Positions 1-64,000 of a DNA stretch of 64,000 nucleotides are shown here, one piece after another (positions within the stretch are counted from its first letter, which is position 1; every line of letters starts with the position of its first letter). The notes under the pieces are model-generated. The model worked only from the letters and a program-made list of their open reading frames with translations. It searched no databases and was not told the origin of the DNA. The stretch comes from Verrucomicrobiota bacterium (lineage in GTDB: Bacteria > Verrucomicrobiota > Verrucomicrobiia > JADLBR01). The DNA is taken from positions 1-64,000 of the forward strand of contig JAKQKQ010000041.1 of the NCBI GenBank assembly GCA_029560585.1, in the 5' to 3' direction. The position numbers were made by a program, and so were the translations under genes.

Positions 1-35
1 AGATCGACCACATCATGCTCTGGGAAGGGCAGTGA
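1..35 (+). CDS. C-terminal end of an upstream gene (partial)
   Basis: Reading from base 3, ten codons (IDHIMLWEGQ) end in TGA at 33-35. This could be the tail of a gene entering from the left. Nothing more can be said of its function, and it may be chance because the stretch is so short. Confidence 0.25.
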   Translation, partial: IDHIMLWEGQ

Positions 36-248
36 CCGCTTGTGTTCTCATTTCGCTTCGTTTCCGGGATCGGGGTCGGTGGCGCTGGTCGCGGATCCCG
101 TGCCTGACCACACGTGGGCGCCCGCACTCGGCTTGCCGCAGGCAGTGTCCTCGGGGGAAACATCACCGCGGGACTGATAGGGATGGGGGTTGCGCTTCTC
201 TTTTCGATGAGCCTATTGCCAGTCGGTCTGAAGACGTGGCAGGGCCTG

Positions 249-345
249 TTCCTGTTCGACCTCCGGCGGCCGATCCATACGATATTCGCATGGCGGGACG
301 GCTTGAAACGGGGTTGGCGGCCCCCCGGATAAGGGTTGGGGAGGG
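249..345. repeat. Dispersed repeat R1, copy A
   Basis: About 80 bases (249-329) align closely with 36581-36660 (copy B), including the shared run GCATGGCGGGACGGCTT, or CCATGGCGGGACGGCTT in copy B. A weaker copy C lies at 21170. The element contains a hairpin at 310-324 with arms GGGGTTG and CGGCCCC; two of its pairs are G-T wobbles where copy B has Watson-Crick pairs. It sits directly before the start of the next gene. Confidence 0.65.
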
Positions 346-367
346 GTCCGTTCGGCAGGGCGGCACC

Positions 368-3300
368 ATGTTCCATTTGAATCGCACCTGCTCCAGGATG
401 CTTGTCGTTTCCACTCTGTGGATGCTGTCTGCGGGGACCGACCCATCATTTGCCCAACAGTACAGCCAGACGGACATCGACAGCCGACACAGGGTGGCAT
501 ACCCGGCCCAGCGGCTCCAACGCGACTGGCTGTACCAGGACCTCGGATCGCTCAAAGTCGAGAACGCTTTCACCGCCAGAGATTCCAACGCGGTGGAGAA
601 GAAACTGATGGCGTCAGTGCTGAAGACGTTGAAATCCGTCAGTGCGGACCCTGGGATCGAGGAACTCGAAAAAGCATTCGAGAGGCTTTCTGACGCCGGG
701 AGACCGGGGTCCGATCCCGCGTGGCCCGAGCTGTATTTCAACGCGTGCCGACTCCGCCGCTCCGCGCGACTAGCCCACGCTTTCCAGCGCCAGCCCCGAA
801 CGTTCATTTACGCGAAGCACTTCGTTTTCGGCGACGCCCAGGCCATGTTCGCGATGACCGACCACCTGTCCGACGCTGTCTTCCGCGAAACCGGACGCGA
901 TTACCGCATGGGCGCGCAACTCTGCAAAATGCGTGTGAACGAAGATGGCACCGTCTCCACGGAGGTCATCCTCGACTGCCCGGACGGCATCGTCCGCGAC
1001 CCGTCTCTCTCCTATGACGGCAAGACGCTTGCATTTTCCATGCGCACGGCGGATCAGGATCACGGCGGCGACTTTCACCTCTACGTGATGGATCTTGAAA
1101 AGAAGGAACCGGTGCAGATCACGTTCGGCGAAGGGGTTGCCGACATGGAACCGGAGTGGCTCCCGAACGGCGATCTGGTCTTCACCTCCACGCGCTGCAA
1201 TTTCTCCGCCCCCTGCTGGTGGTCGAGCGTCTGCAACCTCTACACGTGCGACTCGGAGGGCCGATTCATCCGGCGGCTTGGCGTGGATCACGGCCACACC
1301 GTTTTCCCGCACATGACGAACGACGGGCGGATCACCTACACGCGATGGGAGTACTCCGACCGCACGGCCGGCTATCTGCACTCTCTCTTCGTCATGAACG
1401 CCGACGGCACGGGTCAGACCGAATACTACGGGAACAATTCGCAGTTCCCTGCCGCCGTCCTGCACGCGCGGGCCGTCCCGAATTCAACGAAAATGATCGC
1501 AATCTCCGGCGCCCATCACATCGACCAGCGCGGCAAGCTCATCATGATCGACCGCACGATTGGCACCCAGGCCGGCGTTGGCGTCAAGTTGCTCGCACCG
1601 GAAAAGGACTATCCGTGCCTGGAAAGTCACGGCACGGGCGGTGCTGTCGTGCATGATACTGGCGGTGATCAGTGGCAGTACCCCTATGCGCTCGATGAAG
1701 ACAACTACGTCGTCTGCTATTGCCCCGAAGGCGGACCGGTCCGGGGGCTCAAGGGGATCAACGCCAAGGGGACCGTCGGGGCACCGGCCTTTGGCATCTA
1801 CTGGCAACATCGCCGGGGTGCCCGCGAATTGCTTGTTTACGATCCGACGATCTCATCCGGACAGCAAATCCCGCTTGCCCCACGCCCCGGGGCGTTCAAC
1901 CGGATTTCTCAGGTCGACGAGCGCAAGAACACTGGCCTGTTCTACGTGCAGAACATTCATTTCGGCCCTGGACTCCAGGGCGTCAAGCCGGGGACCGTCA
2001 AAAGGCTGCGGGTCGTCGCGCTGGAGTTCCGCTCCAAAGGGACCGTCGCGCTCGGACTTCATCCGTGGGGCGGCCATCAGACCGCGCCCTGTGCCATCAA
2101 CAACGGATCCTACGATGTGAAGCACGTGCTCGGCGAGGTCGACGTCGAAACCGACGGCAGTTGCTATTTCGAGTGCCCGTCCCGCGTCCCGGTCTATTTC
2201 CAGTTGCTCGACGCTCGTGGCCGCATGGTTCAGAACATGCGCAGTTGGACGATGGTCTTGCCGGGCGAGACCTTCGGCTGCCTCGGCTGTCACGAGGCCA
2301 AGAACAGCACGACGCCTGACCGCTTCTATACCGCCCAAGCGATGCGAAAGCCCCCGCAAACGTTGCGGTCGCCGCATGCGCCAGGTGACGAGCCTGTCCC
2401 GGAAAGGGTGCGCTTCCAGACAGATTCCCAGAAGCGGGCGATGGCCTACCTCGGTTCCAACGCGCCCCAGGGCATGGATGTGCCGATGGGATTCAGCTAC
2501 ACAAGGGAAATTCAACCGGTCTGGGACGCGCACTGTATCCAGTGCCACGCCGGCTCGAAAAATCCCGAGAAGGCGGACGTCCCGCTCAACCTCTTGGGGG
2601 ACTACCGGCCCATCACCAACGGGGAAATCTACGGACGTGCCAAATGGCGTCTCACGCGCCGTCCCTACGGCAACGTGACGCAGGGCAACCCCGGTCGCAA
2701 TTTCTCAGAATCCTACATCGCGCTGACCGATTTCGGTTACAACGCAAAAATCCCGGTGGATGGATCGGGCGGCAAAGCGGTCGCCGCCACCGACAAGGTC
2801 TATCTCTCGTATTTTGACGGCAAGCCGGAAAATGTCCCGAACCCCGACATGCTGGGTTATTGTGCGGACGAATACGCCGGCAAGGGAATCATCAACTGGC
2901 TCCATGTCTCCAGCGCCTGCGCGATGCTTCCGCCCTACAGTTACGGCTCCTGCTCCTCGCCGCTTATGAATTATTTGGAGCCCTCCCACTACGGCGTCCA
3001 GCTTGCCGACGAGGAAAAGAGCAAGGTCGCCTGCTGGATCGATCTGAATGTCCCGTACTGCGGTTCCTGGATGGAACTCAACTTCTGGGACAGGCTGAAC
3101 CATGCGACGGACTCCGGCTTGACGCCATGGTACGTCTACCGCGACAAAATGAGGCAGATCTACCTCTACTTCGAGGCGAAACGGCTCCGCGCGGCGGAGC
3201 TCGAGACGGATGCCATCGCCAAGCTCATCGCTCACGCGGACACCGGCCGGGCCTTCACTCCCTCCGATTTTCCCGCATTCGACTTCGGAGGGAAGGCCAA

Positions 3301-3850
3301 ACAGGCGACATTCGTCGCGGAGTACGACAACCTCCCGAACACCGTCCCGATATTCGGAGTGGCCGAAGGGCGCAACGCGCGCGGCGGCAGCCATGTGTCT
3401 GGCAATCCGGTCCGCAACCTTGCTCTCAACCCGGACGCCTACACCTACTGGCTGCGGAGTTATCCGCGTGTCACGGCCAACTCGCACTTCAAATACCTGC
3501 CGCGGTGCTCGCCCGTTTGTGCGATCGACGGGAAACGAAACGGCGGCGGATGGCGACCCAACCGCCGCACGGATCTCTGGCTCAATGTGGAGTTCGGCCG
3601 CGAGATCACGGCCGAGAAGGTTGTCCTGACTCTGGCCCCGCAAAATCCGCGTCGCACCTGGACATCCGCAACACTGGAATTTTCAAGCGGTGAAAGGCTC
3701 GACATCATACTCCGCTGCACAGCGGAACCGCAGACATTCACGTTCCCGGCCAAGTTCTGCTCGGCGGTAAGGCTGACGAATCTGAAACAGACCTTTCCTC
3801 TCACGGACAACGGCATCTCCGAATTCGAGGTCTGGGGAACCGACAACTGA
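368..3850 (+). CDS. Secreted PD40 propeller / HZS-alpha-like protein with two CxxCH motifs
   Basis: Start ATG at 368 gives 1160 aa with a signal peptide (about residues 1-29, ending SFAQ). An upstream in-frame extension runs through repeat R1 and is rejected. Residues about 210-420 carry WD40-like (TolB/PD40-type) strands such as DPSLSYDGKTLAFSMR and EPEWLPNGDLVFTSTR. Two haem-type motifs follow, CLGCH (about residue 638) and CIQCH (about 723), in the arrangement of proteins annotated as hydrazine-synthase-alpha-like middle domains. The last about 140 residues (NLALNPDAYTYWLRS onward, then EFGREITAEKVVLTLAP) resemble a discoidin-type sugar-binding fold. Inference: a periplasmic or extracellular c-type cytochrome-like protein. 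The substrate is unknown, and a role in anammox chemistry is not implied. Covalent haem attachment is not proven. Confidence 0.75.
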   Translation: MFHLNRTCSRMLVVSTLWMLSAGTDPSFAQQYSQTDIDSRHRVAYPAQRLQRDWLYQDLGSLKVENAFTARDSNAVEKKLMASVLKTLKSVSADPGIEELEKAFERLSDAGRPGSDPAWPELYFNACRLRRSARLAHAFQRQPRTFIYAKHFVFGDAQAMFAMTDHLSDAVFRETGRDYRMGAQLCKMRVNEDGTVSTEVILDCPDGIVRDPSLSYDGKTLAFSMRTADQDHGGDFHLYVMDLEKKEPVQITFGEGVADMEPEWLPNGDLVFTSTRCNFSAPCWWSSVCNLYTCDSEGRFIRRLGVDHGHTVFPHMTNDGRITYTRWEYSDRTAGYLHSLFVMNADGTGQTEYYGNNSQFPAAVLHARAVPNSTKMIAISGAHHIDQRGKLIMIDRTIGTQAGVGVKLLAPEKDYPCLESHGTGGAVVHDTGGDQWQYPYALDEDNYVVCYCPEGGPVRGLKGINAKGTVGAPAFGIYWQHRRGARELLVYDPTISSGQQIPLAPRPGAFNRISQVDERKNTGLFYVQNIHFGPGLQGVKPGTVKRLRVVALEFRSKGTVALGLHPWGGHQTAPCAINNGSYDVKHVLGEVDVETDGSCYFECPSRVPVYFQLLDARGRMVQNMRSWTMVLPGETFGCLGCHEAKNSTTPDRFYTAQAMRKPPQTLRSPHAPGDEPVPERVRFQTDSQKRAMAYLGSNAPQGMDVPMGFSYTREIQPVWDAHCIQCHAGSKNPEKADVPLNLLGDYRPITNGEIYGRAKWRLTRRPYGNVTQGNPGRNFSESYIALTDFGYNAKIPVDGSGGKAVAATDKVYLSYFDGKPENVPNPDMLGYCADEYAGKGIINWLHVSSACAMLPPYSYGSCSSPLMNYLEPSHYGVQLADEEKSKVACWIDLNVPYCGSWMELNFWDRLNHATDSGLTPWYVYRDKMRQIYLYFEAKRLRAAELETDAIAKLIAHADTGRAFTPSDFPAFDFGGKAKQATFVAEYDNLPNTVPIFGVAEGRNARGGSHVSGNPVRNLALNPDAYTYWLRSYPRVTANSHFKYLPRCSPVCAIDGKRNGGGWRPNRRTDLWLNVEFGREITAEKVVLTLAPQNPRRTWTSATLEFSSGERLDIILRCTAEPQTFTFPAKFCSAVRLTNLKQTFPLTDNGISEFEVWGTDN

Positions 3851-3879
3851 CTCGAAAAGATGTCGTATCGGTCGGGCAG

Positions 3880-3899
3880 CGAAGGGCTTGCGCCCTTCG
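3880..3899. terminator. Hairpin after the PD40 gene
   Basis: A perfect 8-bp stem, CGAAGGGC with GCCCTTCG, and a 4-base loop lie 30 bases past the stop. A second perfect stem with a TTCG loop (TGCCGCC/GGCGGCA) lies at 3983-4000. Both fall between convergent genes. Neither is followed by a T-tract, so a terminator role is inferred. Confidence 0.45.
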
Positions 3900-3931
3900 G
3901 CGGCGGCCGAGCGACGACCGAAGCCGGAATG

Positions 3932-4011
3932 TCGTAGAATCGCCTCTGGCGATCGGCTTCGCTACATTTTCCTAGCCGGTGGTGCCGCCTTCGGGCGGCA
4001 TGGGACCTGAC
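3932..4011. repeat. Composite REP-like repeat R3, copy 1
   Basis: An imperfect dyad (CGTAG..TCGCC-TCT-GGCGA..CTAC) is followed by CATTTT, then CCGGTGGTGCC, then GGGCGG and GCATGGGA. The same order of blocks occurs at 59886-60016. The element lies in the 232-bp gap between convergent genes. Confidence 0.5.
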
Positions 4012-4082
4012 CTGAAACTCGAAGCTGGATCGCCGGGTTCGGCCGGAAACCGGCATGACCGCGGCATGAGGCGCACCTTCGG

Positions 4083-5261
4083 TCAGAAACGAAAGGCGCG
4101 GTCGCTTTGTGGACTGTCGGCGCCGATGCGGAAGACCATCATTTCCCGCCGGGCCGGCTTGAGCGCGACCACGTCCACAAGCATCGTCTGGGTGCGGTCG
4201 ACCGGCGTCACGTAATCGCCACGCTCCGGCAGATCCTTCGCCGAAATAGTCCCGTATCCTTGAGTGATGACGAAGTTGATGCCATTCGTGACAGCCTGAT
4301 CGTTGAAATGACTGTCCCCGAACACACATCCGGCCAGTGTGGTCCCGCTGTTCTTGGCGAAATCCCACTGCACAGGGCCGGCCGCGCCCTTTGAGCCCGT
4401 TACAAAATCGGCCAGCATGGCCATGCAAAGGTTGCCATTCTTGATCGTTCCGGGCCTGCTCCCCTTCCATTTGCCGATTGTGGGATGGATGCATTTGTGC
4501 ACCAGCATCACCACGCACGTGCCGGTCGGGACATTCAGGCCGGCGGCTAAAAAATGCATCTGCTCCGTCGAGAACCCGACTTCGCCGGCGTCGCTTGTGT
4601 TGAGGAAGAATGCGCGGCATTTCTTCCCGGGAACATCGTAATATCCATAATCCTCGTTCGGACCAGTCACCAGCGGGACCCCCTTCCGCTTGGTCATGCC
4701 GTTGAACATCACGCCGTACTCCTTCGCCGAGAGCCGGAGCTCGGAGAAGAACTCGCCGTAGGCACGGCCGCTGTCGTGGTTGCCCATGCAGAACAAGACG
4801 GGCAGAGAAAAGTTCTTGTAGAGGTTGCGCTGGGATTCCAGACGCAGTTGCGCGTCCTCCCGCCTCGAAGGCTTCCAGCGCGGGTCGCGGTCGAACCCGA
4901 TGTCGCCGAGCTCTGCAAAAAAATCGGCCTTGAAGGCGACCGCGGCCCGCTGCGCGAACAGCACGTGGAACTTTGTATCGCGGAAATCCGGCGGCTGTGA
5001 AAACAGCGGGCGCGCCGCATGGATGTCGGTGATGACGGGAAAAACGACGGTATCATCCGCGCCGCTCCAGCGCTCGAAGCGCATCAGCGTCTCGTTGATC
5101 TGACGGTCCACCCAGGCGGGCACCGTGAATGCGGGTACCTGCGCCGACGGATCGCCGCTCCGCTCCACGCCACCGTCCGCGCATCCAATGCCGATGGCCA
5201 GGGCCACCAACCCCGCAAGGGCAAACAGAAACCCGCCACGGCAATCGCGTTCTCTCGACAT
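4083..5261 (-). CDS. Calcineurin-like metallophosphoesterase, probable lipoprotein
   Basis: Start ATG at 5261 gives 392 aa, beginning with a signal sequence that ends in a Cys (ALAIGIGC, Cys27). The longer in-frame ORF crosses the next promoter region and is rejected. The metallophosphoesterase signature is complete: DIH (residue about 67), GDIGFD, GNHD, VHKCIHP and GDSH. The enzyme should hydrolyse phosphomonoesters or diesters in the periplasm with a two-metal centre; the substrate cannot be told. The gene is divergent from the sialidase gene, 99 bp away, and an inverted repeat in that gap may control both. GCGAGG ends four bases before the ATG. Confidence 0.85.
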   Translation of the reverse strand: MSRERDCRGGFLFALAGLVALAIGIGCADGGVERSGDPSAQVPAFTVPAWVDRQINETLMRFERWSGADDTVVFPVITDIHAARPLFSQPPDFRDTKFHVLFAQRAAVAFKADFFAELGDIGFDRDPRWKPSRREDAQLRLESQRNLYKNFSLPVLFCMGNHDSGRAYGEFFSELRLSAKEYGVMFNGMTKRKGVPLVTGPNEDYGYYDVPGKKCRAFFLNTSDAGEVGFSTEQMHFLAAGLNVPTGTCVVMLVHKCIHPTIGKWKGSRPGTIKNGNLCMAMLADFVTGSKGAAGPVQWDFAKNSGTTLAGCVFGDSHFNDQAVTNGINFVITQGYGTISAKDLPERGDYVTPVDRTQTMLVDVVALKPARREMMVFRIGADSPQSDRAFRF

Positions 5262-5278
5262 CAGCCTCGCAAAGCCCC

Positions 5279-5309
5279 CATAATTCAAAATCTCTGGGCA
5301 CGAATTATG
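5279..5309. promoter_or_regulatory. Inverted repeat in divergent promoter region
   Basis: CATAATTC (5279-5286) and GAATTATG (5302-5309) are perfect 8-bp inverted arms separated by 15 bases. They are AT-rich in a GC-rich setting and centred between the metallophosphoesterase and sialidase starts. This fits an operator for a dimeric regulator; no regulator gene is adjacent. Confidence 0.45.
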
Positions 5310-5360
5310 AGTTCCCCGCAGGCAAAGACAAGGTCGCTGCCAAGTGACGAAAGGAATGTC

Positions 5361-6470
5361 ATGGCCATTGGAGTGAAGCTCGGGCGGCGGAACATGTTCA
5401 GAGTTATGGGTTGGAGGTCTGAGGCGGGGAGGGCCGTCCCATGGATTGCGCTGATCGCGTTGGCCGTCACCAGCTTCGGGGCGGCACCTGGGGACGGCCC
5501 CGCGAAACCCTATGTCGTCCAGGATGCGAGCGGCTACAACTCGTGGCCGATGATTCAAGCCATCGGAGAGAAGCTCGTGTGTGTGTATAGTCGAGGTTCG
5601 GGTCACTCAATCGGCGAGGATGCCCGCGCCGTTTACGCGCGCACATGCGCCGACTACGGAAAGACATGGACGGCGGAAACGGTTGTCGCCAACACGCCGG
5701 GCTATGGCGAAGTCGCCGTGGGGAAGGGGCTGGACGCCACCGGTGCGATGTTGCTCTGGGTGCGCCGAATCGGGCGGGATTGGAACCACGACCTCTACCG
5801 CACCACCGATGGCGTGACGTTCGCGCGCGTGGCAACACCAAAGCTCGCCGTGAGACCCATCCAGATCACCGACATCTTCGCGGTTCCCACGGTCGGGCTC
5901 ATGGCACTGTGGTTCGCAGGGGATTACCGTGACGACGGCCCGTGTCACTCATGGGGCACGTTGACCAGCAGTGACAATGGCGCAACCTGGACACAGACCC
6001 CCATGGAGTCCGGGCTAACCAAATCTCAGTGGCCGACCGAGCCCTCTGCCGTCCACCTCGGCAATGGCAGGATTTTGGCAATCGCACGGGTCGAGAAGGG
6101 CACGTCCCCGACGCAATTCCAATTCCAGATGGTCTCCACTGACTACGGTGCGACCTGGAAACGCGAGCAAACAAACATCGACGATATCCTGGCGTCAACA
6201 CCGAGCCTCATCCTCGATGCCAAGACCGGTTTGCTCAGCAACTACTACTATCGGCGGGGCAGGGGTGTCCTCCTGCGTCGAGTCGTTGACCCGGACAACG
6301 TGTTCGGCAATCCGCTCCATTGGTCTGCCTCCGAGGTTGTCGCGTTGGGGAGCGACGTCACGTTCGATGCCGGCAATGTCAATGCCACGGCAATCAGGGA
6401 CAGGCACTACGTCGCTTTCTATTCCGGCAAGGCGCCGGACACTTCGGTATTGGTATCCATTCTCCCATGA
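5361..6470 (+). CDS. Secreted sialidase-family protein (Asp-box repeats)
   Basis: Start ATG at 5361, with AAGGA five bases upstream, gives 369 aa. The N-terminus holds a hydrophobic signal segment (WIALIALAVTSFGA). Three Asp-box motifs of the SxDxGxTW type are visible: CADYGKTW, SSDNGATW and STDYGATW. They are spaced as in six-bladed exo-alpha-sialidase (BNR) propellers. Members release terminal sialic acids, but the fold is also used by other glycosidases and lyases, so the substrate is open. The stop overlaps the next ATG (ATGA), which suggests translational coupling with the GHL6-like gene. Confidence 0.85.
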   Translation: MAIGVKLGRRNMFRVMGWRSEAGRAVPWIALIALAVTSFGAAPGDGPAKPYVVQDASGYNSWPMIQAIGEKLVCVYSRGSGHSIGEDARAVYARTCADYGKTWTAETVVANTPGYGEVAVGKGLDATGAMLLWVRRIGRDWNHDLYRTTDGVTFARVATPKLAVRPIQITDIFAVPTVGLMALWFAGDYRDDGPCHSWGTLTSSDNGATWTQTPMESGLTKSQWPTEPSAVHLGNGRILAIARVEKGTSPTQFQFQMVSTDYGATWKREQTNIDDILASTPSLILDAKTGLLSNYYYRRGRGVLLRRVVDPDNVFGNPLHWSASEVVALGSDVTFDAGNVNATAIRDRHYVAFYSGKAPDTSVLVSILP

Positions 6471-8479
6471 GACAATACATATTTGGATTGTTAACCCTGT
6501 TGTGCATGACGGCGCTCGTCGCGGGCATGCCGCCCGAGGCCGGGCAGATCAACTTTGATCGGCTCGATTGCCGTTGGACGTTCGGCAACCACGAATCGAT
6601 CTCCATGTATCGGCGCATCGGTGGGCGTTCAACGGGCGGCATGGAGGGCAGCGCGCGCTGGCTCCAGGAATGGCACCATTGGTTCGATAGCGAAGCTTGC
6701 ACCCGGACGATGCAGGAGCTTGGCCTCAACATGCTTCATTGCCGTTTTTACAAGGGACTGGGCTGGGAGTTTGAAAAAAAGGATTTTCCCAATGTGAAAC
6801 AATTTGTGGCCAACTGCCACAAGCACGACATACGCGCGCTGGCCTACGTGCAGTTCGCGACACTCTATTACGAAGTGATGCAGAACGAGGTGCCCGACCT
6901 TGCCGACTGGGCGGCCGTTGACGAGAACGGCCGGAAGCGGACCTATGGGACAAGCTATTTCCGCTGGATGCCGTGCATTAACGCGCCGGGCTTCGAACCT
7001 TATCTGAAGAGGATGGTTGAGATCGCGCTCACGGAAGGCGGCTTTGACGGCATCATGTTTGATAACTGCTTCGCGCCCGCGTGCTATTGCCGGCGTTGCG
7101 CAGCGCTGTTCCGCGAATATCTCGCCGGGGAGCCCGATCCGGAATCGCGCTTCGGCATCCCGACCGTCGATCATGTGCTTCCCCCGCCGCCTCCCGCCAA
7201 GAATGCCTTTGGCGAGGTGCGCGATCCCATTTTTCAGCGATGGATCGAGTTTCGCTGCGGGCGGATGACGGCGTTGTTCCGGCGTTTGTACCTGGCGGGC
7301 AAGGCCTGCAAACCTTCGGCCATCATGACCGGCAATGTGGCAAACGTGCGCCGCGCCAACATGGCTTACAACACCGCCCTCAACGTGCCGGATCAACGGA
7401 GCAATTTCGACATTCTCATTTCGCAATCGGGCAACGAGCCGGGCATGGACGGGGACCACATCATCAATCGCGTGCGTGAGTTCAAGCTGGCCCAGGCGAT
7501 GGACTCCCACATCCTTGCGTTGAGCGATGCCGACGCCGGCATCTCTTCGCGGGCGCAAGCCAAGTACGTGCTGGCGCTGGTCGAGGACGCCGTCTTCGGC
7601 GGCATTCCCACGGACCGGACCGTCATGAAACCGGACCCGCAGATGGTCTCGCGCGAATTGATCGAGGCACGAAAGCCGTTGCTTGCCCGCTTCAATGCCA
7701 TGGTGCAATCCGGTCGCAAAGGCCTTCGGCGCCCCACCTACGCGCCCATCAAGGTCCTTTACTCGCGCGAGTCGGTCATGTTCTCGGAACAGTCCTATCG
7801 CGCGATCGTGGGGACCGAGGAGATCCTGCTGCGCAACCACCTTGCGTATGGCTTGCTGCTCACCGACGCGGGGCGCGATTTAACGATCCCCGACGACTGC
7901 GAGGTGCTGCTTGTCAGCGACCAGCGCTGTCTCTCGGACGGGCAGGTAGACGCCCTCTTGCGATTCACGAAGGGCGGCGGGCGGCTCCTTATCACGGGTG
8001 AATCGGGCCTGTATGACGAGCACTATGCCCGGCGAAAGACTGGGCCATTCGAACAGTTAAAGGGAAGCAAAGGAGCGGTGTGTCGGCCCGAGGTGGATGC
8101 ACTGCCAAAGATCGATGGCGGCTGGACGATCAAGGTGGGCGCGCCAATTAATGGCGGTCGCCGCCTGCTCGCCGATCTGGCATCCATCTGGACGTCCGCG
8201 ATTCGGATCACTGCGCCGCCCGTGGTCTTTGCCGAGATCAAACGCAGCCCGACCGGCGCGACCGTCCATCTAATAAACTACGCCTCCGAACCCGTTGCCG
8301 AAGGGGTCCGCCTGGAATTGGAAGAAACATGGCCGGCGATTGGATCGTGCACTTTTGCCGCGCCGATGGAGGGTCGGAGCCCGGCCCAGGTGTTGGTATC
8401 GGCCGCGGCGTCCGGGCGGCGGACCATCGCGCTTCCGGCCTTTGCTGACTACGCCGCCATCGAACTGCCTCAGCCCTGA
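6467..8479 (+). CDS. Secreted glycoside-hydrolase-like protein (GHL6 / GH42-like TIM barrel)
   Basis: Start ATG at 6467 overlaps the sialidase stop by four bases; 670 aa with a signal peptide (MRQYIFGLLTLLCMTALVAG). The motif GFDGIMFDNCFAPACYCRRC (residues about 192-211) is typical of the hypothetical glycosyl hydrolase 6 group. A downstream segment (LLRFTKGGGRLLITGES, about 503-520) looks like the trimerisation domain of GH42 beta-galactosidases. The C-terminus is a beta domain. Inference: an exported hydrolase acting with the sialidase on a host or algal glycan. The catalytic pair is not assigned. Confidence 0.65.
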   Translation: MRQYIFGLLTLLCMTALVAGMPPEAGQINFDRLDCRWTFGNHESISMYRRIGGRSTGGMEGSARWLQEWHHWFDSEACTRTMQELGLNMLHCRFYKGLGWEFEKKDFPNVKQFVANCHKHDIRALAYVQFATLYYEVMQNEVPDLADWAAVDENGRKRTYGTSYFRWMPCINAPGFEPYLKRMVEIALTEGGFDGIMFDNCFAPACYCRRCAALFREYLAGEPDPESRFGIPTVDHVLPPPPPAKNAFGEVRDPIFQRWIEFRCGRMTALFRRLYLAGKACKPSAIMTGNVANVRRANMAYNTALNVPDQRSNFDILISQSGNEPGMDGDHIINRVREFKLAQAMDSHILALSDADAGISSRAQAKYVLALVEDAVFGGIPTDRTVMKPDPQMVSRELIEARKPLLARFNAMVQSGRKGLRRPTYAPIKVLYSRESVMFSEQSYRAIVGTEEILLRNHLAYGLLLTDAGRDLTIPDDCEVLLVSDQRCLSDGQVDALLRFTKGGGRLLITGESGLYDEHYARRKTGPFEQLKGSKGAVCRPEVDALPKIDGGWTIKVGAPINGGRRLLADLASIWTSAIRITAPPVVFAEIKRSPTGATVHLINYASEPVAEGVRLELEETWPAIGSCTFAAPMEGRSPAQVLVSAAASGRRTIALPAFADYAAIELPQP

Positions 8480-8722
8480 TGACACGGGCGAGGCCTGAGG
8501 CTGTCTCAAGACGCAGACCGTCCGCTTAAAGGTGGCCGATCGCCCGCGGCGATTGGTGCGGTGGCTCTGGTGCGACGGCCAAACGCTCACGCGTTCGGCT
8601 ACGTCCGGGTAGGACCATCCGAAGGCGTTCGGCCCTTTCAAATATGAACAAACCATGCGTTCACGTCGCATCGGCTTTCCTCTTGAAGCACCCATCTTTG
8701 CACATCATCCTGAAGTGCATTT
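8480..8722. other. Intergenic region with a solo TIR-like sequence
   Basis: GAGGCTGTCTCA at 8497-8508 matches both terminal arms of the 211-bp element at 31410-31620. The rest is palindrome-rich (for example CGAACGCGTGAGCG-type pairs around 8583-8600). No coding sequence is seen. Confidence 0.45.
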
Positions 8723-10531
8723 ATGCGACTACTGTCTTACATGATGTGTGTTCTCCTTCTGTGGTCCGGATCTATCTCCGCCGACGACAAAACGGATGGC
8801 CTGTATTCAACAGCAAGGCTGGAATGTGTCGATTCTAACGGCGTGCGCCGCTCCCTCTCTGCCGGATTGAAGAAGCTTGAGGATGGGGCATGGCGTCTGA
8901 CGCTTGGACAACAGCAGATGCGGGACACATCGTCGTCGGACTTCATAGAAGTCAAGATCCCCGCGTGCGAGGCGCAAGAAGGCGAGGACGGTTACTTTAT
9001 CACGACCACCAGCGCCATCGGGACTTTCCGGCTCGACAATGGAAGATTCGAAAGCAGCCGGAATTATTACACCTTCTTCGGGATGAAAACTCCCCGCGCG
9101 ACATGGGTGGCCATAGTCAAGGGCCTCAAGCAGGAGTTCGATTTTGTCGCCGAGGCCAAAGGTGGGAAATATGAGGTCTTCCCCCGCATTCAGCTCAAGC
9201 GCATGGGCTTCGGACCCTACGAGGACTTCATTGTAGATGTTTATCCGCTCCCACAGAAAGCCACCTACGCCGACATGGCTAAAAAATATAGGGCGTATCA
9301 GCTCGGGCGCGGCGAGGTGGTTCCCCTCAGGGAGCGTATAAAAGACAATCCGAAACTCGAGCGCATGACAAAATCTGTGCTCTGTCGCGCCGCCCACGGC
9401 AGCAAGCCGATTCCACAAAACAAAGACGGCAAGCGGATCGCGACAGACTATACGCTCGAAACAGAATTGCCCATGCGCCTTCACGCAACCTGCGCTCAGG
9501 TTACCGAATCCATCAGGCTGTTAAAATCCATGGGTTGCGACCACATAGACTTTCACGAGGTCGGGTGGAATATTCGGGGCCACGACGGCCGCTATCCGCA
9601 GCTTTTCCCCGTCGAGCCCGCGATAGGCGGCGAGGCCGCCCTGCGCCAGACAATCAAGACCGCGAAGGAACTCGGCTACAACATTTCGCCCCACGTCAAC
9701 CATACCGACGCCTATCGGATCGCAGACTGTTGGAGCGAGGACGTCATCGCAAAAAATAAAGACGGCACCCTCATGGATGTTGGATGCTGGGCGGGCGGCA
9801 AGGCGTACACCCCGTGTCCCGAGGCGATATTCGACCGCTTCGTCAAGAACGACTATGATAAATTGAAGGGGCTTGGCTTCAACGGCCTGCACCACGTCGA
9901 TGTGATTTCCGCCATTTCTCCTCGCGAGTGCCACGACCCGAGACACCCTCTCAACCGCCAGCAGTGGGGCGAGGCGTACTTGAAAATCATGAAATACGCC
10001 CATGACGTCTTTGGCGGATTCACCTCCGAATGCGGCTTTGACCACGTTGCAAAGCATCTCGACTTCGCCTTCTACATAAACCACAAGTCCCGTGTCGCGC
10101 CGATGCTCGACCGCTATATTCCCGTCTGGCAGATCGTCTATCATGGGATCATCGTGACCGGCCCCCCGATCTTCGAGGACACGGGATGGGGGCTCAAAAA
10201 ATCTCCCGATTACGAGATCGGGCGGCTGCGCCAGGCGGAATTCGGTGGCAAGCCTGTATTCTACGGCGGCTGGACCGATCCGCTGAAAATCGAGAATCTG
10301 AAGAAGGTCAAGGCCGTGTATGACGAATATCAACCCATGAGCTACCTTCAGCTTGAATTCATGGAAGACCACAAAGAGCTGTCAGACGATGTTTATCTGA
10401 CAGTCTATGGCGACGGCAGCGAGGTTGTGACAAACTATACGGACACTCCTTTTGAATACCGCGGCAAAAAGATCGCCGCGAAAGACTTCAGTCTGTATGG
10501 CTCCGGCTCGTGTGACAAGGCAAGAAACTAA
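8723..10531 (+). CDS. Secreted DUF5696-like putative glycosidase
   Basis: Start ATG at 8723 gives 602 aa with a signal peptide (MRLLSYMMCVLLLWSGSISA). An N-terminal beta-sandwich of about 200 residues precedes a barrel-like part with GCDHIDFHEVGWNIRGHDG (about 270-290), SPHVNHTDAYRIADCW and GFTSECGFDHVAKHLDF. This resembles DUF5696 proteins, which are placed near clan GH-A hydrolases. Biochemical activity is not established. It stands alone, with a palindrome-rich gap before it and a 354-bp gap after it. Confidence 0.6.
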   Translation: MRLLSYMMCVLLLWSGSISADDKTDGLYSTARLECVDSNGVRRSLSAGLKKLEDGAWRLTLGQQQMRDTSSSDFIEVKIPACEAQEGEDGYFITTTSAIGTFRLDNGRFESSRNYYTFFGMKTPRATWVAIVKGLKQEFDFVAEAKGGKYEVFPRIQLKRMGFGPYEDFIVDVYPLPQKATYADMAKKYRAYQLGRGEVVPLRERIKDNPKLERMTKSVLCRAAHGSKPIPQNKDGKRIATDYTLETELPMRLHATCAQVTESIRLLKSMGCDHIDFHEVGWNIRGHDGRYPQLFPVEPAIGGEAALRQTIKTAKELGYNISPHVNHTDAYRIADCWSEDVIAKNKDGTLMDVGCWAGGKAYTPCPEAIFDRFVKNDYDKLKGLGFNGLHHVDVISAISPRECHDPRHPLNRQQWGEAYLKIMKYAHDVFGGFTSECGFDHVAKHLDFAFYINHKSRVAPMLDRYIPVWQIVYHGIIVTGPPIFEDTGWGLKKSPDYEIGRLRQAEFGGKPVFYGGWTDPLKIENLKKVKAVYDEYQPMSYLQLEFMEDHKELSDDVYLTVYGDGSEVVTNYTDTPFEYRGKKIAAKDFSLYGSGSCDKARN

Positions 10532-10885
10532 GAGGGGATCTTGGCGCATGTCACAGTTAATCTCTTCCTCGGGCGGCTGTCCTCCCAACCTGCCGACCGG
10601 TGTGTCGAGCGAAGGGAGGTCCGCTCCGTCAAGCGACGGTTATGACCGTTTGAGCTGGCGCCAATTCATCGGGAGGGCGTCCGTGGCCTTCACGCGATGG
10701 CCTGGCGCGAAGGAAGACTGGCCGGAATTCGGCCGAACGCTCGGCGCGCGCGTTGCGTGAACCGTGGAGGGTCTGAACGCAAAGTGACGTCCCAATGACC
10801 GGCCTACCTCCGATCGACGGCGGCTGCGGATCGCGATCGGGTCGTAATACCAGACGGTGTGATACGAAACCAAGTTGAGGGGAGA
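10532..10885. other. Intergenic region without a recognisable gene
   Basis: I see short dyads (for example around GGAATTCGGCC near 10722) but no plausible coding frame. The last bases hold a GAGGGGAGA run that may be the ribosome site of the next gene. Confidence 0.4.
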
Positions 10886-13105
10886 ATGACACTCACTCGA
10901 AAGTCGCCAGTCCGAATTCCAGGAAAATCGCGGACAAGAAGTGAGGAAAAGATATTCGGTATGTTGGGGCTGCTGCTGGTCTCTGGCGCGCTGGCCGCCG
11001 AGGAGGCGGTTGCGCGGCCGGCGTGGGCCGTGCGAGAGTACCGCGGCGCACCGGGATTATGGCGGGACGGCGAGCCGGTGACGCCGATGATTTTTTGGCA
11101 GTGGAAGCCGGAAAGATACGAGGTTGAACACTTCTCGGCCGCAGGGATCAACCTCTTCAGCTTCTTCGGGTCGTTCCAGCACTACGATCACCCGTACTGG
11201 AAGCCGGATGGGCGGGTCGAGCCCGAGTTTCAGGACGCCGAGATCCGCAAGCTGCTGTCGTATAACCCCCGCGCGTATGTGCTGCCGCGCCTGTTCGCGA
11301 CCGCGCCCGAGTGGTGGATTAAGGCAAACCCAGGCGAGCAGTGTCGGTATTCCGGTGGGCAGACGGACAAGCCGCGGGAATCCTTCGCGTCTCGGAAGTG
11401 CCGCGAGGAATGCGGTCAAGCGTACCGCCGCGCCGTGCGACACCTGCTGCAAGCCGACTACGGCCGGCGGCTCATGGGCATTCACGTAACCAACGGTCCT
11501 TGGGGCGAGAACTTCCATTGGGACGCCTATTTCTCAAAGGCCAATCCGCCGGCGGCCTCCGACGTTTCGGAATCGATGCGTCAGCGGTTCGTTGCATATC
11601 TGCGCGGCAAGTACGGCAATGACGTCGCCCGACTGCGCGCGGCCTGGAAGGACCCGGCGCTGACGTTTGAAGCCGTACAGGTGCCCCGGGCGGAGCAGCG
11701 GCTCCGCACGACTGCCGGCGCATGGCGCGACCCGCATCAGTCGCGGGCGGTGATGGACTATTTCGAGTGCCACAACGAGGTGGCGGTGGAGATGGTCGAC
11801 CACTACTGCCAGATCGTCAAAGAGGAGAGCGGGGGCACGCTGCCCACCGTGGCGTTCTTTGGCTACACGATGGACGAGAATTGGCCCATCGAGTGCGACC
11901 ACAGAGGCATCAGCAAGCTGCTGCGCCTCGACAGCGTGGATATGCTGTCGGCGCCGCATACCTATTACCGGCGCGCGCTGGGTGGCGACGGCGAGATGCG
12001 CCAATACCTCGCCAGCGCCGCGCTGCACGGCAAGCTCTTCATCGACGAGGGCGACGACCAGACCTACCTCGAGAAGCGCAAGCCAAGGCCGGACCACCGC
12101 TGCCACGTGAACACCGTCGAGGAGACGCAGGCGCTGCTCTACCGCGAGTTCGGCAACACCGTTACGCACGGCGTGGGCCTCTGGTACATGGACCTCAACG
12201 GCGGCTGGTTCCGTGATCCGGCGCTGGTTGATACGGTCGGCCGCATGAAGAAATGGGCCGACGTCTCGATGCGCCACTCACGCAAGCGCAATGCGCAGGT
12301 CGCCGTGATCTCCGCACCGGAGAGCGAATTCTACCTCGGCTACCGGCGCACGCCAGAGAACGAAATCTCTTACGGGCTATACCACGACCAAATGGGCGAG
12401 TTCTACCGCACGGGCGCGCCGTTCGACTGGTATCTGATCGACGACTTGGAGGCGGTCCGTGACAAGGGCTACAAGGTCTTCGTCTTTCTGGACTGCTTCT
12501 ATCTGACCGCGGGGCAGCTCAAGGCCGTCGAGTCGTTGAGGTCGAAGAATCGCACGCTGGTCTGGTTCTATGCGCCGGGATATGCCTCGCAGGAGGACCT
12601 GTCATTGGCGCGCATGGAGGCGCTGACGGGCTTCGCCCTCGAACCGGTGGAAGAGGGAATGCTGCGGGGAGAAGTGTGCGCGACGGGCGCCATGGTCGGC
12701 ATCGCCAAGCGGCAGAAGAGCCTGTTCGTGGTGCGTCCGGGAGCGGGTGTTCGGGAGCTGGCGCGCGGGACGGACAATCTCAAAGAGAAGACGGTCTTGG
12801 CGCTGAAACAGAATCCCAAATGGACCTCGGTCTTCTCCTCCACTCCGGGATTGACCGCCGATCAGCTGAGAGATCTGTATCGGGAGGCGGGTGTCCATGT
12901 CTATACCGACTGCGGCGACGTGCTCTCGGCGAACGAGTCATGGCTGATGCTCCACACGAAAACGGCCGGACGGAAAAGCATAAGTTTGCCGAACAGAAGC
13001 AGGAAGATCACGGAGATCACGGCCGAAAAGATCGTCGCGGAAGACGCGAGCGCGTTTTCGATCGATCTGCCGAGTTACTGCACGGCCGTGTTCCTGCTTG
13101 AATAG
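10886..13105 (+). CDS. Secreted GH42-like beta-galactosidase family protein
   Basis: Start taken as ATG 10886 (739 aa); ATG 10961 would give a shorter, more classical signal peptide (MLGLLLVSGALAAEE), and 10859 is also in frame. VTNGPWGENFHWD (acid/base region) and the helix FVAYLRGKYGNDVARLRAAW match the GH42 pattern in which a KYG..L..AW helix follows the first strands. KLFIDEGDDQTYL probably carries the second carboxylate. The C-terminal half has a trimerisation-like domain (KVFVFLDCFYLTAGQLKAVE). The stop is seven bases before the next gene, so the two are likely co-transcribed. Confidence 0.65.
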   Translation: MTLTRKSPVRIPGKSRTRSEEKIFGMLGLLLVSGALAAEEAVARPAWAVREYRGAPGLWRDGEPVTPMIFWQWKPERYEVEHFSAAGINLFSFFGSFQHYDHPYWKPDGRVEPEFQDAEIRKLLSYNPRAYVLPRLFATAPEWWIKANPGEQCRYSGGQTDKPRESFASRKCREECGQAYRRAVRHLLQADYGRRLMGIHVTNGPWGENFHWDAYFSKANPPAASDVSESMRQRFVAYLRGKYGNDVARLRAAWKDPALTFEAVQVPRAEQRLRTTAGAWRDPHQSRAVMDYFECHNEVAVEMVDHYCQIVKEESGGTLPTVAFFGYTMDENWPIECDHRGISKLLRLDSVDMLSAPHTYYRRALGGDGEMRQYLASAALHGKLFIDEGDDQTYLEKRKPRPDHRCHVNTVEETQALLYREFGNTVTHGVGLWYMDLNGGWFRDPALVDTVGRMKKWADVSMRHSRKRNAQVAVISAPESEFYLGYRRTPENEISYGLYHDQMGEFYRTGAPFDWYLIDDLEAVRDKGYKVFVFLDCFYLTAGQLKAVESLRSKNRTLVWFYAPGYASQEDLSLARMEALTGFALEPVEEGMLRGEVCATGAMVGIAKRQKSLFVVRPGAGVRELARGTDNLKEKTVLALKQNPKWTSVFSSTPGLTADQLRDLYREAGVHVYTDCGDVLSANESWLMLHTKTAGRKSISLPNRSRKITEITAEKIVAEDASAFSIDLPSYCTAVFLLE

Positions 13106-13112
13106 AAAGACA

Positions 13113-16100
13113 ATGATGAGACGAATGGTTTTGCTGGGCGCGCTTTTCTTAAGCACCGGACTCTCTGCGGCAGAAAACTTATTGATCAATGGGGATTTTG
13201 GAAAAGGGACGACGGGTTGGTGGTCCGGTATGTCCGCGAACATGAAAGCGGCCGGGGGCCGACAGGGCGTCGAAGAGGATCGCTGGGTTGCAGTCATTCC
13301 AGATACGGGGAAAAGCGAATCGGCCGGAGCCTTGGTTGGTCACAGTATAAACTTGGAGACGGGGAAGACCTACCGCCTGTCCTATACGCTGAATGTGGAG
13401 AAAGGCGGGACCATGCGTCATCTCTACCAGATGTCCCGAAAGCCCTATCACTCGTTGGGCCTGGCGGAGAATGTCCCCGTGAAACCCGGGACGACCGAAA
13501 TCTGCGCCACCTTTGAGTGTTCTCGGTCGGCTGATGCTCCCGCGCACATCACTTTGAATCTGAGCAATCTCAAGGGGAAGGTTTCCATAGATAATGTCAG
13601 GCTGGAAGAGGCTGTCAGATTGCCTGTCTCCGCCTTGAACAAGCAGTGGACTGTGTTTGCGGATGTGACGGCTCCGGCTTCGTTCTCTGCCGTTCCGACC
13701 GTCTTGGCCGGGACAAATGGCGCCCCGATTTCCCCTGCGCGGGCCAGCCTCGACGAGACAGGGGTCATCGATGTGGCGAAGCTCAGTGGGGGCAGGTTCC
13801 GACCGCGCGCGCGGGCCCTGTTGTTTAACGAGTTTATGAGCCAGGCCCCGGGTGCAATGGAGATCGGTTTTTCGGCGAAGGGATGGATGGCGGTCCGCGT
13901 CAACGGCAAAGAAATCTTAAACACGCTCGAAGGCGGGAGCGTTTCCGGCAAGTTTACGCCGAACGATCATGTCGCTGAGCTTCCAGTCCAAGAGGGAAAG
14001 AACGTTCTTGCGGTTGAGGTTCTCGGCGGTGCCAACGGCTGGAGCTTGTTGTGCGGGACGCCGGTGCCGCCGGTCGCCTATGTCGCCAACGACGAGTGGA
14101 AGGCCGTTAACATGGACCGCGTCCAGGTGCAGGAGGGCAGTGCGCTGGATCTTTCGGCACTGGTCGATAAACCGGCGGGGAAGCAGGGGCGGGTGATAAT
14201 CGGGGCGTGCGGAGAAATCGTTTTTGCCGACGCACCTGACCGGCCGGTGCGCATGCTGGGGTTCAACGGTTTTCCCAGCGACATCTGGAAGGAGTCTGAT
14301 GGCGACGTGTTTCGCTCCAAGGTGAAGCTCTTCGCGGAGGCGGCGCGCCGTCAGGGTTATAGCCTATTTCGCGTTCATGGTCTGCTTGACCGCACGCTCT
14401 GTGAAGGCGCGACGGAGGATATGTCCATCCGGCCCGACAAGCTCGACCGCTGGGATTTTCTGCTATCGCAGCTGAAGCTCGAAGGGATCTATTGCCACCT
14501 GGTCATCTTTTCTTTTGGCCTGTACGAACGCAGTTCTCTGAATGAGACGACCTTCGCTGAAAGGGAGAAACATAAACTGCAGCTGTATCTGGGCGGAGAG
14601 TGGGAACGCAAGCGGTTCCGCTATGGGGCGGAGACGATCTTGGATCACGTGAACCCCTACACGGGGCTCGCCTGGAAGGACGACCCCGCCGTTGCGTTTG
14701 TCGAATTCTACAATGAGCAGGAGCTGGGGCTGGACCGGATGGGGAGGACACTCGCGGACTTCCCGGACGCCAAGGCTTATCTCGAACGCGAATGGCAAAA
14801 GTGGCTGGGCGCACGGCACGGCAACCATCCACCGCCCGCGCTCGCGGCTGAACTGAAGGGCAAATCGTTGGATGCGGCCCCGTTGCCTTCGCTGGAAGAT
14901 CGCACGAGTGAGTTGGCCAATCAGTTCGCCCTGTTCCGGATGCATGTTTCCGTAGAGTGTGCAAAGTGGTGTGAACGGGTGGTCAGGGATACGGGCTATG
15001 AGGGGTTGACCACCCAGTACAATGCCTCGAAGAAGACCGGTGACAGCGCCGTGCGGTGGCAGGTTTCTCAGGTTGTCGACATGCACGCCTACTACCGGCA
15101 TCCGATCGGCGGCTGGGGCACGGTGGGAAACATCGTGAAGCAGGACAGCTCGCTGGCGGACGCGGCAGGGTATTGGAGGTATGCGAACTCGACGCGGCTT
15201 TCGGACCGCCCGTTCATCGTCAGCGAGTTCAACCACTGTTTCTGGAATCCGTACCAGCATGAATGCGGACTCGTTTTTGGGGCGTACTCCGCACTGCAGG
15301 GATTCAGTGCTCTGGAAATCCACTCGGGACCGGTCGCGCTGGAGGTGGGCGCTCCAAAGGTCGCGAGTTTCACCTGTGCGGCGTCGCCCGTGGTTCGAGC
15401 CAGCGAGTTCCTTTCGGGCTGCCTATACCGGCGGGGGGATGTGACGCGAGCCAGAAAGAGAATTGAGCTGGTTGTGCCCGAGGAAGTCCTCAATAGAGGC
15501 GCGGCAAGTCTCGGCGGGGTTTCAACGGAACAGAGCCGCCTGGGCCTGATGACCGGATTCAGCCTCTCATTCCCGTGGGCCAAGCGAATGGAAAAGATAG
15601 CGGGCGGGGGCGAAGTGGATCTGCGACTGCTGCCGGCCGGTGTTGCCGCGGTAAATGCGCAGGATTGGTTCGTGGACGTTGTCGAAAGCAAAGATGGGGG
15701 CTTCTCCCTGGCTGATGCAGTCAGGAAAATGAAGACCATGGGAATTCTCAATCCGGAGAACATCAGCGATCCGGAGAACGGGGTGTTCCAGAGCGACACC
15801 GGCGAGATCACGATGCGTTCCGGGGAGCACCTATTGAAGGTCAGAACGCCCCGCACGGAGGCCGTGACGCTGGAAGCAAACAAGCGCGAGACGGTTGGCG
15901 CCCTGACGGTTGAACGGTCAAGCGTTGCCGCGTGTGTCGCCGTTTGCTCTGCGACGCCTGAGCCCATCGCGTTATCGGGGCGGATGGTTTTGATTTATTC
16001 GACAGAGATGGTCAACACGGGGATGGTCGTTGGACATGATCGGGAAATGATGAAGGGCACCGGAAGGAGTCCGGCATTGATGCGATGCGGCAAACTGAGC

Positions 16101-16274
16101 GCGAGCCTGTCGTGCAACGACCCGGGGCTCATCTCCCTCTACGCCCTCGGCTTCGATGGTGGGCGCCGCGAAAAACTACCCGTTTCCATTGCTGGCGGTC
16201 GGCTTCAGATCCAGATCGATGTCGCAACGCTACGGGATGGCCCGACTCCCTTCTTCGAGTTGGTCAGAGATTGA
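13113..16274 (+). CDS. Secreted multidomain CBM / GH5-like hydrolase
   Basis: Start ATG 13113 (or 13116), after AGAAAG; a TTG at 13098 inside the previous gene is less likely. The 1053-aa protein has a signal peptide (ending GLSAAE), then a CBM4/9-like jelly roll (LLINGDFGKGTTGWW, residues about 25-160), a second beta domain, and a TIM barrel from about 355. The clan GH-A catalytic pair is visible: Glu535 in FVEFYNEQE and Glu705 in FIVSEFNH. A C-terminal beta region follows. It should be a retaining glycosidase working with the GH42-like protein encoded just upstream; linkage specificity is unknown. Confidence 0.7.
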   Translation: MMRRMVLLGALFLSTGLSAAENLLINGDFGKGTTGWWSGMSANMKAAGGRQGVEEDRWVAVIPDTGKSESAGALVGHSINLETGKTYRLSYTLNVEKGGTMRHLYQMSRKPYHSLGLAENVPVKPGTTEICATFECSRSADAPAHITLNLSNLKGKVSIDNVRLEEAVRLPVSALNKQWTVFADVTAPASFSAVPTVLAGTNGAPISPARASLDETGVIDVAKLSGGRFRPRARALLFNEFMSQAPGAMEIGFSAKGWMAVRVNGKEILNTLEGGSVSGKFTPNDHVAELPVQEGKNVLAVEVLGGANGWSLLCGTPVPPVAYVANDEWKAVNMDRVQVQEGSALDLSALVDKPAGKQGRVIIGACGEIVFADAPDRPVRMLGFNGFPSDIWKESDGDVFRSKVKLFAEAARRQGYSLFRVHGLLDRTLCEGATEDMSIRPDKLDRWDFLLSQLKLEGIYCHLVIFSFGLYERSSLNETTFAEREKHKLQLYLGGEWERKRFRYGAETILDHVNPYTGLAWKDDPAVAFVEFYNEQELGLDRMGRTLADFPDAKAYLEREWQKWLGARHGNHPPPALAAELKGKSLDAAPLPSLEDRTSELANQFALFRMHVSVECAKWCERVVRDTGYEGLTTQYNASKKTGDSAVRWQVSQVVDMHAYYRHPIGGWGTVGNIVKQDSSLADAAGYWRYANSTRLSDRPFIVSEFNHCFWNPYQHECGLVFGAYSALQGFSALEIHSGPVALEVGAPKVASFTCAASPVVRASEFLSGCLYRRGDVTRARKRIELVVPEEVLNRGAASLGGVSTEQSRLGLMTGFSLSFPWAKRMEKIAGGGEVDLRLLPAGVAAVNAQDWFVDVVESKDGGFSLADAVRKMKTMGILNPENISDPENGVFQSDTGEITMRSGEHLLKVRTPRTEAVTLEANKRETVGALTVERSSVAACVAVCSATPEPIALSGRMVLIYSTEMVNTGMVVGHDREMMKGTGRSPALMRCGKLSASLSCNDPGLISLYALGFDGGRREKLPVSIAGGRLQIQIDVATLRDGPTPFFELVRD

Positions 16275-16308
16275 CCGAGGGCGGTGTCTGAACGTCATGC
16301 CTGGACAC

Positions 16309-18678
16309 TCAAGGGCGCTCGAGCAACAGACCCGAATAGCCACCGGGCAGCACGACGAAACCTTTCCAGAAGGTGGGTACATTTGGGTTTGCATTAAGCG
16401 CCGCCACCTTCAAGAGCTTGGGATTGCTTCGGTCTGAGAAGTCATAAACCCGGATGTTTTTGAACATGCGGTTGGCGATCGCCACCCTGCGCGCCGATTC
16501 ATCGGCGTTGACCTGCCCCTCGAATTCGGACTTGGGGAAGATGGCTCGACTGATGGGCGAATCGTCGGGAATATCAGCGGGAAGCCCCGCGCTCCCGGGG
16601 AACGGATGGCGGGTTAGCTCGCGCACGGCCACGGGCTTTTCTGGGTCAACGAACGCATAGCCGCCGCAGCGCATGACGAGGAATTCCCCGTTGAAGGCTG
16701 CAAGCGTCCCCGTCTGCGAGCACATGGGGAACGTGTCTTCCCAAACGAGCTTGGCCGAACCCGCGCCGATTTCGAAAATCTGAATCCCCCCAAAGGTGCG
16801 GGAGAAGCCGAAATACTTATTATGAACAAGGTTTTGTCCGCCATAGTTATTGTAAACGAGGCTGCGTCCATGTTGGCGAAAAATGATCCTCGGGGTCTGC
16901 AAATCCGAGAAATCGATAAAGGAAACGATGGTTGACCCGTTGCTCGCAGCGATCACATCGTGCCCGTCAAAAGCCCAGACAAACTGCGCGAAATTGAGTC
17001 CGTCGTCCAATTTCTTGAGTCTTGAGATTTCCTTGAGTTCGGTGTCCGAAACGATCTTGTAGACGCCGATGCCGTTCTGCCCCTCGGCGACATACAGCCT
17101 GTCGCCCGAGCGTTTGATGTCGGCGGCGTACGGGATCTTCGCGCGTCCTATCTGCTCGATTTTTCCTTCTGTGAGCCTGTATATCTTCACGCCCTCCCAG
17201 ACATTCGCGGTGTACGCGATGTCGCCGCTCAAGGTGACGGCCCTGGTCGGGTTTGAGAGCTGCGCCCCCGAGGATATGAACCCCTTTTCGCGGTGGTCAA
17301 AAGGCTTTCCAGGAAGCGGGTTGAGCTTGCCCAGATCGCGTGGCTCGGGCTTGGCTATCCCGGGCAGTTCGGCGATGTAAAGCCCCGTGAAGTTGCCTGA
17401 GATATAAAGGACGCCGTCGCCAACGGCGATCGATGAAACGGGGTCCCCCTGCGGGATTTCGGGGTCCGTGATCTGCTTGTAAGGGACGGCGATTTTCGGG
17501 TTCTCGGGATCGCGCTTGGGAAGCACGAGGTTGCCGGTGATCTTCGGGTTCTTGAGGTCTGACACGTCGACGAGAAAGACTCCGTTGACGGTATCGGAAG
17601 CAAAACAGTGGTTGTCCGAAACGCGGGGCGTCCAATAGTCGCATGGGCCGAAGTAGATGGAGGGGAAGTCGACCCGCGAAAGCCTGACGGGCTTCTCGGG
17701 GTCTGAGACGTCGAAGATGTCAAGGCCGTGCCCCGCGCCGTGGCGCAGTTCTTGTGGGCCGCTCTTTTTGTGCTGGCCGGTCGAGGCAAAGAGGATGTCT
17801 CCCTTCATGCACATGCCGTCGCCATAGCCGTCGAGCGCGAGTCGCGAGATCGCCTTCGGTGCGAGCAGATCCGACACGTCGATCACGGTGACTTCGCCGC
17901 CCGCCCAGTCGCCGCTCATAAGCAGGCCGTTGCGATAGTAGACCGACTGCGATTCGTCGGTGCGCAGCGACGAAAGATGCCTCATCTCTGCCGGATTGGA
18001 GACGTCGACGCACTGGACGCCGTACACGCGGTTGCCCAAGAACGCGACATCGCCCGCGACGTCAAGACCCGTAGCCATTTCGACACCGTCGAAATTCGAG
18101 ACGATTCGCGGGTTTGTGTCGTCGGAGATGTCGACCGCCCAGAGGCCGCACTGACGGGATGAGAGGAACGCCGTTTTCCCGCTGATTCTCAACTGGCGGA
18201 CATTTCCCATGCCGCCGACGTGGCCGAGCCGCCTGGGATTCTTCGGGTCTGCAAGGTCGAAGACCGAAAGGCCGTTGTCTTCGAGCGCGTAAAGCCTGCC
18301 GTGCGCGATTTCAAGCGACATCGTTCCCGCTGTCCCCGGCACCTTTCTGAATGGGATTGGCTTGCCGTATTTCGGATCGGGATGGGCCTTGACGATTGTT
18401 GCGCCCACTGTGGCCGAGCAAAGGTATGCAGCCGAGGCGAGCAAGGCATAAAGGACGGACAGGAGTTTGATGTTGCTGTGATGTCGAACGGACCCGTCCC
18501 CCCGGGCCATCGCGGGGAATACCAGCCCTGCCTGAAGCCGTTTCATCATGCGGAGAGGGTGGGGGTTCAACCACCAGCGGTCGAGGGAGAATGCCGCGGC
18601 CCGCTGCATGTCACCGAGCGGGGCGATATCGCGAGGCGTGCGGGTCGCGGCACAGCGAAGTCCCGTCGCAAACTTCAT
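16309..18678 (-). CDS. LVIVD-repeat beta-propeller protein
   Basis: The protein is 789 aa from ATG 18678, 12 bases after the stop of the ceramidase-like gene. A membrane-like segment (LSVLYALLASAAYLC) lies only at about 70-90, so a later start (18549 or 18510) with that as signal peptide is possible. Repeats such as LYALEDNGLSVFDLADPKNPRRLG and VDISDDTNPRIVSNF recur about every 45 residues, as in LVIVD propellers. Such proteins are exported and of unknown function. Its position behind a ceramidase-like gene suggests a shared process. Confidence 0.7.
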   Translation of the reverse strand: MKFATGLRCAATRTPRDIAPLGDMQRAAAFSLDRWWLNPHPLRMMKRLQAGLVFPAMARGDGSVRHHSNIKLLSVLYALLASAAYLCSATVGATIVKAHPDPKYGKPIPFRKVPGTAGTMSLEIAHGRLYALEDNGLSVFDLADPKNPRRLGHVGGMGNVRQLRISGKTAFLSSRQCGLWAVDISDDTNPRIVSNFDGVEMATGLDVAGDVAFLGNRVYGVQCVDVSNPAEMRHLSSLRTDESQSVYYRNGLLMSGDWAGGEVTVIDVSDLLAPKAISRLALDGYGDGMCMKGDILFASTGQHKKSGPQELRHGAGHGLDIFDVSDPEKPVRLSRVDFPSIYFGPCDYWTPRVSDNHCFASDTVNGVFLVDVSDLKNPKITGNLVLPKRDPENPKIAVPYKQITDPEIPQGDPVSSIAVGDGVLYISGNFTGLYIAELPGIAKPEPRDLGKLNPLPGKPFDHREKGFISSGAQLSNPTRAVTLSGDIAYTANVWEGVKIYRLTEGKIEQIGRAKIPYAADIKRSGDRLYVAEGQNGIGVYKIVSDTELKEISRLKKLDDGLNFAQFVWAFDGHDVIAASNGSTIVSFIDFSDLQTPRIIFRQHGRSLVYNNYGGQNLVHNKYFGFSRTFGGIQIFEIGAGSAKLVWEDTFPMCSQTGTLAAFNGEFLVMRCGGYAFVDPEKPVAVRELTRHPFPGSAGLPADIPDDSPISRAIFPKSEFEGQVNADESARRVAIANRMFKNIRVYDFSDRSNPKLLKVAALNANPNVPTFWKGFVVLPGGYSGLLLERP

Positions 18679-18690
18679 CGAGATGACGAA

Positions 18691-20016
18691 TCACTTCGGA
18701 TCGCGGATTTCGGCCGCCATCTCCATGAGCGCCGCGAAGAACTTATCCGAGGCGTGCGGTTCGAGGCGATTGGTGCCCAGCCACGTTTCATAGCCGCCCA
18801 AGGCAAAATGCCGTGGCGTGGGCAAGTAGCCCAGGGAACCATGCGCGTGCGATACCAGGAAGGCCGGCTGGAGCGGGCACCGTTTCCGGAAATCCAGCCC
18901 GATTTCGCAGAATATTTCCACGGGCATGGAGCCAATGCAGACGGGGCCAAGGCGAAAGAGTTGCAGCGGGGCAGGCACGGTTTCGGGAGTGTGTGGAATG
19001 CCGAGCACGCGCTTGGCGTAAATCGCTGGAAGGTCCGCGCCGGTCGATTTCTTGGCCGGTTTGGCCAGGATCTGTTTGGCCCAGTCAATTTGCTCGGCCG
19101 AGGGCAGGCGCCGGCCAATCTGCAGTTCGCGGTAGCTGGTCGCCAGGGAAATGTCGCTGCGATATTCGGCCTTGGCGAGCGCGGCATGCACTTTGTTGGC
19201 AATGTCGTTGGCCACAAACCGCATTTTGGCGTAGTGGGGCAATTGGGGACGTGGCTTGCGGAAATTGACGCTGTTAATGTCGCCGCTGGTACCGTTGGCC
19301 ATCATGGCCACAAATGGCGGGTCCTGTGTTTCCGCCCGCATCAGGCGCTTTAGCTCCTCGCAATAGACTCCATAATAGTCTGCCGAAATGTCCCCATTGG
19401 GCACGCCCCCCCCATAGTGGAGCGAGTAGGCCGAATAGACCGCGATGGGCCGTCCGCCGGGTTCGCGAAAAGCCAGTATCGAGACGGTCGGATCGGTGGG
19501 CCCGGCCGGTTCGACGAGGTTCGTGCTGCTAGGAGTGGGGTTCATCTTCACCTGGTCAATCTGGCCAAAGGGATTGGGCGGCGCCGTACCGGGTTTCATA
19601 ATCCAGCGGCGATTGAAGACATATTCGGGGGCCTGCGCGGTGACAAAGGCGAACTCGGCCGGGCGTAAATTTGCGGCGGCGGCTTGCACACCTTCCGCTA
19701 TCCGCTCGGCCACCTGGAGCGGATAACCTTTGAGCGTGTTGGAACCTTCGGCGCTGCAGCCGGAATGGGTGTGCACTGCCGAGATGAGCACGTGTTCCGG
19801 CGGGATGCCCGTCCTTTTCTTGATGAGCTGGCGGGCCTCTCGACTGACGTAATAGCCGGTGTGCAGCAGGTCGCAGACGGCGAACGCCAGCTTGGTTTTG
19901 CCATCGTCCAGAACGAGGCAGCGTGCATGCAGCGCATCGTGGATATTGGTCGCCGGGTACTGCACAAAGTTGCCCACGATCTTCCCGCCCAGAATATCTT
20001 TGCCGCCGTGCCCCAA
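18691..20016 (-). CDS. Neutral ceramidase-like protein, 5'-truncated
   Basis: The family is neutral/alkaline non-lysosomal ceramidase, N-terminal domain type. ALHARCLVLDDG, LISAVHTHSG and NGTSGDINS support this. The 441-aa frame starts at ATG 20016 with no signal peptide and without the VDITP strand that opens the domain. The paralogue at 35012 has both. Only 16 bases separate this start from the divergent pseudogene at 20033, leaving no promoter. I infer that a rearrangement removed the 5' end, so the gene may be inactive or silent. The LVIVD gene follows 12 bases later. Confidence 0.7.
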   Translation of the reverse strand: MGHGGKDILGGKIVGNFVQYPATNIHDALHARCLVLDDGKTKLAFAVCDLLHTGYYVSREARQLIKKRTGIPPEHVLISAVHTHSGCSAEGSNTLKGYPLQVAERIAEGVQAAAANLRPAEFAFVTAQAPEYVFNRRWIMKPGTAPPNPFGQIDQVKMNPTPSSTNLVEPAGPTDPTVSILAFREPGGRPIAVYSAYSLHYGGGVPNGDISADYYGVYCEELKRLMRAETQDPPFVAMMANGTSGDINSVNFRKPRPQLPHYAKMRFVANDIANKVHAALAKAEYRSDISLATSYRELQIGRRLPSAEQIDWAKQILAKPAKKSTGADLPAIYAKRVLGIPHTPETVPAPLQLFRLGPVCIGSMPVEIFCEIGLDFRKRCPLQPAFLVSHAHGSLGYLPTPRHFALGGYETWLGTNRLEPHASDKFFAALMEMAAEIRDPK

Positions 20017-20032
20017 CCCGACAAGGTGACGC

Positions 20033-20985
20033 CATGACGAAAGTCAACGCCCTCGTGCTCGCTTCCCTCTTCGCCTCCATCGGCCCGGCGTGGGCTCAGC
20101 ATCCCGTCGACGAGGGGTTCGAGGGCGCGTTGCCGGATTTCCACACGTATCAGGCGAGCTACACGTCCGACGGCAGCCGGGCCCACGGCGGCAAGCGCTC
20201 GCTGCGGGTGGCGCCGGACAAGGACTTCGGCGGCGCCTACTTCAAGCTGGACGGCACGCTCGACTTCGCCAGCGACTACGAGTTCACCCTGTGGGCTTGC
20301 GCGGGCAGCAACTGCGCCGTGAGCGTCTACATCTCGGCCTCGGGCGGAAAAGAGCGGTACACGGTCGCCAGCGCGCGCGGAGCTGATGGAGCTGGTCCCG
20401 GGGCTGTTTCCCTCAAACGCGACCGATTATGTGGTGAGCAAGCCGCCACTGCGCTTCATCGTGCTCGACGCCTCGTGGTGGCGCGACCGCGAGGGCAACG
20501 TCCTCAGCGCCTACGACCGGACGAAGGCGGTCGGCATCGCCATCAGGCCCGAGCAGCTCGACTGGCTGCGCGCGACGCTGGCGGCGGACGTCCGCACGCC
20601 CACCGTCGTCCTCTGGCACTCCGCGTTCTACAGCGAGCGTGGAGTCAGCTCCTGCGGCTACGACATGGGGCAGCCGCTGCTCGACAAGGGTGTCATGGAG
20701 ATCTTGGCGACGGCGCCAAACGTCGTGGCGACGCTCAACGGCCATCTGCACGTCAACGCCTGCGACAGGTACAAGGGCATCGCCTGCATGCAGAACGCCG
20801 CGTTCGCAGAGTGGCCGAACGCCTACAGCGTCTTCCGCGTCTATCCGGACCGCATCGAACGGGAGGTGCGGCAGGTGGGCAACCGCGGCTTCGTGAAGGA
20901 GGGCGTCCTCCCGGAGAAAGCGCTGACCTGGATGCTCTCTGTGCGTGACGGCGATCTCAGCAGCACGGTAAGCCTGTCGCGGTGA
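20033..20985 (+). pseudogene. Chimeric, frameshifted metallophosphoesterase remnant
   Basis: The first frame (20033 to about 20385) has a signal peptide (ALVLASLFASIGPAWA) and a jelly-roll start (DEGFEGALPDFHTYQ). The second frame (20386-20985, 199 aa) is the C-terminal half of a calcineurin-type phosphoesterase: VVLWHSAFYSERG and the metal motif NGHLHVN. The N-terminal metal motifs (DxH, GDxxD, GNHD) are missing. The join near 20380 changes frame. This looks like an internal deletion or fusion of two genes. Confidence 0.7.
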
Positions 20986-21169
20986 CAATCTGTAACAGGA
21001 GCGGCTGAGCGTCTATCCTCCTTGTGCCCGGAGCGCAGCAGCCTGCAGGTACGCGACGCGGCACCGCTTGTGTGAACCCGCCACAAACGGGAAAATGTGT
21101 CTCGCCTCGGCGTGCCATATGACACCCCCATATTATACCCATCTGTCGGGCCATTCACACGCCAGATCG

Positions 21170-21315
21170 GCATTCCCGCTCGACCCTCGGTGGCCCCTCT
21201 GCTATCCTATTCCCATGGAGGCAGCGGTTCAGCCTGGGGTTCGGGCCTCCGCGAGGTCGTGGATGGCGGCTTCCACCCGCAGGGCCGCAGAAAGCAAATT
21301 CTTATCCGTAATCCG
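21170..21315. repeat. Dispersed repeat R1, copy C
   Basis: GGCATTCCCGCTCGAC is identical to copy B at 36579. The segment continues with CTATTCCCATGG-like sequence and ends with GGCCGCAGAAAGCAAATT, which matches GGCCGCTGAAAGCAGATT in copy B. The central hairpin is degraded. The repeat ends about 20 bases before the HipA fragment. Confidence 0.55.
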
Positions 21316-21342
21316 CAAGGGGGGTGGACGCGACAGCATCTC

Positions 21343-21540
21343 ATGTCGGTAAACGGCAGGTTCTCCGATATTATGCGCAAGGACCTGCTGACCGCGGCCG
21401 ACCGCTTCGGTATCGGCACAGCGACCAAAGTTCTCAAGCAGATTGGGGACATGATCAAGGAGTGGCCGGACTTTGCCACAAGCGCCAACGTGTCGCCCAA
21501 GGAGCGGGACAGAATCAGCAGCCATCATCGAATCCTATAA
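21343..21540 (+). pseudogene. HipA C-terminal fragment
   Basis: The 65 residues MSVNGRFSDIMRKDLL, DRFGIG and, at the end, ERDRISSHHRIL match the extreme C-terminus of HipA-like toxin kinases (type II toxin-antitoxin). The kinase core and the antitoxin gene are absent. The homology begins right after repeat R1 copy C, so the fragment is a relic left by rearrangement. Confidence 0.7.
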
Positions 21541-21608
21541 CAAGGCAGCACCATGAGCAGGTTCAGCTTTCTGAAGAGCGAGAAACCATACGTGTACGAG
21601 GAGTCGGG

Positions 21609-23900
21609 ATGACCAAGAAAACAAGTGCCGTGTTGGGTGGTATGCTGTGCGCGGCGGCGCTGTTGGCGGGCGAGCCGGCCTGGATCTTCAACAATGGCCC
21701 GGATGTCCGGCTGATGTCGCTCGGCCAGGGGCAGCTCTGCGCCGAGGTTGGGCTCACCAAACTGGTGCCGACCGGCACGGACATGACGGTGTCGATGCCG
21801 ATGGATGCGGCGGACGCGTTCCCCGCCGCTGAAAGGCCCTTCTTTGCCGTGCGTTACAAATACCGCACGGCCGTGAAGCAGGCCGGGCTGTTTTTCACGA
21901 CCGACACGCTGACCGAGCTGTCCGACAAGAGCTACTCGCAATTTCCGGTGACCGGCGACAACACCTGGCGCACGGCAATCGTGGACATGCGCGCGTTCGG
22001 GCACAAGGCTTGGACCGGCACGGTCACCAGCTTCCGGTTTGACCCGATCAACCCCAGCGACACGGACTCCGTCTGCGAAGTATCGCGGTTCGGCTTCTTC
22101 CCGTCGCGTGAGGCGGCGCAACAGTTCCTCGACGCGGCCGTGGACGCGGCCGACTATTCGCAGCCCACGCGGTTTGTCGCGCCCATGCAGCAGGTGCGGA
22201 TACCCGGCGGCTGCCTGTCTGACGGCTATGAGCGGAACGATTTCATGCTGCGGTCGACCCAGGTGGCGAATCCGTCTGAAACGACGGTTGTCCGGTTTCA
22301 GCCGAAGGATGCTGGCGGCGGCGAGCAGGTGGTCCCACTCTGCGACACCAACCGTCGCGGCTACACGCGGTTCATCGCGCGCCAGCCCGGGACCTACCGG
22401 CTCGCGGAAGGCGAGGCGGCGCTGGACGATATCGCAGGGTTGCCAGAGCCGTCGCGCCAGGCCGTGCGGTTTGTGGTCGCGCGGCAGGTGCTCGGTGCGG
22501 CGGACACGCGCGCGTTCCGGCCGGCGGAGGCGCTTTCGGGGGCCGACTGGGCGCGGGCGCTCTCGCAGCTGGAGGACTATGGGGTCGAGCCGGCCGTGCG
22601 TGCCAAGCCGGCAAGCCGCGCCGAGGCGGCCGCCGTGCTGCAGGCGGCGATCAAGCAGGCGTTGGGATCGGCCTTCGATTCGCCTTACACCTACGCGCAT
22701 CTGACCCGCGACCGCATCCGCCTCGGCGCCTGGGTCAATCTGCGGGCCGAGGCGATCACGGACAACTTTGTTGCGACGTACCGTTCAGGGGGCTTCGACT
22801 GGCTCATCGCCCACGGCGCGCTGGCGGGAGCGGACCGCCGCGACTGGCTGCTGCGCGAGTGCGACCGGCACGGCGTGGAGCTGATCCTGGGCGATGGCGC
22901 GTACCGCGACCCGGCGGAGGCGACGGCGGACTATTTCGATCATCCAAGCTTTGCCGGCACCTACGTCACCGATGAACCCGGAACGGAGCAGTACGCCGAG
23001 CTGGCTGAGATCTGCAAGAAGTACAGCCGGGAGACCGGAGGCAAGCTGCCTTACATCAACCTGCTGCCGATGTACGCCAACGCCGCCCAGCTCAAGTACG
23101 GGGCGCATGCCGCGGCCATCGAGTATTACGATCCCGATCCCGCGCTCTACAAAAAGTATTGCGACCGTTTTTGCCAGCTGTTTGAGGTACCGTACATCTG
23201 CACCGACATCTATCCGCTCAACTGGTCGAAGGGCAGACGGACCACCTACAAAGACTACTGCGAGTCGATCAACGTCATCGCGCGCTCAGCGCGCGAACAC
23301 GGCAAGGCGTTCTGGTGCTGCATCCAGACATTCGCCTGGGTGCCGAGCAAGCGGACGCCCACGGAGGCGGAGTTCCGCTGGCAGGCCTACAGCATGCTCT
23401 CCTTCGGATGCAAAGGTTTGCTGTGCTGGACCTATGCCGGGTACAAGCCGGAATTTCCGTCCCTGGTGTCGATCCAGGGCAAGCGCGAGAACGCCTGGTA
23501 CGATGTTGCGACGGTCTTCAAAGAGATCGCCCTCCTCTCGGACGCCTTTGTGCGCTACACGAACGTGGGCGCGATGAGTCACGGCTGTTCGGACGCCACG
23601 CCGTATCTGCGCTTCAGCCAGCCGGTCGAGCGCTTTCCCGCCATCGAGCGGATCGAATGCGCGCAGCCGCTGCTGATCGGCTGTTTCGCCGCCAAGGAGG
23701 GGGACGGCCGCGCCTTCACGCTGGTGAACATGAGCGAGCTGGAAGCGCTTCAGACGGCGCAGGTCAAGCTGCGGCTGCGCGGTTCCCGCGTCATCGCGTG
23801 GCCCGGCGGCCAGCGCGTGGAATGGAAGCCTGACGGCGACGGCTTCACGGCGCTGACGCTTGCGGCGGGCGAGGGGATTTTCGTTGAGGTTGTGAAGTAA
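21609..23900 (+). CDS. Secreted TIM-barrel hydrolase-like protein with SLH-like segment
   Basis: Start ATG 21609 is preceded by GAGGAG seven bases upstream; 763 aa with a signal peptide (SAVLGGMLCAAALLAG). An N-terminal beta domain is followed at about 270-350 by an SLH-like segment (QAVRFVVARQVLGAADTRAF.PAEALSGADWARAL), then a barrel from about 370 with TYVTDEPGTEQYAEL, where the Glu after Asp is a candidate acid/base, and ICTDIYPLNWSKG. The C-terminus is a beta domain. I recognise the architecture of uncharacterised clan GH-A-like proteins, not a numbered family. A single SLH-like unit may be structural rather than for wall anchoring. Confidence 0.55.
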   Translation: MTKKTSAVLGGMLCAAALLAGEPAWIFNNGPDVRLMSLGQGQLCAEVGLTKLVPTGTDMTVSMPMDAADAFPAAERPFFAVRYKYRTAVKQAGLFFTTDTLTELSDKSYSQFPVTGDNTWRTAIVDMRAFGHKAWTGTVTSFRFDPINPSDTDSVCEVSRFGFFPSREAAQQFLDAAVDAADYSQPTRFVAPMQQVRIPGGCLSDGYERNDFMLRSTQVANPSETTVVRFQPKDAGGGEQVVPLCDTNRRGYTRFIARQPGTYRLAEGEAALDDIAGLPEPSRQAVRFVVARQVLGAADTRAFRPAEALSGADWARALSQLEDYGVEPAVRAKPASRAEAAAVLQAAIKQALGSAFDSPYTYAHLTRDRIRLGAWVNLRAEAITDNFVATYRSGGFDWLIAHGALAGADRRDWLLRECDRHGVELILGDGAYRDPAEATADYFDHPSFAGTYVTDEPGTEQYAELAEICKKYSRETGGKLPYINLLPMYANAAQLKYGAHAAAIEYYDPDPALYKKYCDRFCQLFEVPYICTDIYPLNWSKGRRTTYKDYCESINVIARSAREHGKAFWCCIQTFAWVPSKRTPTEAEFRWQAYSMLSFGCKGLLCWTYAGYKPEFPSLVSIQGKRENAWYDVATVFKEIALLSDAFVRYTNVGAMSHGCSDATPYLRFSQPVERFPAIERIECAQPLLIGCFAAKEGDGRAFTLVNMSELEALQTAQVKLRLRGSRVIAWPGGQRVEWKPDGDGFTALTLAAGEGIFVEVVK

Positions 23901-23994
23901 CGTGCAACCTCTTAGTGCATTTTAAGCCAGGCCCGCCGCCCGCGGAGCATGAACAAACGAACGGGTAACGTGAACGCTGAACGCCGCTATCGCT

Positions 23995-25896
23995 TCAGCG
24001 CAGGAAGAACCCCGTGATGGCCTCTGTCTTGTCCGGGTCGACGCCGTGCGGATGGTGGCCGAAGAGGTCGCGCTTGAGGACGTCGATCTTCCCGCCGGCC
24101 GCTTTGAAGCGGCCGGCGAACAGCTCGCAGTTCTTCGCCGGCGGCACCGTTTGGTCCTGCCCGCCGTAGAGCAGCAGCACGGGGATTCCGGCCTTCGCGA
24201 TAGCCTCGGCCAGGTTCACCGGCATGCGGGGGTCGGCGTTCCAGTTTTCGTCGGCGGGCGGAATCTTCGCCCAGGGGCCGGTCTGTTCCTGCCCGAAACC
24301 GTCGAAGTTAAGGAGCGGCGCATCGAGGTAGATTTTCCGCACGTTCGCCGGGTACTTCGCGGCGTAGCGCGTGGAGAAGAACCCGCCCCAGCTCATGCCT
24401 ACCAGGTTTGCCTGCGGGGCGAGGCCGAGCTCCTCAACGAGGTACTTTTGGAACGCTGCGAACTGCGCAAGGCCCGCGTCGGTCGCGCGCAGGTCGAACG
24501 CCTCCAGCGTCGCGTGGTGAAAGCCCTGCTCCAGCAGTTTCGGCACGCCGGTACGGTCCACAAACGCCTCGGCCCACTGCATCGTCCACGTCCAGGGTTT
24601 TCCCGCGAGGGGAGCGCGCGACGGCTCCACAGCCCAGGCGGCGCGACCGTTGAAATCGAACTTCGTGCGGCGGAAGCCCTGCCACATGTCCTCGCCGAGA
24701 ATCTTGTGGTCCTTCGCGATCTTCGCGCGGACGGACTGGCCCTCGCGCTCCGCGTCCATCTGCGCGTTGACGTGCTTGATGACGTCGATTTCCTTCGGGT
24801 CATAGGGGCGCAGCGACGGGCGGAACAGGTCGTGGAACCACTTCGTCATGGCGTAATTTTGGCCGCCGCCCTTCTCGATCTGCTTCCACATCCCTTCCCA
24901 AGGTTCGTACGTCTGGTACTTGCCGGCCACGAAGCCCCAGCAGGTGCAGCCGATGCGGTTCTGCGCGAAGAACGGATAGACGTCGAACACCTCGCAGTGG
25001 AGAATACGAGCCAGCCATTCGGTGTTGACCATGGGGCGGCCGAACCGCTCCTTCAGCGCCTTCGCCAGGGCCATCTGCGTGCCGAGGTCCCTGTAGCTGT
25101 GGTAGCTGATGATGTCGCTGCACGCCGCCGCCACGCCCTCGGCCGTGTCCTGCGCCGCGTCGCCGCGCGACGCCCAGACGTCCGCCGCGAGCGGCTGTTT
25201 CGGGTCGATCTGCCAGGCGAGTTCGAACAGCTTCTTCAGGTGCGGCGCGGAGACCTTCCCCCGCCCGTTGTTGCCCGGCTCGTTCCAAAGGTTCCAGAAG
25301 AGGATGCGGTCGTCGTCGCGGTATTTCGTCAGCAGCTCCTCGCACATCCGGTAGAACTTCGGGTTGAGATCGGGGTCGTCGAGCGACGTGTAGCCCAACG
25401 CGCCGGGAAAGGACCCGTGCTGGGACAGCTTGCGCCCGCCGTGGTAGCCCCAGTCGCAGGGCTGCGGACCGGGTTCGGGCAGCTTCCAGAGCTGCTTCGG
25501 GCGCGAGCAGTCGTTGCCGAGGACGATGATCGCCCGGATCTTGTGCTTCGCGCAGACCCCGAGCGCGCGGTCGAAACGCGCCAGGAAGCCGTCATGGTCG
25601 TGCACCCACACGCCGAAGCCCTCCTCGGCGAGGATGAGGCGCACGGCATTGAACCCGATCGACTCGGCGAGGGCGAGTTCGCGGTCCATCTCCTCGAAAC
25701 GCGCCTCACTGCCGAGCGCCTGCCACTGGTCCACGCGGTTGGCGGCGCTCGCGGGCATGTAGTTGCACCCGCGGATCCAGGGCTGGTCGTTGTACCACTC
25801 CCAGGCCTTTTCCTTCGTCCACGGCGCCGTCCGCGCGGCGAACAGCTCCGCCGCCGACAGGGCCGCCACCGCCATGATTAACTTTTTCGCATTCAT
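23995..25896 (-). CDS. Secreted bifunctional GH5-like hydrolase / alpha-beta esterase fusion
   Basis: 633 aa with a signal peptide (MNAKKLIMAVAALSAAELFA). Residues about 25-370 form a GH5/GH2-type barrel: IRGCNYMPASAANR, GFNAVRLIL, the acid/base Asn205-Glu206 in LWNEPGNN and the nucleophile Glu293 in MVNTEWLAR. Residues about 410-633 form an alpha/beta hydrolase with Ser502 in GMSWGG, an Asp in YGGQDQTVPP and a His in FGHHPHG. All catalytic residues are present in one frame, so both activities may be real. Inference: removal of acyl groups together with cleavage of a decorated glycan. GGGAAGGA lies before the start. Confidence 0.75.
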   Translation of the reverse strand: MNAKKLIMAVAALSAAELFAARTAPWTKEKAWEWYNDQPWIRGCNYMPASAANRVDQWQALGSEARFEEMDRELALAESIGFNAVRLILAEEGFGVWVHDHDGFLARFDRALGVCAKHKIRAIIVLGNDCSRPKQLWKLPEPGPQPCDWGYHGGRKLSQHGSFPGALGYTSLDDPDLNPKFYRMCEELLTKYRDDDRILFWNLWNEPGNNGRGKVSAPHLKKLFELAWQIDPKQPLAADVWASRGDAAQDTAEGVAAACSDIISYHSYRDLGTQMALAKALKERFGRPMVNTEWLARILHCEVFDVYPFFAQNRIGCTCWGFVAGKYQTYEPWEGMWKQIEKGGGQNYAMTKWFHDLFRPSLRPYDPKEIDVIKHVNAQMDAEREGQSVRAKIAKDHKILGEDMWQGFRRTKFDFNGRAAWAVEPSRAPLAGKPWTWTMQWAEAFVDRTGVPKLLEQGFHHATLEAFDLRATDAGLAQFAAFQKYLVEELGLAPQANLVGMSWGGFFSTRYAAKYPANVRKIYLDAPLLNFDGFGQEQTGPWAKIPPADENWNADPRMPVNLAEAIAKAGIPVLLLYGGQDQTVPPAKNCELFAGRFKAAGGKIDVLKRDLFGHHPHGVDPDKTEAITGFFLR

Positions 25897-25955
25897 GGCT
25901 TGTCCCCGTTCCTTCCCTTAAGCATGCTAAATTGCGACATCTTTTAAGACCTCCG

Positions 25956-26100
25956 TTTGAGCGTCCCGCCGCACACTGACAAGCGGTTTTTCCCGGCCAA
26001 AACAACTTTGCCGGTGTGCCGTGAGATGGCACGCCCCGGTTTCCATGATCCGGGTGCGTGTGCGAGATCGTCTCCGGGTCTGCCGCCCGCGCCGTCCGCG
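25956..26100. repeat. Dispersed repeat R2, copy 1
   Basis: TTTGAGCGTCCCGCC and TTGCCGGTGTGCCGT are shared with 34109-34255 over about 145 bases at roughly 75 % identity. A hairpin with arms GGTGTGCC and GGCACGCC lies at 26013-26035. The copy sits between two glycosidase genes on the minus strand. Confidence 0.65.
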
Positions 26101-26202
26101 CGCCTCGCCGCTGTGGCAGTGCGCGTACGGCTTTGGCTGGGATAGGACGCGTAAAGGAAAGCCCCGCGCCATCATCTGGCCCAGCGGCTCTCCCTCCCTC
26201 CC

Positions 26203-26488
26203 TCACGACAGCCCGACGACCGCATCGAAGAGGCCGTGGAGGGCCTCGCCGCGGCGCAGGGCCGCGTGGGGGTTGATCTCCCGATAGACGCCGGTGAAGG
26301 CGTTGAACAGGCTCCACGCGTTGCGGGGCGATGAAGTTCTTGAGGGGCTGGGGGGCGTACGGCACGTGGCCCTCTCGATGCCGTCCTCGCCGGTGCGCTA
26401 CACCTCCACGCGAAAGCCATGTTCCTCGAGGACCCTTGCGAATGAAACCCGCGATCTTCTGATGATCTTCGACAAGGAGGATTCTCAT
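26203..26488 (-). pseudogene. Response-regulator receiver fragment joined to another gene end
   Basis: The frame opens with MRILLVEDHQKIAGFIRKG, the start of an OmpR-type receiver domain. After one frameshift it continues as LEEHGFRVEV, stop, RTGEDGIERAT, which is still recognisable. The same frame then becomes NAWSLFNAFTGVYREI up to a stop at 26203. That tail resembles the C-termini of DUF932-type plasmid/phage proteins (uncertain). The phospho-acceptor Asp and the output domain are missing. Confidence 0.6.
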
Positions 26489-26504
26489 GACGCCGCGCCT
26501 CCCG

Positions 26505-27701
26505 TCAATCGCATGGATGCACGTTGCCGCGGATGATGTCCAGCATGCGGGTGGAAACGATCTTCCGGGAATCGTCGTCCACGAGGCTGAAACGGTTTCC
26601 GTCGTTCGGGGTGCTGAGGTAGTTCCAGACGCAATAGGAGATGCCGTGTTCCTTCAGCAGCAGGATGACGTCATTCATCCAGTTTTCGCGGTAGCGGGTG
26701 TCGCAGTGCCGGATGGTGCCAAATTCCCCGCACCACAGGATCTTGTCCGGGTGCTCCCGCACGAAATCGAACGCGGGCTGCATCATGCTGCGCAGGACGC
26801 GCACGTCCATGCGATCGAGGCCGGCATATGGGGCATCCGATTCCCCGACGAAGCGTTTGTAGTCCCGATATGGCCCGATGTCGCCCGGATAGGCCATCTT
26901 GCGATTGTAATAGAGCGGGGCCGCCTGCAACACGCCGCGCTGATGCGTGAACTCGAAGGGCGAATAGAAATGGAATGTGTAGATCACGTTCTCGTCATCG
27001 AATAGCCGCAGATCCTTCAGCTTTTGGCAGGCATTCCAGCAGGTGCTTCCGACGACGATCTTGCGGGTCGGATTGACCTTTCGAATCTCGCCGATCGTCC
27101 GCGCCGCCAGCGCATTCCACGCCGCCGGATCAACATTTTTCACTTCGTTGAGCAATTCGAACACGACCCCGCCGTCGCCATGATAGCGCCGCTCAAACTC
27201 AAGCCAGAGCGCGACAAAACGATCTTGCAGGCCGGCGTCGTCGAGCAGCGCGACGGGCTCGGGGACATCGCAGTAATTTCCGATCGCCTTATGCAGGTTC
27301 AGCACCACGTTAAGCCCGCTCTCGCGGCACCACGCGACGAAATCGTCCACCCGGCAGAAAGTCCTTTCCCGAAAGACGCATGGTTTCTCCTCGAGCACGA
27401 TCTGGTCAAAACCGAGGCGGACATGGTCGACCCCGAACGACGCGATGTTCTCGACATCGGCCTTCGTTATATAGGTTGCAAAGTGTTCGTAGTCCCCTGG
27501 CGAGAGGCTCATCTTCCACTTATCCGGTAGGACGTTGAACCGTTTGTAATTCGTCAGCCATCCGCCGATGCCCATCCCATGTTCGAAGCCGACAAATCTC
27601 TTGGCGGCCACCGGGTCCCCGGCAGTCTTAGTCTTCGGCGGCTCCGCGGCCCCCGCGCAAACCGCCCCCATGGCAAGCATGCAGAGGACACGACTTGGCA
27701 T
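26505..27701 (-). CDS. Secreted GH5 family hydrolase (cellulase-like)
   Basis: Start ATG 27701, with AAAGG seven bases upstream, gives 398 aa and a short signal peptide (MPSRVLCMLAMGAVCAGA). A GTG at 27752 that overlaps the previous stop is an alternative. The GH5 pattern is complete: GVDHVRLGFD, NVVLNLHKAIGN, the acid/base Glu186 in FELLNEVKN and the nucleophile Glu326 in ILWCGEFGT. It is the last gene of a three-gene minus-strand operon (M20 amidohydrolase, GH172, GH5). Substrate could be a beta-glucan or mannan. Confidence 0.85.
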   Translation of the reverse strand: MPSRVLCMLAMGAVCAGAAEPPKTKTAGDPVAAKRFVGFEHGMGIGGWLTNYKRFNVLPDKWKMSLSPGDYEHFATYITKADVENIASFGVDHVRLGFDQIVLEEKPCVFRERTFCRVDDFVAWCRESGLNVVLNLHKAIGNYCDVPEPVALLDDAGLQDRFVALWLEFERRYHGDGGVVFELLNEVKNVDPAAWNALAARTIGEIRKVNPTRKIVVGSTCWNACQKLKDLRLFDDENVIYTFHFYSPFEFTHQRGVLQAAPLYYNRKMAYPGDIGPYRDYKRFVGESDAPYAGLDRMDVRVLRSMMQPAFDFVREHPDKILWCGEFGTIRHCDTRYRENWMNDVILLLKEHGISYCVWNYLSTPNDGNRFSLVDDDSRKIVSTRMLDIIRGNVHPCD

Positions 27702-27748
27702 GACCACGCCTTTCTTGAATCCATTTTCTCTCATGGCCGGATTCCACT

Positions 27749-29758
27749 TCACTCTGCCGGTTTCAGCATCAGGTAATCGATGCCCACCATGTACGATTTC
27801 ACAGCTTTCTCGTTCGCGCCAACGATTGTCACCGAGAGCGTGTTCTCCCCCGCCTTTAGGTCGAACGTGCCCAGCTCGATCTCATCGCCCACGAGGACGC
27901 GGTCATTATAAAAATCGATTGGTCCACCAGCCTCGTGGCCATTGATCGCAAATTTCGCGATGCCATAGTCGCGGGCTTTCAAGAACCGCCCAAATACCTT
28001 CTGGCGGCCGTCGGTGGGCGCATTGAAACCAATCACGAGCGTATCGCCGGGCCCCTGGCCGCCTTTCCACCACAGATGACGCTCGCCACTTGTGCCATCC
28101 CATTCCTGCGGCCCCGGCTGACCTTTTTTCTCGATGACCCGCATGCCCTCGCACTCGATCGCGCCCGGGACGCGAGAAGTCTGCAATGCCGGCGGCGGCC
28201 TCAGCGCGACATGATCCGGCGAAATCGCCGAAAAATTATCCGTGCCGCCGGGCGCCGCATACCAGTAATTCATGACGGACGTGTTCACCAGGCACTTCTT
28301 CCAGTGCCACAGCTCCATGTCGAAGCGAAAATCCCGCTGGAACGGGATGCGGTCGATGATGTGGAATCTGTTGACGCTGGTCCGGCCAAAATTCCTCGGC
28401 CCATCACAGCGGGTCTGATTGTGGAACGCGTGCGTGAAAAGCGCGCTAGAGCACCATGCGTAACCATAATAATCCTCCGTGCCGGTGCCGAAGTGGCTCG
28501 GGAATCTCTCGCCATCCACATATATTTTTTCATCCCCCTCGCCCCACCACTCTTTCACCGGGTTATCGATGGCAAAGGCGACGCCGACAAAGACGCCCAT
28601 TCCGGTCGCCGCGATATAATTCCAGTCGACTTTCGGATCTGTGGGAACGTCATGCTGAATCCGCCATTTTGCATGAAACAGCATCGTCCGATCCGTCCAC
28701 GGCCGGGGCCCGATGGCAATGCTGCCTTTCAGCGCGACCGGTCCCTTGTTCAGATTCTTGGCTGTGATGCGGACTTTCTTCCTGAATGGCATCACCCACT
28801 TGCATTGCATCCGTCCATCCTTTGAGACTTGGAGCGGCAGCGAATCGAACGGATTCACGCCCGGTCCGCTGCCAAAGAAATCCCCCAATGGCGCAGCGAC
28901 CGTCGTCTCGCCATCAAACATAATTTCCAGCAGGACGGCCCTGAGCACCGGCTCATCCCGGTCCCCGGACGGATTCCATCGCAATGCTAAATCTTTGACC
29001 TCGGCCGGCCCCTCGAATGAGCCAAGGACCCCAGTCTCCCCCGGGGCAATTGTCGTTTCAAACGCGACTGGCGCATCGCCGGCCGAAGCGAAGTTGATCT
29101 TGTCGGGGTTCTCGAGCGCGCCTGCGATCGATTCAATCGGGTCGCGCAACGCGCCTATCTGCTCTTGCTTGAAGGAGACGACCTTTGTGTCGTGGGCATA
29201 AGTGCGGTAATTCACGTGATAGTAGAACTTGCCCTTATCGCTCGTGATCTTGCAGCGCCTTGCGTACGGGATGGGGAAATACAGGTTCCAGCCCCTGCTG
29301 TATTCGCCTGCGATCGGCCGGGGCAGACCGGGATACTTCCCGCCAAGAAGATCCTTCATGCCCGCCTCAAGCGCCGGGTCCGCCTCGCCATCTATATATA
29401 TCCGCATGACGCCATCCGGATTGGCAGACCAGATCCGGACGATGGCGCCCGGGCCCTCGGCGTCCATCATGACGAATTCTGTTCGCCCCGATATATTCTC
29501 TGTCCGAAGGTATTGGCCGCAGTCCCCGTTGGCAAACCACCCGTCGGTCGGGGATTTCGATGCCCTGTCCCACGATGAGAACTGCCTGCATGTGTAGGCG
29601 GGGGCCGGGAATTCCGCCAACTGCGACAGATTGGTCAAGTCATAGAGCAGAGTGGCCGTGCTGATTGCCGGGGCATCGGCCGCCGCTCTTGCCGACACCA
29701 AGGCGCACCACAGCATCATCAGCGCAACGGGTCCCCTGATCATAAACTCAGTGGCCAT
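27749..29758 (-). CDS. Secreted GH172 (DUF2961) family protein
   Basis: 669 aa with an N-terminal signal segment (VALMMLWCALVSARA). ATG 29758 overlaps the upstream stop by 11 bases; ATG 29743 is also possible. The DUF2961 core is clear: SPTDGWFANGDCGQYLR, MMDAEGPGAIVRIWSANPDG and GTGTEDYYGYAW, whose Glu428 fits the conserved carboxylate of the family. The last about 130 residues (ERHLWWKGGQGPGDTLVIGF) form an extra jelly roll. Known GH172 enzymes act on arabinofuranose or fructofuranose linkages. The specificity here is unproven. Confidence 0.85.
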   Translation of the reverse strand: MATEFMIRGPVALMMLWCALVSARAAADAPAISTATLLYDLTNLSQLAEFPAPAYTCRQFSSWDRASKSPTDGWFANGDCGQYLRTENISGRTEFVMMDAEGPGAIVRIWSANPDGVMRIYIDGEADPALEAGMKDLLGGKYPGLPRPIAGEYSRGWNLYFPIPYARRCKITSDKGKFYYHVNYRTYAHDTKVVSFKQEQIGALRDPIESIAGALENPDKINFASAGDAPVAFETTIAPGETGVLGSFEGPAEVKDLALRWNPSGDRDEPVLRAVLLEIMFDGETTVAAPLGDFFGSGPGVNPFDSLPLQVSKDGRMQCKWVMPFRKKVRITAKNLNKGPVALKGSIAIGPRPWTDRTMLFHAKWRIQHDVPTDPKVDWNYIAATGMGVFVGVAFAIDNPVKEWWGEGDEKIYVDGERFPSHFGTGTEDYYGYAWCSSALFTHAFHNQTRCDGPRNFGRTSVNRFHIIDRIPFQRDFRFDMELWHWKKCLVNTSVMNYWYAAPGGTDNFSAISPDHVALRPPPALQTSRVPGAIECEGMRVIEKKGQPGPQEWDGTSGERHLWWKGGQGPGDTLVIGFNAPTDGRQKVFGRFLKARDYGIAKFAINGHEAGGPIDFYNDRVLVGDEIELGTFDLKAGENTLSVTIVGANEKAVKSYMVGIDYLMLKPAE

Positions 29759-31313
29759 CCGGCGGATTATGGGCCTCCATGGTCGGCCGGTACTGCTCCA
29801 TCAGTTTGCAATAAAAATCTACAGGGGGCTGAGCATCGGACGGCAGAAAGGACTTATAGGAATGCGTCTTCGAGTATTCCGCGAATTCCTTTTGTATCGC
29901 CCCGAGATCCTCCGGCCGCGTCAGAAGATCGATGGCGGATGCGGCCATCGCCTTGGCACCCGCATTAAGGCCCTTCCATGCAACCGATCCAAAGCCGCAG
30001 GCAACGGCAGACCAATGATGGCCCTGGGAGCCCGGGACCATGCCGGGAAACGATATCGTCGCGGTCGGAGCGACGAGCGTCACATCGCCGTGATCGGATG
30101 ATGCACCGCCCGTGAACACCACAGCCGGCTTCGCCAATTCTCCGATCTTAGAGGGCATCCCATTCTGCTTCGCGCCGAGGGCCTTCTGAAGGGATCGCGC
30201 GAAGGCGTGGTCCTCGTCGCTCCACGATCGCATGCCCACGAGCTGAATGTTCTTGAGCATGAGCTCCGCGAGCGCCTTGTTGTGGTGAGATTGGTGGATG
30301 CCGGCGATGACCCGGATCTCCGCCAATTCCGTGCCGCTGGCCGTGGCCGCCCCTTTTGCGCAGTCCAGCACCCTCCCATAAATCGCCTCAAGATTCTCGT
30401 CCGAGCTGCGGACCACATACCACACCCGGGCCCGATCGGGCACGACGTTGGGCGCCTCACCACCATCGAGGATCACGTAGTGCATCCGCGTCGAGAAATG
30501 CAGATGCTCACGAAGAAAATTGGTCGCCACATCCATGATCTCGACGCCGTCGAGCGCGCTCCTGCCTGTCCATGGATTGCTGCCGCTGTGCGCCGTCTTC
30601 CCGCGGAAAGTAAAGACGACAGAATACATGGCGCTCCCGGATACGCCATATCCCGTCGCAAAAGACGAGCTAGTGTGATTGTTGATGACGGCATCCACAT
30701 CCTTGAAAAGGCCAGCCCTGACCATGTATGGCCTGCTGATCGCCAATTCTTCGGCCGGCGAACCAAAGAGCTTTATCGTGCCACGAAGCTGAAACTGTTC
30801 CATGGTCTGCCGCACCGCGATCGCCGCGGCCGTCGCGGCGGCGCCCATCAGATTGTGACCGCAGCCGTGACCCGGCGCGCCTGGAACCACCGGATCTGCC
30901 CCGGCCACGCCGGCCTTTTGAGACAACATTGGCAGGGCATCGAACTCCGCGAGGATGCCTATCACCGGCTTCCCAGAACCATAGCTCGCCACGAAACAGG
31001 TCGGCATCCCGGCGAGATTTTTCTCCACGGAAAATCCGGCGTCCTGAAGCGTCTTTGTCAGCAGTGCCGATGACTTATGTTCCTGCAGGCCGAGTTCGGC
31101 AAATCGCCAGATCGAATCGGATATGTCGCCGAATCTTTTGACGTTCTCCGGCCGGGCCAGCCACTCGAGGACGGATCGCTTCTCGGCGGATACGGCGTCC
31201 GGTCTATTCGAGGGCTCCGTGGATTCGGCCGACGGCAGAGCCAGTGGGCAGATCGCGAGGGATAGAAGAAGGATTGGGATAAACCCGTTGCGGCCTGGCG
31301 ACGCGGTCATCAT
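29748..31313 (-). CDS. Secreted M20-family amidohydrolase (AbgB-like)
   Basis: 521 aa with a signal peptide (FIPILLLSLAICPLALPSAES). The M20D/AbgB pattern is visible: GILAEFDALPMLSQK, GAPGHGCGHNLMG (metal His and Cys region), GSPAEE and GKTAHSGSNPWTGRSALDGVE (dimerisation domain), and GGASSDHGDV near the end. Relatives hydrolyse aminobenzoyl-glutamate or other N-acyl amino acids. Export of such an enzyme is less usual; it might remove N-acyl or peptide groups from the glycan or its stem peptides (inference). It is the first gene of the operon with GH172 and GH5. Confidence 0.8.
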   Translation of the reverse strand: MMTASPGRNGFIPILLLSLAICPLALPSAESTEPSNRPDAVSAEKRSVLEWLARPENVKRFGDISDSIWRFAELGLQEHKSSALLTKTLQDAGFSVEKNLAGMPTCFVASYGSGKPVIGILAEFDALPMLSQKAGVAGADPVVPGAPGHGCGHNLMGAAATAAAIAVRQTMEQFQLRGTIKLFGSPAEELAISRPYMVRAGLFKDVDAVINNHTSSSFATGYGVSGSAMYSVVFTFRGKTAHSGSNPWTGRSALDGVEIMDVATNFLREHLHFSTRMHYVILDGGEAPNVVPDRARVWYVVRSSDENLEAIYGRVLDCAKGAATASGTELAEIRVIAGIHQSHHNKALAELMLKNIQLVGMRSWSDEDHAFARSLQKALGAKQNGMPSKIGELAKPAVVFTGGASSDHGDVTLVAPTATISFPGMVPGSQGHHWSAVACGFGSVAWKGLNAGAKAMAASAIDLLTRPEDLGAIQKEFAEYSKTHSYKSFLPSDAQPPVDFYCKLMEQYRPTMEAHNPPDGH

Positions 31314-31409
31314 GGTCCAACCATCGTAGTGCGATCCCTTGTGGGCGCAAGACGTGAGGGACGCCGGCCGCGGCGTCCGCGGTCGGACTCGCGCGGCTGC
31401 CCGCGAGGC

Positions 31410-31620
31410 GAGGCTGTCTCAAAACCCCGGCAATGGGCCGCGATTTGGATACGTGCCACACTCAATGTCGGGATCGCTTGAAAGGCGCAAGAGTTAATTG
31501 AGCACTCCGAAGGCTTTTGCGCGCAGCGTTTTGGGGTGCGGCAGTCCCACTGCCGCCTTTCAATAGAGATCGACGAACCTCCCGTGATGGAAAGGTCGTT
31601 GATACTTCTGAGACAGCCTC
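31410..31620. mobile_element. 211-bp element with 12-bp terminal inverted repeats (MITE-like)
   Basis: GAGGCTGTCTCA at 31410-31421 and its exact complement at 31609-31620 flank a non-coding stretch with a GGTGCGGCAG..CTGCCGCC dyad. A third copy of the arm is at 8497-8508. Such ends are common in IS families of the IS4/IS1182/IS5 type (general knowledge). No target duplication is obvious, and no transposase is present. Confidence 0.5.
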
Positions 31621-31855
31621 AGACCGCGGACCCTCCCAAAGCGCGGGGACACCCGTGCCGTTCTATCGGGGATAACACCGGTTCCAGACGGGCCGGTCCA
31701 CACGGCAAGCCTCATAACATACCGGCATCCCGGACAGCGGTATTCCGTCGTGCGATACTGGCTAAAGGGACCGCAACCATCTTTGATGTCGACCCGCACG
31801 GGAATCAGCGCCGACTGACATACCGGGCACTGATATACGTAATGGAATTGATCGC
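31560..31855 (-). other. Zinc-ribbon-like ORF remnant
   Basis: Translation gives YQCPVCQSALIPVRVDIKDG and, after 14 residues, YRCPGCRYVMRLAVW. The two CPxC knuckles could bind zinc. The frame runs into the MITE-like element and has no clear start or ribosome site, so it is probably a relic. Confidence 0.25.
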
Positions 31856-32014
31856 TGGCCACAGCGGGCACGCGATCAGGAGCCGGGCCCACATCCAACC
31901 TGTTGCATTTCGTCGCAGGTCTCTGCAATTGCGGATGGGCCACGCACCGCGCGTTACCTCGCCGGCGCCGCGCCAGAACATTTTGAGGCGGCGTGCCGCA
32001 GGGCCCGGGCCATC

Positions 32015-32197
32015 ATCAACGACACGCCCGGCGATCGCATCGATAAGAAGGTGGTCGTATTCGATTAGAGCGAACGCGCGCAGTTCGCCGCCCGGGCGGT
32101 TCTTTGCCAGCGCGTACCAGTTGTCCCTGTGCGCGACGAGCCGCAGGGGCTCGGTGAGGTAGTCGCGCTCGGTGCCGTCGAGGCGGCGGTAGCGCGG
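32015..32197 (-). pseudogene. WYL-domain regulator fragment
   Basis: VPRYRRLDGTERDYLTEPLRL, then HRDNWYALAKNR, ELRAFALIEYD and HLLIDAI match the WYL domain, including the D-W-Y-A-L-A strand. No helix-turn-helix precedes it, and the continuation downstream is lost. It is read as a relic of a transcription regulator. Confidence 0.5.
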
Positions 32198-32362
32198 AAC
32201 TCGCAAGCGTCTGGGCCCGGGTCGCCGAAGGACGACCCCCAGACCTCGATGGTTTCCGTGCGCGACACCACGTCGGCGGCAAGGCGGGGCGAGCCGCCTC
32301 GCGGCGTCGCCCGTTCCCCTGTGGATGAGGTTCATCGTTCACCTCCACTGGTCGTCGGGATA

Positions 32363-32515
32363 GTGCGGGCGCGGCCCCGGCTTCTCCAGCGCATCGAATA
32401 CCCCATTCCGCCGCCACAAGACATGGGTCCACGAGGGCGGCATCAGCACCCCGCTGATCGCGCATTGGCCCAAGGGCAAGGGCCCCGCCAAGGCCAAAAA
32501 GCAGCGCGGCCGACA
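32363..32515 (+). pseudogene. Arylsulfatase internal fragment
   Basis: One frame reads GPGFSSASNTPFRRHKTWVHE followed by GGISTPLIAHWPKG, a strongly conserved stretch of family S1 sulfatases of PVC and Bacteroidetes type. A stop lies directly before it (TAG at 32360), and homology is lost soon after. The CxPSR active site is not present in the window. Confidence 0.7.
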
Positions 32516-32807
32516 TGATAGCAATTGCCCTTGGCTCGCTGCTGGTCAGCGCGCAGAGGCGGGGCCAGCGAGAATGTTTTTCGCGGGAATAGCGCAGCAG
32601 ACGGCCCACCGAAGTTTGTGGGCAGGAAGAACGGCTTGTCAGGATGCCATGGGAGGCTCAAAGTAACTCTTGGACGACCGCTTGGTACAAGCAGGGGCGC
32701 AAGTTGGCGAAAATGCGGCCCAGGAATCTGTCGGACTTCACAAAGTCCGACAGCCTGCTAGCGGTCGTGGCGCAATAGACATTTCGATTTCAGGGGAGAA
32801 TCAACCC

Positions 32808-34094
32808 ATGCTGAGCCACTCAATCACACAATGGCCAGCACACGCTCTTTCGCGGCGCAGTCTCCTTCTTGGTGCTGCCGGCGCGGTTGCCGGTAGTTTT
32901 TTCCCGGCGTTCGGTCTTTCGGCCGCGTCTCCGGCGCCCGAAGACGACGCCCCCTCGTCGGCCGATTGGGATTGGCTTCTCAACAAGGCCAAATCGCTTA
33001 TCGCGGCCAGTCGCGTCAATCTGCCGGGTGGGATCAGCGGATGGAAACCGGCTCCGGAAGGCACCTACGCGGGCTTCTGGCTCCGGGACTTCGTCTATAT
33101 GCTCCTGGGGTGTCCGGAGGCGTTCGATTGGGACGAGGCCGCCGCGGGCCTTCAGTTCCTTCTGGATCGTCAATCTCCCGACGGCGTCATGCCCAGCTAC
33201 TATGCCGTCGCGTCCGACAAGATCGAGTATCGCTGCATCGGCGCGAATCCCGAGGAAGACGGCGCTCCGTTTGCCGTTCTAGGCACGAAGGCGATTCACG
33301 AGCACTCGGGCAACGATCTTTTCTTCGCCAAGAATGCCGCCCGTCTCGAACGCGCCATGACCGAAGGAGTCACGCGATGCCCCATCACGGGACTGATTTG
33401 GATCAATCCACTCGAACCGCATTCGGGATACGGATTTCACGATACGGTCGATAAGCGAGGCTACGATCTTTTCTGTTCCGTTCTATGGTGGGAAGCCGCG
33501 CGAGCCATGACATTCCTTTTCGAGGCCGTTGGAAACGAAAATCGCAAGCAACACTGGAACGCGCAGGCGGAATGGCTCCAATTGCACCTTCTGAAGGCGT
33601 TTTGGAATAAACAGACCGAGCTGCTCAATGCGGCCACGATCTACTGCGTCCAAAGCGACATTTGGGGATCGGCCTACGCCGCGATGATCGGGCTGCTCGA
33701 CCCGGCGACCGCCGATAAGATCTCTCGCTCGTTGGCTCGCGCCTACGATGTGATTGTGCGCCATGGACAGGTTCGGCAAACTCTCGACCCGGGGTGGACG
33801 CACATGCTCACCGGCGTCCGCGACTACCGGTCGTCCACTCGGGGACGCATCGCGGGCATCCGACCGGCGGGCCAATACCAAAACGGCGCCTACTGGGCAA
33901 CGGCCTCCGGCTGGGTTGCAAGGGCGCTCGCACGGACCGACCGGGCAATGGCCGCCCGCCTTATCCGCGATTGCATCCGCGATTTCCAAGCTCATGGCAT
34001 ATACGAATGCATCAATGTCGATTATACGAAGGCGAAAGACTATGTAGCCTCGGCCGCCAACCCGCTCTTGGCCCGTCCTATATGGAAGACTTGA
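32808..34094 (+). CDS. TAT-exported six-hairpin glycosidase-like protein
   Basis: Start ATG 32808, with AGGGGAGAA eight bases upstream, gives 428 aa. A twin-arginine signal (SRRSLLLGAAGAVAGSFFPA) is followed by an alpha/alpha-toroid type protein: YAGFWLRDFVYMLLG, QFLLDRQSPDGVMPSYY, GYDLFCSVLWWEAARAM and QNGAYWATASGWVARAL, as in six-hairpin glycosidases. Folded export suggests a cofactor or fast folding. The protein stops at LARPIWKT, only 14 bases before repeat R2 copy 2, so the natural C-terminus may have been cut. The catalytic residue is not assigned. Confidence 0.7.
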   Translation: MLSHSITQWPAHALSRRSLLLGAAGAVAGSFFPAFGLSAASPAPEDDAPSSADWDWLLNKAKSLIAASRVNLPGGISGWKPAPEGTYAGFWLRDFVYMLLGCPEAFDWDEAAAGLQFLLDRQSPDGVMPSYYAVASDKIEYRCIGANPEEDGAPFAVLGTKAIHEHSGNDLFFAKNAARLERAMTEGVTRCPITGLIWINPLEPHSGYGFHDTVDKRGYDLFCSVLWWEAARAMTFLFEAVGNENRKQHWNAQAEWLQLHLLKAFWNKQTELLNAATIYCVQSDIWGSAYAAMIGLLDPATADKISRSLARAYDVIVRHGQVRQTLDPGWTHMLTGVRDYRSSTRGRIAGIRPAGQYQNGAYWATASGWVARALARTDRAMAARLIRDCIRDFQAHGIYECINVDYTKAKDYVASAANPLLARPIWKT

Positions 34095-34108
34095 AGAATC
34101 CAATTTGA

Positions 34109-34255
34109 TTTGAGCGTCCCGCCGGGCCCCGGCTAGCCGTTTTCGCCGAGAAAAATATCCTTGCCGGTGTGCCGTCGGCTGGCACACCTCGGTTCCCATG
34201 ATCCAGGGGCGTGAGCCGGATCGCCTCCGGGGCTACCACCCTCGCCGGGCGCGAA
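34109..34255. repeat. Dispersed repeat R2, copy 2
   Basis: This copy aligns with 25956-26100. Its hairpin at 34166-34188 has perfect 8-bp arms GGTGTGCC/GGCACACC; the one arm difference from copy 1 keeps pairing through G-T. It begins right behind the six-hairpin gene. Confidence 0.65.
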
Positions 34256-34394
34256 AGCTCACCCTCCCTCACACTTGGGGAATCGCTGCCGCTGGGCCCC
34301 CGAGGCCGACTTCCAACCCGCTTGACGGCCTTTTCGAGTTTTCTTGTGCGCTGACGGGAGCTATCGGTGAGCGATGTGACAAGAGTGATGGCTT

Positions 34395-35003
34395 ATGAAG
34401 AGTGACTGTCGAACCCAAACAACGATTGTGTGGCACGGTGTAGCTTCCGTGGGTCTCGTTTTTTCCTGGTCGGCTTCGGCACGTATCCTGTTGCGGTGAC
34501 GCATGGCCCGTTGCCCGCGATGGGTTCCCAAATCCAAGGCTCCGTAGCCGTCGCCCCCTTCAGGGATAAACGACCCGCCCAGGACAAGGGTGCCTCGGGG
34601 TCGTCAAAGGAGGATTTGGCAATCAGCTTGGACACATGGCAGTCAACGACGGTCGGCCGATTCAGGCGGTCATGCAGTCGTTCTTTGAGGGTGCCATGCG
34701 CGGGGCAGGCTATCAGATTGTCCCGTCAAATCCATCGGCGACAATCGTCGAAGGCGACGTGTACGAATGGTGGGTGGATAGCTGTTGGAACTACGTCGTT
34801 CGGGTCGGGGTGCTGGTGCGTGTTCGCGATCGCGCCCAGGGCACAATTTTGTACCAAAGAGAGATTCGCGGCGAGGAAGACGATATGATATGATGTACTC
34901 GCAGAATGCCATACGAGCAGCGGTGGACGTCGCGTTGACAAACGCCCTTAAGGAATTTTCATCACCGGCCTTATCCGCCGCGGTGCATCGGCGAAACCAG
35001 TGA
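34395..35003 (+). pseudogene. YajG-like lipoprotein gene broken by frameshifts
   Basis: Three frames carry one protein. The N-terminal export signal (from ATG 34395, VASVGLVFSW) is followed in another frame by TYPVAVTHGPLPAMGSQIQG and VAVAPFRDKRP. The next frame has HMAVNDGRPIQAVMQSFFEG, VEGDVYEWWVDSCW and RDRAQGTILYQREI, and a last frame has QNAIRAAVDVALTNALKEF. This order matches YajG-type outer-membrane lipoproteins. One break fits loss of a G in CTTGGACAC (about 34626). Another is a tandem duplication of GATAT near 34884; removing one unit restores DDMMY. Export-signal decay makes sequencing error alone unlikely. Confidence 0.65.
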
Positions 35004-35011
35004 GAGGATCT

Positions 35012-36394
35012 ATGGTTGAACTTCAGGTGCCTCGCACAGAGGGGGCGAATCCGACGGCGGTGCCAGTCTTTTTTGAACTCGGCATCCAACCTAAGAATTT
35101 CCTATTCGTCATGGTTGCTTGCATGCTCTTCACGTTGCCCGTGCCCGGCGCGAGTGCGCCCGCGTTTCGCGCTGCGGTGGTCAAGGTGGACATCACGCCG
35201 GACACGCCACAGATGCTGCGCGGTTACAGCCCGCGCATGTCCACCAAGGTGCATGACCGGCTCTATCACCGCATTGTTGCGCTCGACGACGGCACGACCT
35301 CGTTCGTCCTCATTTCCTCCGATCTCTGTTCGCTCTCGCCCGCTTTTTGCGACCGCGTCACCGGCGATCTCGCCAGAGATCTCGGCCTACCACCGGAAAA
35401 TATCTGGTGGTCCATCACCCACACGCATTCATCGCCCTACGTCGGCCCGCCCGGCATTCCCGGCCTGCTTATGACCAACCGTTTCCAGTTTCGCATGGAC
35501 GAAAGCTACACGGCGCTCGTGGAGAAACACCTCGTGGACGGCGTCCGGCAGGCCCGGCAGAGGCTGGAGCCAGCGAAACTCGGCGTCGGCCGGGGCTACG
35601 CGGAGGCCAACATCAATCGTCGCGCCCGTGATGTCGACGGTCAGGTGCGTCTTGGCATGAATCCCTCCGCGCCAGTGGATCGCCGCATCGGTCTGCTTCG
35701 TCTCGACAAATCCGACGGCGCGCCTTTGGCCCTTATCGCCAACTACGCCATGCACGCCACCGTGTTGGGCGCCAGCAACACCTTTGTCAGCGCCGACGCG
35801 CCCGGCATCGTTGCCGAATATGTCGAGGAAAAGATTGGGGCGCCCATGCTCTATCTCAACGGTGCCGCCGGCAACATCGCCCCCATTTACAGCACACGCC
35901 CGCCAGCCGAGATCAGGCTCCTCAACCAGTTCAAAGTTCTCCTGGGCGATCCCATCCTCGATGCCAACCGCCGCCTGCGCGCCACCACCGCCGTGGTGAA
36001 ACTGCGTGCCTGCCGCATCATCGTGGAGACGCCCAAACGCCGCGGGCTTGAATGGTCGGACGAACTCAAGGATTACCTGCGCGTTGCCAAGGACGGCACG
36101 GAAACCCTGCTGGTGCCGCTGCGCTTCCTGCGTATAAATGACGATACCGTCGTCTGGAGCGCGCCCATGGAGATGTTCTGCGAAATCTCCAATGAGATCC
36201 GCGACCGCTCGCCCTTCGCCAACACGCTCTACGTCGGCTACGCCAACGGCACCTTCGGCTATCTGCCCACGGAGCAGGAATATCTCGCCGGCGGCTACGA
36301 GTCCGTCACCAACCCCTTTACCGCGTCCGCCGCCGGCCATCTTTGCGCGGTCGTCAACCGCCATTTGCGCGAGATCCATGCCGCCCGTGATTGA
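35012..36394 (+). CDS. Neutral/alkaline ceramidase-like exported protein
   Basis: Start ATG 35012 after AGAGG; an in-frame GTG at 35000 and ATG 35111 are alternatives. About 460 aa with a hydrophobic segment (FLFVMVACMLFTLPVPGASA). The N-terminal ceramidase fold is intact: AVVKVDITPDTP, LYHRIVALDDG, ITHTHSSPYVG (zinc His pair), NYAMHATVLG and LNGAAGNIAP. The C-terminal Ig-like domain of true ceramidases is absent, as in many bacterial relatives of unknown substrate. It is the full-length counterpart of the truncated gene at 18691-20016. An oxidoreductase and an NHL protein follow on the same strand. Confidence 0.8.
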   Translation: MVELQVPRTEGANPTAVPVFFELGIQPKNFLFVMVACMLFTLPVPGASAPAFRAAVVKVDITPDTPQMLRGYSPRMSTKVHDRLYHRIVALDDGTTSFVLISSDLCSLSPAFCDRVTGDLARDLGLPPENIWWSITHTHSSPYVGPPGIPGLLMTNRFQFRMDESYTALVEKHLVDGVRQARQRLEPAKLGVGRGYAEANINRRARDVDGQVRLGMNPSAPVDRRIGLLRLDKSDGAPLALIANYAMHATVLGASNTFVSADAPGIVAEYVEEKIGAPMLYLNGAAGNIAPIYSTRPPAEIRLLNQFKVLLGDPILDANRRLRATTAVVKLRACRIIVETPKRRGLEWSDELKDYLRVAKDGTETLLVPLRFLRINDDTVVWSAPMEMFCEISNEIRDRSPFANTLYVGYANGTFGYLPTEQEYLAGGYESVTNPFTASAAGHLCAVVNRHLREIHAARD

Positions 36395-36400
36395 AACGCC

Positions 36401-36540
36401 TGCTTTTTCTGCCCCGCCTGCCACGCCAAGAAGGTGCAGCTCTTCGGCCCCGGGGGGGAGTTCCGCCCGCTGCCGGATGCGCCCTTGCGGGTGGTATTCG
36501 AACAAGATGCGCGGCCAGCGCGCCCGCCGGGCGGGACACG
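36401..36540 (+). pseudogene. IS91-type transposase zinc-domain fragment
   Basis: The frame CFFCPACHAKKVQLFG resembles the FCPSCHAKRV..FGEW motif of IS91/IS801-type transposases. The rest does not match and no catalytic part is present. It lies directly before repeat R1 copy B. Confidence 0.45.
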
Positions 36541-36580
36541 TTCGCAATGCAGATGGCCCCGGCGGCTGGGGACGGCGGCA

Positions 36581-36720
36581 TTCCCGCTCGACCTCCGGTG
36601 GGCCGCCTGCCACGCTATTCCCATGGCGGGACGGCTTCAAACGGGGCTGGCAGCCCCCGGGAGGGCGGAGGGTGGTGGTTGCGCTCGCGGGGCCGCTGAA
36701 AGCAGATTATCCGTCCTCCG
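36581..36720. repeat. Dispersed repeat R1, copy B
   Basis: This is the best-preserved copy; it aligns with 249-329 and 21170-21315. A perfect 7-bp hairpin GGGGCTG-G-CAGCCCC lies at 36643-36657. The copy ends 13 bases before the start codon of the oxidoreductase gene, as copy A precedes the gene at 368. Confidence 0.65.
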
Positions 36721-36733
36721 TCCCTGCGAAAGA

Positions 36734-38152
36734 ATGCGCACCGGCGAAAATGGACAATCCCGAGCCTTGACTTCACGTCGTGGTTTTTTGAGAGGGGCAG
36801 CGACTGCAGCGGGCGCGGTTTGCGCTGCCTCCATAGTTCCCGCGAGGCTGCTCGGGGCGAATGCTCCAAGCAACCGGGTCAACGTGGGCTTGATCGGCTG
36901 CGGCTTCCAAAGCGCGCGCATAGTGCCGTCATTTCTGGCTCACCACGACGTGCAAATGGTGGCGGTATGCGACCTCAGGCGGAGCGGCGCCGGCTACTAC
37001 TACCCGGAGTTGGTCCTGGGTCGGGAAACGGCGCAACGTTGGGTGAACGAACACTACGCCCAGAAGACCAGCAGCGGCAAGTTTCAAGGGTGCGATAGCT
37101 ACTCGGATTACCGCGAACTCCTGGCCCGGCCGGATGTGGATGCCATCGCCCTCATCGTGCCCGATCATTGGCATGCGCTCATCGCCATTGACGCAATGCG
37201 GGCCGGCAAGGATGTCTATTGTGAAAAACCCCTGGGCCTGACCATTCACGAAGGCCAGCAGATGGTCAGGGCCGTGCGCAAATACAACCGGGTGTTCCAG
37301 ACCGGCGCCCAGATGCGCTGCAGTCCGATGGTGCGGTATGCGTGTGAACTGGTGCGCAACGGGCGTTTAGGCAAGGTTAACCTGGTCCGCACCTGGGTGG
37401 TTCCCAACACGTTCGCGGGGCCTGGTCCCGGCTGGCAGCCCATGCCTGTTCCCGAGGGCTTTGACTACGACTTCTGGCTCGGTCCAGCGCCTCAGGCGCC
37501 CTATCACGCCGAGCGCTGCTTTTACCGCTGGCGTTTCAACCTCGATTACTGCCAGGGGCAGTGCAGCAACTTCGGCGCCCATACGAACGACATCGCCCAA
37601 TGGGCCCTGGGCATGGATGGCACGACCCCGGTCCAATACGAGGACGTGGGCTCCGAATGGCCGGCCAAGGGCGGGCTGTTTACCACGGCCACAAAGACTG
37701 CTTTCCGCGCCCGCTATGCCAACGGAATCGAACTCATCTGCGAGACGGGCAAGAGCGCCGGAGCCAGGTTCGAAGGCAGTGAAGGCTGGTTGGAAATTAC
37801 ACTCGGGGGCCAACTCACCGCGTCTCCCGAGAGCCTCAAGGACTCCGTGATCGGGCCGAACGAGGTTCATCTGCCCAAAGGCAATCCCGCTCGCGAGAAG
37901 CATGTCCGCAAGGATGTGGACGAGGACCACGTCCGGAATTTCCTCGATGCGGTCAAGAGCCGGAAGGATCCGATCGAGCCGGTGGAGATCGGCCATAGCA
38001 CGGCCACCCTGTGCATTCTCGGCAACATCGCCCAGATTCTGAAACGCAAGTTCACCTGGGACCCGGCGGCCGAACGGAGTCCCGACGAAGAGGTGAACCG
38101 GATGCTTGCGCGGCCCATGCGCGAGCCGTGGAAATTGCCGGTCATATCCTGA
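36734..38152 (+). CDS. TAT-exported Gfo/Idh/MocA family oxidoreductase
   Basis: Start ATG 36734 gives 472 aa; a TTG just before TSRR is possible. A twin-arginine signal (TSRRGFLRGAATAAGAVCAA) precedes the Rossmann domain, NVGLIGCGFQS, where the usual GxGxxG is GCGFQS. DVDAIALIVPDHWHALIAIDAM and AGKDVYCEKPLGLTI contain the EKP lysine that is the usual catalytic or binding residue. The second half (CSNFGAHTNDIAQWALG) holds the family dimer domain. Such exported enzymes carry bound NAD(P) and act on sugars or cyclitols; A-zyme glycosidases are related. The substrate is unknown. Confidence 0.85.
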   Translation: MRTGENGQSRALTSRRGFLRGAATAAGAVCAASIVPARLLGANAPSNRVNVGLIGCGFQSARIVPSFLAHHDVQMVAVCDLRRSGAGYYYPELVLGRETAQRWVNEHYAQKTSSGKFQGCDSYSDYRELLARPDVDAIALIVPDHWHALIAIDAMRAGKDVYCEKPLGLTIHEGQQMVRAVRKYNRVFQTGAQMRCSPMVRYACELVRNGRLGKVNLVRTWVVPNTFAGPGPGWQPMPVPEGFDYDFWLGPAPQAPYHAERCFYRWRFNLDYCQGQCSNFGAHTNDIAQWALGMDGTTPVQYEDVGSEWPAKGGLFTTATKTAFRARYANGIELICETGKSAGARFEGSEGWLEITLGGQLTASPESLKDSVIGPNEVHLPKGNPAREKHVRKDVDEDHVRNFLDAVKSRKDPIEPVEIGHSTATLCILGNIAQILKRKFTWDPAAERSPDEEVNRMLARPMREPWKLPVIS

Positions 38153-38208
38153 AATCTGGCAGCCACCCGAATCCCGCTCGATTCTGCCCAACTTGAGGAA
38201 CCGTTGCC

Positions 38209-39213
38209 ATGACGATCCACCGTGCTGTTTGCCTCACGATTCTCCTGACGCCGATCCTGGCCCACAGTTCGGGTGCCCCGCTGCCGGGGAGTGGAGATTC
38301 CCGCTGCGTGCTCGATCCGGCATGGCCTCAGAAACCCGCGGCGTTCGCCTGGGGTGCCATGTCCGGTGTGACCGTGGATGAGCGCGACCAAGTTTACACC
38401 TTCAACCGCAGTGAACCCACGGTGCAGGTTTATGGGATGGACGGGACTCTCATCCGTTCCTGGTCCACGGCCAATCCGAAGGGAACCCACCACATCAGGC
38501 TCGGTCCGGACGGCAGCGTGTGGGTGACAGATTTTCGCAGCCATCTCGTCCAAAAATACAGTCCGGGCGGGAAACTCCTGCTGACACTCGGTACCGCCAA
38601 CCAGAAGGGCTGTGATGAAAGCCATTTCTCCGGTCCCACCGACATCGCGTTCCTTTCCAACGGTGACGTGTTCATCTCCGATGGTTATGGGAACCGACGC
38701 GTCGTTCGCTTCGACGGCCGGGGCCGCTTCATCAAGGCATGGGGCAACGAGGGAACCGGCCCTGGCCAATTCGCCTTGCCCCACTCGATCGCGGTCAACT
38801 CCAAGGACCGGGTTTACGTGGCCGACCGCAACAACGGTCGGATTCAGGTTTTCGACGCGGACGGGAACGTGCTGGCCGTGTGGGACGGTCTGCTGATGCC
38901 ATGGGGGCTCACCATGACCCGGCAGGACGAGATCTGGGTTTGCGGATCCTCGAGGGTCAGGCAGCCGGATGGCAGCGGCTGGGTCGTCTCACCGCCTCCA
39001 GACCAGTTGCTGATGAAGTTGGATAGCGCCGGCAAAGTCCTCTTGCGAGCCGCGCTCAACAAGCCCGCCGTCCCTCCGGCCAAGCCCGGTGAGGTCGACT
39101 GGGTCCACGCGGTCGCTCTTGACTCCAAGGGCAATATCTACCTGGGCGACATCGAGGGCAAACGCGTGCAGCGTTTCTTCCTACACCCTGCCTCTGGCTC
39201 TTCCTGTCCCTGA
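38209..39213 (+). CDS. Secreted NHL-repeat beta-propeller
   Basis: Start ATG 38209 with TTGAGGAA eight bases upstream; 334 aa and a signal peptide (CLTILLTPILAHSSGA). NHL-type repeats are visible: FSGPTDIAFLSNGDVFISDGY, FALPHSIAVNSKDRVYVADR and VHAVALDSKGNIYLGD. Such propellers bind ligands or act as peptidylglycine lyase-like scaffolds; no catalytic role can be shown here. It is 56 bases behind the oxidoreductase gene and likely in its operon. Confidence 0.8.
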   Translation: MTIHRAVCLTILLTPILAHSSGAPLPGSGDSRCVLDPAWPQKPAAFAWGAMSGVTVDERDQVYTFNRSEPTVQVYGMDGTLIRSWSTANPKGTHHIRLGPDGSVWVTDFRSHLVQKYSPGGKLLLTLGTANQKGCDESHFSGPTDIAFLSNGDVFISDGYGNRRVVRFDGRGRFIKAWGNEGTGPGQFALPHSIAVNSKDRVYVADRNNGRIQVFDADGNVLAVWDGLLMPWGLTMTRQDEIWVCGSSRVRQPDGSGWVVSPPPDQLLMKLDSAGKVLLRAALNKPAVPPAKPGEVDWVHAVALDSKGNIYLGDIEGKRVQRFFLHPASGSSCP

Positions 39214-39491
39214 ACCCACCTATCCCGGTTGGCGGGAGGAGAAGCATTCAGATAACCCAACTTTCGCACGAAGTGCTGGGAATATGGCGTCTTTCGATTT
39301 TGCATGACGCAAGGGCTTGATTTTGCGGGTCTGGGGATTGGCCACTGGCTCCGGGAGGCTCGTTGGCCGACCTTGGTGATTGAAGGCTGTGGTGGGATGC
39401 GGTGAGTTGATGGCATGCTCCTGAAACGGCGGGTTCGGTAGGGCGGGAGAACCAAATTCTATCCGTGTCTGAATGGCAGGACACCTCCAAC
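39214..39491. other. Intergenic region without a recognisable gene
   Basis: No coding frame with recognisable residues, and no strong hairpin followed by T residues, is seen before the kinase fragment. Confidence 0.35.
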
Positions 39492-39707
39492 GCGCGGGAA
39501 TTGCTGGCGGGCAAGCCGCCGTTCTACTCCGGGGACATCCTCTACCAGCTCTTCCGCGCCGCGCCGACCACGATGGCCCGGAGGCGCGCCGAGGAGGTCG
39601 TCGAGGCCGCGGAGCGCGAGAAGCGCAGGGTGGCGAGGCGGAGCGTGCGCGCGCAACGTGGTCCCGATGCGGGGGGCGGGGTGAGTCTTGGGGCGGAGAT
39701 GGTTTAG
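39492..39707 (+). pseudogene. Ser/Thr protein kinase C-lobe fragment
   Basis: ARELLAGKPPFYSGDILYQL then APTTMARRRAEE resembles the segment after the APE motif in PVC Ser/Thr kinases (ELLTGKPPFYSGDI..Q). Catalytic HRD and DFG motifs are absent. It ends 34 bases before the SGNH gene stop. Considered a relic. Confidence 0.5.
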
Positions 39708-39741
39708 GAGTCCAGCTGTCCGGCATGCCGGCACGAAACGC

Positions 39742-40932
39742 TCACCGTATGGATTTGCCGACGATCAGGAATTGGCCCAGGTAGAACGACTGGCCCGCCG
39801 GTAGTGATCTTACGGAAAATGTGACGGTGTGTTCGCCAGGTTTCTGCTCCGGCAGATACCAGAAGCGCGCGTGCTTGGTCTTCTCTTTCTGCGTGCGCTC
39901 GATTTTGATCGGCTGCCCGCCGTCCACGACCGCCTCCAATACGCTCGGCTCGCCGTAGGGGATGTCGCTGATGCCGACAACCGTCCCGTTCCACTTGACG
40001 GTGGCGCTCGCGCCCGCTTGTGCGCACTTGAACGCGCCGCGCAGCATGGCGTGCGTGCGCTGTCGGCTTTCGGTGTAGACGGGGTCTTTGTGCTCATCGA
40101 CGGCCGTCCACCCCGGGCCCAATTTTGCCTCGGCGGCCAGCAGCAGCGTCGCCTCTTCCCAGTTTGTCGGCTCGAGCGGCGGCGGCAACGCGTGCGGATG
40201 GGCGCCGCCGGCCTTCACCATCTTGAGCATAGACCGTGCGATAATCTCGCAGTAGATGGCGTGGCCCTCGTCGCCCGGATGCACGCCGTCTTTCGAGAAG
40301 ACCATCTTGCCCTCCACCGGCGCGTCGGCCTTGAAAATCAGGGAACCCTCCTTCTCGCGCCGCGCGATCTCCACGCCAAGATCAATGGTCGGGATCCCGT
40401 ACGCATTGGCGATGGCCTCCTGGATCGGCCCGAACCAAGGTGTCCTGCCCGCCTGCAGGTCCTTCAGCATCCCCTGGTGGAGCGTGTATATGAAACAGAT
40501 GTCGGTGTTAGGGTCGTTTTTCCAGAGGTGGCGCACCACGCCCTCGACCGACTTCGCCTCGTAGCCGCCGCCCCCGTTGACGCGACACTCCAGGAAGACT
40601 AGGTCGGGCTTCTGCGCGAGCACGTCACCCTGCAGGCGGCAGGCGCTGTAGTCCGAGCCGGTCCCCGATATGGCGGCGTTGATCTCGATGACCTCCGCAC
40701 GGGGATATTGCGCCTTGAACCAGGCCAGTGTCTTGGGCCGCCAGCCAGCCGCCGCCGTGATGCTGCCGCCCAGATACGCTATCCGCACCGGTCCGCCGGT
40801 GTTCAATTTCGCGAAGAAGTTCGGCAACCCGTCGCGGGCACGGAACTCCTCCGCCACGTTCACGTCATGGTCGTACGTCCCCGCACACGCCTCCGTCGCA
40901 CATAGCATGGCGACCGCCATTCCCATCCTCAT
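39742..40932 (-). CDS. Secreted SGNH/GDSL hydrolase
   Basis: Start ATG 40932 has AAGGAGG eight bases upstream, the clearest ribosome site in the window; 396 aa. The ORF continues upstream into an IS remnant and is not used. A short signal (MRMGMAVAMLCATEACA) precedes IAYLGGSITAAAGW (block I Ser), ISGTGSDY (block II Gly), LECRVNGGGG (block III Asn) and DGVHPGDEGH (block V Asp-His). The C-terminal about 130 residues form a beta domain. The family removes acetyl or other acyl groups, here probably from polysaccharide. Confidence 0.8.
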   Translation of the reverse strand: MRMGMAVAMLCATEACAGTYDHDVNVAEEFRARDGLPNFFAKLNTGGPVRIAYLGGSITAAAGWRPKTLAWFKAQYPRAEVIEINAAISGTGSDYSACRLQGDVLAQKPDLVFLECRVNGGGGYEAKSVEGVVRHLWKNDPNTDICFIYTLHQGMLKDLQAGRTPWFGPIQEAIANAYGIPTIDLGVEIARREKEGSLIFKADAPVEGKMVFSKDGVHPGDEGHAIYCEIIARSMLKMVKAGGAHPHALPPPLEPTNWEEATLLLAAEAKLGPGWTAVDEHKDPVYTESRQRTHAMLRGAFKCAQAGASATVKWNGTVVGISDIPYGEPSVLEAVVDGGQPIKIERTQKEKTKHARFWYLPEQKPGEHTVTFSVRSLPAGQSFYLGQFLIVGKSIR

Positions 40933-41216
40933 CGCTGGCACTCCTCCTTGGCTCCTATACCTGCTCGGCCCGCTATCCGTTTGACCGGCCCGGAAGGGCC
41001 TGACAAGCGATTTTTGCTTGATGCGGAAGGCGGGGTGAGGTCGACCGGCTGCTGTCATCGTGGCGGAAATGTCACCCATGGGTGACAAACCGGTGCGGCC
41101 TGCCCCTTGTGCTCGCTCCGTGGTGCCGCTGTTGCTCACGTTGCCGAGGCCGATGTTCGGGTGAAATCCACCTGGACGATCTGGAGCGTCTGCTGGTTGG
41201 TCCATTCTGCTGCGTT

Positions 41217-41327
41217 TCATGCGACACGTTCCTTTTGGGCCCGGCAGACCTCGGTGATCGCCCTGCCCCCGTCCGCCTCCCGCAGGATCCGGATCTTTTC
41301 CTCCGTCGTGTGTCGCCTGCCTTTCAT
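41217..41327 (-). pseudogene. IS3-family transposase OrfA fragment
   Basis: ATG 41327 opens MKGRRHTTEEKIRILREADG then GRAITEVCRAQKERVA and a stop: the first 36 residues of an IS3-type OrfA helix-turn-helix protein. OrfB with its DDE domain is absent. It lies between the SGNH gene and a truncated signal-peptide ORF. Confidence 0.7.
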
Positions 41328-41467
41328 TTCGCCTGGTTCCTCTTCGGCCCCAGACGAACATCTCAGGCGGCTCAAAAAAGCGAGGTCACGTCAACTGGTC
41401 CAGCCGGCCGGTTCCACGGCGCGGCGCCCTGATGCGTGGCGCGCCATAGCGCGAATGCATCATTGCG

Positions 41468-41587
41468 TCATTGGATGCCCTGCACAATGCGATATGCTTC
41501 GCTCAGGATAAGATTCGCGTCGGCTGAAGGGGCTTCGATGGCGCCAAGCACGGGCGCTATGGCCGCGATGATCCAAGAGAGTCTCAT
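41468..41587 (-). other. Truncated secreted-protein start (39 codons)
   Basis: ATG 41587 gives MRLSWIIAAIAPVLGAIEAP then DANLILSEAYRIVQG and a stop. It has the form of a signal peptide with the first mature residues. It lies 106 bases after the GH39-like gene stop on the same strand, so it may be the 5' end of a third gene in that unit that the IS-related event destroyed. Confidence 0.4.
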
Positions 41588-41693
41588 GCTCGAACTTTCT
41601 CGACCGTCTTTTCCCTCGCCACTCTCCATGTCTGCACTTGAAACCTCACTACACGGATGAGACGCATTTCTCCCTCTGCGGAGAAATCGGGCA

Positions 41694-44180
41694 TCAATTG
41701 GCCAGTTCGGCTCCCGTCGCGCCGTCCAGAAGAAGGGCCTTGGGGTTCAAGTCGAGCGGGAATTCGATGATCCCGTCCTTGATCGTGACAGCCGACCGGT
41801 TGCCCATATGGTCCGAGACGGAGGCGCGCGCCGCATCCGTCCTGACGCAGACGCCACGCGGCGTCTCGGCCCCCCACTCCCAGCCAGCGAGGACGATCCC
41901 TCGGAAACCCTGCTTTTCGCCCTTGAACCGGTAGAGGTGAAGCGGATGGCGCGAGAGGAGGCGACCGTCGGCGTCAAGGCCTTGGAAAATCGCGGTCAGG
42001 GCCGCGAAGGAAGCATAGCCGGCACGCGGGCGGAAGCCGGCCGTGATGAGTCCGTAACCCGGCTCGCCTCCCTCCAGCCATCCCGTCGCGCGCAGGTTGT
42101 ACCAAATGTAATCGCGCGAACCCCATGACCATGCGTAAAGCGTCTTCGCCCATACCGTCCGCGCCACCTCCAGCTCGGCGTCACCGAAACTGGTCAGCGC
42201 CGTTTCGTGCGACGTCCACGGCCTGTTCTTCATGCCGGTGCGTTCGCGGAGCGGGAAGAACTTTTCCTGCAGGCTTTTGACGTACGAATCGAACGTGCCG
42301 TGACAGTGGAGAGCCCACACGTCATACAGATCGGGCTCCTCAGCGAAGCGCTCGATCAGTCCGGGATTCGTCCGGGACCAGTCCACTGTACCCGCGGTGG
42401 AGGCGGCGGCCCAGCCGTTGGGCGTCACGCATGCCGCGGGGCACCCCGCGTGAACGCCTTCCATAGCTTCGCGCTGCATGCGCACCGCCTCATCGTGAGT
42501 GAGCGTATTCGTCGTCACGAGGTCCCATTCGTTCCCGATCTCGTAATAATCGATCTGTGTCCCGTAGCGGGCCGCGATCACATGGCAGAAATCGCGCAGA
42601 AGGTCCGGTCGGCTGGGAAGGCACCCGTTGCGGCGGACACCCTGGCGCGCCTTTAGAATCTCCGGATCCACCGCCCATCCGGGCGTGGATTGGACGATGA
42701 TATCGAGGGACAGGCCCGCGTCGCGCAGGCGGCGCAGGAGGTCGTCGGCCTTCGACCAATCATAGACGCCTGGACGGGGCATCACGCCGCCGAACATGAA
42801 CCCGTAATCCGTGCGCGTGAACTTCGCGCCGGCGGCCACGAGCGCGTCGATGGTGGGGTCCACGAGATCCGGAAGATAACGGATGCCATGGTAGTGGATG
42901 CCGAAGCGAAACTTGGGTTTGGAGACGATCGGCGTCCGCTCGTGGAGATCGATGAACGCGAAACGCGACTCGTGCTCCATCGTCGAGCCGTCCGTGCCGC
43001 GCACGTCCGCCGTCAGATACCACATGCCCTTCGCGGGCAACGGCCATGGAACGGGGATCCGCACCGTCTCGCCGGACGCGAGCGTCCGGTGAAAGGGGAT
43101 CTCGAAGCGGCGGTCGAACCCGTCCGCGAAACGCAAGGTGGTTCCCCACGTTTGCGGCGTGTCCGCCGGATTGTGGATCACGACGACGGGCCGCTCGCTC
43201 GCCTTTTCGGCGCGGACGATGTGTAGGAAATTCCCCGTCTCGACGTCCATGCGGAACGCTTCGGCGGAGGTCTGCTCGAACTCGCCCTCGGCCCTGACGA
43301 TTTTCCACGGGCCTTTGGGAGAGTCGGCGGAGGGTTCAAAGTCGAGCCTCACGAACTGAAATTGGCTCAGGCGCGAGAGGTCGCAGGGGAAGCGCAACGT
43401 GCCATCGGTCGTGCTGGCCGTCAGGTTGGTCATCGCACCTTGCATCGCGTTTCCGCAAGAGTCATGGGAGAGGACGAGCGTGGCCGTGCCGCGGAACGGG
43501 GGGGAAATCGTGAACGTGAGCGCCTTTGCGCCGGGGAACGGAGTCGCGCCGGGGTACGTGGTATCGACGGAGATCGGCTCAACTGATCGGACCGGCCGCG
43601 CGACCGTCGCGGCTCGCGTCTCCTCCTCCAGTCGCGCGAAAACAACATCGCCCGCACCGCTGTCGTGCGAATAGTGCGCGTTGATCGCCGTCAGGCGGAC
43701 AGGGGCGTCCATGCGCCCATTGGCCTTGACGCCGCCGCCCCATGGGCGCCCGTGACCGGCTTCGCTGAAGGTGTAGCTGCAACGGAGCGTGCCGTCCGCC
43801 AGGTTTGTCTTGATCTTGCGCGGCGAAAATTGGAACGTCTCGCCGTCGCGGTCCGTGAGATTGATCGCCATCGCTTTCGTCACCCGGCGAAACGGGGCCT
43901 TGCGCATGACGAGGACCACCCCTTGCCCCAGCCATGGGCGCGCCTTGGCCAATCGCTCGGGCACCGTCAGCGTACACCACGGCGGGGTGGGGTTCATCTT
44001 CGAGGCGTCCAAATGGACGTGAAGCCCGTCCGACTTCGCCTCCAGTTGCGCGGCGGCCTCGGCCGGATCCAGATACTTTCCCGGCTCGAGGTTGAATGTG
44101 TTCTCCGGATCGGCGAAATCGATGATCGTTTCACCGGCGGCCATGCCGAGCATCAAAACGGCCACTATCAGATTATTCAT
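41694..44180 (-). CDS. Secreted GH39-like (clan GH-A) hydrolase
   Basis: 828 aa with a signal peptide (MNNLIVAVLMLGMAAGE). About 420 N-terminal residues form beta-sandwich domains (DFADPENTFNLEPGKYLD and on). The barrel starts at FRFGIHYHGIRYLPD; AGAKFTRTDYGF and GVYDWSKADDLLRRLRDAGL follow. Acid/base Glu551 lies in YYEIGNEWD and the nucleophile candidate Glu659 in PWTSHETALTSF, as in GH39-type enzymes. Xylosidase, iduronidase and rhamnosidase-like activities occur in such families; the true one cannot be told. Probably first gene of a unit running toward 41468. Confidence 0.7.
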   Translation of the reverse strand: MNNLIVAVLMLGMAAGETIIDFADPENTFNLEPGKYLDPAEAAAQLEAKSDGLHVHLDASKMNPTPPWCTLTVPERLAKARPWLGQGVVLVMRKAPFRRVTKAMAINLTDRDGETFQFSPRKIKTNLADGTLRCSYTFSEAGHGRPWGGGVKANGRMDAPVRLTAINAHYSHDSGAGDVVFARLEEETRAATVARPVRSVEPISVDTTYPGATPFPGAKALTFTISPPFRGTATLVLSHDSCGNAMQGAMTNLTASTTDGTLRFPCDLSRLSQFQFVRLDFEPSADSPKGPWKIVRAEGEFEQTSAEAFRMDVETGNFLHIVRAEKASERPVVVIHNPADTPQTWGTTLRFADGFDRRFEIPFHRTLASGETVRIPVPWPLPAKGMWYLTADVRGTDGSTMEHESRFAFIDLHERTPIVSKPKFRFGIHYHGIRYLPDLVDPTIDALVAAGAKFTRTDYGFMFGGVMPRPGVYDWSKADDLLRRLRDAGLSLDIIVQSTPGWAVDPEILKARQGVRRNGCLPSRPDLLRDFCHVIAARYGTQIDYYEIGNEWDLVTTNTLTHDEAVRMQREAMEGVHAGCPAACVTPNGWAAASTAGTVDWSRTNPGLIERFAEEPDLYDVWALHCHGTFDSYVKSLQEKFFPLRERTGMKNRPWTSHETALTSFGDAELEVARTVWAKTLYAWSWGSRDYIWYNLRATGWLEGGEPGYGLITAGFRPRAGYASFAALTAIFQGLDADGRLLSRHPLHLYRFKGEKQGFRGIVLAGWEWGAETPRGVCVRTDAARASVSDHMGNRSAVTIKDGIIEFPLDLNPKALLLDGATGAELAN

Positions 44181-44518
44181 TTCCCGCGTTTACATCTGGT
44201 CGACGTCCGCCGTTTTTCGGACAGCCTGGTGCTTTCAAAACGGAACGGTGTTCTCATGATTCGCTCCGGTCTCGTCTCTCGGCGGTTTTTATACGTTTTT
44301 CACTGATTCTGAGAATCGTAAATGGCGATGCTGTTATACCACGGCAGATACTCCAACAAGAGGAGGGGCCAGCGCGCGAAGGGCGGGCCATGCGCGCAAC
44401 GGCGATGGCACCGGCACGCCCGAGGCTGGACCGCTGGCGCAAGGGTGGGATCGAGAATCCGACGAATCACCACGGATCGGGGGCCAGTCCGGATGGGTGG
44501 TTGTCAACGTGGGGCTGG
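44181..44518. other. Intergenic region, probable promoter of the GH39-like gene
   Basis: No gene is seen. The first 150 bases are less GC-rich than the surroundings (44200-44330), compatible with a minus-strand promoter for the GH39-like gene, but I cannot place -35/-10 boxes with confidence. Confidence 0.3.
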
Positions 44519-45154
44519 TCATCGCCGCCGCAACAGGGCCGACCATGCGAGGGGATGTGGTCCGCTCTCGGACTCGGTCGAGCGGAACTGTGTCTCGCGG
44601 AGTTCGACGGGGGCGAAGAGAGGTTCGAGTTCCTGGCACAGTTCACCGGCAGTCATGCGCGGCGGACCCTGGTCGGCGGGGCGCGGATCGTTTGCGTTGC
44701 CGACAAGGGAGAGCCAGAGGCTGCCCGGGTGCGTCACCCGTTTGAGGAACTCCAGCAGATCCGGCAGCAGTCCCAGCCGCACGCAATGATAGAAGCCGCC
44801 GTCGAAGAGGAACGGAAACGGCTCGCCGAATTGGGCGAGTTGGCGGAAGTCCGCGGCGCGGAAGTCGATGCGCGCGCCCGCGGTCGTTGCCTTCGCCGTG
44901 GCCTGTTCGATCGCGCGGGGCACGAGATCGAACGCTGTGACGCTGAAGCCGCGCCGTGCCAGATGAATGGCGCTGGTGCCGGTGCCGCAGCCCATTTCGA
45001 GCGCACGCGACGGGGGAATCGACCACTCGCGGAGCACCCGATCCAGGGCGTGGATTGCGGAATGATGGTTCCATGGGGTGTCGCCGTCGGCATAGCGGGC
45101 GTGCCAGTCGATGGAACCGCGGTCCGGATTGGCGGATTGTGGGGCGTCTTTCAT
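44519..45154 (-). CDS. Class I SAM-dependent methyltransferase
   Basis: Start ATG 45154 gives 211 aa; a TTG at 45202 would add 16 residues and place it seven bases after the SRPBCC gene. The SAM site is clear: ALEMGCGTGTSAIHLARRGF (motif I) with Asp in SVTAFDLVPRAIEQA, then IDFRAADFRQL and DGGFYHCVRLGLLP. It resembles the TehB/thiopurine methyltransferase type. The substrate is unknown. It is downstream of the SRPBCC gene and likely co-transcribed. Confidence 0.8.
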   Translation of the reverse strand: MKDAPQSANPDRGSIDWHARYADGDTPWNHHSAIHALDRVLREWSIPPSRALEMGCGTGTSAIHLARRGFSVTAFDLVPRAIEQATAKATTAGARIDFRAADFRQLAQFGEPFPFLFDGGFYHCVRLGLLPDLLEFLKRVTHPGSLWLSLVGNANDPRPADQGPPRMTAGELCQELEPLFAPVELRETQFRSTESESGPHPLAWSALLRRR

Positions 45155-45208
45155 GCCGCGGAGCTTGCGGCGGGCACGGGGGAGGTCAAGGACCACGCCC
45201 AAGAGGCC

Positions 45209-45646
45209 TCACCCGAACAGGTCGAGGAGCCTCGCCTGCCGGAAGCGAAAGATGCGGGCGAGGTCGCGCCGCACGAACAGCCTGTCCACCAGCGGGCCGC
45301 CTGGCACGGCGTAGCGGACGCGGTCGGCCACCAGGGTCCCGCCGTCGTGCCCCGCAAAGGTGTGCTCGTGGATCCACGCGCGATACGGGCCGCGCCGCTG
45401 CTCGTCCACGAAGCGGTGCGGCGGCTCCCACGCGATGATCTCGCTCCGCCATCGCAGCGGGATCCCCCGCAGGCGCAGCCGGTAGTCTATTGGCGCGCCG
45501 ACTCTCATGGCCACCGGCAGCGGCGTCAGGATCTCGAATCTCAGCCACCGTGGCGTGATGGCGTCCAGGTTGCCCGCGTCCGCGAAAAACGGGAACACCT
45601 CCTTGGGCGGCCTCGGCAGCCAGAGATCGCAGGCAAGGAGGCTCAT
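45209..45646 (-). CDS. SRPBCC ligand-binding family protein
   Basis: Start ATG 45646 behind AGGGGGG; 145 aa. The sequence LPRPPKEVFPFFADAGNLDA, PLRWRSEIIAWEPPHRFVDE and ALVADRVRY-like strands fit the cyclase/dehydrase-type START-like fold found beside epimerase genes in many bacteria. The fold binds small hydrophobic ligands; no catalytic residues can be named. It lies upstream of the methyltransferase on the same strand. Confidence 0.8.
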   Translation of the reverse strand: MSLLACDLWLPRPPKEVFPFFADAGNLDAITPRWLRFEILTPLPVAMRVGAPIDYRLRLRGIPLRWRSEIIAWEPPHRFVDEQRRGPYRAWIHEHTFAGHDGGTLVADRVRYAVPGGPLVDRLFVRRDLARIFRFRQARLLDLFG

Positions 45647-45829
45647 GCCCCCCTGCCGCCCGAATCGGATGACCGGATCGATCTGGCCCATGGGAAAAGC
45701 TACACGCGATCGGCCGGGTGCCTAATCAGCGCGGACTCGAGAATCGCCAGAGGGTCGCCGGGCACCTCAGCTTTCAGGCGTACGCCTCGGGCGGCGTGAC
45801 CACCTGGCGAGTGGGGGACGGACAGGACC

Positions 45830-45946
45830 ATGGTGGTCAGCGTCGTAAATAACGGTGATGGGACCGAGGAGGTCCTGGAGCGCGACAACGTCCCCAGCGG
45901 GAATGTCCCGCGCCGCTTCCTGACGCTGGTGGTCGGGAGAAAGTGA
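45830..45946 (+). pseudogene. C-terminal fragment of a secreted protein
   Basis: The frame SVVNNGDGTEEVLERDNVPS then GNVPRRFLTLVVGRK ends in TGA. It resembles the tail of large secreted verrucomicrobial proteins that close with a RRFxRLxV-type strand. No upstream continuation is readable, so it is a relic. Confidence 0.35.
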
Positions 45947-46270
45947 GCAGCGCGCATCGGGTGGTAGTACGAGGTTTGGCAGGTGCGTTCCGAAAATCGC
46001 CCCACGTTGGCCCCACACGCGTCAGGACCGTCCAGAGGCCTGGCCTGCCCGCATTCCGCTGAACAAATCGCGCCCTGGGGCCATCCTCGCGCGTTCCCGG
46101 GGCATCGTGGCGGGGATCCGGGCACATCGTGTCTGGTCCCCGGGGATAGGACATGGGACGTACTACGCCACCGTGGGACATGTTGTGACGGGTTGCGATG
46201 CGGTTCGACAACATGAATACGACGGGCCGCCGTCATATTTTTCACGTGAAAGGTCCCGGCCGTTTTAAAT

Positions 46271-46286
46271 CTGTCACGCGTGACAG
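46271..46286. promoter_or_regulatory. 16-bp perfect palindrome CTGTCACGCGTGACAG
   Basis: The palindrome is followed by three TGTGACG-like units around 46319-46337 and by an inverted repeat GGGTAAAAGTCCC / GGGACTTTACCC at 46344-46385. The cluster sits in a gene-free stretch (45947-46518) downstream of the FHA-cyclase gene. A protein-binding site or old replicon/phage control region is possible. Confidence 0.4.
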
Positions 46287-46518
46287 TTTTCGGGCCGCTA
46301 GAGCCACCCGGCCGTGACGGATGTGACGCTGTGACGCCGATCCGGGTAAAAGTCCCCATAGAAATCTCCCCGCGGGACTTTACCCATTTTGCCGTCATTC
46401 CGTCACGGGCGTCACCTTCTCCCGGGACGGCTGTGGCCGGGCGGCATCTTCGCGCCTGGGGTGGTGCGGGGTCTGGCTCCATTCAAATCCGTCAGGTCTT
46501 GCGGATTTGGCGCGCCCC

Positions 46519-47379
46519 TCAATCGAAGGTGTGGAAGTCCCAGTGTCCGGAGAAGCCGGCCACGCTGCAACGGCCCGCGGGGCGTGTGGCGATGGGCGGC
46601 GGGAGCCTCTCGGCGGCGGCGGCGCTCAGGAGCCTGGGGAGGCCGAGGTCTTTGGCGAGCTTCTCCATGCGGAAGGCGAAGTTGACCTCCGGGCCGATGA
46701 CGACCTCGCCGCTGAGCTGCCCGGAGAAGGTGGCCACGCCGTGGTGGAGGATGAAGCGGAAGTGGGGCTGGCCGTCCTGGAGGGCGCGCAGGCCCAGGGC
46801 GGCGCGCGCGACCCTCTCGGCGCTGCCCTCGCGGCACGGCCAGTAGGCGAAGAAGCCGTCGCCGAGGAACTTGTTGAGGGTGCCGGCCTCCCCCTCGACC
46901 GCGGCGCGGCAGGAGGCGATCCAGTGGCCCACCATCTTGCCCAGCGGCGCGGGCTCCATGGCGCGGCTCATGGCGCTGTAGCCCTCGATGTCGGCCACCA
47001 GGAACCAGCAGGTGCGCTGGCGTATGTCGATGGCGGTGCCCGCCGGCGAGCCGTGCCCCGGCACCGGGGTCTGGGAGACGCCGCTCTGGCGGAACAGGAA
47101 CGACTCGTCGCCCAGCCCGATGCGGTCCCCGTCGTGCAATGGCATGGGGCGCACCAGGGGCTGGCCGTTGACGTAGGTGCCGTTCTGACTGCCCATGTCC
47201 GCGATCCAGAACTCCGACGGGCCCTGCCTGTGGATGGAGGCGTGGTGCCGGGAGATCTTCTCGGAGGAGAGCACCAGGTCGTTCTCCTCGGCGCGGCCCA
47301 TCGACAGGCGGTCGACGACCGGAAGGGAGTGGCCGGAGGGGGCCTCGATCCACGCCGAGAGCTTGGGGGCGTCGGCCAT
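46519..47379 (-). CDS. FHA domain / class III adenylate-guanylate cyclase fusion
   Basis: 286 aa, soluble, start ATG 47379 behind AAAGG. Residues about 20-95 are an FHA domain (GRAEENDLVLSSEKISRHHASI, MGSQNGTYVNG), which binds phosphothreonine. Residues about 120-285 are a class III nucleotidyl cyclase: FLVADIEGYS and KFLGDGFFAYW carry the two metal Asp residues and the Lys; a late VNFAFRMEKLAK helix follows. It should make a cyclic nucleotide when recruited to a phosphorylated partner. The gene is divergent from two Ser/Thr kinases with 128 bp between starts, so the kinases are the obvious partners (inference). Confidence 0.85.
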   Translation of the reverse strand: MADAPKLSAWIEAPSGHSLPVVDRLSMGRAEENDLVLSSEKISRHHASIHRQGPSEFWIADMGSQNGTYVNGQPLVRPMPLHDGDRIGLGDESFLFRQSGVSQTPVPGHGSPAGTAIDIRQRTCWFLVADIEGYSAMSRAMEPAPLGKMVGHWIASCRAAVEGEAGTLNKFLGDGFFAYWPCREGSAERVARAALGLRALQDGQPHFRFILHHGVATFSGQLSGEVVIGPEVNFAFRMEKLAKDLGLPRLLSAAAAERLPPPIATRPAGRCSVAGFSGHWDFHTFD

Positions 47380-47507
47380 GATCGACGACCTTTATCGGAA
47401 TGCGCGGCCGACCAGAAGCCGAAAGTGGGCGCCGCTGGCCAGAATTTTCTCGGCTTGGAGGGGGGCGGGGCGCATAACTTGCGGCGCATGGAGGAGGGCG
47501 GCTGACG

Positions 47508-49598
47508 ATGGCCGAGGCGACGAGCGGAGGAGGCGGGACCTACATCGACCCGCTGGTGGGGGCCCGGCTCGGGGGCTACCTGATCGAGGCGCCGCTGGGG
47601 CGCGGCGCGATGGGGGCGGTCTACCGGGCGGTGCAGATGTCGCTCAACCGCCGGGTGGCGCTCAAGGTGATGGTCTCGCACCTCTCGGGGCGGGCGGACC
47701 TGGTGGCGCGTTTCCGCAGGGAGGCGATGGCGGCCGCCGCGCTGAACCACCCGAACATCGTCCAGGTGCATGATTTCGGGGAGGACGGGGGGGTCTGCTT
47801 CTACGTGATGGAGCTGATCGACGGGCTCAGCCTCGGGGACTACCTCAACCGCGGCGAGAGGTTCAGCGAGCGGGAGCTGATCGAGGTGGGCCGCGAGGTG
47901 ACGCTGGCGTTACAGGCCGCGCACGAGGCGGGGATCATCCACCGCGACATCAAGCCCGACAACCTCATGCTCAACGGCGCGGGGATGGTGAAGCTCGCCG
48001 ACCTGGGGCTGGCCCGGGTCCACGACCTGGACAGCGACGTGGCGCTGACCCTGAGCGGGGTGAGCATGGGCACGCCCCTGTACATGTCCCCGGAGCAGGC
48101 GCAGGGGGAGAAGACCGTCGACCACCGCGCGGACTTCTACGCGCTGGGGGCGACATTGTTCCATCTGGCCACGGGCCGCGTGCCCTTCGAGGGGCAGACC
48201 GCCGGGGCGATACTGGGCAGGCAGCTGGCCGGCCACGTGCCCGCGGCGCGGGCGTTCAGCCCGTCGCTGGGGCAGGGCTTCTCGGACCTGCTGCGCTGGA
48301 TGATGGCCACGCACCCGGTCAATCGCCCGAACACCCACGCGCAGATCCTGGAGGCGCTGGAGCGCTGCCTCGCCGACGCGATCCGCAGGGAGAGCGCGGG
48401 CTCGTTGGGCACCTCGCGCATCGTGTCCAGCACCGTGGCGCCCGCACCCAGGCCCGAGATGCCGGCCAAGCAGGTGGAGGTGTTCGTCAAACAGGGCAAG
48501 GGCTGGCCGATATGGGCCGGCTGCGGGGCCGCGTTCGCGGCGATACTGGTGGCCGGGTGGTTCGCGACACGGCCGGCGGCTGAACCGGTGCAGGTTTCAA
48601 CCACGAAGGACGCGGAGATCACGAAGCCGGTACAAGCGATGCCGGCCGCCGCCGCTTCGGCGCCCGCCCCAGTGGAGGAGTTGAAGATCCTGGGCGATCT
48701 CGCCAGGTTGCCCGCGGCACCTCCGACACCGCCTCCCGCGGCGGCATCACCGGCGGCCATGCCGGTGGCGCAAGAAGCGGAGAAGAAGCCGGAGGCGGCC
48801 GCGCCGACACCGCCACCGGTGATGCCTGCTTCCACGGCGGCCAAGCCGCTGGCCACGCCCCAGGAGCTGATGTCGGCGACGAAGGAGAGGCCCTTCGTCA
48901 ATTCCCTCGGGATGAAGTTCGTCCCGATCCCGGGGACGAAGGTGCTGTTCTGCATCTGGGAGACGCGGGTGAGGGATTTCGAGGCGTTCCTGAAGGAGAG
49001 CGGGTACAAATGGGATTTCAAGCCGCCCTTCGAGCAGACGCCAGACCATCCCGCGGTGGCAATCTCGTGGGACGACGCCAAGGCGTTTTGCGCGTGGCTG
49101 GGCGCGAAAGAGGGGCTGGAGTACCGCCTGCCGACCGACGAAGAGTGGCACGCAGCCGCCGGGAAGGACGAGTTCCCATGGGGCGACGACTGGCCGCCGC
49201 CCGAAGGCATCGGGAATTTCGCGGGCGAAGAGTTGAAGCAGGCGGGCTTCAAGGGTCCGGTCCTTGAGGGCCACCGCGACGACCATCCGTGGACCGCGCC
49301 GGTTGGCAGCTACAAGCCGAATAGGGACGGATTGTATGATTTCGTGGGCAATGTCCAAGAGTTTAACGAGGATTGGTACACGGAAGCCACTTACAACAGA
49401 CACATGAAAGCCAAAGGGTTTCCGCCATTCGCCGACCAGGTGGCGGACTACAAGACCGGCACCGTTCGCAAGGTGAATCGGGGCGCGTGCTGGCGGTCTC
49501 CGTATCGCAGTGATTTCCCCGTGGACAGTTGCTACTCGGGTACTCCTGACATGCGTCGCGATACTGTCGGTTTCCGCTGCGTCCTAGTGCTGCCGTAG
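47508..49598 (+). CDS. Ser/Thr protein kinase - TM - SUMF1/FGE-fold protein
   Basis: 696 aa. GGAGGAGGG lies ten bases before ATG 47508. Kinase domain at about 22-285: GRGAMGAVYRA (P-loop), ALKVM (Lys), HRDIKPDNLMLN (about 145), ADLGLARV in place of DFG and MSPEQA. A membrane helix (AGCGAAFAAILVAGWFA, about 335-350) is followed by an Ala/Pro-rich linker of about 100 residues. Residues about 455-696 are a SUMF1/FGE-sulfatase fold (NSLGMKFVPIPG, YRLPTDEEW, FVGNVQEF, VGFRCVLV). The Cys pair required for formylglycine formation is missing, so the domain is probably a C-type-lectin-like binding scaffold. Confidence 0.85.
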   Translation: MAEATSGGGGTYIDPLVGARLGGYLIEAPLGRGAMGAVYRAVQMSLNRRVALKVMVSHLSGRADLVARFRREAMAAAALNHPNIVQVHDFGEDGGVCFYVMELIDGLSLGDYLNRGERFSERELIEVGREVTLALQAAHEAGIIHRDIKPDNLMLNGAGMVKLADLGLARVHDLDSDVALTLSGVSMGTPLYMSPEQAQGEKTVDHRADFYALGATLFHLATGRVPFEGQTAGAILGRQLAGHVPAARAFSPSLGQGFSDLLRWMMATHPVNRPNTHAQILEALERCLADAIRRESAGSLGTSRIVSSTVAPAPRPEMPAKQVEVFVKQGKGWPIWAGCGAAFAAILVAGWFATRPAAEPVQVSTTKDAEITKPVQAMPAAAASAPAPVEELKILGDLARLPAAPPTPPPAAASPAAMPVAQEAEKKPEAAAPTPPPVMPASTAAKPLATPQELMSATKERPFVNSLGMKFVPIPGTKVLFCIWETRVRDFEAFLKESGYKWDFKPPFEQTPDHPAVAISWDDAKAFCAWLGAKEGLEYRLPTDEEWHAAAGKDEFPWGDDWPPPEGIGNFAGEELKQAGFKGPVLEGHRDDHPWTAPVGSYKPNRDGLYDFVGNVQEFNEDWYTEATYNRHMKAKGFPPFADQVADYKTGTVRKVNRGACWRSPYRSDFPVDSCYSGTPDMRRDTVGFRCVLVLP

Positions 49599-49607
49599 TT
49601 CCCGCCC

Positions 49608-52600
49608 ATGAACCCCGATCCTCGCCCCGATCCGCTGGCAGGCACGCAGCTGGGGGATTTCGTGATCGAGGGCCTGGTGGGCAAGGGGGCGATGGGCGCG
49701 GTCTACCGGGCGCGGCAGATCAGCCTCGGCCGTCCCGTGGCCCTCAAGGTGATGCGGCCGGAGTTCGCCGCGGAGGAGGAGATGGTGGCGCGCTTCCGGC
49801 GCGAGGCGCGGGCCGCCGGCGCGATCTCCCACCCGCACCTGATCGGGATCTACTCGTTCGGGCAGGAGGGCGAGACCTGCTTCTTCGCGATGGAGCTGGT
49901 GGAGGGCCAGAGCCTGCGGGCGCACCTCAAGCGGGGGGAGCGCTTCACGGAGGCGGAGTGCCTGGAGATCGGCCGGCAGGTCCTGGCCGGGCTGCGGGAG
50001 GCGCACCGCGCGGGCATCGTTCACCGCGACATCAAGCCCGACAACCTCATGCTCGATGATCGCCACCAGGTCCGGGTGGCCGATCTCGGGCTGGCGCGGG
50101 TGGCGGGGCCGGAGTCGGGCCTTGCGGTGACGATGACGGGGATGATGATGGGCACGCCGCTCTACATCGCCCCGGAGCAGGCCGAGGGCCGGCGGGAGGT
50201 GGACTACCGGGCCGACTTCTACGCGCTCGGGGCCACGCTTTACCATCTCGCCACGGGCAGGCCGCCCTACGACGGATCCTCGGGGGTGGAGGTGATCGGC
50301 AAGCACCTCCATGCGCCGGTGCCCGACGCGCGGGCGAGCAACTCGGGGCTGAGCAGGCCGTTCGCCGAGCTGTTGAAGAGACTCATGGCGAAAAAGCCGG
50401 AGGATCGGCCGCAGAAACACTCGGAGATCGAGCGGGAGCTGGATCGGTGCGGGGCGCTCCTGGCCGAGGAGTACAAGGAGCAGTCGCGGATCGCGAGAAG
50501 CGCGGCGCTCAAGGTGGTGAAGCGCTCGTGGGTGGACGAGCCGGTGACGTGGATCGCCGCGGCGGTGGTTGCGGTGGTGCTGGTGGCCGGGGGGTTCCTT
50601 TACCCGCATCTCTCGAAGGGGCCGGATGCGGACGCGGTGCTGGGGATGGGATCTACGATGGCCGATGGAAGATTGCCGACCGGGGATGGAACCACGAAGG
50701 GCACGAAGGACACGACCCCTGAAAGTTCAAGCTCGAGATTCTCTAGCCCCGCGCCGGTAGCCTCCAGCCTGATAGCGGCGACGAAGGACAAGCCCTTCGT
50801 CAATTCCCTCGGCATGAAATTCGTGCCGATGCCGGGAACGAAAGTGCTCTTCAGCATCTGGGAGACCCGCGTCCGGGACTTCGAGGCGTTCGTCAAAGAG
50901 ACCGGCTACAACTGGAACGAGAAACTGACTTTCAAACAATCCCCCGATGATCCGGTGGTGAAAGTGTCCTGGGACGATGCAAAGGCATTCTGTGAATGGC
51001 TGAGCAAGAAGGAGGGGAAGCAGTACCGCCTGCCGACCGACGAGGAGTGGAGCGCTGCGGCGGGCGGCGCGGCATACCCGTGGGGTCACGAGTGGCCGCC
51101 GCCGCCGGGGACGGGGAATTTCCCGGGGGAGGAGTCGAAGCTCGGCGAACCTGACGATCCGAAGGACGAATGGATGACGGAGGGCTACCGCGACGAGCAT
51201 CCGCGCACCGCGCCGGTGGACAGCTACAGGGCGGTCCCCTGCGGCTTGTACCATCTAGTCGGCAACGCATGGGAATGGTGCGAGGACTGGTTTGATCAGG
51301 GGATCCTGAAGAAGCACCGGGCCGCCGGGCCATATGAGCCGAAGCCGGAGGATCTGGCCGACATCATGAGGGGCGACGTGCGCAAGGTACTGCGTGGCGG
51401 CTCGTGGCTCCATGGCCGTCGCGACAATCTGCGCTCCTCGAACCGCCATCACACTCCCCCCGCCTCTCGGTTCATTGACAACGGTTTCCGGTGCGTGGTC
51501 GTGTCACCTTCATCGGCGGCGTTGCCAGCGGTAGCCCAAGCTCCCTCAACGCATGTGGCTCCCGAGGTCGCCTCCGCCACGAAGGAAAACCCCCTCGTCA
51601 ACTCCCTCGGCATGAGGTTCGTCCAGATCCCCGGAACGCAGGTCTTGTTCAGCATCTGGGAGACACGCGTCAAGGACTTCGGGACGTTCGTGAGCGAGAC
51701 AGGTTATGACTGGCACGAGAAACCGTCCTTCGAGCAGGGGCCGGATCATCCGGTGGTGCAGGTCTCCTGGAACGATGCCAAGGCGTTCTGCGACTGGCTC
51801 AGCAAGAAAGAGGGCAGGCAATATCGCCTTCCGACCGACGACGAGTGGGATGCGGCGGCGGGCAGTGCAATATACCCTTGGGGTGATGCGTGGCCGCCAC
51901 CGGCCGGGGCCGGAAATTTCGCGGGGGAAGAGTCAAAGCTGGGCCAGTCAGAGGATCCGAAGGATGAGTGGATGACAGAAGGTTATCGCGACGAGCATCC
52001 GCGCACCGCGCCAGTGGGCAGCTACAGGGCGCTCGAGTCCGGGTTGTACGATCTCTCCGGCAACGTTTGGGAATGGTGCGAGGATTGGTTCAACCAGAGA
52101 ATGTTGGAGAAGCGCTGGGCGGCTGGGTCGTATGAGCCTACGCCGGAGGATCTGGCCGACATCGTGAAGGGCGACGTGCGCAAGGAGTTGCGTGGCGGTT
52201 CCTGGCGCGCTGCGGATCGCCTCAGCCTGCGATCTTCGTACCGCGTTCACAATCCACAATCCCATCGGGCGTATAACGTCGGCTTCCGCTGTGTGGTGGT
52301 GGGTCCGGTGTCGGTAACATCACCGCCTGCTTCGGCCCTGTCGTCGGCGGTTTCCATCCCGACAGAAGCGACCAAAGACAAGCCATTCGTCAACTCGCTG
52401 GGCATGCGATTCGTCCCGGCGCACACGCCCGGGGTGCTGTTCTGCATCTGGGAGACGAGGGTGATGGATTTCGATGCGTTCGCCGGGGCCCGCGCCATGA
52501 CACCGGCAATCGGATGTGGGTCATGCGAGCCGATGGCTGGCAGGAGCGGGACGGGTACAGCTGGCGCAATCCGGGATTCGAGCAGGGCGCGGACCATCCG

Positions 52601-53170
52601 GTGGTCGGTGTGAACTGGGAGGATGCGAGGAGCTTCTGCGCGTGGCTGACGGACAAAGAGCGCCGCGAAGCGAGGATCGGGCCGGGCGACCAGTATCGTC
52701 TTCCCACAGACCATGAGTGGAGCATGGCGATGGGGATCGGGGCCAGGGAGGACCCGCGGGTGAGTCCGAAGGAAAAGGTCGGCAAGATCCTGGGCGTCTA
52801 TCCCTGGGGAACACAGTGGCCTCCGCCCAAGGGGGTGGGTAACTACGCGGGTCAGGAATCGCGGATCGGCCAGGAACCGAGTTCCTGGGGAAGCATCGAT
52901 GAGTATCGCGATGGGTTCTCAAGGACTGCCCCGGTGGGAAGTTTTCCGCCAAACGTGCTGGGGCTTCATGATATGGGAGGCAACGTCTGGGAGTGGTGCG
53001 AGGACCTCTATGATCCCGGCCAAAAGGGTCGCGTGTTGCGCGGCGCCGCATGGAACAGCGACACCGAGACGATTCTGCGTTCGTCCGGCCGTGACGACGA
53101 TCTTCCCGGACGTCGGTATAGCAACCTCGGGTTTCGTTGCGTTCTGGCGCGCTCTTCATCCAACCCATAA
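49608..53170 (+). CDS. Ser/Thr kinase - TM - three SUMF1/FGE-fold domains, frameshifted
   Basis: Start ATG 49608, nine bases after the previous stop and coupled to it. Kinase about 13-285 (GKGAMGAVYRA, HRDIKPDNLMLD at 140, VADLGLARV), TM about 312-331, then SUMF1 domains at about 390-632, 656-898 and from about 920. The first frame ends at 52613; the third domain continues in another frame to 53170 (GWQERDGYSWRNPGFEQ, GGNVWEWCEDLY). The break fits loss of one G at the GGGG tract 52486-52489; with it the protein would be 1187 aa. All three domains lack the catalytic Cys pair (RGGSWLHGRRDN, RGGSWRAADRLS, RGAAWNSDTETI). Confidence 0.8.
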
Positions 53171-53356
53171 GGTTCTGCGGCGCCCTCACCAAAGACACAG
53201 GCAGTTGCCAGCACCGGAGCCTGCAAGGCCAATGCGGGTGGCTGGGACGAGCCCAGACCGATGCCGCCGTGTCACTGGAGTCCGGATTGAGGGAGCGGTT
53301 CGACATGAGTGGCGTGTCGCCCGACGGGGGGGAATTCCCGGCCCTCGAGCCGGCGT

Positions 53357-55672
53357 TCAGCGGGCAAGCGAATCGATCTGCTCCGATGTCAGGAACCAGC
53401 GTTTTCGGTCCGCCGCATGGCCGATGAGAGTATTCTTGTTGCGCAGGACGAGGGACTTGTAGAAACGGTCGGCCGCTTTCGGGTCGCGATACTTGAGCCA
53501 CGATCCGGCCTCGTTCAAAACACGCGCCAGTTCCACGGTATCGTCGGACAAGAGTCCGCCCGCTTCCCACGCCAGATCGGACGCGACGTATCGATAGTGA
53601 AACCGCTTCGCGGGAGAAACGCCATAGTGCCGGTGGCACCAGCTCTCGTCCGGGTGGACGCGTGGCACCGTTGCCCATGTTTGCCAAGATGCTATTTCTT
53701 CTCGCGGGCGTTGGGTCCGGAGCAGCCCGTCGGGCGAGCATCTCCGGTGCCGTTCGGGCAGGGTATCGGGGAACATGCCCTCTTGGCGGAAATTGTCCGG
53801 GGTCAGTTCGGCGCCGAACAGTTCCATGCCCAGGTGCCTGTGGATCTGGGCGGCGCACCACAGGTGCCCCGCGCGGCATTCATCACTTAGCCGTGCGTCA
53901 TGTCCCCGGCGAAACGACTGGACGTAGGCATCGAACGCCGGTCGAAGTTCGGGGGGATACCACAGCAGGGCATCCTTGAAGAACCGTTCGCGCGCGAGCC
54001 TGCGGGCAAGAAGATAGCGCAACCGCGATGCCCCGTCGCTCTGGTGCGGCGAAGAATCCCACCACGAGTGGACAGACTCGCGGGCCTTGTCCCATCTCTC
54101 CCCCTCAATCCATTCCCGGAGCTGCCGCCCGAATTCTGCGGTGTCCGTTTGGCCCACCCCTTTCGAGTCCGGGCGAGAACGGACATAACCCAGCAGTTCT
54201 TCTGCCGACATCAAGCGCTCGGCAACGTAGGCCGCGTCGCGCCAGTAACCGCTGGACAACAACCAGTCGAGCGCGCCGACGAAGCGTGCCATTGCCATGT
54301 GTGAGATGCCCGCGTCAACCGCCAACTGTTCTCTGCGAAACATCGCGGGATCTTCAACCGCTCCAGAATCGATATCTATATGCGGGGACAGTTTGACATC
54401 CGTGGTGCGATTGGTTCCCGCCGCGGCCACAAACAATCGCCGGGCTTCCTCGATGCGACCGTCTTGGAGGGCGATCTTGCCCGCCAGCCAGTTGCGGTCG
54501 GGTGATGGGGAGGGGGCCCGTTTGATCCATTGGCGCGCCTCCTCGTAGTCCCCGGCCGCATAGGCGGCCCAGGCAATGCGCAGGGCCTCGTCCTGGCCCA
54601 CTTCGATATGGGCCTTCGCCAACATGCCGATCCAGCGCATCGCCGGTCTGGCAGCGGCATTGATACCACCGGCCACATGCGGGGATTGGAACCGTTGGGG
54701 TAACACGTGAAGCGTCACGACCCGCCGGAACCAGGAATCCTGGGCGGCGACAAGGAGCCGGTCATCGTCTGCCTTGGCAAACAGATCCTTGATCACGGTA
54801 CGCAGGGAAACCAGCGCCATGTCTGCCGGTTTCCAGCGGCCTCCGTATTGGTTCGGGAGGGCGCGCACGGCGCCCGCGCGAGAGTAAAGAGTGTAGAGTG
54901 CCGCCGCTCGCTCGTAATTGCCGCGCTTCCACTCGGCGCGCGCCTCCCAGCCGTAACTCTCCGCGGCCAGCCGCTGGGGGTCTTCGGCTCCTGCTGCGGC
55001 GATTACGCGCACCTTTCTCAAGAATCCGACCGCGCGGGGCGGGTCGCCTGCGGTCAGCACCCGCCCGATCATATACGCCGCCCAAAGGCCGCGCTTCGCG
55101 CGCTCCGGCCCGGGCAAGGCCAGGATGGTTTCCCATTCCTTGACGGCTCGCATTGGGTCGCCAAGGCAAAACCATCTTACCCCGGCCACATAGTTCCGGA
55201 ATTCCGCCGGCCAAGACTCCGGAATGGATATCTCGCTGATCGTGGCGCGCAGGCGGGCGTCGGGCGCAGCGGTCCACTCGAAATTCCGCGGCAGTGCCTT
55301 TCGCAGGATGTCCCGGGTCCGGGAGTACTCCTGCAATGCCAGCCGAAGATTGTCGGCCGACACCCTCTGCTCGATCGCGCTTCGGAACTGTGCCAGATCG
55401 ATTTCGCTGATACTCGATTCGGCCGTTGGTGCGCGCGGCCCGGAATCTCCGGCGACGGGGAGCGAGAGTCCCGTTGCGAAATCCTCGGCCACCGTTGGCG
55501 GGTCGGGGATCGCCGCAAATTCAGTTGGGAAGTCAACCACCGGCGAGCGCAGCGCCACCGGTCCAACGAGCACACTCTCGATGTCAAAAGGTCCGCAGGC
55601 GCGACCGCTTTCCGCCTGCCAGAGCAGGCCACAGCAGACCACGGCCCCCGCGGCTCTGACACCCTTATTCAT
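53357..55672 (-). CDS. Secreted TPR-like protein of unknown function
   Basis: Start ATG 55672 overlaps the end of the DUF3142 gene by eight bases; 771 aa with a signal sequence (AAGAVVCCGLLWQAESGRAC) and a following CGPF that opens the mature part. The rest is helical with TPR-like pairs (GNYERAAALYTLYSRAGA, AAYAAGDYEEARQWIKRA, IALQDGRIEEARRLF). I do not recognise an enzyme. Overlap with the DUF3142 gene implies that the two products work together. Confidence 0.65.
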   Translation of the reverse strand: MNKGVRAAGAVVCCGLLWQAESGRACGPFDIESVLVGPVALRSPVVDFPTEFAAIPDPPTVAEDFATGLSLPVAGDSGPRAPTAESSISEIDLAQFRSAIEQRVSADNLRLALQEYSRTRDILRKALPRNFEWTAAPDARLRATISEISIPESWPAEFRNYVAGVRWFCLGDPMRAVKEWETILALPGPERAKRGLWAAYMIGRVLTAGDPPRAVGFLRKVRVIAAAGAEDPQRLAAESYGWEARAEWKRGNYERAAALYTLYSRAGAVRALPNQYGGRWKPADMALVSLRTVIKDLFAKADDDRLLVAAQDSWFRRVVTLHVLPQRFQSPHVAGGINAAARPAMRWIGMLAKAHIEVGQDEALRIAWAAYAAGDYEEARQWIKRAPSPSPDRNWLAGKIALQDGRIEEARRLFVAAAGTNRTTDVKLSPHIDIDSGAVEDPAMFRREQLAVDAGISHMAMARFVGALDWLLSSGYWRDAAYVAERLMSAEELLGYVRSRPDSKGVGQTDTAEFGRQLREWIEGERWDKARESVHSWWDSSPHQSDGASRLRYLLARRLARERFFKDALLWYPPELRPAFDAYVQSFRRGHDARLSDECRAGHLWCAAQIHRHLGMELFGAELTPDNFRQEGMFPDTLPERHRRCSPDGLLRTQRPREEIASWQTWATVPRVHPDESWCHRHYGVSPAKRFHYRYVASDLAWEAGGLLSDDTVELARVLNEAGSWLKYRDPKAADRFYKSLVLRNKNTLIGHAADRKRWFLTSEQIDSLAR

Positions 55673-56981
55673 TTTCCGGGACGCACCGCACGCCGGCGTC
55701 CGCCGGATCGAGGCGAATCCATCCCAATATACGCCGTTCGCCTGGTGCCAGCAATGTGGGCCATTCTCTCTCGCGCCATTCCACGGTGGCGCCGCACCCC
55801 GAGGGGCGCATGCGTGTTGCCGCGACCCCGTCCGCCGCGACCAGACGATGGCCATCGTCCCAGATCAGCGAAACGCGAATCGGGGGCACCACCGGGATCT
55901 CCCCGGTGTTTTCGGCGACGATCTTGAGGAAGCCTTCCGGTTGCGCGTCCGCCCGCAGCCGGATTCCAGACTTTGGCCGAGCGCCCCTCAGGACCTTAGC
56001 AAACGCTTCGGTCGATAGGATCCATCGGTCGTCTGCTGTCGGCAGCCGGAACCAGCAAATGCCCTCGAAGTTTGCGGGCGGCTTGCACCACAAACGTGCC
56101 CGGAGGTCGAGCAGGGTGTCGACTTCGGTCACCGCCAGCGCCACGGCGTCCGCCTGTTGCGCTGCCGCGGATTCCGGTTCCTCGGACACGACGTCGATGA
56201 CCCGCCCCGAAAGATCAAAGAAGACGCGACTGAAATACGTCGGGAGCGCGACCCGGAACGGCACACCGACTCGCGAGGCGCGCCCAATCCATCGAACGGA
56301 TTCCTCGACCGTGCACAGCGGCACGACGCGGGCCGCCGCCTCCGGCAGTTTCAACGAATGGACCTGTAACACGAACCCGTCCGCGCTGCGCGCCAGATCG
56401 CCGAATCCATCACGCCCAAGCCAGTCCGGGAGCGCTGTGAAGGTCCATCGCATGTCCGCCTCACGGGCCCGCAGGGCGCGCATCAGCGGGGCAAATGTTT
56501 CCAGGGACCGAGTTGGGCAGTCGAAGTCGATCTGGCACTCGTGAATTCGCAGGGTCCTGGCGTCGGTGAGGACCTGAGAGGCCGTGGTGCCCACGGTCTC
56601 CGCCAATGGTCTGGGGTCGCCGTCGAAGAACGCCTTGTCGGGTCGATGGATCCGAAGGACCACGCCGATATCGCGCCCGCGGAGTTTCTCCCAAGGCACG
56701 GGAATCCGGTTCATCTTGTGGGAAGCGCCGTCGGTTGCCGGAAATTCTGCTGCCAAGACCAACAATTGCCGGATTGTCTTGTCCGTCCCGTGGGCCGCGT
56801 CGGCCGTGGCCGCCGTCCACTGGCGCTGCCAGATGTACGTGTCCTGGCGCAGGTCTTGGGGTCTTGGGCTCCCAGCGTCGCCGCAGGCACACAACAATCC
56901 AGACAGGAGAATGGCAGTTTTTCGGCCCGTTGCTCTGGTGGGGTGCCCGCGAAGTACACCCAAGCGGTGGCCCGGTGGCAT
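55665..56981 (-). CDS. DUF3142 lipoprotein
   Basis: Start ATG 56981, GGGAG seven bases upstream, 438 aa. The signal ends in a lipobox-like ILLSGLLCACG. DUF3142 features include DTYIWQRQWTAAT (near the N-terminus), RIHECQIDFDCPTRSLETFA, MRWTFTALPDWLG and DGFVLQVHSL, suggesting a TIM-barrel-like fold with conserved Asp and His. The biochemical role is unknown. It is first in a pair with the overlapping TPR-like gene. Confidence 0.7.
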   Translation of the reverse strand: MPPGHRLGVLRGHPTRATGRKTAILLSGLLCACGDAGSPRPQDLRQDTYIWQRQWTAATADAAHGTDKTIRQLLVLAAEFPATDGASHKMNRIPVPWEKLRGRDIGVVLRIHRPDKAFFDGDPRPLAETVGTTASQVLTDARTLRIHECQIDFDCPTRSLETFAPLMRALRAREADMRWTFTALPDWLGRDGFGDLARSADGFVLQVHSLKLPEAAARVVPLCTVEESVRWIGRASRVGVPFRVALPTYFSRVFFDLSGRVIDVVSEEPESAAAQQADAVALAVTEVDTLLDLRARLWCKPPANFEGICWFRLPTADDRWILSTEAFAKVLRGARPKSGIRLRADAQPEGFLKIVAENTGEIPVVPPIRVSLIWDDGHRLVAADGVAATRMRPSGCGATVEWREREWPTLLAPGERRILGWIRLDPADAGVRCVPENE

Positions 56982-57283
56982 CGCCAAACTCCCGTCTTCT
57001 TCGCGGGCGGCTGGTGCGTTCTCAGTGTGAATTGGGGGAAACAAGCAGTGTCAGGACTTTGGGGTTGCGTCGGGACCCGTCAAGACCACGACTGATTGTG
57101 GCACATCGACTATTGGCGCGCGAGTCGCGTCGTTGTGATTTGCTGAAATGGGGCGAAAAGAACTCAAACCGTGGTTCACTGAGATGTCAGGAAGCCTTCG
57201 GCGCGTGGGGCACAAAGCCTGTTTCTGAGCCCTTGGAGATTCGGATCGTGCCGGAAACGCTCGGCCCCGCGTACTGTGGCGGG
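56982..57283. other. Intergenic region, nothing recognisable
   Basis: Between two minus-strand genes. No coding frame or strong hairpin is seen. It should hold the promoter of the DUF3142 gene near 56990-57100. Confidence 0.3.
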
Positions 57284-58213
57284 CTAGACCTCGACGTACG
57301 CTCGGGATTCGAGCCTTGCCAGAGTTGCCGCGTACTTAGCTTGCTGGGCTGGGCTGAGAGGCTCATGGGAAAAGCAAGACTCGACCGACACTTCGGGGAA
57401 GACGGCTTCCCCCAGGCCGTCGCGCACGAAAAATGCGTTGAAACCCAATGGCTCCACCCCCACCAGGCGATAGCCCTTGGACTTCGCCAGTTTGGCAAAA
57501 GCGGGGAGCGAAGCGCCGCAGTATTCGGGAGCGCCATCCACGAACGTGGCCACGAAGTCCGGCTGGTATGGGACCGTTACGGCGCGGTTTGCGCCCCACG
57601 GCGAATTGTGCTCCAGGACCACGACCCGCGGCTGAATGCACTCGATGGCTTTCCAAACCCAATAGTCCATGCCGTCCATGTCCAGGGACAGAAGGTCGAT
57701 GCCGCCGGAGAACCCGTTGTCCGCGATCAACGCGTTTACGTTGTCGGGTGTGACCCAGGCTTCTTTCAGAACCGGGGGCTGGATGAGGGTGCTGGGATGT
57801 TTCGAGTAAAAGGCCCGCCCCACCTCTATGTTGACCGCATTCCCATCAAGGAGGAGGCCCCGCCAGGCGTGATTGGCGATCAGATTCGCCGCGTTGCATT
57901 CGATCCCGTTGCCGGCGCAGATCTCGACAACCTTTCGGTTCGTCGAACCGATCAATGCGAAAATGAAGAGAAGGATGCCATCTTCGCCGTTTTGCGAGTA
58001 GGATCGAAACGCAACGTCTTTGAGTGAAGGGAGCGGGACCCCAGATCGAACGAGCTGCTGGTAGTTCAGCGTGAGCAGAATCTGTGTCCCTTTATCAACC
58101 GGATGCGCCACGACGGCCATCTGGTCGGCCATCGATCCTATCTGGTGTGCGATTACCGGGTCGAGACCGACCCTGAATACCTTGCGCACGAGTGCGCCCA
58201 ACAGCTTCCTCAT
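57284..58213 (-). CDS. FkbM-family-like methyltransferase
   Basis: 309 aa from ATG 58213. SYSQNGEDGILLFIFALIG, then KVVEICAGNGIECNAANL (SAM motif I region) and WRGLLLDGNAVNIEVGR match the FkbM-type group found in polysaccharide and surface glycan clusters. IDLLSLDMDGMDYWVWKAI and RVVVLEHNSPWG follow. No signal peptide. It probably O-methylates a sugar or glycan; the acceptor is unknown. The gene is divergent from the CapA gene. Confidence 0.7.
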   Translation of the reverse strand: MRKLLGALVRKVFRVGLDPVIAHQIGSMADQMAVVAHPVDKGTQILLTLNYQQLVRSGVPLPSLKDVAFRSYSQNGEDGILLFIFALIGSTNRKVVEICAGNGIECNAANLIANHAWRGLLLDGNAVNIEVGRAFYSKHPSTLIQPPVLKEAWVTPDNVNALIADNGFSGGIDLLSLDMDGMDYWVWKAIECIQPRVVVLEHNSPWGANRAVTVPYQPDFVATFVDGAPEYCGASLPAFAKLAKSKGYRLVGVEPLGFNAFFVRDGLGEAVFPEVSVESCFSHEPLSPAQQAKYAATLARLESRAYVEV

Positions 58214-58592
58214 ATCGCCACTTCACACCTTCATGCTTATAGATGGGGTCTCGCCTCAGGCGTCCTTGCTGGCAGAACCGGCATCCAGCGTCCTCCCGAA
58301 GGCCGGGATCTCAGGTGACGCCTCCCCGACCATGCGGGGAGCGTAGTGGGCGGGGTTGCGTCGCTCCAGCCAAAACGCCTCGGTCCCTGGGTTGGCCTTG
58401 GGAGTGGTGATCCCGCGATGGTTCTGCGCCTGATGGCGGGGACGCCAGACGCATTGCGGAGGCGAGGAAGGCTGAGATTCATTGCGATTGAGTCATCTCC
58501 GGTCCGAATCTCTCGATCGGGTGCGTGTGTCTTGACCGGCGTGGTGGCGATTCTAACCTCCGGGTGTGGCAGCTGAGTGGTCTTTCCATGTG
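58214..58592. other. Divergent intergenic region before capA-like gene
   Basis: No complete gene. One frame (ending 58576) reads TGVVAILTSGCGS, like a lipoprotein signal, but stops at once and is not in frame with the CapA gene. It may be a lost signal or chance. Confidence 0.35.
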
Positions 58593-59864
58593 ATGGAACG
58601 GGAGGTCCGCTTCGCCTTTGCGGGAGATTTGCTGATCAGCCAGAGTTTTTCGGATGGCACGCCACCGGAGCTGTTGCGTTTGGTGGAACTGATTCGTTCG
58701 GCGGATCTGGCGGTGGGGAATCTGGAGATGCTGTTCCACGATTTCGAGGGCTTTCCGGCCGCTGCGAGCGGCGGCACGCACTTGCGCGGGGAACCGGCGT
58801 TGCTGGAGGAGTTGAAGTGGGCGGGTTTCCGGTCGGTGTCGCTGGCGAACAATCATGTTGGGGACTATGGGACGGGGGGAATGCTCGCCCACCTGGCGAA
58901 CGTCGAGGCTTCGGGGCTCATGCACGCGGGGCTCGGGAGGCATTTGGACATGGCGCGGGCGCCGGCCTTCATGGATTCGGCGGCGGGGCGCGTGGCGCTC
59001 ATCTCATGTACCGCGACTTTCCCGAGCGGGACGGATGCGGGCCGCAAGCGCGCCGACGTCCACGGTCGACCGGGGGTGAATCCATTGAGGCTTACGACGG
59101 TATACCGGGTGGACGATGCGGGCATGGCGGCTGCGCGGACGCTCCAGAAGCAACTCGGCGAAAAGGCGCCGGGTCCTGAGGCCGCCCAGCTTATTCTGGC
59201 GGGTAGGCGATTCCAGCGTTCGGCCGTCCCGGGTGTCGCGAAGGAGATCGACGAGAGGGATCGTGCCGAGATACTCGCGTCCATCCGCGCCGCACGCGGG
59301 GCGGCCGACTGGGTGATTTTTTCGCTGCACGCGCACCAGGGCGAAGGCGGTGACCGGAATACTCCAACCACGTGCCTCCGTGAATTCTCTCGGGCTGCGG
59401 TCGAGGCGGGTGCCGACGTCGTTGTCGGGCACGGCCCGCACGTGCTCCGCGGCATCGAGATCCACAAGGGTAGGCCGATTTTTCACAGTCTCGGAAATTT
59501 CTTCTTTCAGGTCGAGGGCGTGGATCGCTTTCCCTCCGAGGTTTACGAAGGATTGGGACTCGGGCCCGAATCGACGCCCGAGGACGTGCGCGCGCTTTGG
59601 CGCAGGACGCGAAGCTCGCGGCTGTCGGCTGATCCGCGCTGGTCGGAATCGGTTTTGGCGATGCCGATCTTCCGGGCCGGGAGCCTGGAACGGATCGAAC
59701 TATTCCCGGTGACCTTGGAGCGGGCTGAGGATTCCGCGTGGTGCGGTGCCCCGCGGCTGGCCGCGGGCAACGACGCGATCCGGATCTTGCAGCGCCTGGA
59801 GGAACGGTCCGCGGCTCTTGGAACGACCGTCCGGATCCAAGGGGGTCGTGGGCTCGTGGCCTGA
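58593..59864 (+). CDS. CapA-family (PGA synthesis type) metallophosphatase-like protein
   Basis: Start ATG 58593 (423 aa); a GTG at 58566 adds nine residues. CapA/PGA_cap features are in order: VRFAFAGDLLIS, DLAVGNLEMLF, SVSLANNHVGDYG, ADWVIFSLHAHQGEG and VVVGHGPHVLRGIEIHKG then GRPIFHSLGNFFF. The fold belongs to the calcineurin-like superfamily, and members take part in poly-gamma-glutamate or capsule metabolism. No capBC genes are nearby, so the role may differ. No signal peptide in this frame. Confidence 0.8.
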   Translation: MEREVRFAFAGDLLISQSFSDGTPPELLRLVELIRSADLAVGNLEMLFHDFEGFPAAASGGTHLRGEPALLEELKWAGFRSVSLANNHVGDYGTGGMLAHLANVEASGLMHAGLGRHLDMARAPAFMDSAAGRVALISCTATFPSGTDAGRKRADVHGRPGVNPLRLTTVYRVDDAGMAAARTLQKQLGEKAPGPEAAQLILAGRRFQRSAVPGVAKEIDERDRAEILASIRAARGAADWVIFSLHAHQGEGGDRNTPTTCLREFSRAAVEAGADVVVGHGPHVLRGIEIHKGRPIFHSLGNFFFQVEGVDRFPSEVYEGLGLGPESTPEDVRALWRRTRSSRLSADPRWSESVLAMPIFRAGSLERIELFPVTLERAEDSAWCGAPRLAAGNDAIRILQRLEERSAALGTTVRIQGGRGLVA

Positions 59865-59885
59865 CTCGAAAATTCAGACACCGAA

Positions 59886-60016
59886 TCGTAGGAGCCTGCT
59901 TGCAGGCGATCCCATGCGCGAATCGCGCGCAAGCGCGCTCCTACGTCCCATTTTTCTGCCCCGGTGGTGCCCCCCAAGGCCCGTCGTCGGGCGGGCGCGC
60001 GGGGCATGGGATCTAG
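59886..60016. repeat. Composite REP-like repeat R3, copy 2
   Basis: CGTAGGAGC (59887-59895) and GCTCCTACG (59937-59945) enclose two small hairpins, GCCTGC-TT-GCAGGC and GCGCGC-AA-GCGCGC, the layout of REP/BIME elements. Blocks CATTTTT, CCGGTGGTGCC, GGGCGGGC and GCATGGGAT follow in the same order as at 3932-4011. Confidence 0.6.
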
Positions 60017-60085
60017 CCAGAGACTTCGGGCGCTGTTCTCGGGCGCGGCTCGTGCCCCGACCCAGGATCCGGGCCGGGAGGGCTT

Positions 60086-60225
60086 TGGACTGCGGTGGCA
60101 GAGTCCGGCAACCGCCGGACGACGCCACCGCTTTGGCTGCGCGCGAAGCGCGAGCCGGGACCATCGGCTTCGGCTCCGCCGGGGGCAAAAGCGGTGTCGC
60201 CGCTTCGCTCTGCCACCGCAGTCCA
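60086..60225. repeat. 140-bp dyad with perfect 18-bp arms
   Basis: TGGACTGCGGTGGCAGAG (60086-60103) is the exact complement of 60208-60225. The interior is rich in shorter dyads (CCGGCAACCGCCGG, GCGCGCGAAGCGCG). No reading frame is supported. It resembles intergenic repeats that I recall from verrucomicrobial genomes (recollection only). Confidence 0.6.
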
Positions 60226-60295
60226 TAACGGCGCCGCTCCCAGAAGTTTTACCATGAATAGTCCGGCGCGCTGACCTGGAACTTCGCACGCGTTT

Positions 60296-60348
60296 GGCGT
60301 CTCGCAGAGACGCCCAACAAGTCTTGTAGGCCGCCTGTGTCAGGCGGC
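60296..60348. terminator. Tandem hairpins downstream of rbfA
   Basis: GGCGTCTC-GCA-GAGACGCC ends at 60314, and GCCGCCTG-TGT-CAGGCGGC lies at 60330-60348. Both stems are perfect 8-bp. They lie 120-170 bases past the rbfA stop on the minus strand and could end the nusA-infB-rbfA transcript. No T-tract follows. Confidence 0.4.
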
Positions 60349-60467
60349 GGCGGGCGTCAAGTTGCCCCATCAATGATGCGGCGCGCTCTCGAGTCAGGTG
60401 AACCCCGCCGCGCGCCGGCGGCGAGGCTAAGCCCGGATATTTCAGGCTTCCGCGTGAATCATGCAGG

Positions 60468-60854
60468 CTAGCTGGCAGTCTCTGGAGGGGGAACTGGCTC
60501 GTCCGGCGCGGGGGGCGGGAGGTTGTCGAGGATCTGGAGGATGCGGGTGCCTTCCTCGACGGAGTGGTCGGAGATGAAGTGGAGATGGGGCGTGAATTTC
60601 ATCTTGATGTGGCGCCCTATGATGTGCTGCAACTCTCCACGGACCTCTGCGGCGCGGGCCAGGACTTGCTCCTCGAGTTTGGCCTCGCCGCCGATGAGGC
60701 TCAGGTAGACGTCGGCGTGCCGGAGGTCGGCCGCGATGCGGACTCGGTTGACGGTCAGCAGGGCACCGGGGGGCAAGGGCACGAGTTTGAGCAGGGCGCG
60801 AGCGAGTTCGCGGCGGAGGACCTCATTGATTCGCTGGAGGCGATGCTGTGCCAT
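60468..60854 (-). CDS. rbfA: Ribosome-binding factor A
   Basis: 128 aa from ATG 60854, 29 bases after infB. QRINEVLRRELARALLK, LLTVNRVRIAADLRHADVYL and GRHIKMKFTPHLHFISDHSVEEG match RbfA, the KH-fold factor that binds the 30S subunit and helps mature the 5' end of 16S rRNA. The C-terminal PPPAPDEPVPPPE tail is a common unstructured addition. Last gene of the nusA-infB-rbfA order. Confidence 0.93.
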   Translation of the reverse strand: MAQHRLQRINEVLRRELARALLKLVPLPPGALLTVNRVRIAADLRHADVYLSLIGGEAKLEEQVLARAAEVRGELQHIIGRHIKMKFTPHLHFISDHSVEEGTRILQILDNLPPPAPDEPVPPPETAS

Positions 60855-60883
60855 GGTGGCTGCGCCATAACCGGAAATCCGGC

Positions 60884-63154
60884 TCAGAGTTGCTGGGGGA
60901 TCTTCTCAAGCTGGTAGCACTCGATGAGATCGCCGGCCATGTACTCGTCGAAGTTGCCGAGGCGGATGCCGCACTCCAGGCCGTTGCGGACCTCGTTGAC
61001 CTCATCCTGGAAACGCTTGAGGGTGACGATCTGCCCGTCGTAGATGGGCTGGCGATTGCGCAGGACGCGCGCGCGCCCGCTCTTGGTGATGCGGCCGTTG
61101 ACGACGGCGCAGCCCGCGACGCGGTATTTGGATAGGTCGATGACCTTCTTGCAGAGGGCGGCGCCGACGGTGCTCTCGCGCTCGATGGGGTCGAGCAGAC
61201 CGGCCATGGCGTCGCGCACCTGGTCGATCAGCTCGTAGATGATGCTGAAGAGCTTGATCTGGACGCCCTCGCGCTTGGCGGCCGTGGCGGCGCTGTTCTC
61301 GGTGCGGGTGGCGAAACCGATAACAACGGCGTTGGATGCGGCGGCGAGATTGATGTCGGACTCGGTGATGGGCCCCACGGCGCCGTGGATGATCTCCATA
61401 GAGACCTTTTCCGAATGGATGTTGTTGAGGGCGGTCGAGATGGCCTCGAGGGAACCCTGGACATCGGCCTTGAGAACGACCTTGAGGACCTTGGCCTTGA
61501 CGGCGTCCAGTGCCTCGAAGAGGTTCTCGAGGGTGACGCCGGTGCGACTCTCCAGTTTGCCGAGGCGTTTCTGGTTGAGGCGCTGCTCGGAGGTTTCGCG
61601 CGCCTCGCGCTCGTTGCGGACGACCTCGAAGGGTTCGCCGGCGACGGGCACGCCGCTGAACCCGATGACCTTGACGGGCATCGCGGGGGTGGCCTGTTTC
61701 ACGTTGCGGCCACGGTCGTCGATCATGCCCTTGACCTTGCCCCAGTAGTCGCCGCACAGGAAGGTGTCGCCGACGCGGAGGGTGCCGACCTGGATCAGGA
61801 CGGTGGCCGTGGGTCCTCGGCCGCTCTCGAGCGCGGCCTCAATGATGCGGCCCTTGGCGAGTCCCTTGACGGGGGCCTTGAGCTCAAGGATTTCGGTGAG
61901 CGCGGCCATGTTTTCGAGGAGCCGATCGATGCCCAGTTTCTTGGTGGCGGAGACCTCGCAGACGATGGTGTCGCCGCCCCAGTCTTCGGCGACGAGGCCC
62001 TGATCCTGAAGCTGCTTCTTGGTGCGCTCTACGTTGGCCCCGGGCACGTCGATCTTGTTGATGGCGACGATGATCTTGACGTTCGCGGCCTTGGCGTGAG
62101 AGATGGCCTCCATCGTTTGGGGCATGATGCCGTCATCGGCCGCGACGACGAGGACGACGATGTCGGTGACGTTGGCGCCACGGGCGCGCATGGCGGAGAA
62201 GGCGGCGTGGCCCGGGGTATCGAGGAAGGTGATTCGCTGTTTATCGTGCTCGACGGTGTAGGCGCCGATGTGCTGGGTGATGCCGCCCGCCTCGCCCGCG
62301 ACGACATTGGCCTTGCGGATCGCGTCCATGAGGGACGTCTTGCCGTGATCGACGTGGCCCATGAAAGTAATGATCGGGGGTCGGGCGATCACGTCGTCTG
62401 CGAGCGCCTTCGCCACGGCAACGATCTCCGGCTCGACGGGGACGACCGGGGCAACGGGCGGCGGCGGGGAGCCGCGCTTTTCGACCTCGAGGGTGAATCC
62501 GCGAGCGGTGCAGACCTTTTTGGCCACCTCGGTATCGAGCGCCTGGGTGAGGCTGGCGAACACGTTCATGCCCATCAGATCGTGGATGATCTGGTAGGGT
62601 TTGGCGCCGAGGTGTTCGGCGAGATCCTTGACGGTGATCGGCGGTTTGAGGTGGAGGATCTTGGGCGGCTCGGCCGCCGGCGCCTCGGCCGATGGCGCGA
62701 CCGGCGGCGGTGGCTCGGAGACTGGTGGCACGGCGACTGGGGCCACGGCCTGTGGTGCGGCGACCGCTGTGGCGGCTGGCTTGGCGTGTGGTGCGGTCGG
62801 GGACGTTTTTGAGGGTGCTGCGGGCTTGGCCTTGGCCGCGGGCGCCGCCGTGATCTCCGGGGCGGGCGCGGGCGAGGCTACCGCGGCGGTGGGCGCGGTA
62901 GCCTCCGCGGGTTTCGCGGTGGCCTTCGGGCGAGACGGTCGCTTGGCATGAGCCTTGGTCGCGACGGCGTGTTCGTGTGCGTGCGTGGAGGTCTTCTTTT
63001 CCGTGGCGTGGTGGGCGGGTTCAGCGTGCGCCTTGGCCGACGCTTTGGCGGCCGATGGTTTCTTGGCAGCGGGCGGGGCCTTGGGCCGGGCCGTCGTCGA
63101 GCTCTTCTTCTTGGTTGGGGAGGCGCTCGGCATAGCGGTTTGCGACGTTGTCAA
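60884..63154 (-). CDS. infB: Translation initiation factor IF-2
   Basis: TTG 63154 directly follows the nusA stop with GGAGG just before it; ATG 63133 is the alternative. 756 aa. A Lys/Ala/Pro-rich N-terminal 165 residues precede an IF2-N domain ([22 protein letters not shown]). The GTPase domain has GHVDHGKTS (G1, about 265), [10 protein letters not shown] (G3) and [10 protein letters not shown] (G4). Domains II-IV follow, with [20 protein letters not shown] at the C-terminus. The factor brings initiator tRNA to the 30S subunit and promotes subunit joining. Confidence 0.95.
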
Positions 63155-64000
63155 TCAGCCTCCGGTGGGCCCGGCAGATGGTTGCTCCGAAGAGACGCTT
63201 TCTCCATCTGAGGCAGGCGCGGTTTCCGCCGTGGGGACTTGGGGGGCGTCGGCTGTTGGGGCGGGCTCTTGGTGGGAGAGTTTGGCGAGGGCTTCGGTCA
63301 GGGCGGCGGCGACGCCAGGTTCTGGGATGGCACCTTCGAGGTCTGCCGCTTCAGCCTCCTTCAGCGCGCCAACGGTGGGGAAGCCATAGACGACGGCGAG
63401 CCGCGCGATATCCACACTGACGCCCAGGGCCGCGGCCATTTCGACGGCCGCCTTCTGGACCTTGCCCTGGAACTGTTCCTCGACGCTCTCGTCGCGGCGG
63501 ATGTCGATCTCCCAGCCGGTGAGCTTTTGGGTCAGGCGGGCGTTCTGGCCACGTTTGCCAATTGCCAGAGAGAGGTTCTCTTCGTCCACGGTGACGGTGA
63601 CGCGGCGGTTGGTCTCATCGAATTCCAGGGCCTTGATCTTGGCGGGTTTGAGCGCCTCCACCACGAGTTCGCGGATGTTGTCCGACCAGCGAAAGATATC
63701 CACTCGCTCATTGTTGAGTTCGCGGACGATGTTCTTGACGCGGGAACCGCGAATGCCGACGCAGGCGCCCACGGGATCGACCTTGTCCTGCTTGGAGCCG
63801 ACGGCGATCTTGGTGCGGTAGCCGGGTTCCCGGGCCATGGCGCGGATTTCGACGGCGCCGTTGGTGAGCTCATTGCACTCAAGCTCAAAGAGGCGGCGGA
63901 CGAAACTGGGGTGGCTCCGGCTGAGGATGATCTCGGGCCCGCGGGTGGTCATTTCGACGGAGAGGACCAGCGCCCTGAGCCGATCGCCCACCTGGTATTC
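63155..64000 (-). CDS. nusA: Transcription termination/antitermination factor NusA (C-terminal part)
   Basis: The frame is open at the window edge, so the N-terminal domain is outside. The 281 visible residues start in the S1 domain (VGDRLRALVLSV) and contain two KH domains: VDPVGACVGIRGSRVKNIV and NLSLAIGKRGQNARLTQKL with their GxxG loops. A helix-rich segment (VEMAAALGVSVDIARLAVVYG) and a Pro/Ala-rich acidic tail follow. NusA binds RNA polymerase and controls pausing. It is directly followed by infB. Confidence 0.92.
   Translation of the reverse strand, partial: EYQVGDRLRALVLSVEMTTRGPEIILSRSHPSFVRRLFELECNELTNGAVEIRAMAREPGYRTKIAVGSKQDKVDPVGACVGIRGSRVKNIVRELNNERVDIFRWSDNIRELVVEALKPAKIKALEFDETNRRVTVTVDEENLSLAIGKRGQNARLTQKLTGWEIDIRRDESVEEQFQGKVQKAAVEMAAALGVSVDIARLAVVYGFPTVGALKEAEAADLEGAIPEPGVAAALTEALAKLSHQEPAPTADAPQVPTAETAPASDGESVSSEQPSAGPTGG

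Follow-up and report, generated by a model that had tools for sequence, protein, structure and literature searches.

Enzymes that join a glycosidase and an esterase in one chain are known in principle. In CtCel5C-CE2 of Clostridium thermocellum, an N-terminal GH5 cellulase is followed by a dockerin and a C-terminal CE2 esterase, and CtCE2 binds cellulose via its active-site region and boosts the cellulase (PMC2661963). Closest in fold to the glycosidase described below is Op5Man5 of Opitutaceae TAV5, a GH5 exo-beta-1,4-mannosidase which has a C-terminal trimerisation domain and lacks a secretion signal (PMC8233224). The same paper gives R58, N155, E156, H240, E281 and W317 as the set common to five GH5 exo-mannosidases.

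The window analysed here, a 64,000-nucleotide stretch of contig from a Verrucomicrobiota bacterium, encodes a 633-residue protein that resembles CtCel5C-CE2 in carrying an N-terminal GH5 catalytic domain and a predicted C-terminal serine esterase in one chain. CtCel5C-CE2 alone has a cellulase, a dockerin between the halves and a CE2 esterase with a jelly-roll, whereas the window protein has a divergent GH5-like domain, a different esterase family and no dockerin; its structure model leaves no room for a jelly-roll or dockerin, and that layout is absent. With Op5Man5 it has the six active-site residues above in common, as matched by order and strand; unlike Op5Man5, it begins with a likely signal peptide. 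The preliminary description of this locus knew of no characterised enzyme with this domain order. Taken broadly this fails, given CtCel5C-CE2, but in the literature searched (titles and abstract openings) no paper was found on this pairing of GH5-like and esterase families. Thus, the glycosidase-esterase principle and the domain order were already known, the families paired here differ, and their pairing appears to be uncharacterised. Nothing established is overturned. Acyl groups hinder the breakdown of plant hemicellulose, and a single exported protein capable of both de-acylation and chain cleavage would be of practical use. The gene has the following features.

23995..25896, minus strand: fusion gene, 633 residues plus stop (open reading frame; 19 further alignable fusions)
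25831..25896, minus strand: likely signal peptide, residues ~1-22 (sequence; low pLDDT; low conservation; similar leaders in most relatives)
24757..25818, minus strand: clan GH-A (beta/alpha)8 glycosidase domain, residues ~27-380 (Pfam Cellulase; model; GH5 mannosidase folds at Z 21-24)
25279..25284, minus strand: N205-E206, putative acid/base, end of beta4 (invariant in 36/36 N-domain and 21/21 fusion rows)
25018..25020, minus strand: E293, putative nucleophile, end of beta7 (invariant in 36/36 N-domain and 21/21 fusion rows)
24703..24756, minus strand: junction, residues ~381-398, short, conserved and largely helical (66% identity over 379-402; model)
23998..24693, minus strand: alpha/beta-hydrolase domain, residues ~402-633 (Abhydrolase_1; own model; Z ~19-21 to S9 peptidases and esterases)
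24391..24393, minus strand: S502 in GMSWGG, nucleophile elbow (S in 26/26 module rows and 20/21 fusion rows)
24154..24156, minus strand: D581, putative triad acid (invariant in 26/26 module and 21/21 fusion rows)
24055..24057, minus strand: H614 in GHHPHG, putative triad base (invariant in 26/26 module and 21/21 fusion rows)

The minus-strand frame has GC of 0.64/0.44/0.90 at codon positions 1/2/3. An overlapping plus-strand frame (24046-25881) was rejected as a gene because its values, 0.91/0.44/0.64, mark it as a shadow of the GC-rich third codon position of the minus-strand gene. A single scan of public genome contigs found 114 relatives, of which 80 were kept, and in at least 17 loci (L057, L059-L066, L068-L074 and L106) one open frame spans both halves. 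Two further fusions are incomplete, L058 being cut by a contig end and L067 carrying a frameshift in the N-terminal part; L077 is without residues 1-179 and was left out of the fusion alignment. The 17 complete and two incomplete fusions align with the window protein through both halves at 54-79% identity, and since these 19 come from other public records, a chance frame or assembly artefact was ruled out. They derive mostly from metagenome-assembled genomes labelled Kiritimatiellae, Lentisphaerae, Verrucomicrobia or uncultured bacterium, and many of the isolate names are of rumen, omasum or digester type; L070 is labelled Bacteroidales.

AlphaFold2 modelled the whole protein from a 70-row alignment with mean pLDDT 93.5 and pTM 0.87, placing the C-terminal ~250 residues in one alpha/beta-hydrolase domain directly after the barrel. 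The protein is probably exported, as judged from its hydrophobic N-terminus and from the first 25 residues, which change faster than the rest (45% versus 69% identity in the fusion alignment). A similar leader is found in most relatives; as read, L072 and L073 apparently lack one. Asn205, Glu206, Glu293 and Ser502 stand at the numbers given in the preliminary description, on a minus-strand gene, and its reading of two domains with both catalytic sets intact is borne out by sequence, model and conservation alike. A Pfam search, which it had proposed as a check, matched both halves to catalytic domains, and no known non-catalytic module was found in either half by Pfam and NCBIfam.

The glycosidase half matches Pfam Cellulase (PF00150, GH5) over residues 76-275 with an E of 1.9e-5, at 24.8 bits against a curated cut-off of 23.5; 25 of 36 glycosidase-domain relatives match the same family at E <= 0.01. 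These 36 rows, like the 26 esterase-module rows used below, are hand-picked subsets. On the AlphaFold2 model, with strands taken from DSSP and named by us within the two folds, R86 sits on barrel strand 2, strand 4 ends at N205-E206, strand 6 at H266 and strand 7 at E293, and W320 comes just past strand 8. R86, N205, E206, H266, Y268 and E293 are invariant over the 36 rows and W320 is kept in >= 90%; in a separate 16-row alignment R86, N205, E206, H266, E293 and W320 are all invariant. These six correspond to R58/N155/E156/H240/E281/W317 of the GH5 exo-mannosidases, mapped by order and strand rather than by superposition. With the whole protein and the esterase half alone as fold queries, a VIA-align re-check of 1000 PDB chains gave GH5 exo- and endo-mannosidases, GH164 and GH42 as the best folds for the barrel. 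Op5Man5 came top (Z 24.4, rmsd 3.2, 285 aligned, 16% identity), and the rows after it run from Z 23.2 down to 21, so they are mostly near ties; the nearest fold relatives, GH5 mannosidases, are 12-17% identical. A sequence profile search of the PDB gave a best E of 4.8e-8 to an endoglucanase and 4.3e-6 to Op5Man5 (7bob, listed as Endo-beta-mannanase), and PDB sequence searches found no close sequence relative of either half. The "GH5-type" label of the preliminary description therefore stands at the level of clan and fold and for the six residues, but the Pfam match is weak and gives no subfamily. Sequence and model support a divergent GH5-like branch. Following beta3, a long conserved loop (129-177 in alignment and model) offers a hint, and only that, of a steric block closing the minus subsites as in a GH5 exo-mannosidase. 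Unfused relatives annotated "cellulase family glycosylhydrolase" or "glycoside hydrolase family 5 protein" share the glycosidase domain at 29-66% identity and, unlike the window protein, have no esterase half; no characterised member was found among them.

The C-terminal half matches Pfam Abhydrolase_1 (E 2.3e-15), and NCBIfam yields general alpha/beta-hydrolase models alone, far under their cut-offs. Modelled by itself it reaches pLDDT 93.9 and pTM 0.91. S502 stands between strand 496-501 and a helix, as in a nucleophile elbow; D581 and H614 are named as triad members because the model places them directly after strands 573-578 and 604-609. A Ser-Asp-His triad in an alpha/beta-hydrolase fold is thus present in sequence and model, and the S, the D and the HHPH motif are invariant over the 26 esterase-module rows, drawn from stand-alone and otherwise fused proteins (L070 not among them). 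Fold scores are close: dipeptidyl peptidase IV at Z 20.6, acylaminoacyl peptidase and an Oleispira esterase at 20.2 each, a gut carbohydrate esterase at 19.2 and BTAxe1 at 19.0. S-formylglutathione hydrolases and sugar esterases (3i6y, 6xyc, 7dwc) share the alpha/beta-hydrolase core at Z 19-20, but at 12-15% identity and in a near tie with S9 peptidases their kinship is of superfamily level only. No numbered CE family is indicated, as Pfam and NCBIfam give general hydrolase models and the fold scores favour no single family. The fold is hence known and its family not singled out, and because S9 peptidases score as high, the modelled fold is no proof of an esterase. Of the term "esterase" in the preliminary description, fold and triad hold, and the reaction is a prediction from sequence and model.

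The esterase module also stands alone in many loci. In seven scanned fusions other than the GH5-like ones, the preceding domain is GH29 in four, and alkaline phosphatase, BD-FAE and a glucuronoyl esterase in one each. The alkaline phosphatase fusion is L107 98-2629. In L132, the open frame 2736-5780 holds two BD-FAE-type matches followed by the esterase module, possibly a triple esterase.

Conservation was read from a fusion alignment of 21 rows, 20 of them distinct (L001, the window's own copy, repeats P0001). N205, E206, E293, D581 and H614 are kept in 21/21 rows (20/20 distinct) and S502 in 20/21 (19/20 distinct), and the two halves have equal mean identity to the window protein (0.69 and 0.69). 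The exception is L070 (5001-6764), a fusion relative with a dead-looking esterase half, in which GMSWGG reads GTGEEG and HHPH reads HYPL while the glycosidase glutamates are retained. Over eight close pairs of relatives, dN/dS was 0.05-0.16 for the glycosidase half and 0.06-0.19 for the esterase half. Against the window gene it was 0.11-0.60 over 19 pairs, apart from the glycosidase half of L070, for which dS was infinite; dS was partly saturated in this comparison. Purifying selection acts on both halves.

Taken together, the protein is probably an exported bifunctional carbohydrate-active enzyme in which a GH5-like glycosidase and a serine esterase cooperate on an acylated substrate. The glycosidase would be a retaining beta-glycosidase, with E206 as acid/base and E293 as nucleophile, cutting a beta-linked and probably hemicellulose-type chain or oligosaccharide, possibly from the chain end as GH5 exo-mannosidases do. 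The esterase (S502, D581, H614) would strip acyl groups, acetyl being the simplest assumption, from this substrate or one next to it, and their removal would keep the glycosidase from being stopped. A substrate of mannan or xylan type is a guess. This bifunctional reading is supported by the model, in which the catalytic residues sit at the ends of the strands that carry them in clan GH-A and in alpha/beta hydrolases, by sugar-degrading neighbours in the window and near some relatives, and by the other carbohydrate-active domains that the esterase module follows. Coupling of de-acylation with chain cleavage, as the preliminary description had proposed, is plausible; it is weakened by L070, which lost the serine but kept the glycosidase, and by two relatives that nest among the fusions yet have no esterase half.

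A more far-reaching interpretation, which we hold to be possible and rather doubtful, is that the C-terminal domain represents a carbohydrate-esterase family not yet described, a module that moves in gut Kiritimatiellota and relatives and has become attached to five or more kinds of enzyme (GH5-like glycosidase, GH29 fucosidase, alkaline phosphatase, BD-FAE and glucuronoyl-esterase-like), that the GH5-like domain makes up a GH5 subfamily with no characterised member, and that the two together make a new de-acylating glycosidase. The recurring module is a concrete candidate, open to testing, for a new family of esterases in little-known rumen and digester bacteria.

We consider it unlikely that the C-terminal half serves mainly for binding or structure, with its esterase activity weak or lost. 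The lost serine of L070 would fit such a role, as would the cellulose binding and cellulase boosting by CtCE2 (PMC2661963) and the trimerisation domain that Op5Man5, itself a barrel enzyme, bears at its C-terminus (PMC8233224). Against it, the module exists in stand-alone copies, S, D and H are kept in 26/26 stand-alone and otherwise fused rows, and the fold matches to GH42, GH164 and Op5Man5 stop short of the esterase half. It is similarly improbable that both halves act on different substrates, the fusion merely holding two secreted enzymes together or easing export. The module does occur alone in many loci and behind fucosidase, alkaline phosphatase and further esterase domains, but the alkaline phosphatase case is single and the junction is short, conserved and structured rather than a flexible linker. 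That the C-terminal half is a peptidase or other serine hydrolase instead of a carbohydrate esterase is very improbable: S9 dipeptidyl and acylaminoacyl peptidases are among its top fold scores (Z 20.6 and 20.2), but S-formylglutathione hydrolase, BTAxe1 and the gut carbohydrate esterase lie within 2 Z units with no family singled out, the module's partners are mainly sugar enzymes, and the protein has no S9-type propeller domain.

The history of the probable bifunctional enzyme was read from two quick trees, both made without bootstrap and with several long rows unsure. The glycosidase tree has 67 rows, with the frameshifted L067 left out and unfused genome-search rows thinned by an identity rule and a list. 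In it, 19 fused rows share one starred set (support 97) with two unfused ones, L075 and the second gene of L063, which nest among the fusions; the arrangement requires two changes. This fits one long-kept fusion followed by two losses of the esterase half, which would thus be dispensable. In the module tree (58 rows), fused rows are scattered among stand-alone modules, with nine changes, at least four of them forced by starred branches; L070 is a long, unsure branch there. Such scatter suggests that modules were exchanged or that the glycosidase half was lost repeatedly, and it is hard to square with a simple single fusion.

The fusion is rare around the window's own lineage. With the best three candidates per genome scored, a single-frame fusion was present in 8/387 genomes of a phylum draw, own genome included, and in the own genome only among the 384 of a class draw; apart from the own genome, none of the fusion-bearing phylum genomes belongs to the window's class. 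Among 57 relatives' genomes it was again present in the own genome only, and it is absent from the same-genus genome G001. Both trees place the window gene within a set of relatives from rumen and digesters. The window's IF-2 is 83% identical in G001 versus 43-47% in four fusion-holding phylum genomes; misbinning of the contig was rejected on this ground, and the contig fits its genome. Since the gene nests with rumen and digester relatives, is otherwise absent from the class draw and is missing from G001 despite the IF-2 match, it was likely acquired laterally. Composition does not decide: third-position GC is 0.90 in the fusion gene, 0.72-0.80 in most flanking sugar-enzyme genes, 0.91 in a short neighbour (20386-20985) and 0.82-0.88, like the fusion gene, in the window's kinase and IF-2 genes.

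Genes flanking the fusion in the window include a second GH5 gene (26505-27752), which Pfam recognises with an E of 1.2e-30, as well as genes for a DUF2961 protein, an M20 peptidase, a ceramidase-like protein and, with a match below the cut-off, a protein like DUF4434. DUF2961 includes GH172 enzymes. The sugar-enzyme region may itself be acquired, as the flanking GH5 gene has its best match at 71% in a genome of another class (G626) and at 32% in the same genus (five genomes searched); no close copy was present in G001. Twenty neighbour genes in related loci were scanned, 18 beside fusions, one in L100 and one beside the unfused L075. They include GH2, GH20 (two), GH78 and GH129 domains as well as NusA, acetyl-CoA carboxyltransferase, MmeI and AAA genes, and no constant neighbour of the fusion was found across these loci. 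Because the neighbours vary and include housekeeping genes, gene context gives no substrate. Of three plasmid loci with unfused homologues, one has GH43 and arabinofuranosidase genes, a second has sugar-transport and sugar-oxidation genes, and the third shows no sugar-specific pattern; at most, they hint at hemicellulose.

Several smaller features of the window were also seen. Upstream of the fusion gene, at ~26400-26488 on the minus strand, a frame starts MRILLVEDHQKIAGFIRKG, presumably like a response regulator, and then decays, with the look of a broken gene remnant. The intergenic pairs 25956-26100/34109-34253 and 21168-21315/36576-36720 are 73-77% alike within the window, with further similar stretches at ~26152-26330 and 32066-32194. 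These match many contigs of the same-genus genome at ~70-90%, as a dispersed repeat or decayed gene pieces would. Finally, 50778-51503 and 51576-52301 form a tandem internal repeat of 726 bases with 78% identity in a kinase-like gene region (49608-52613).
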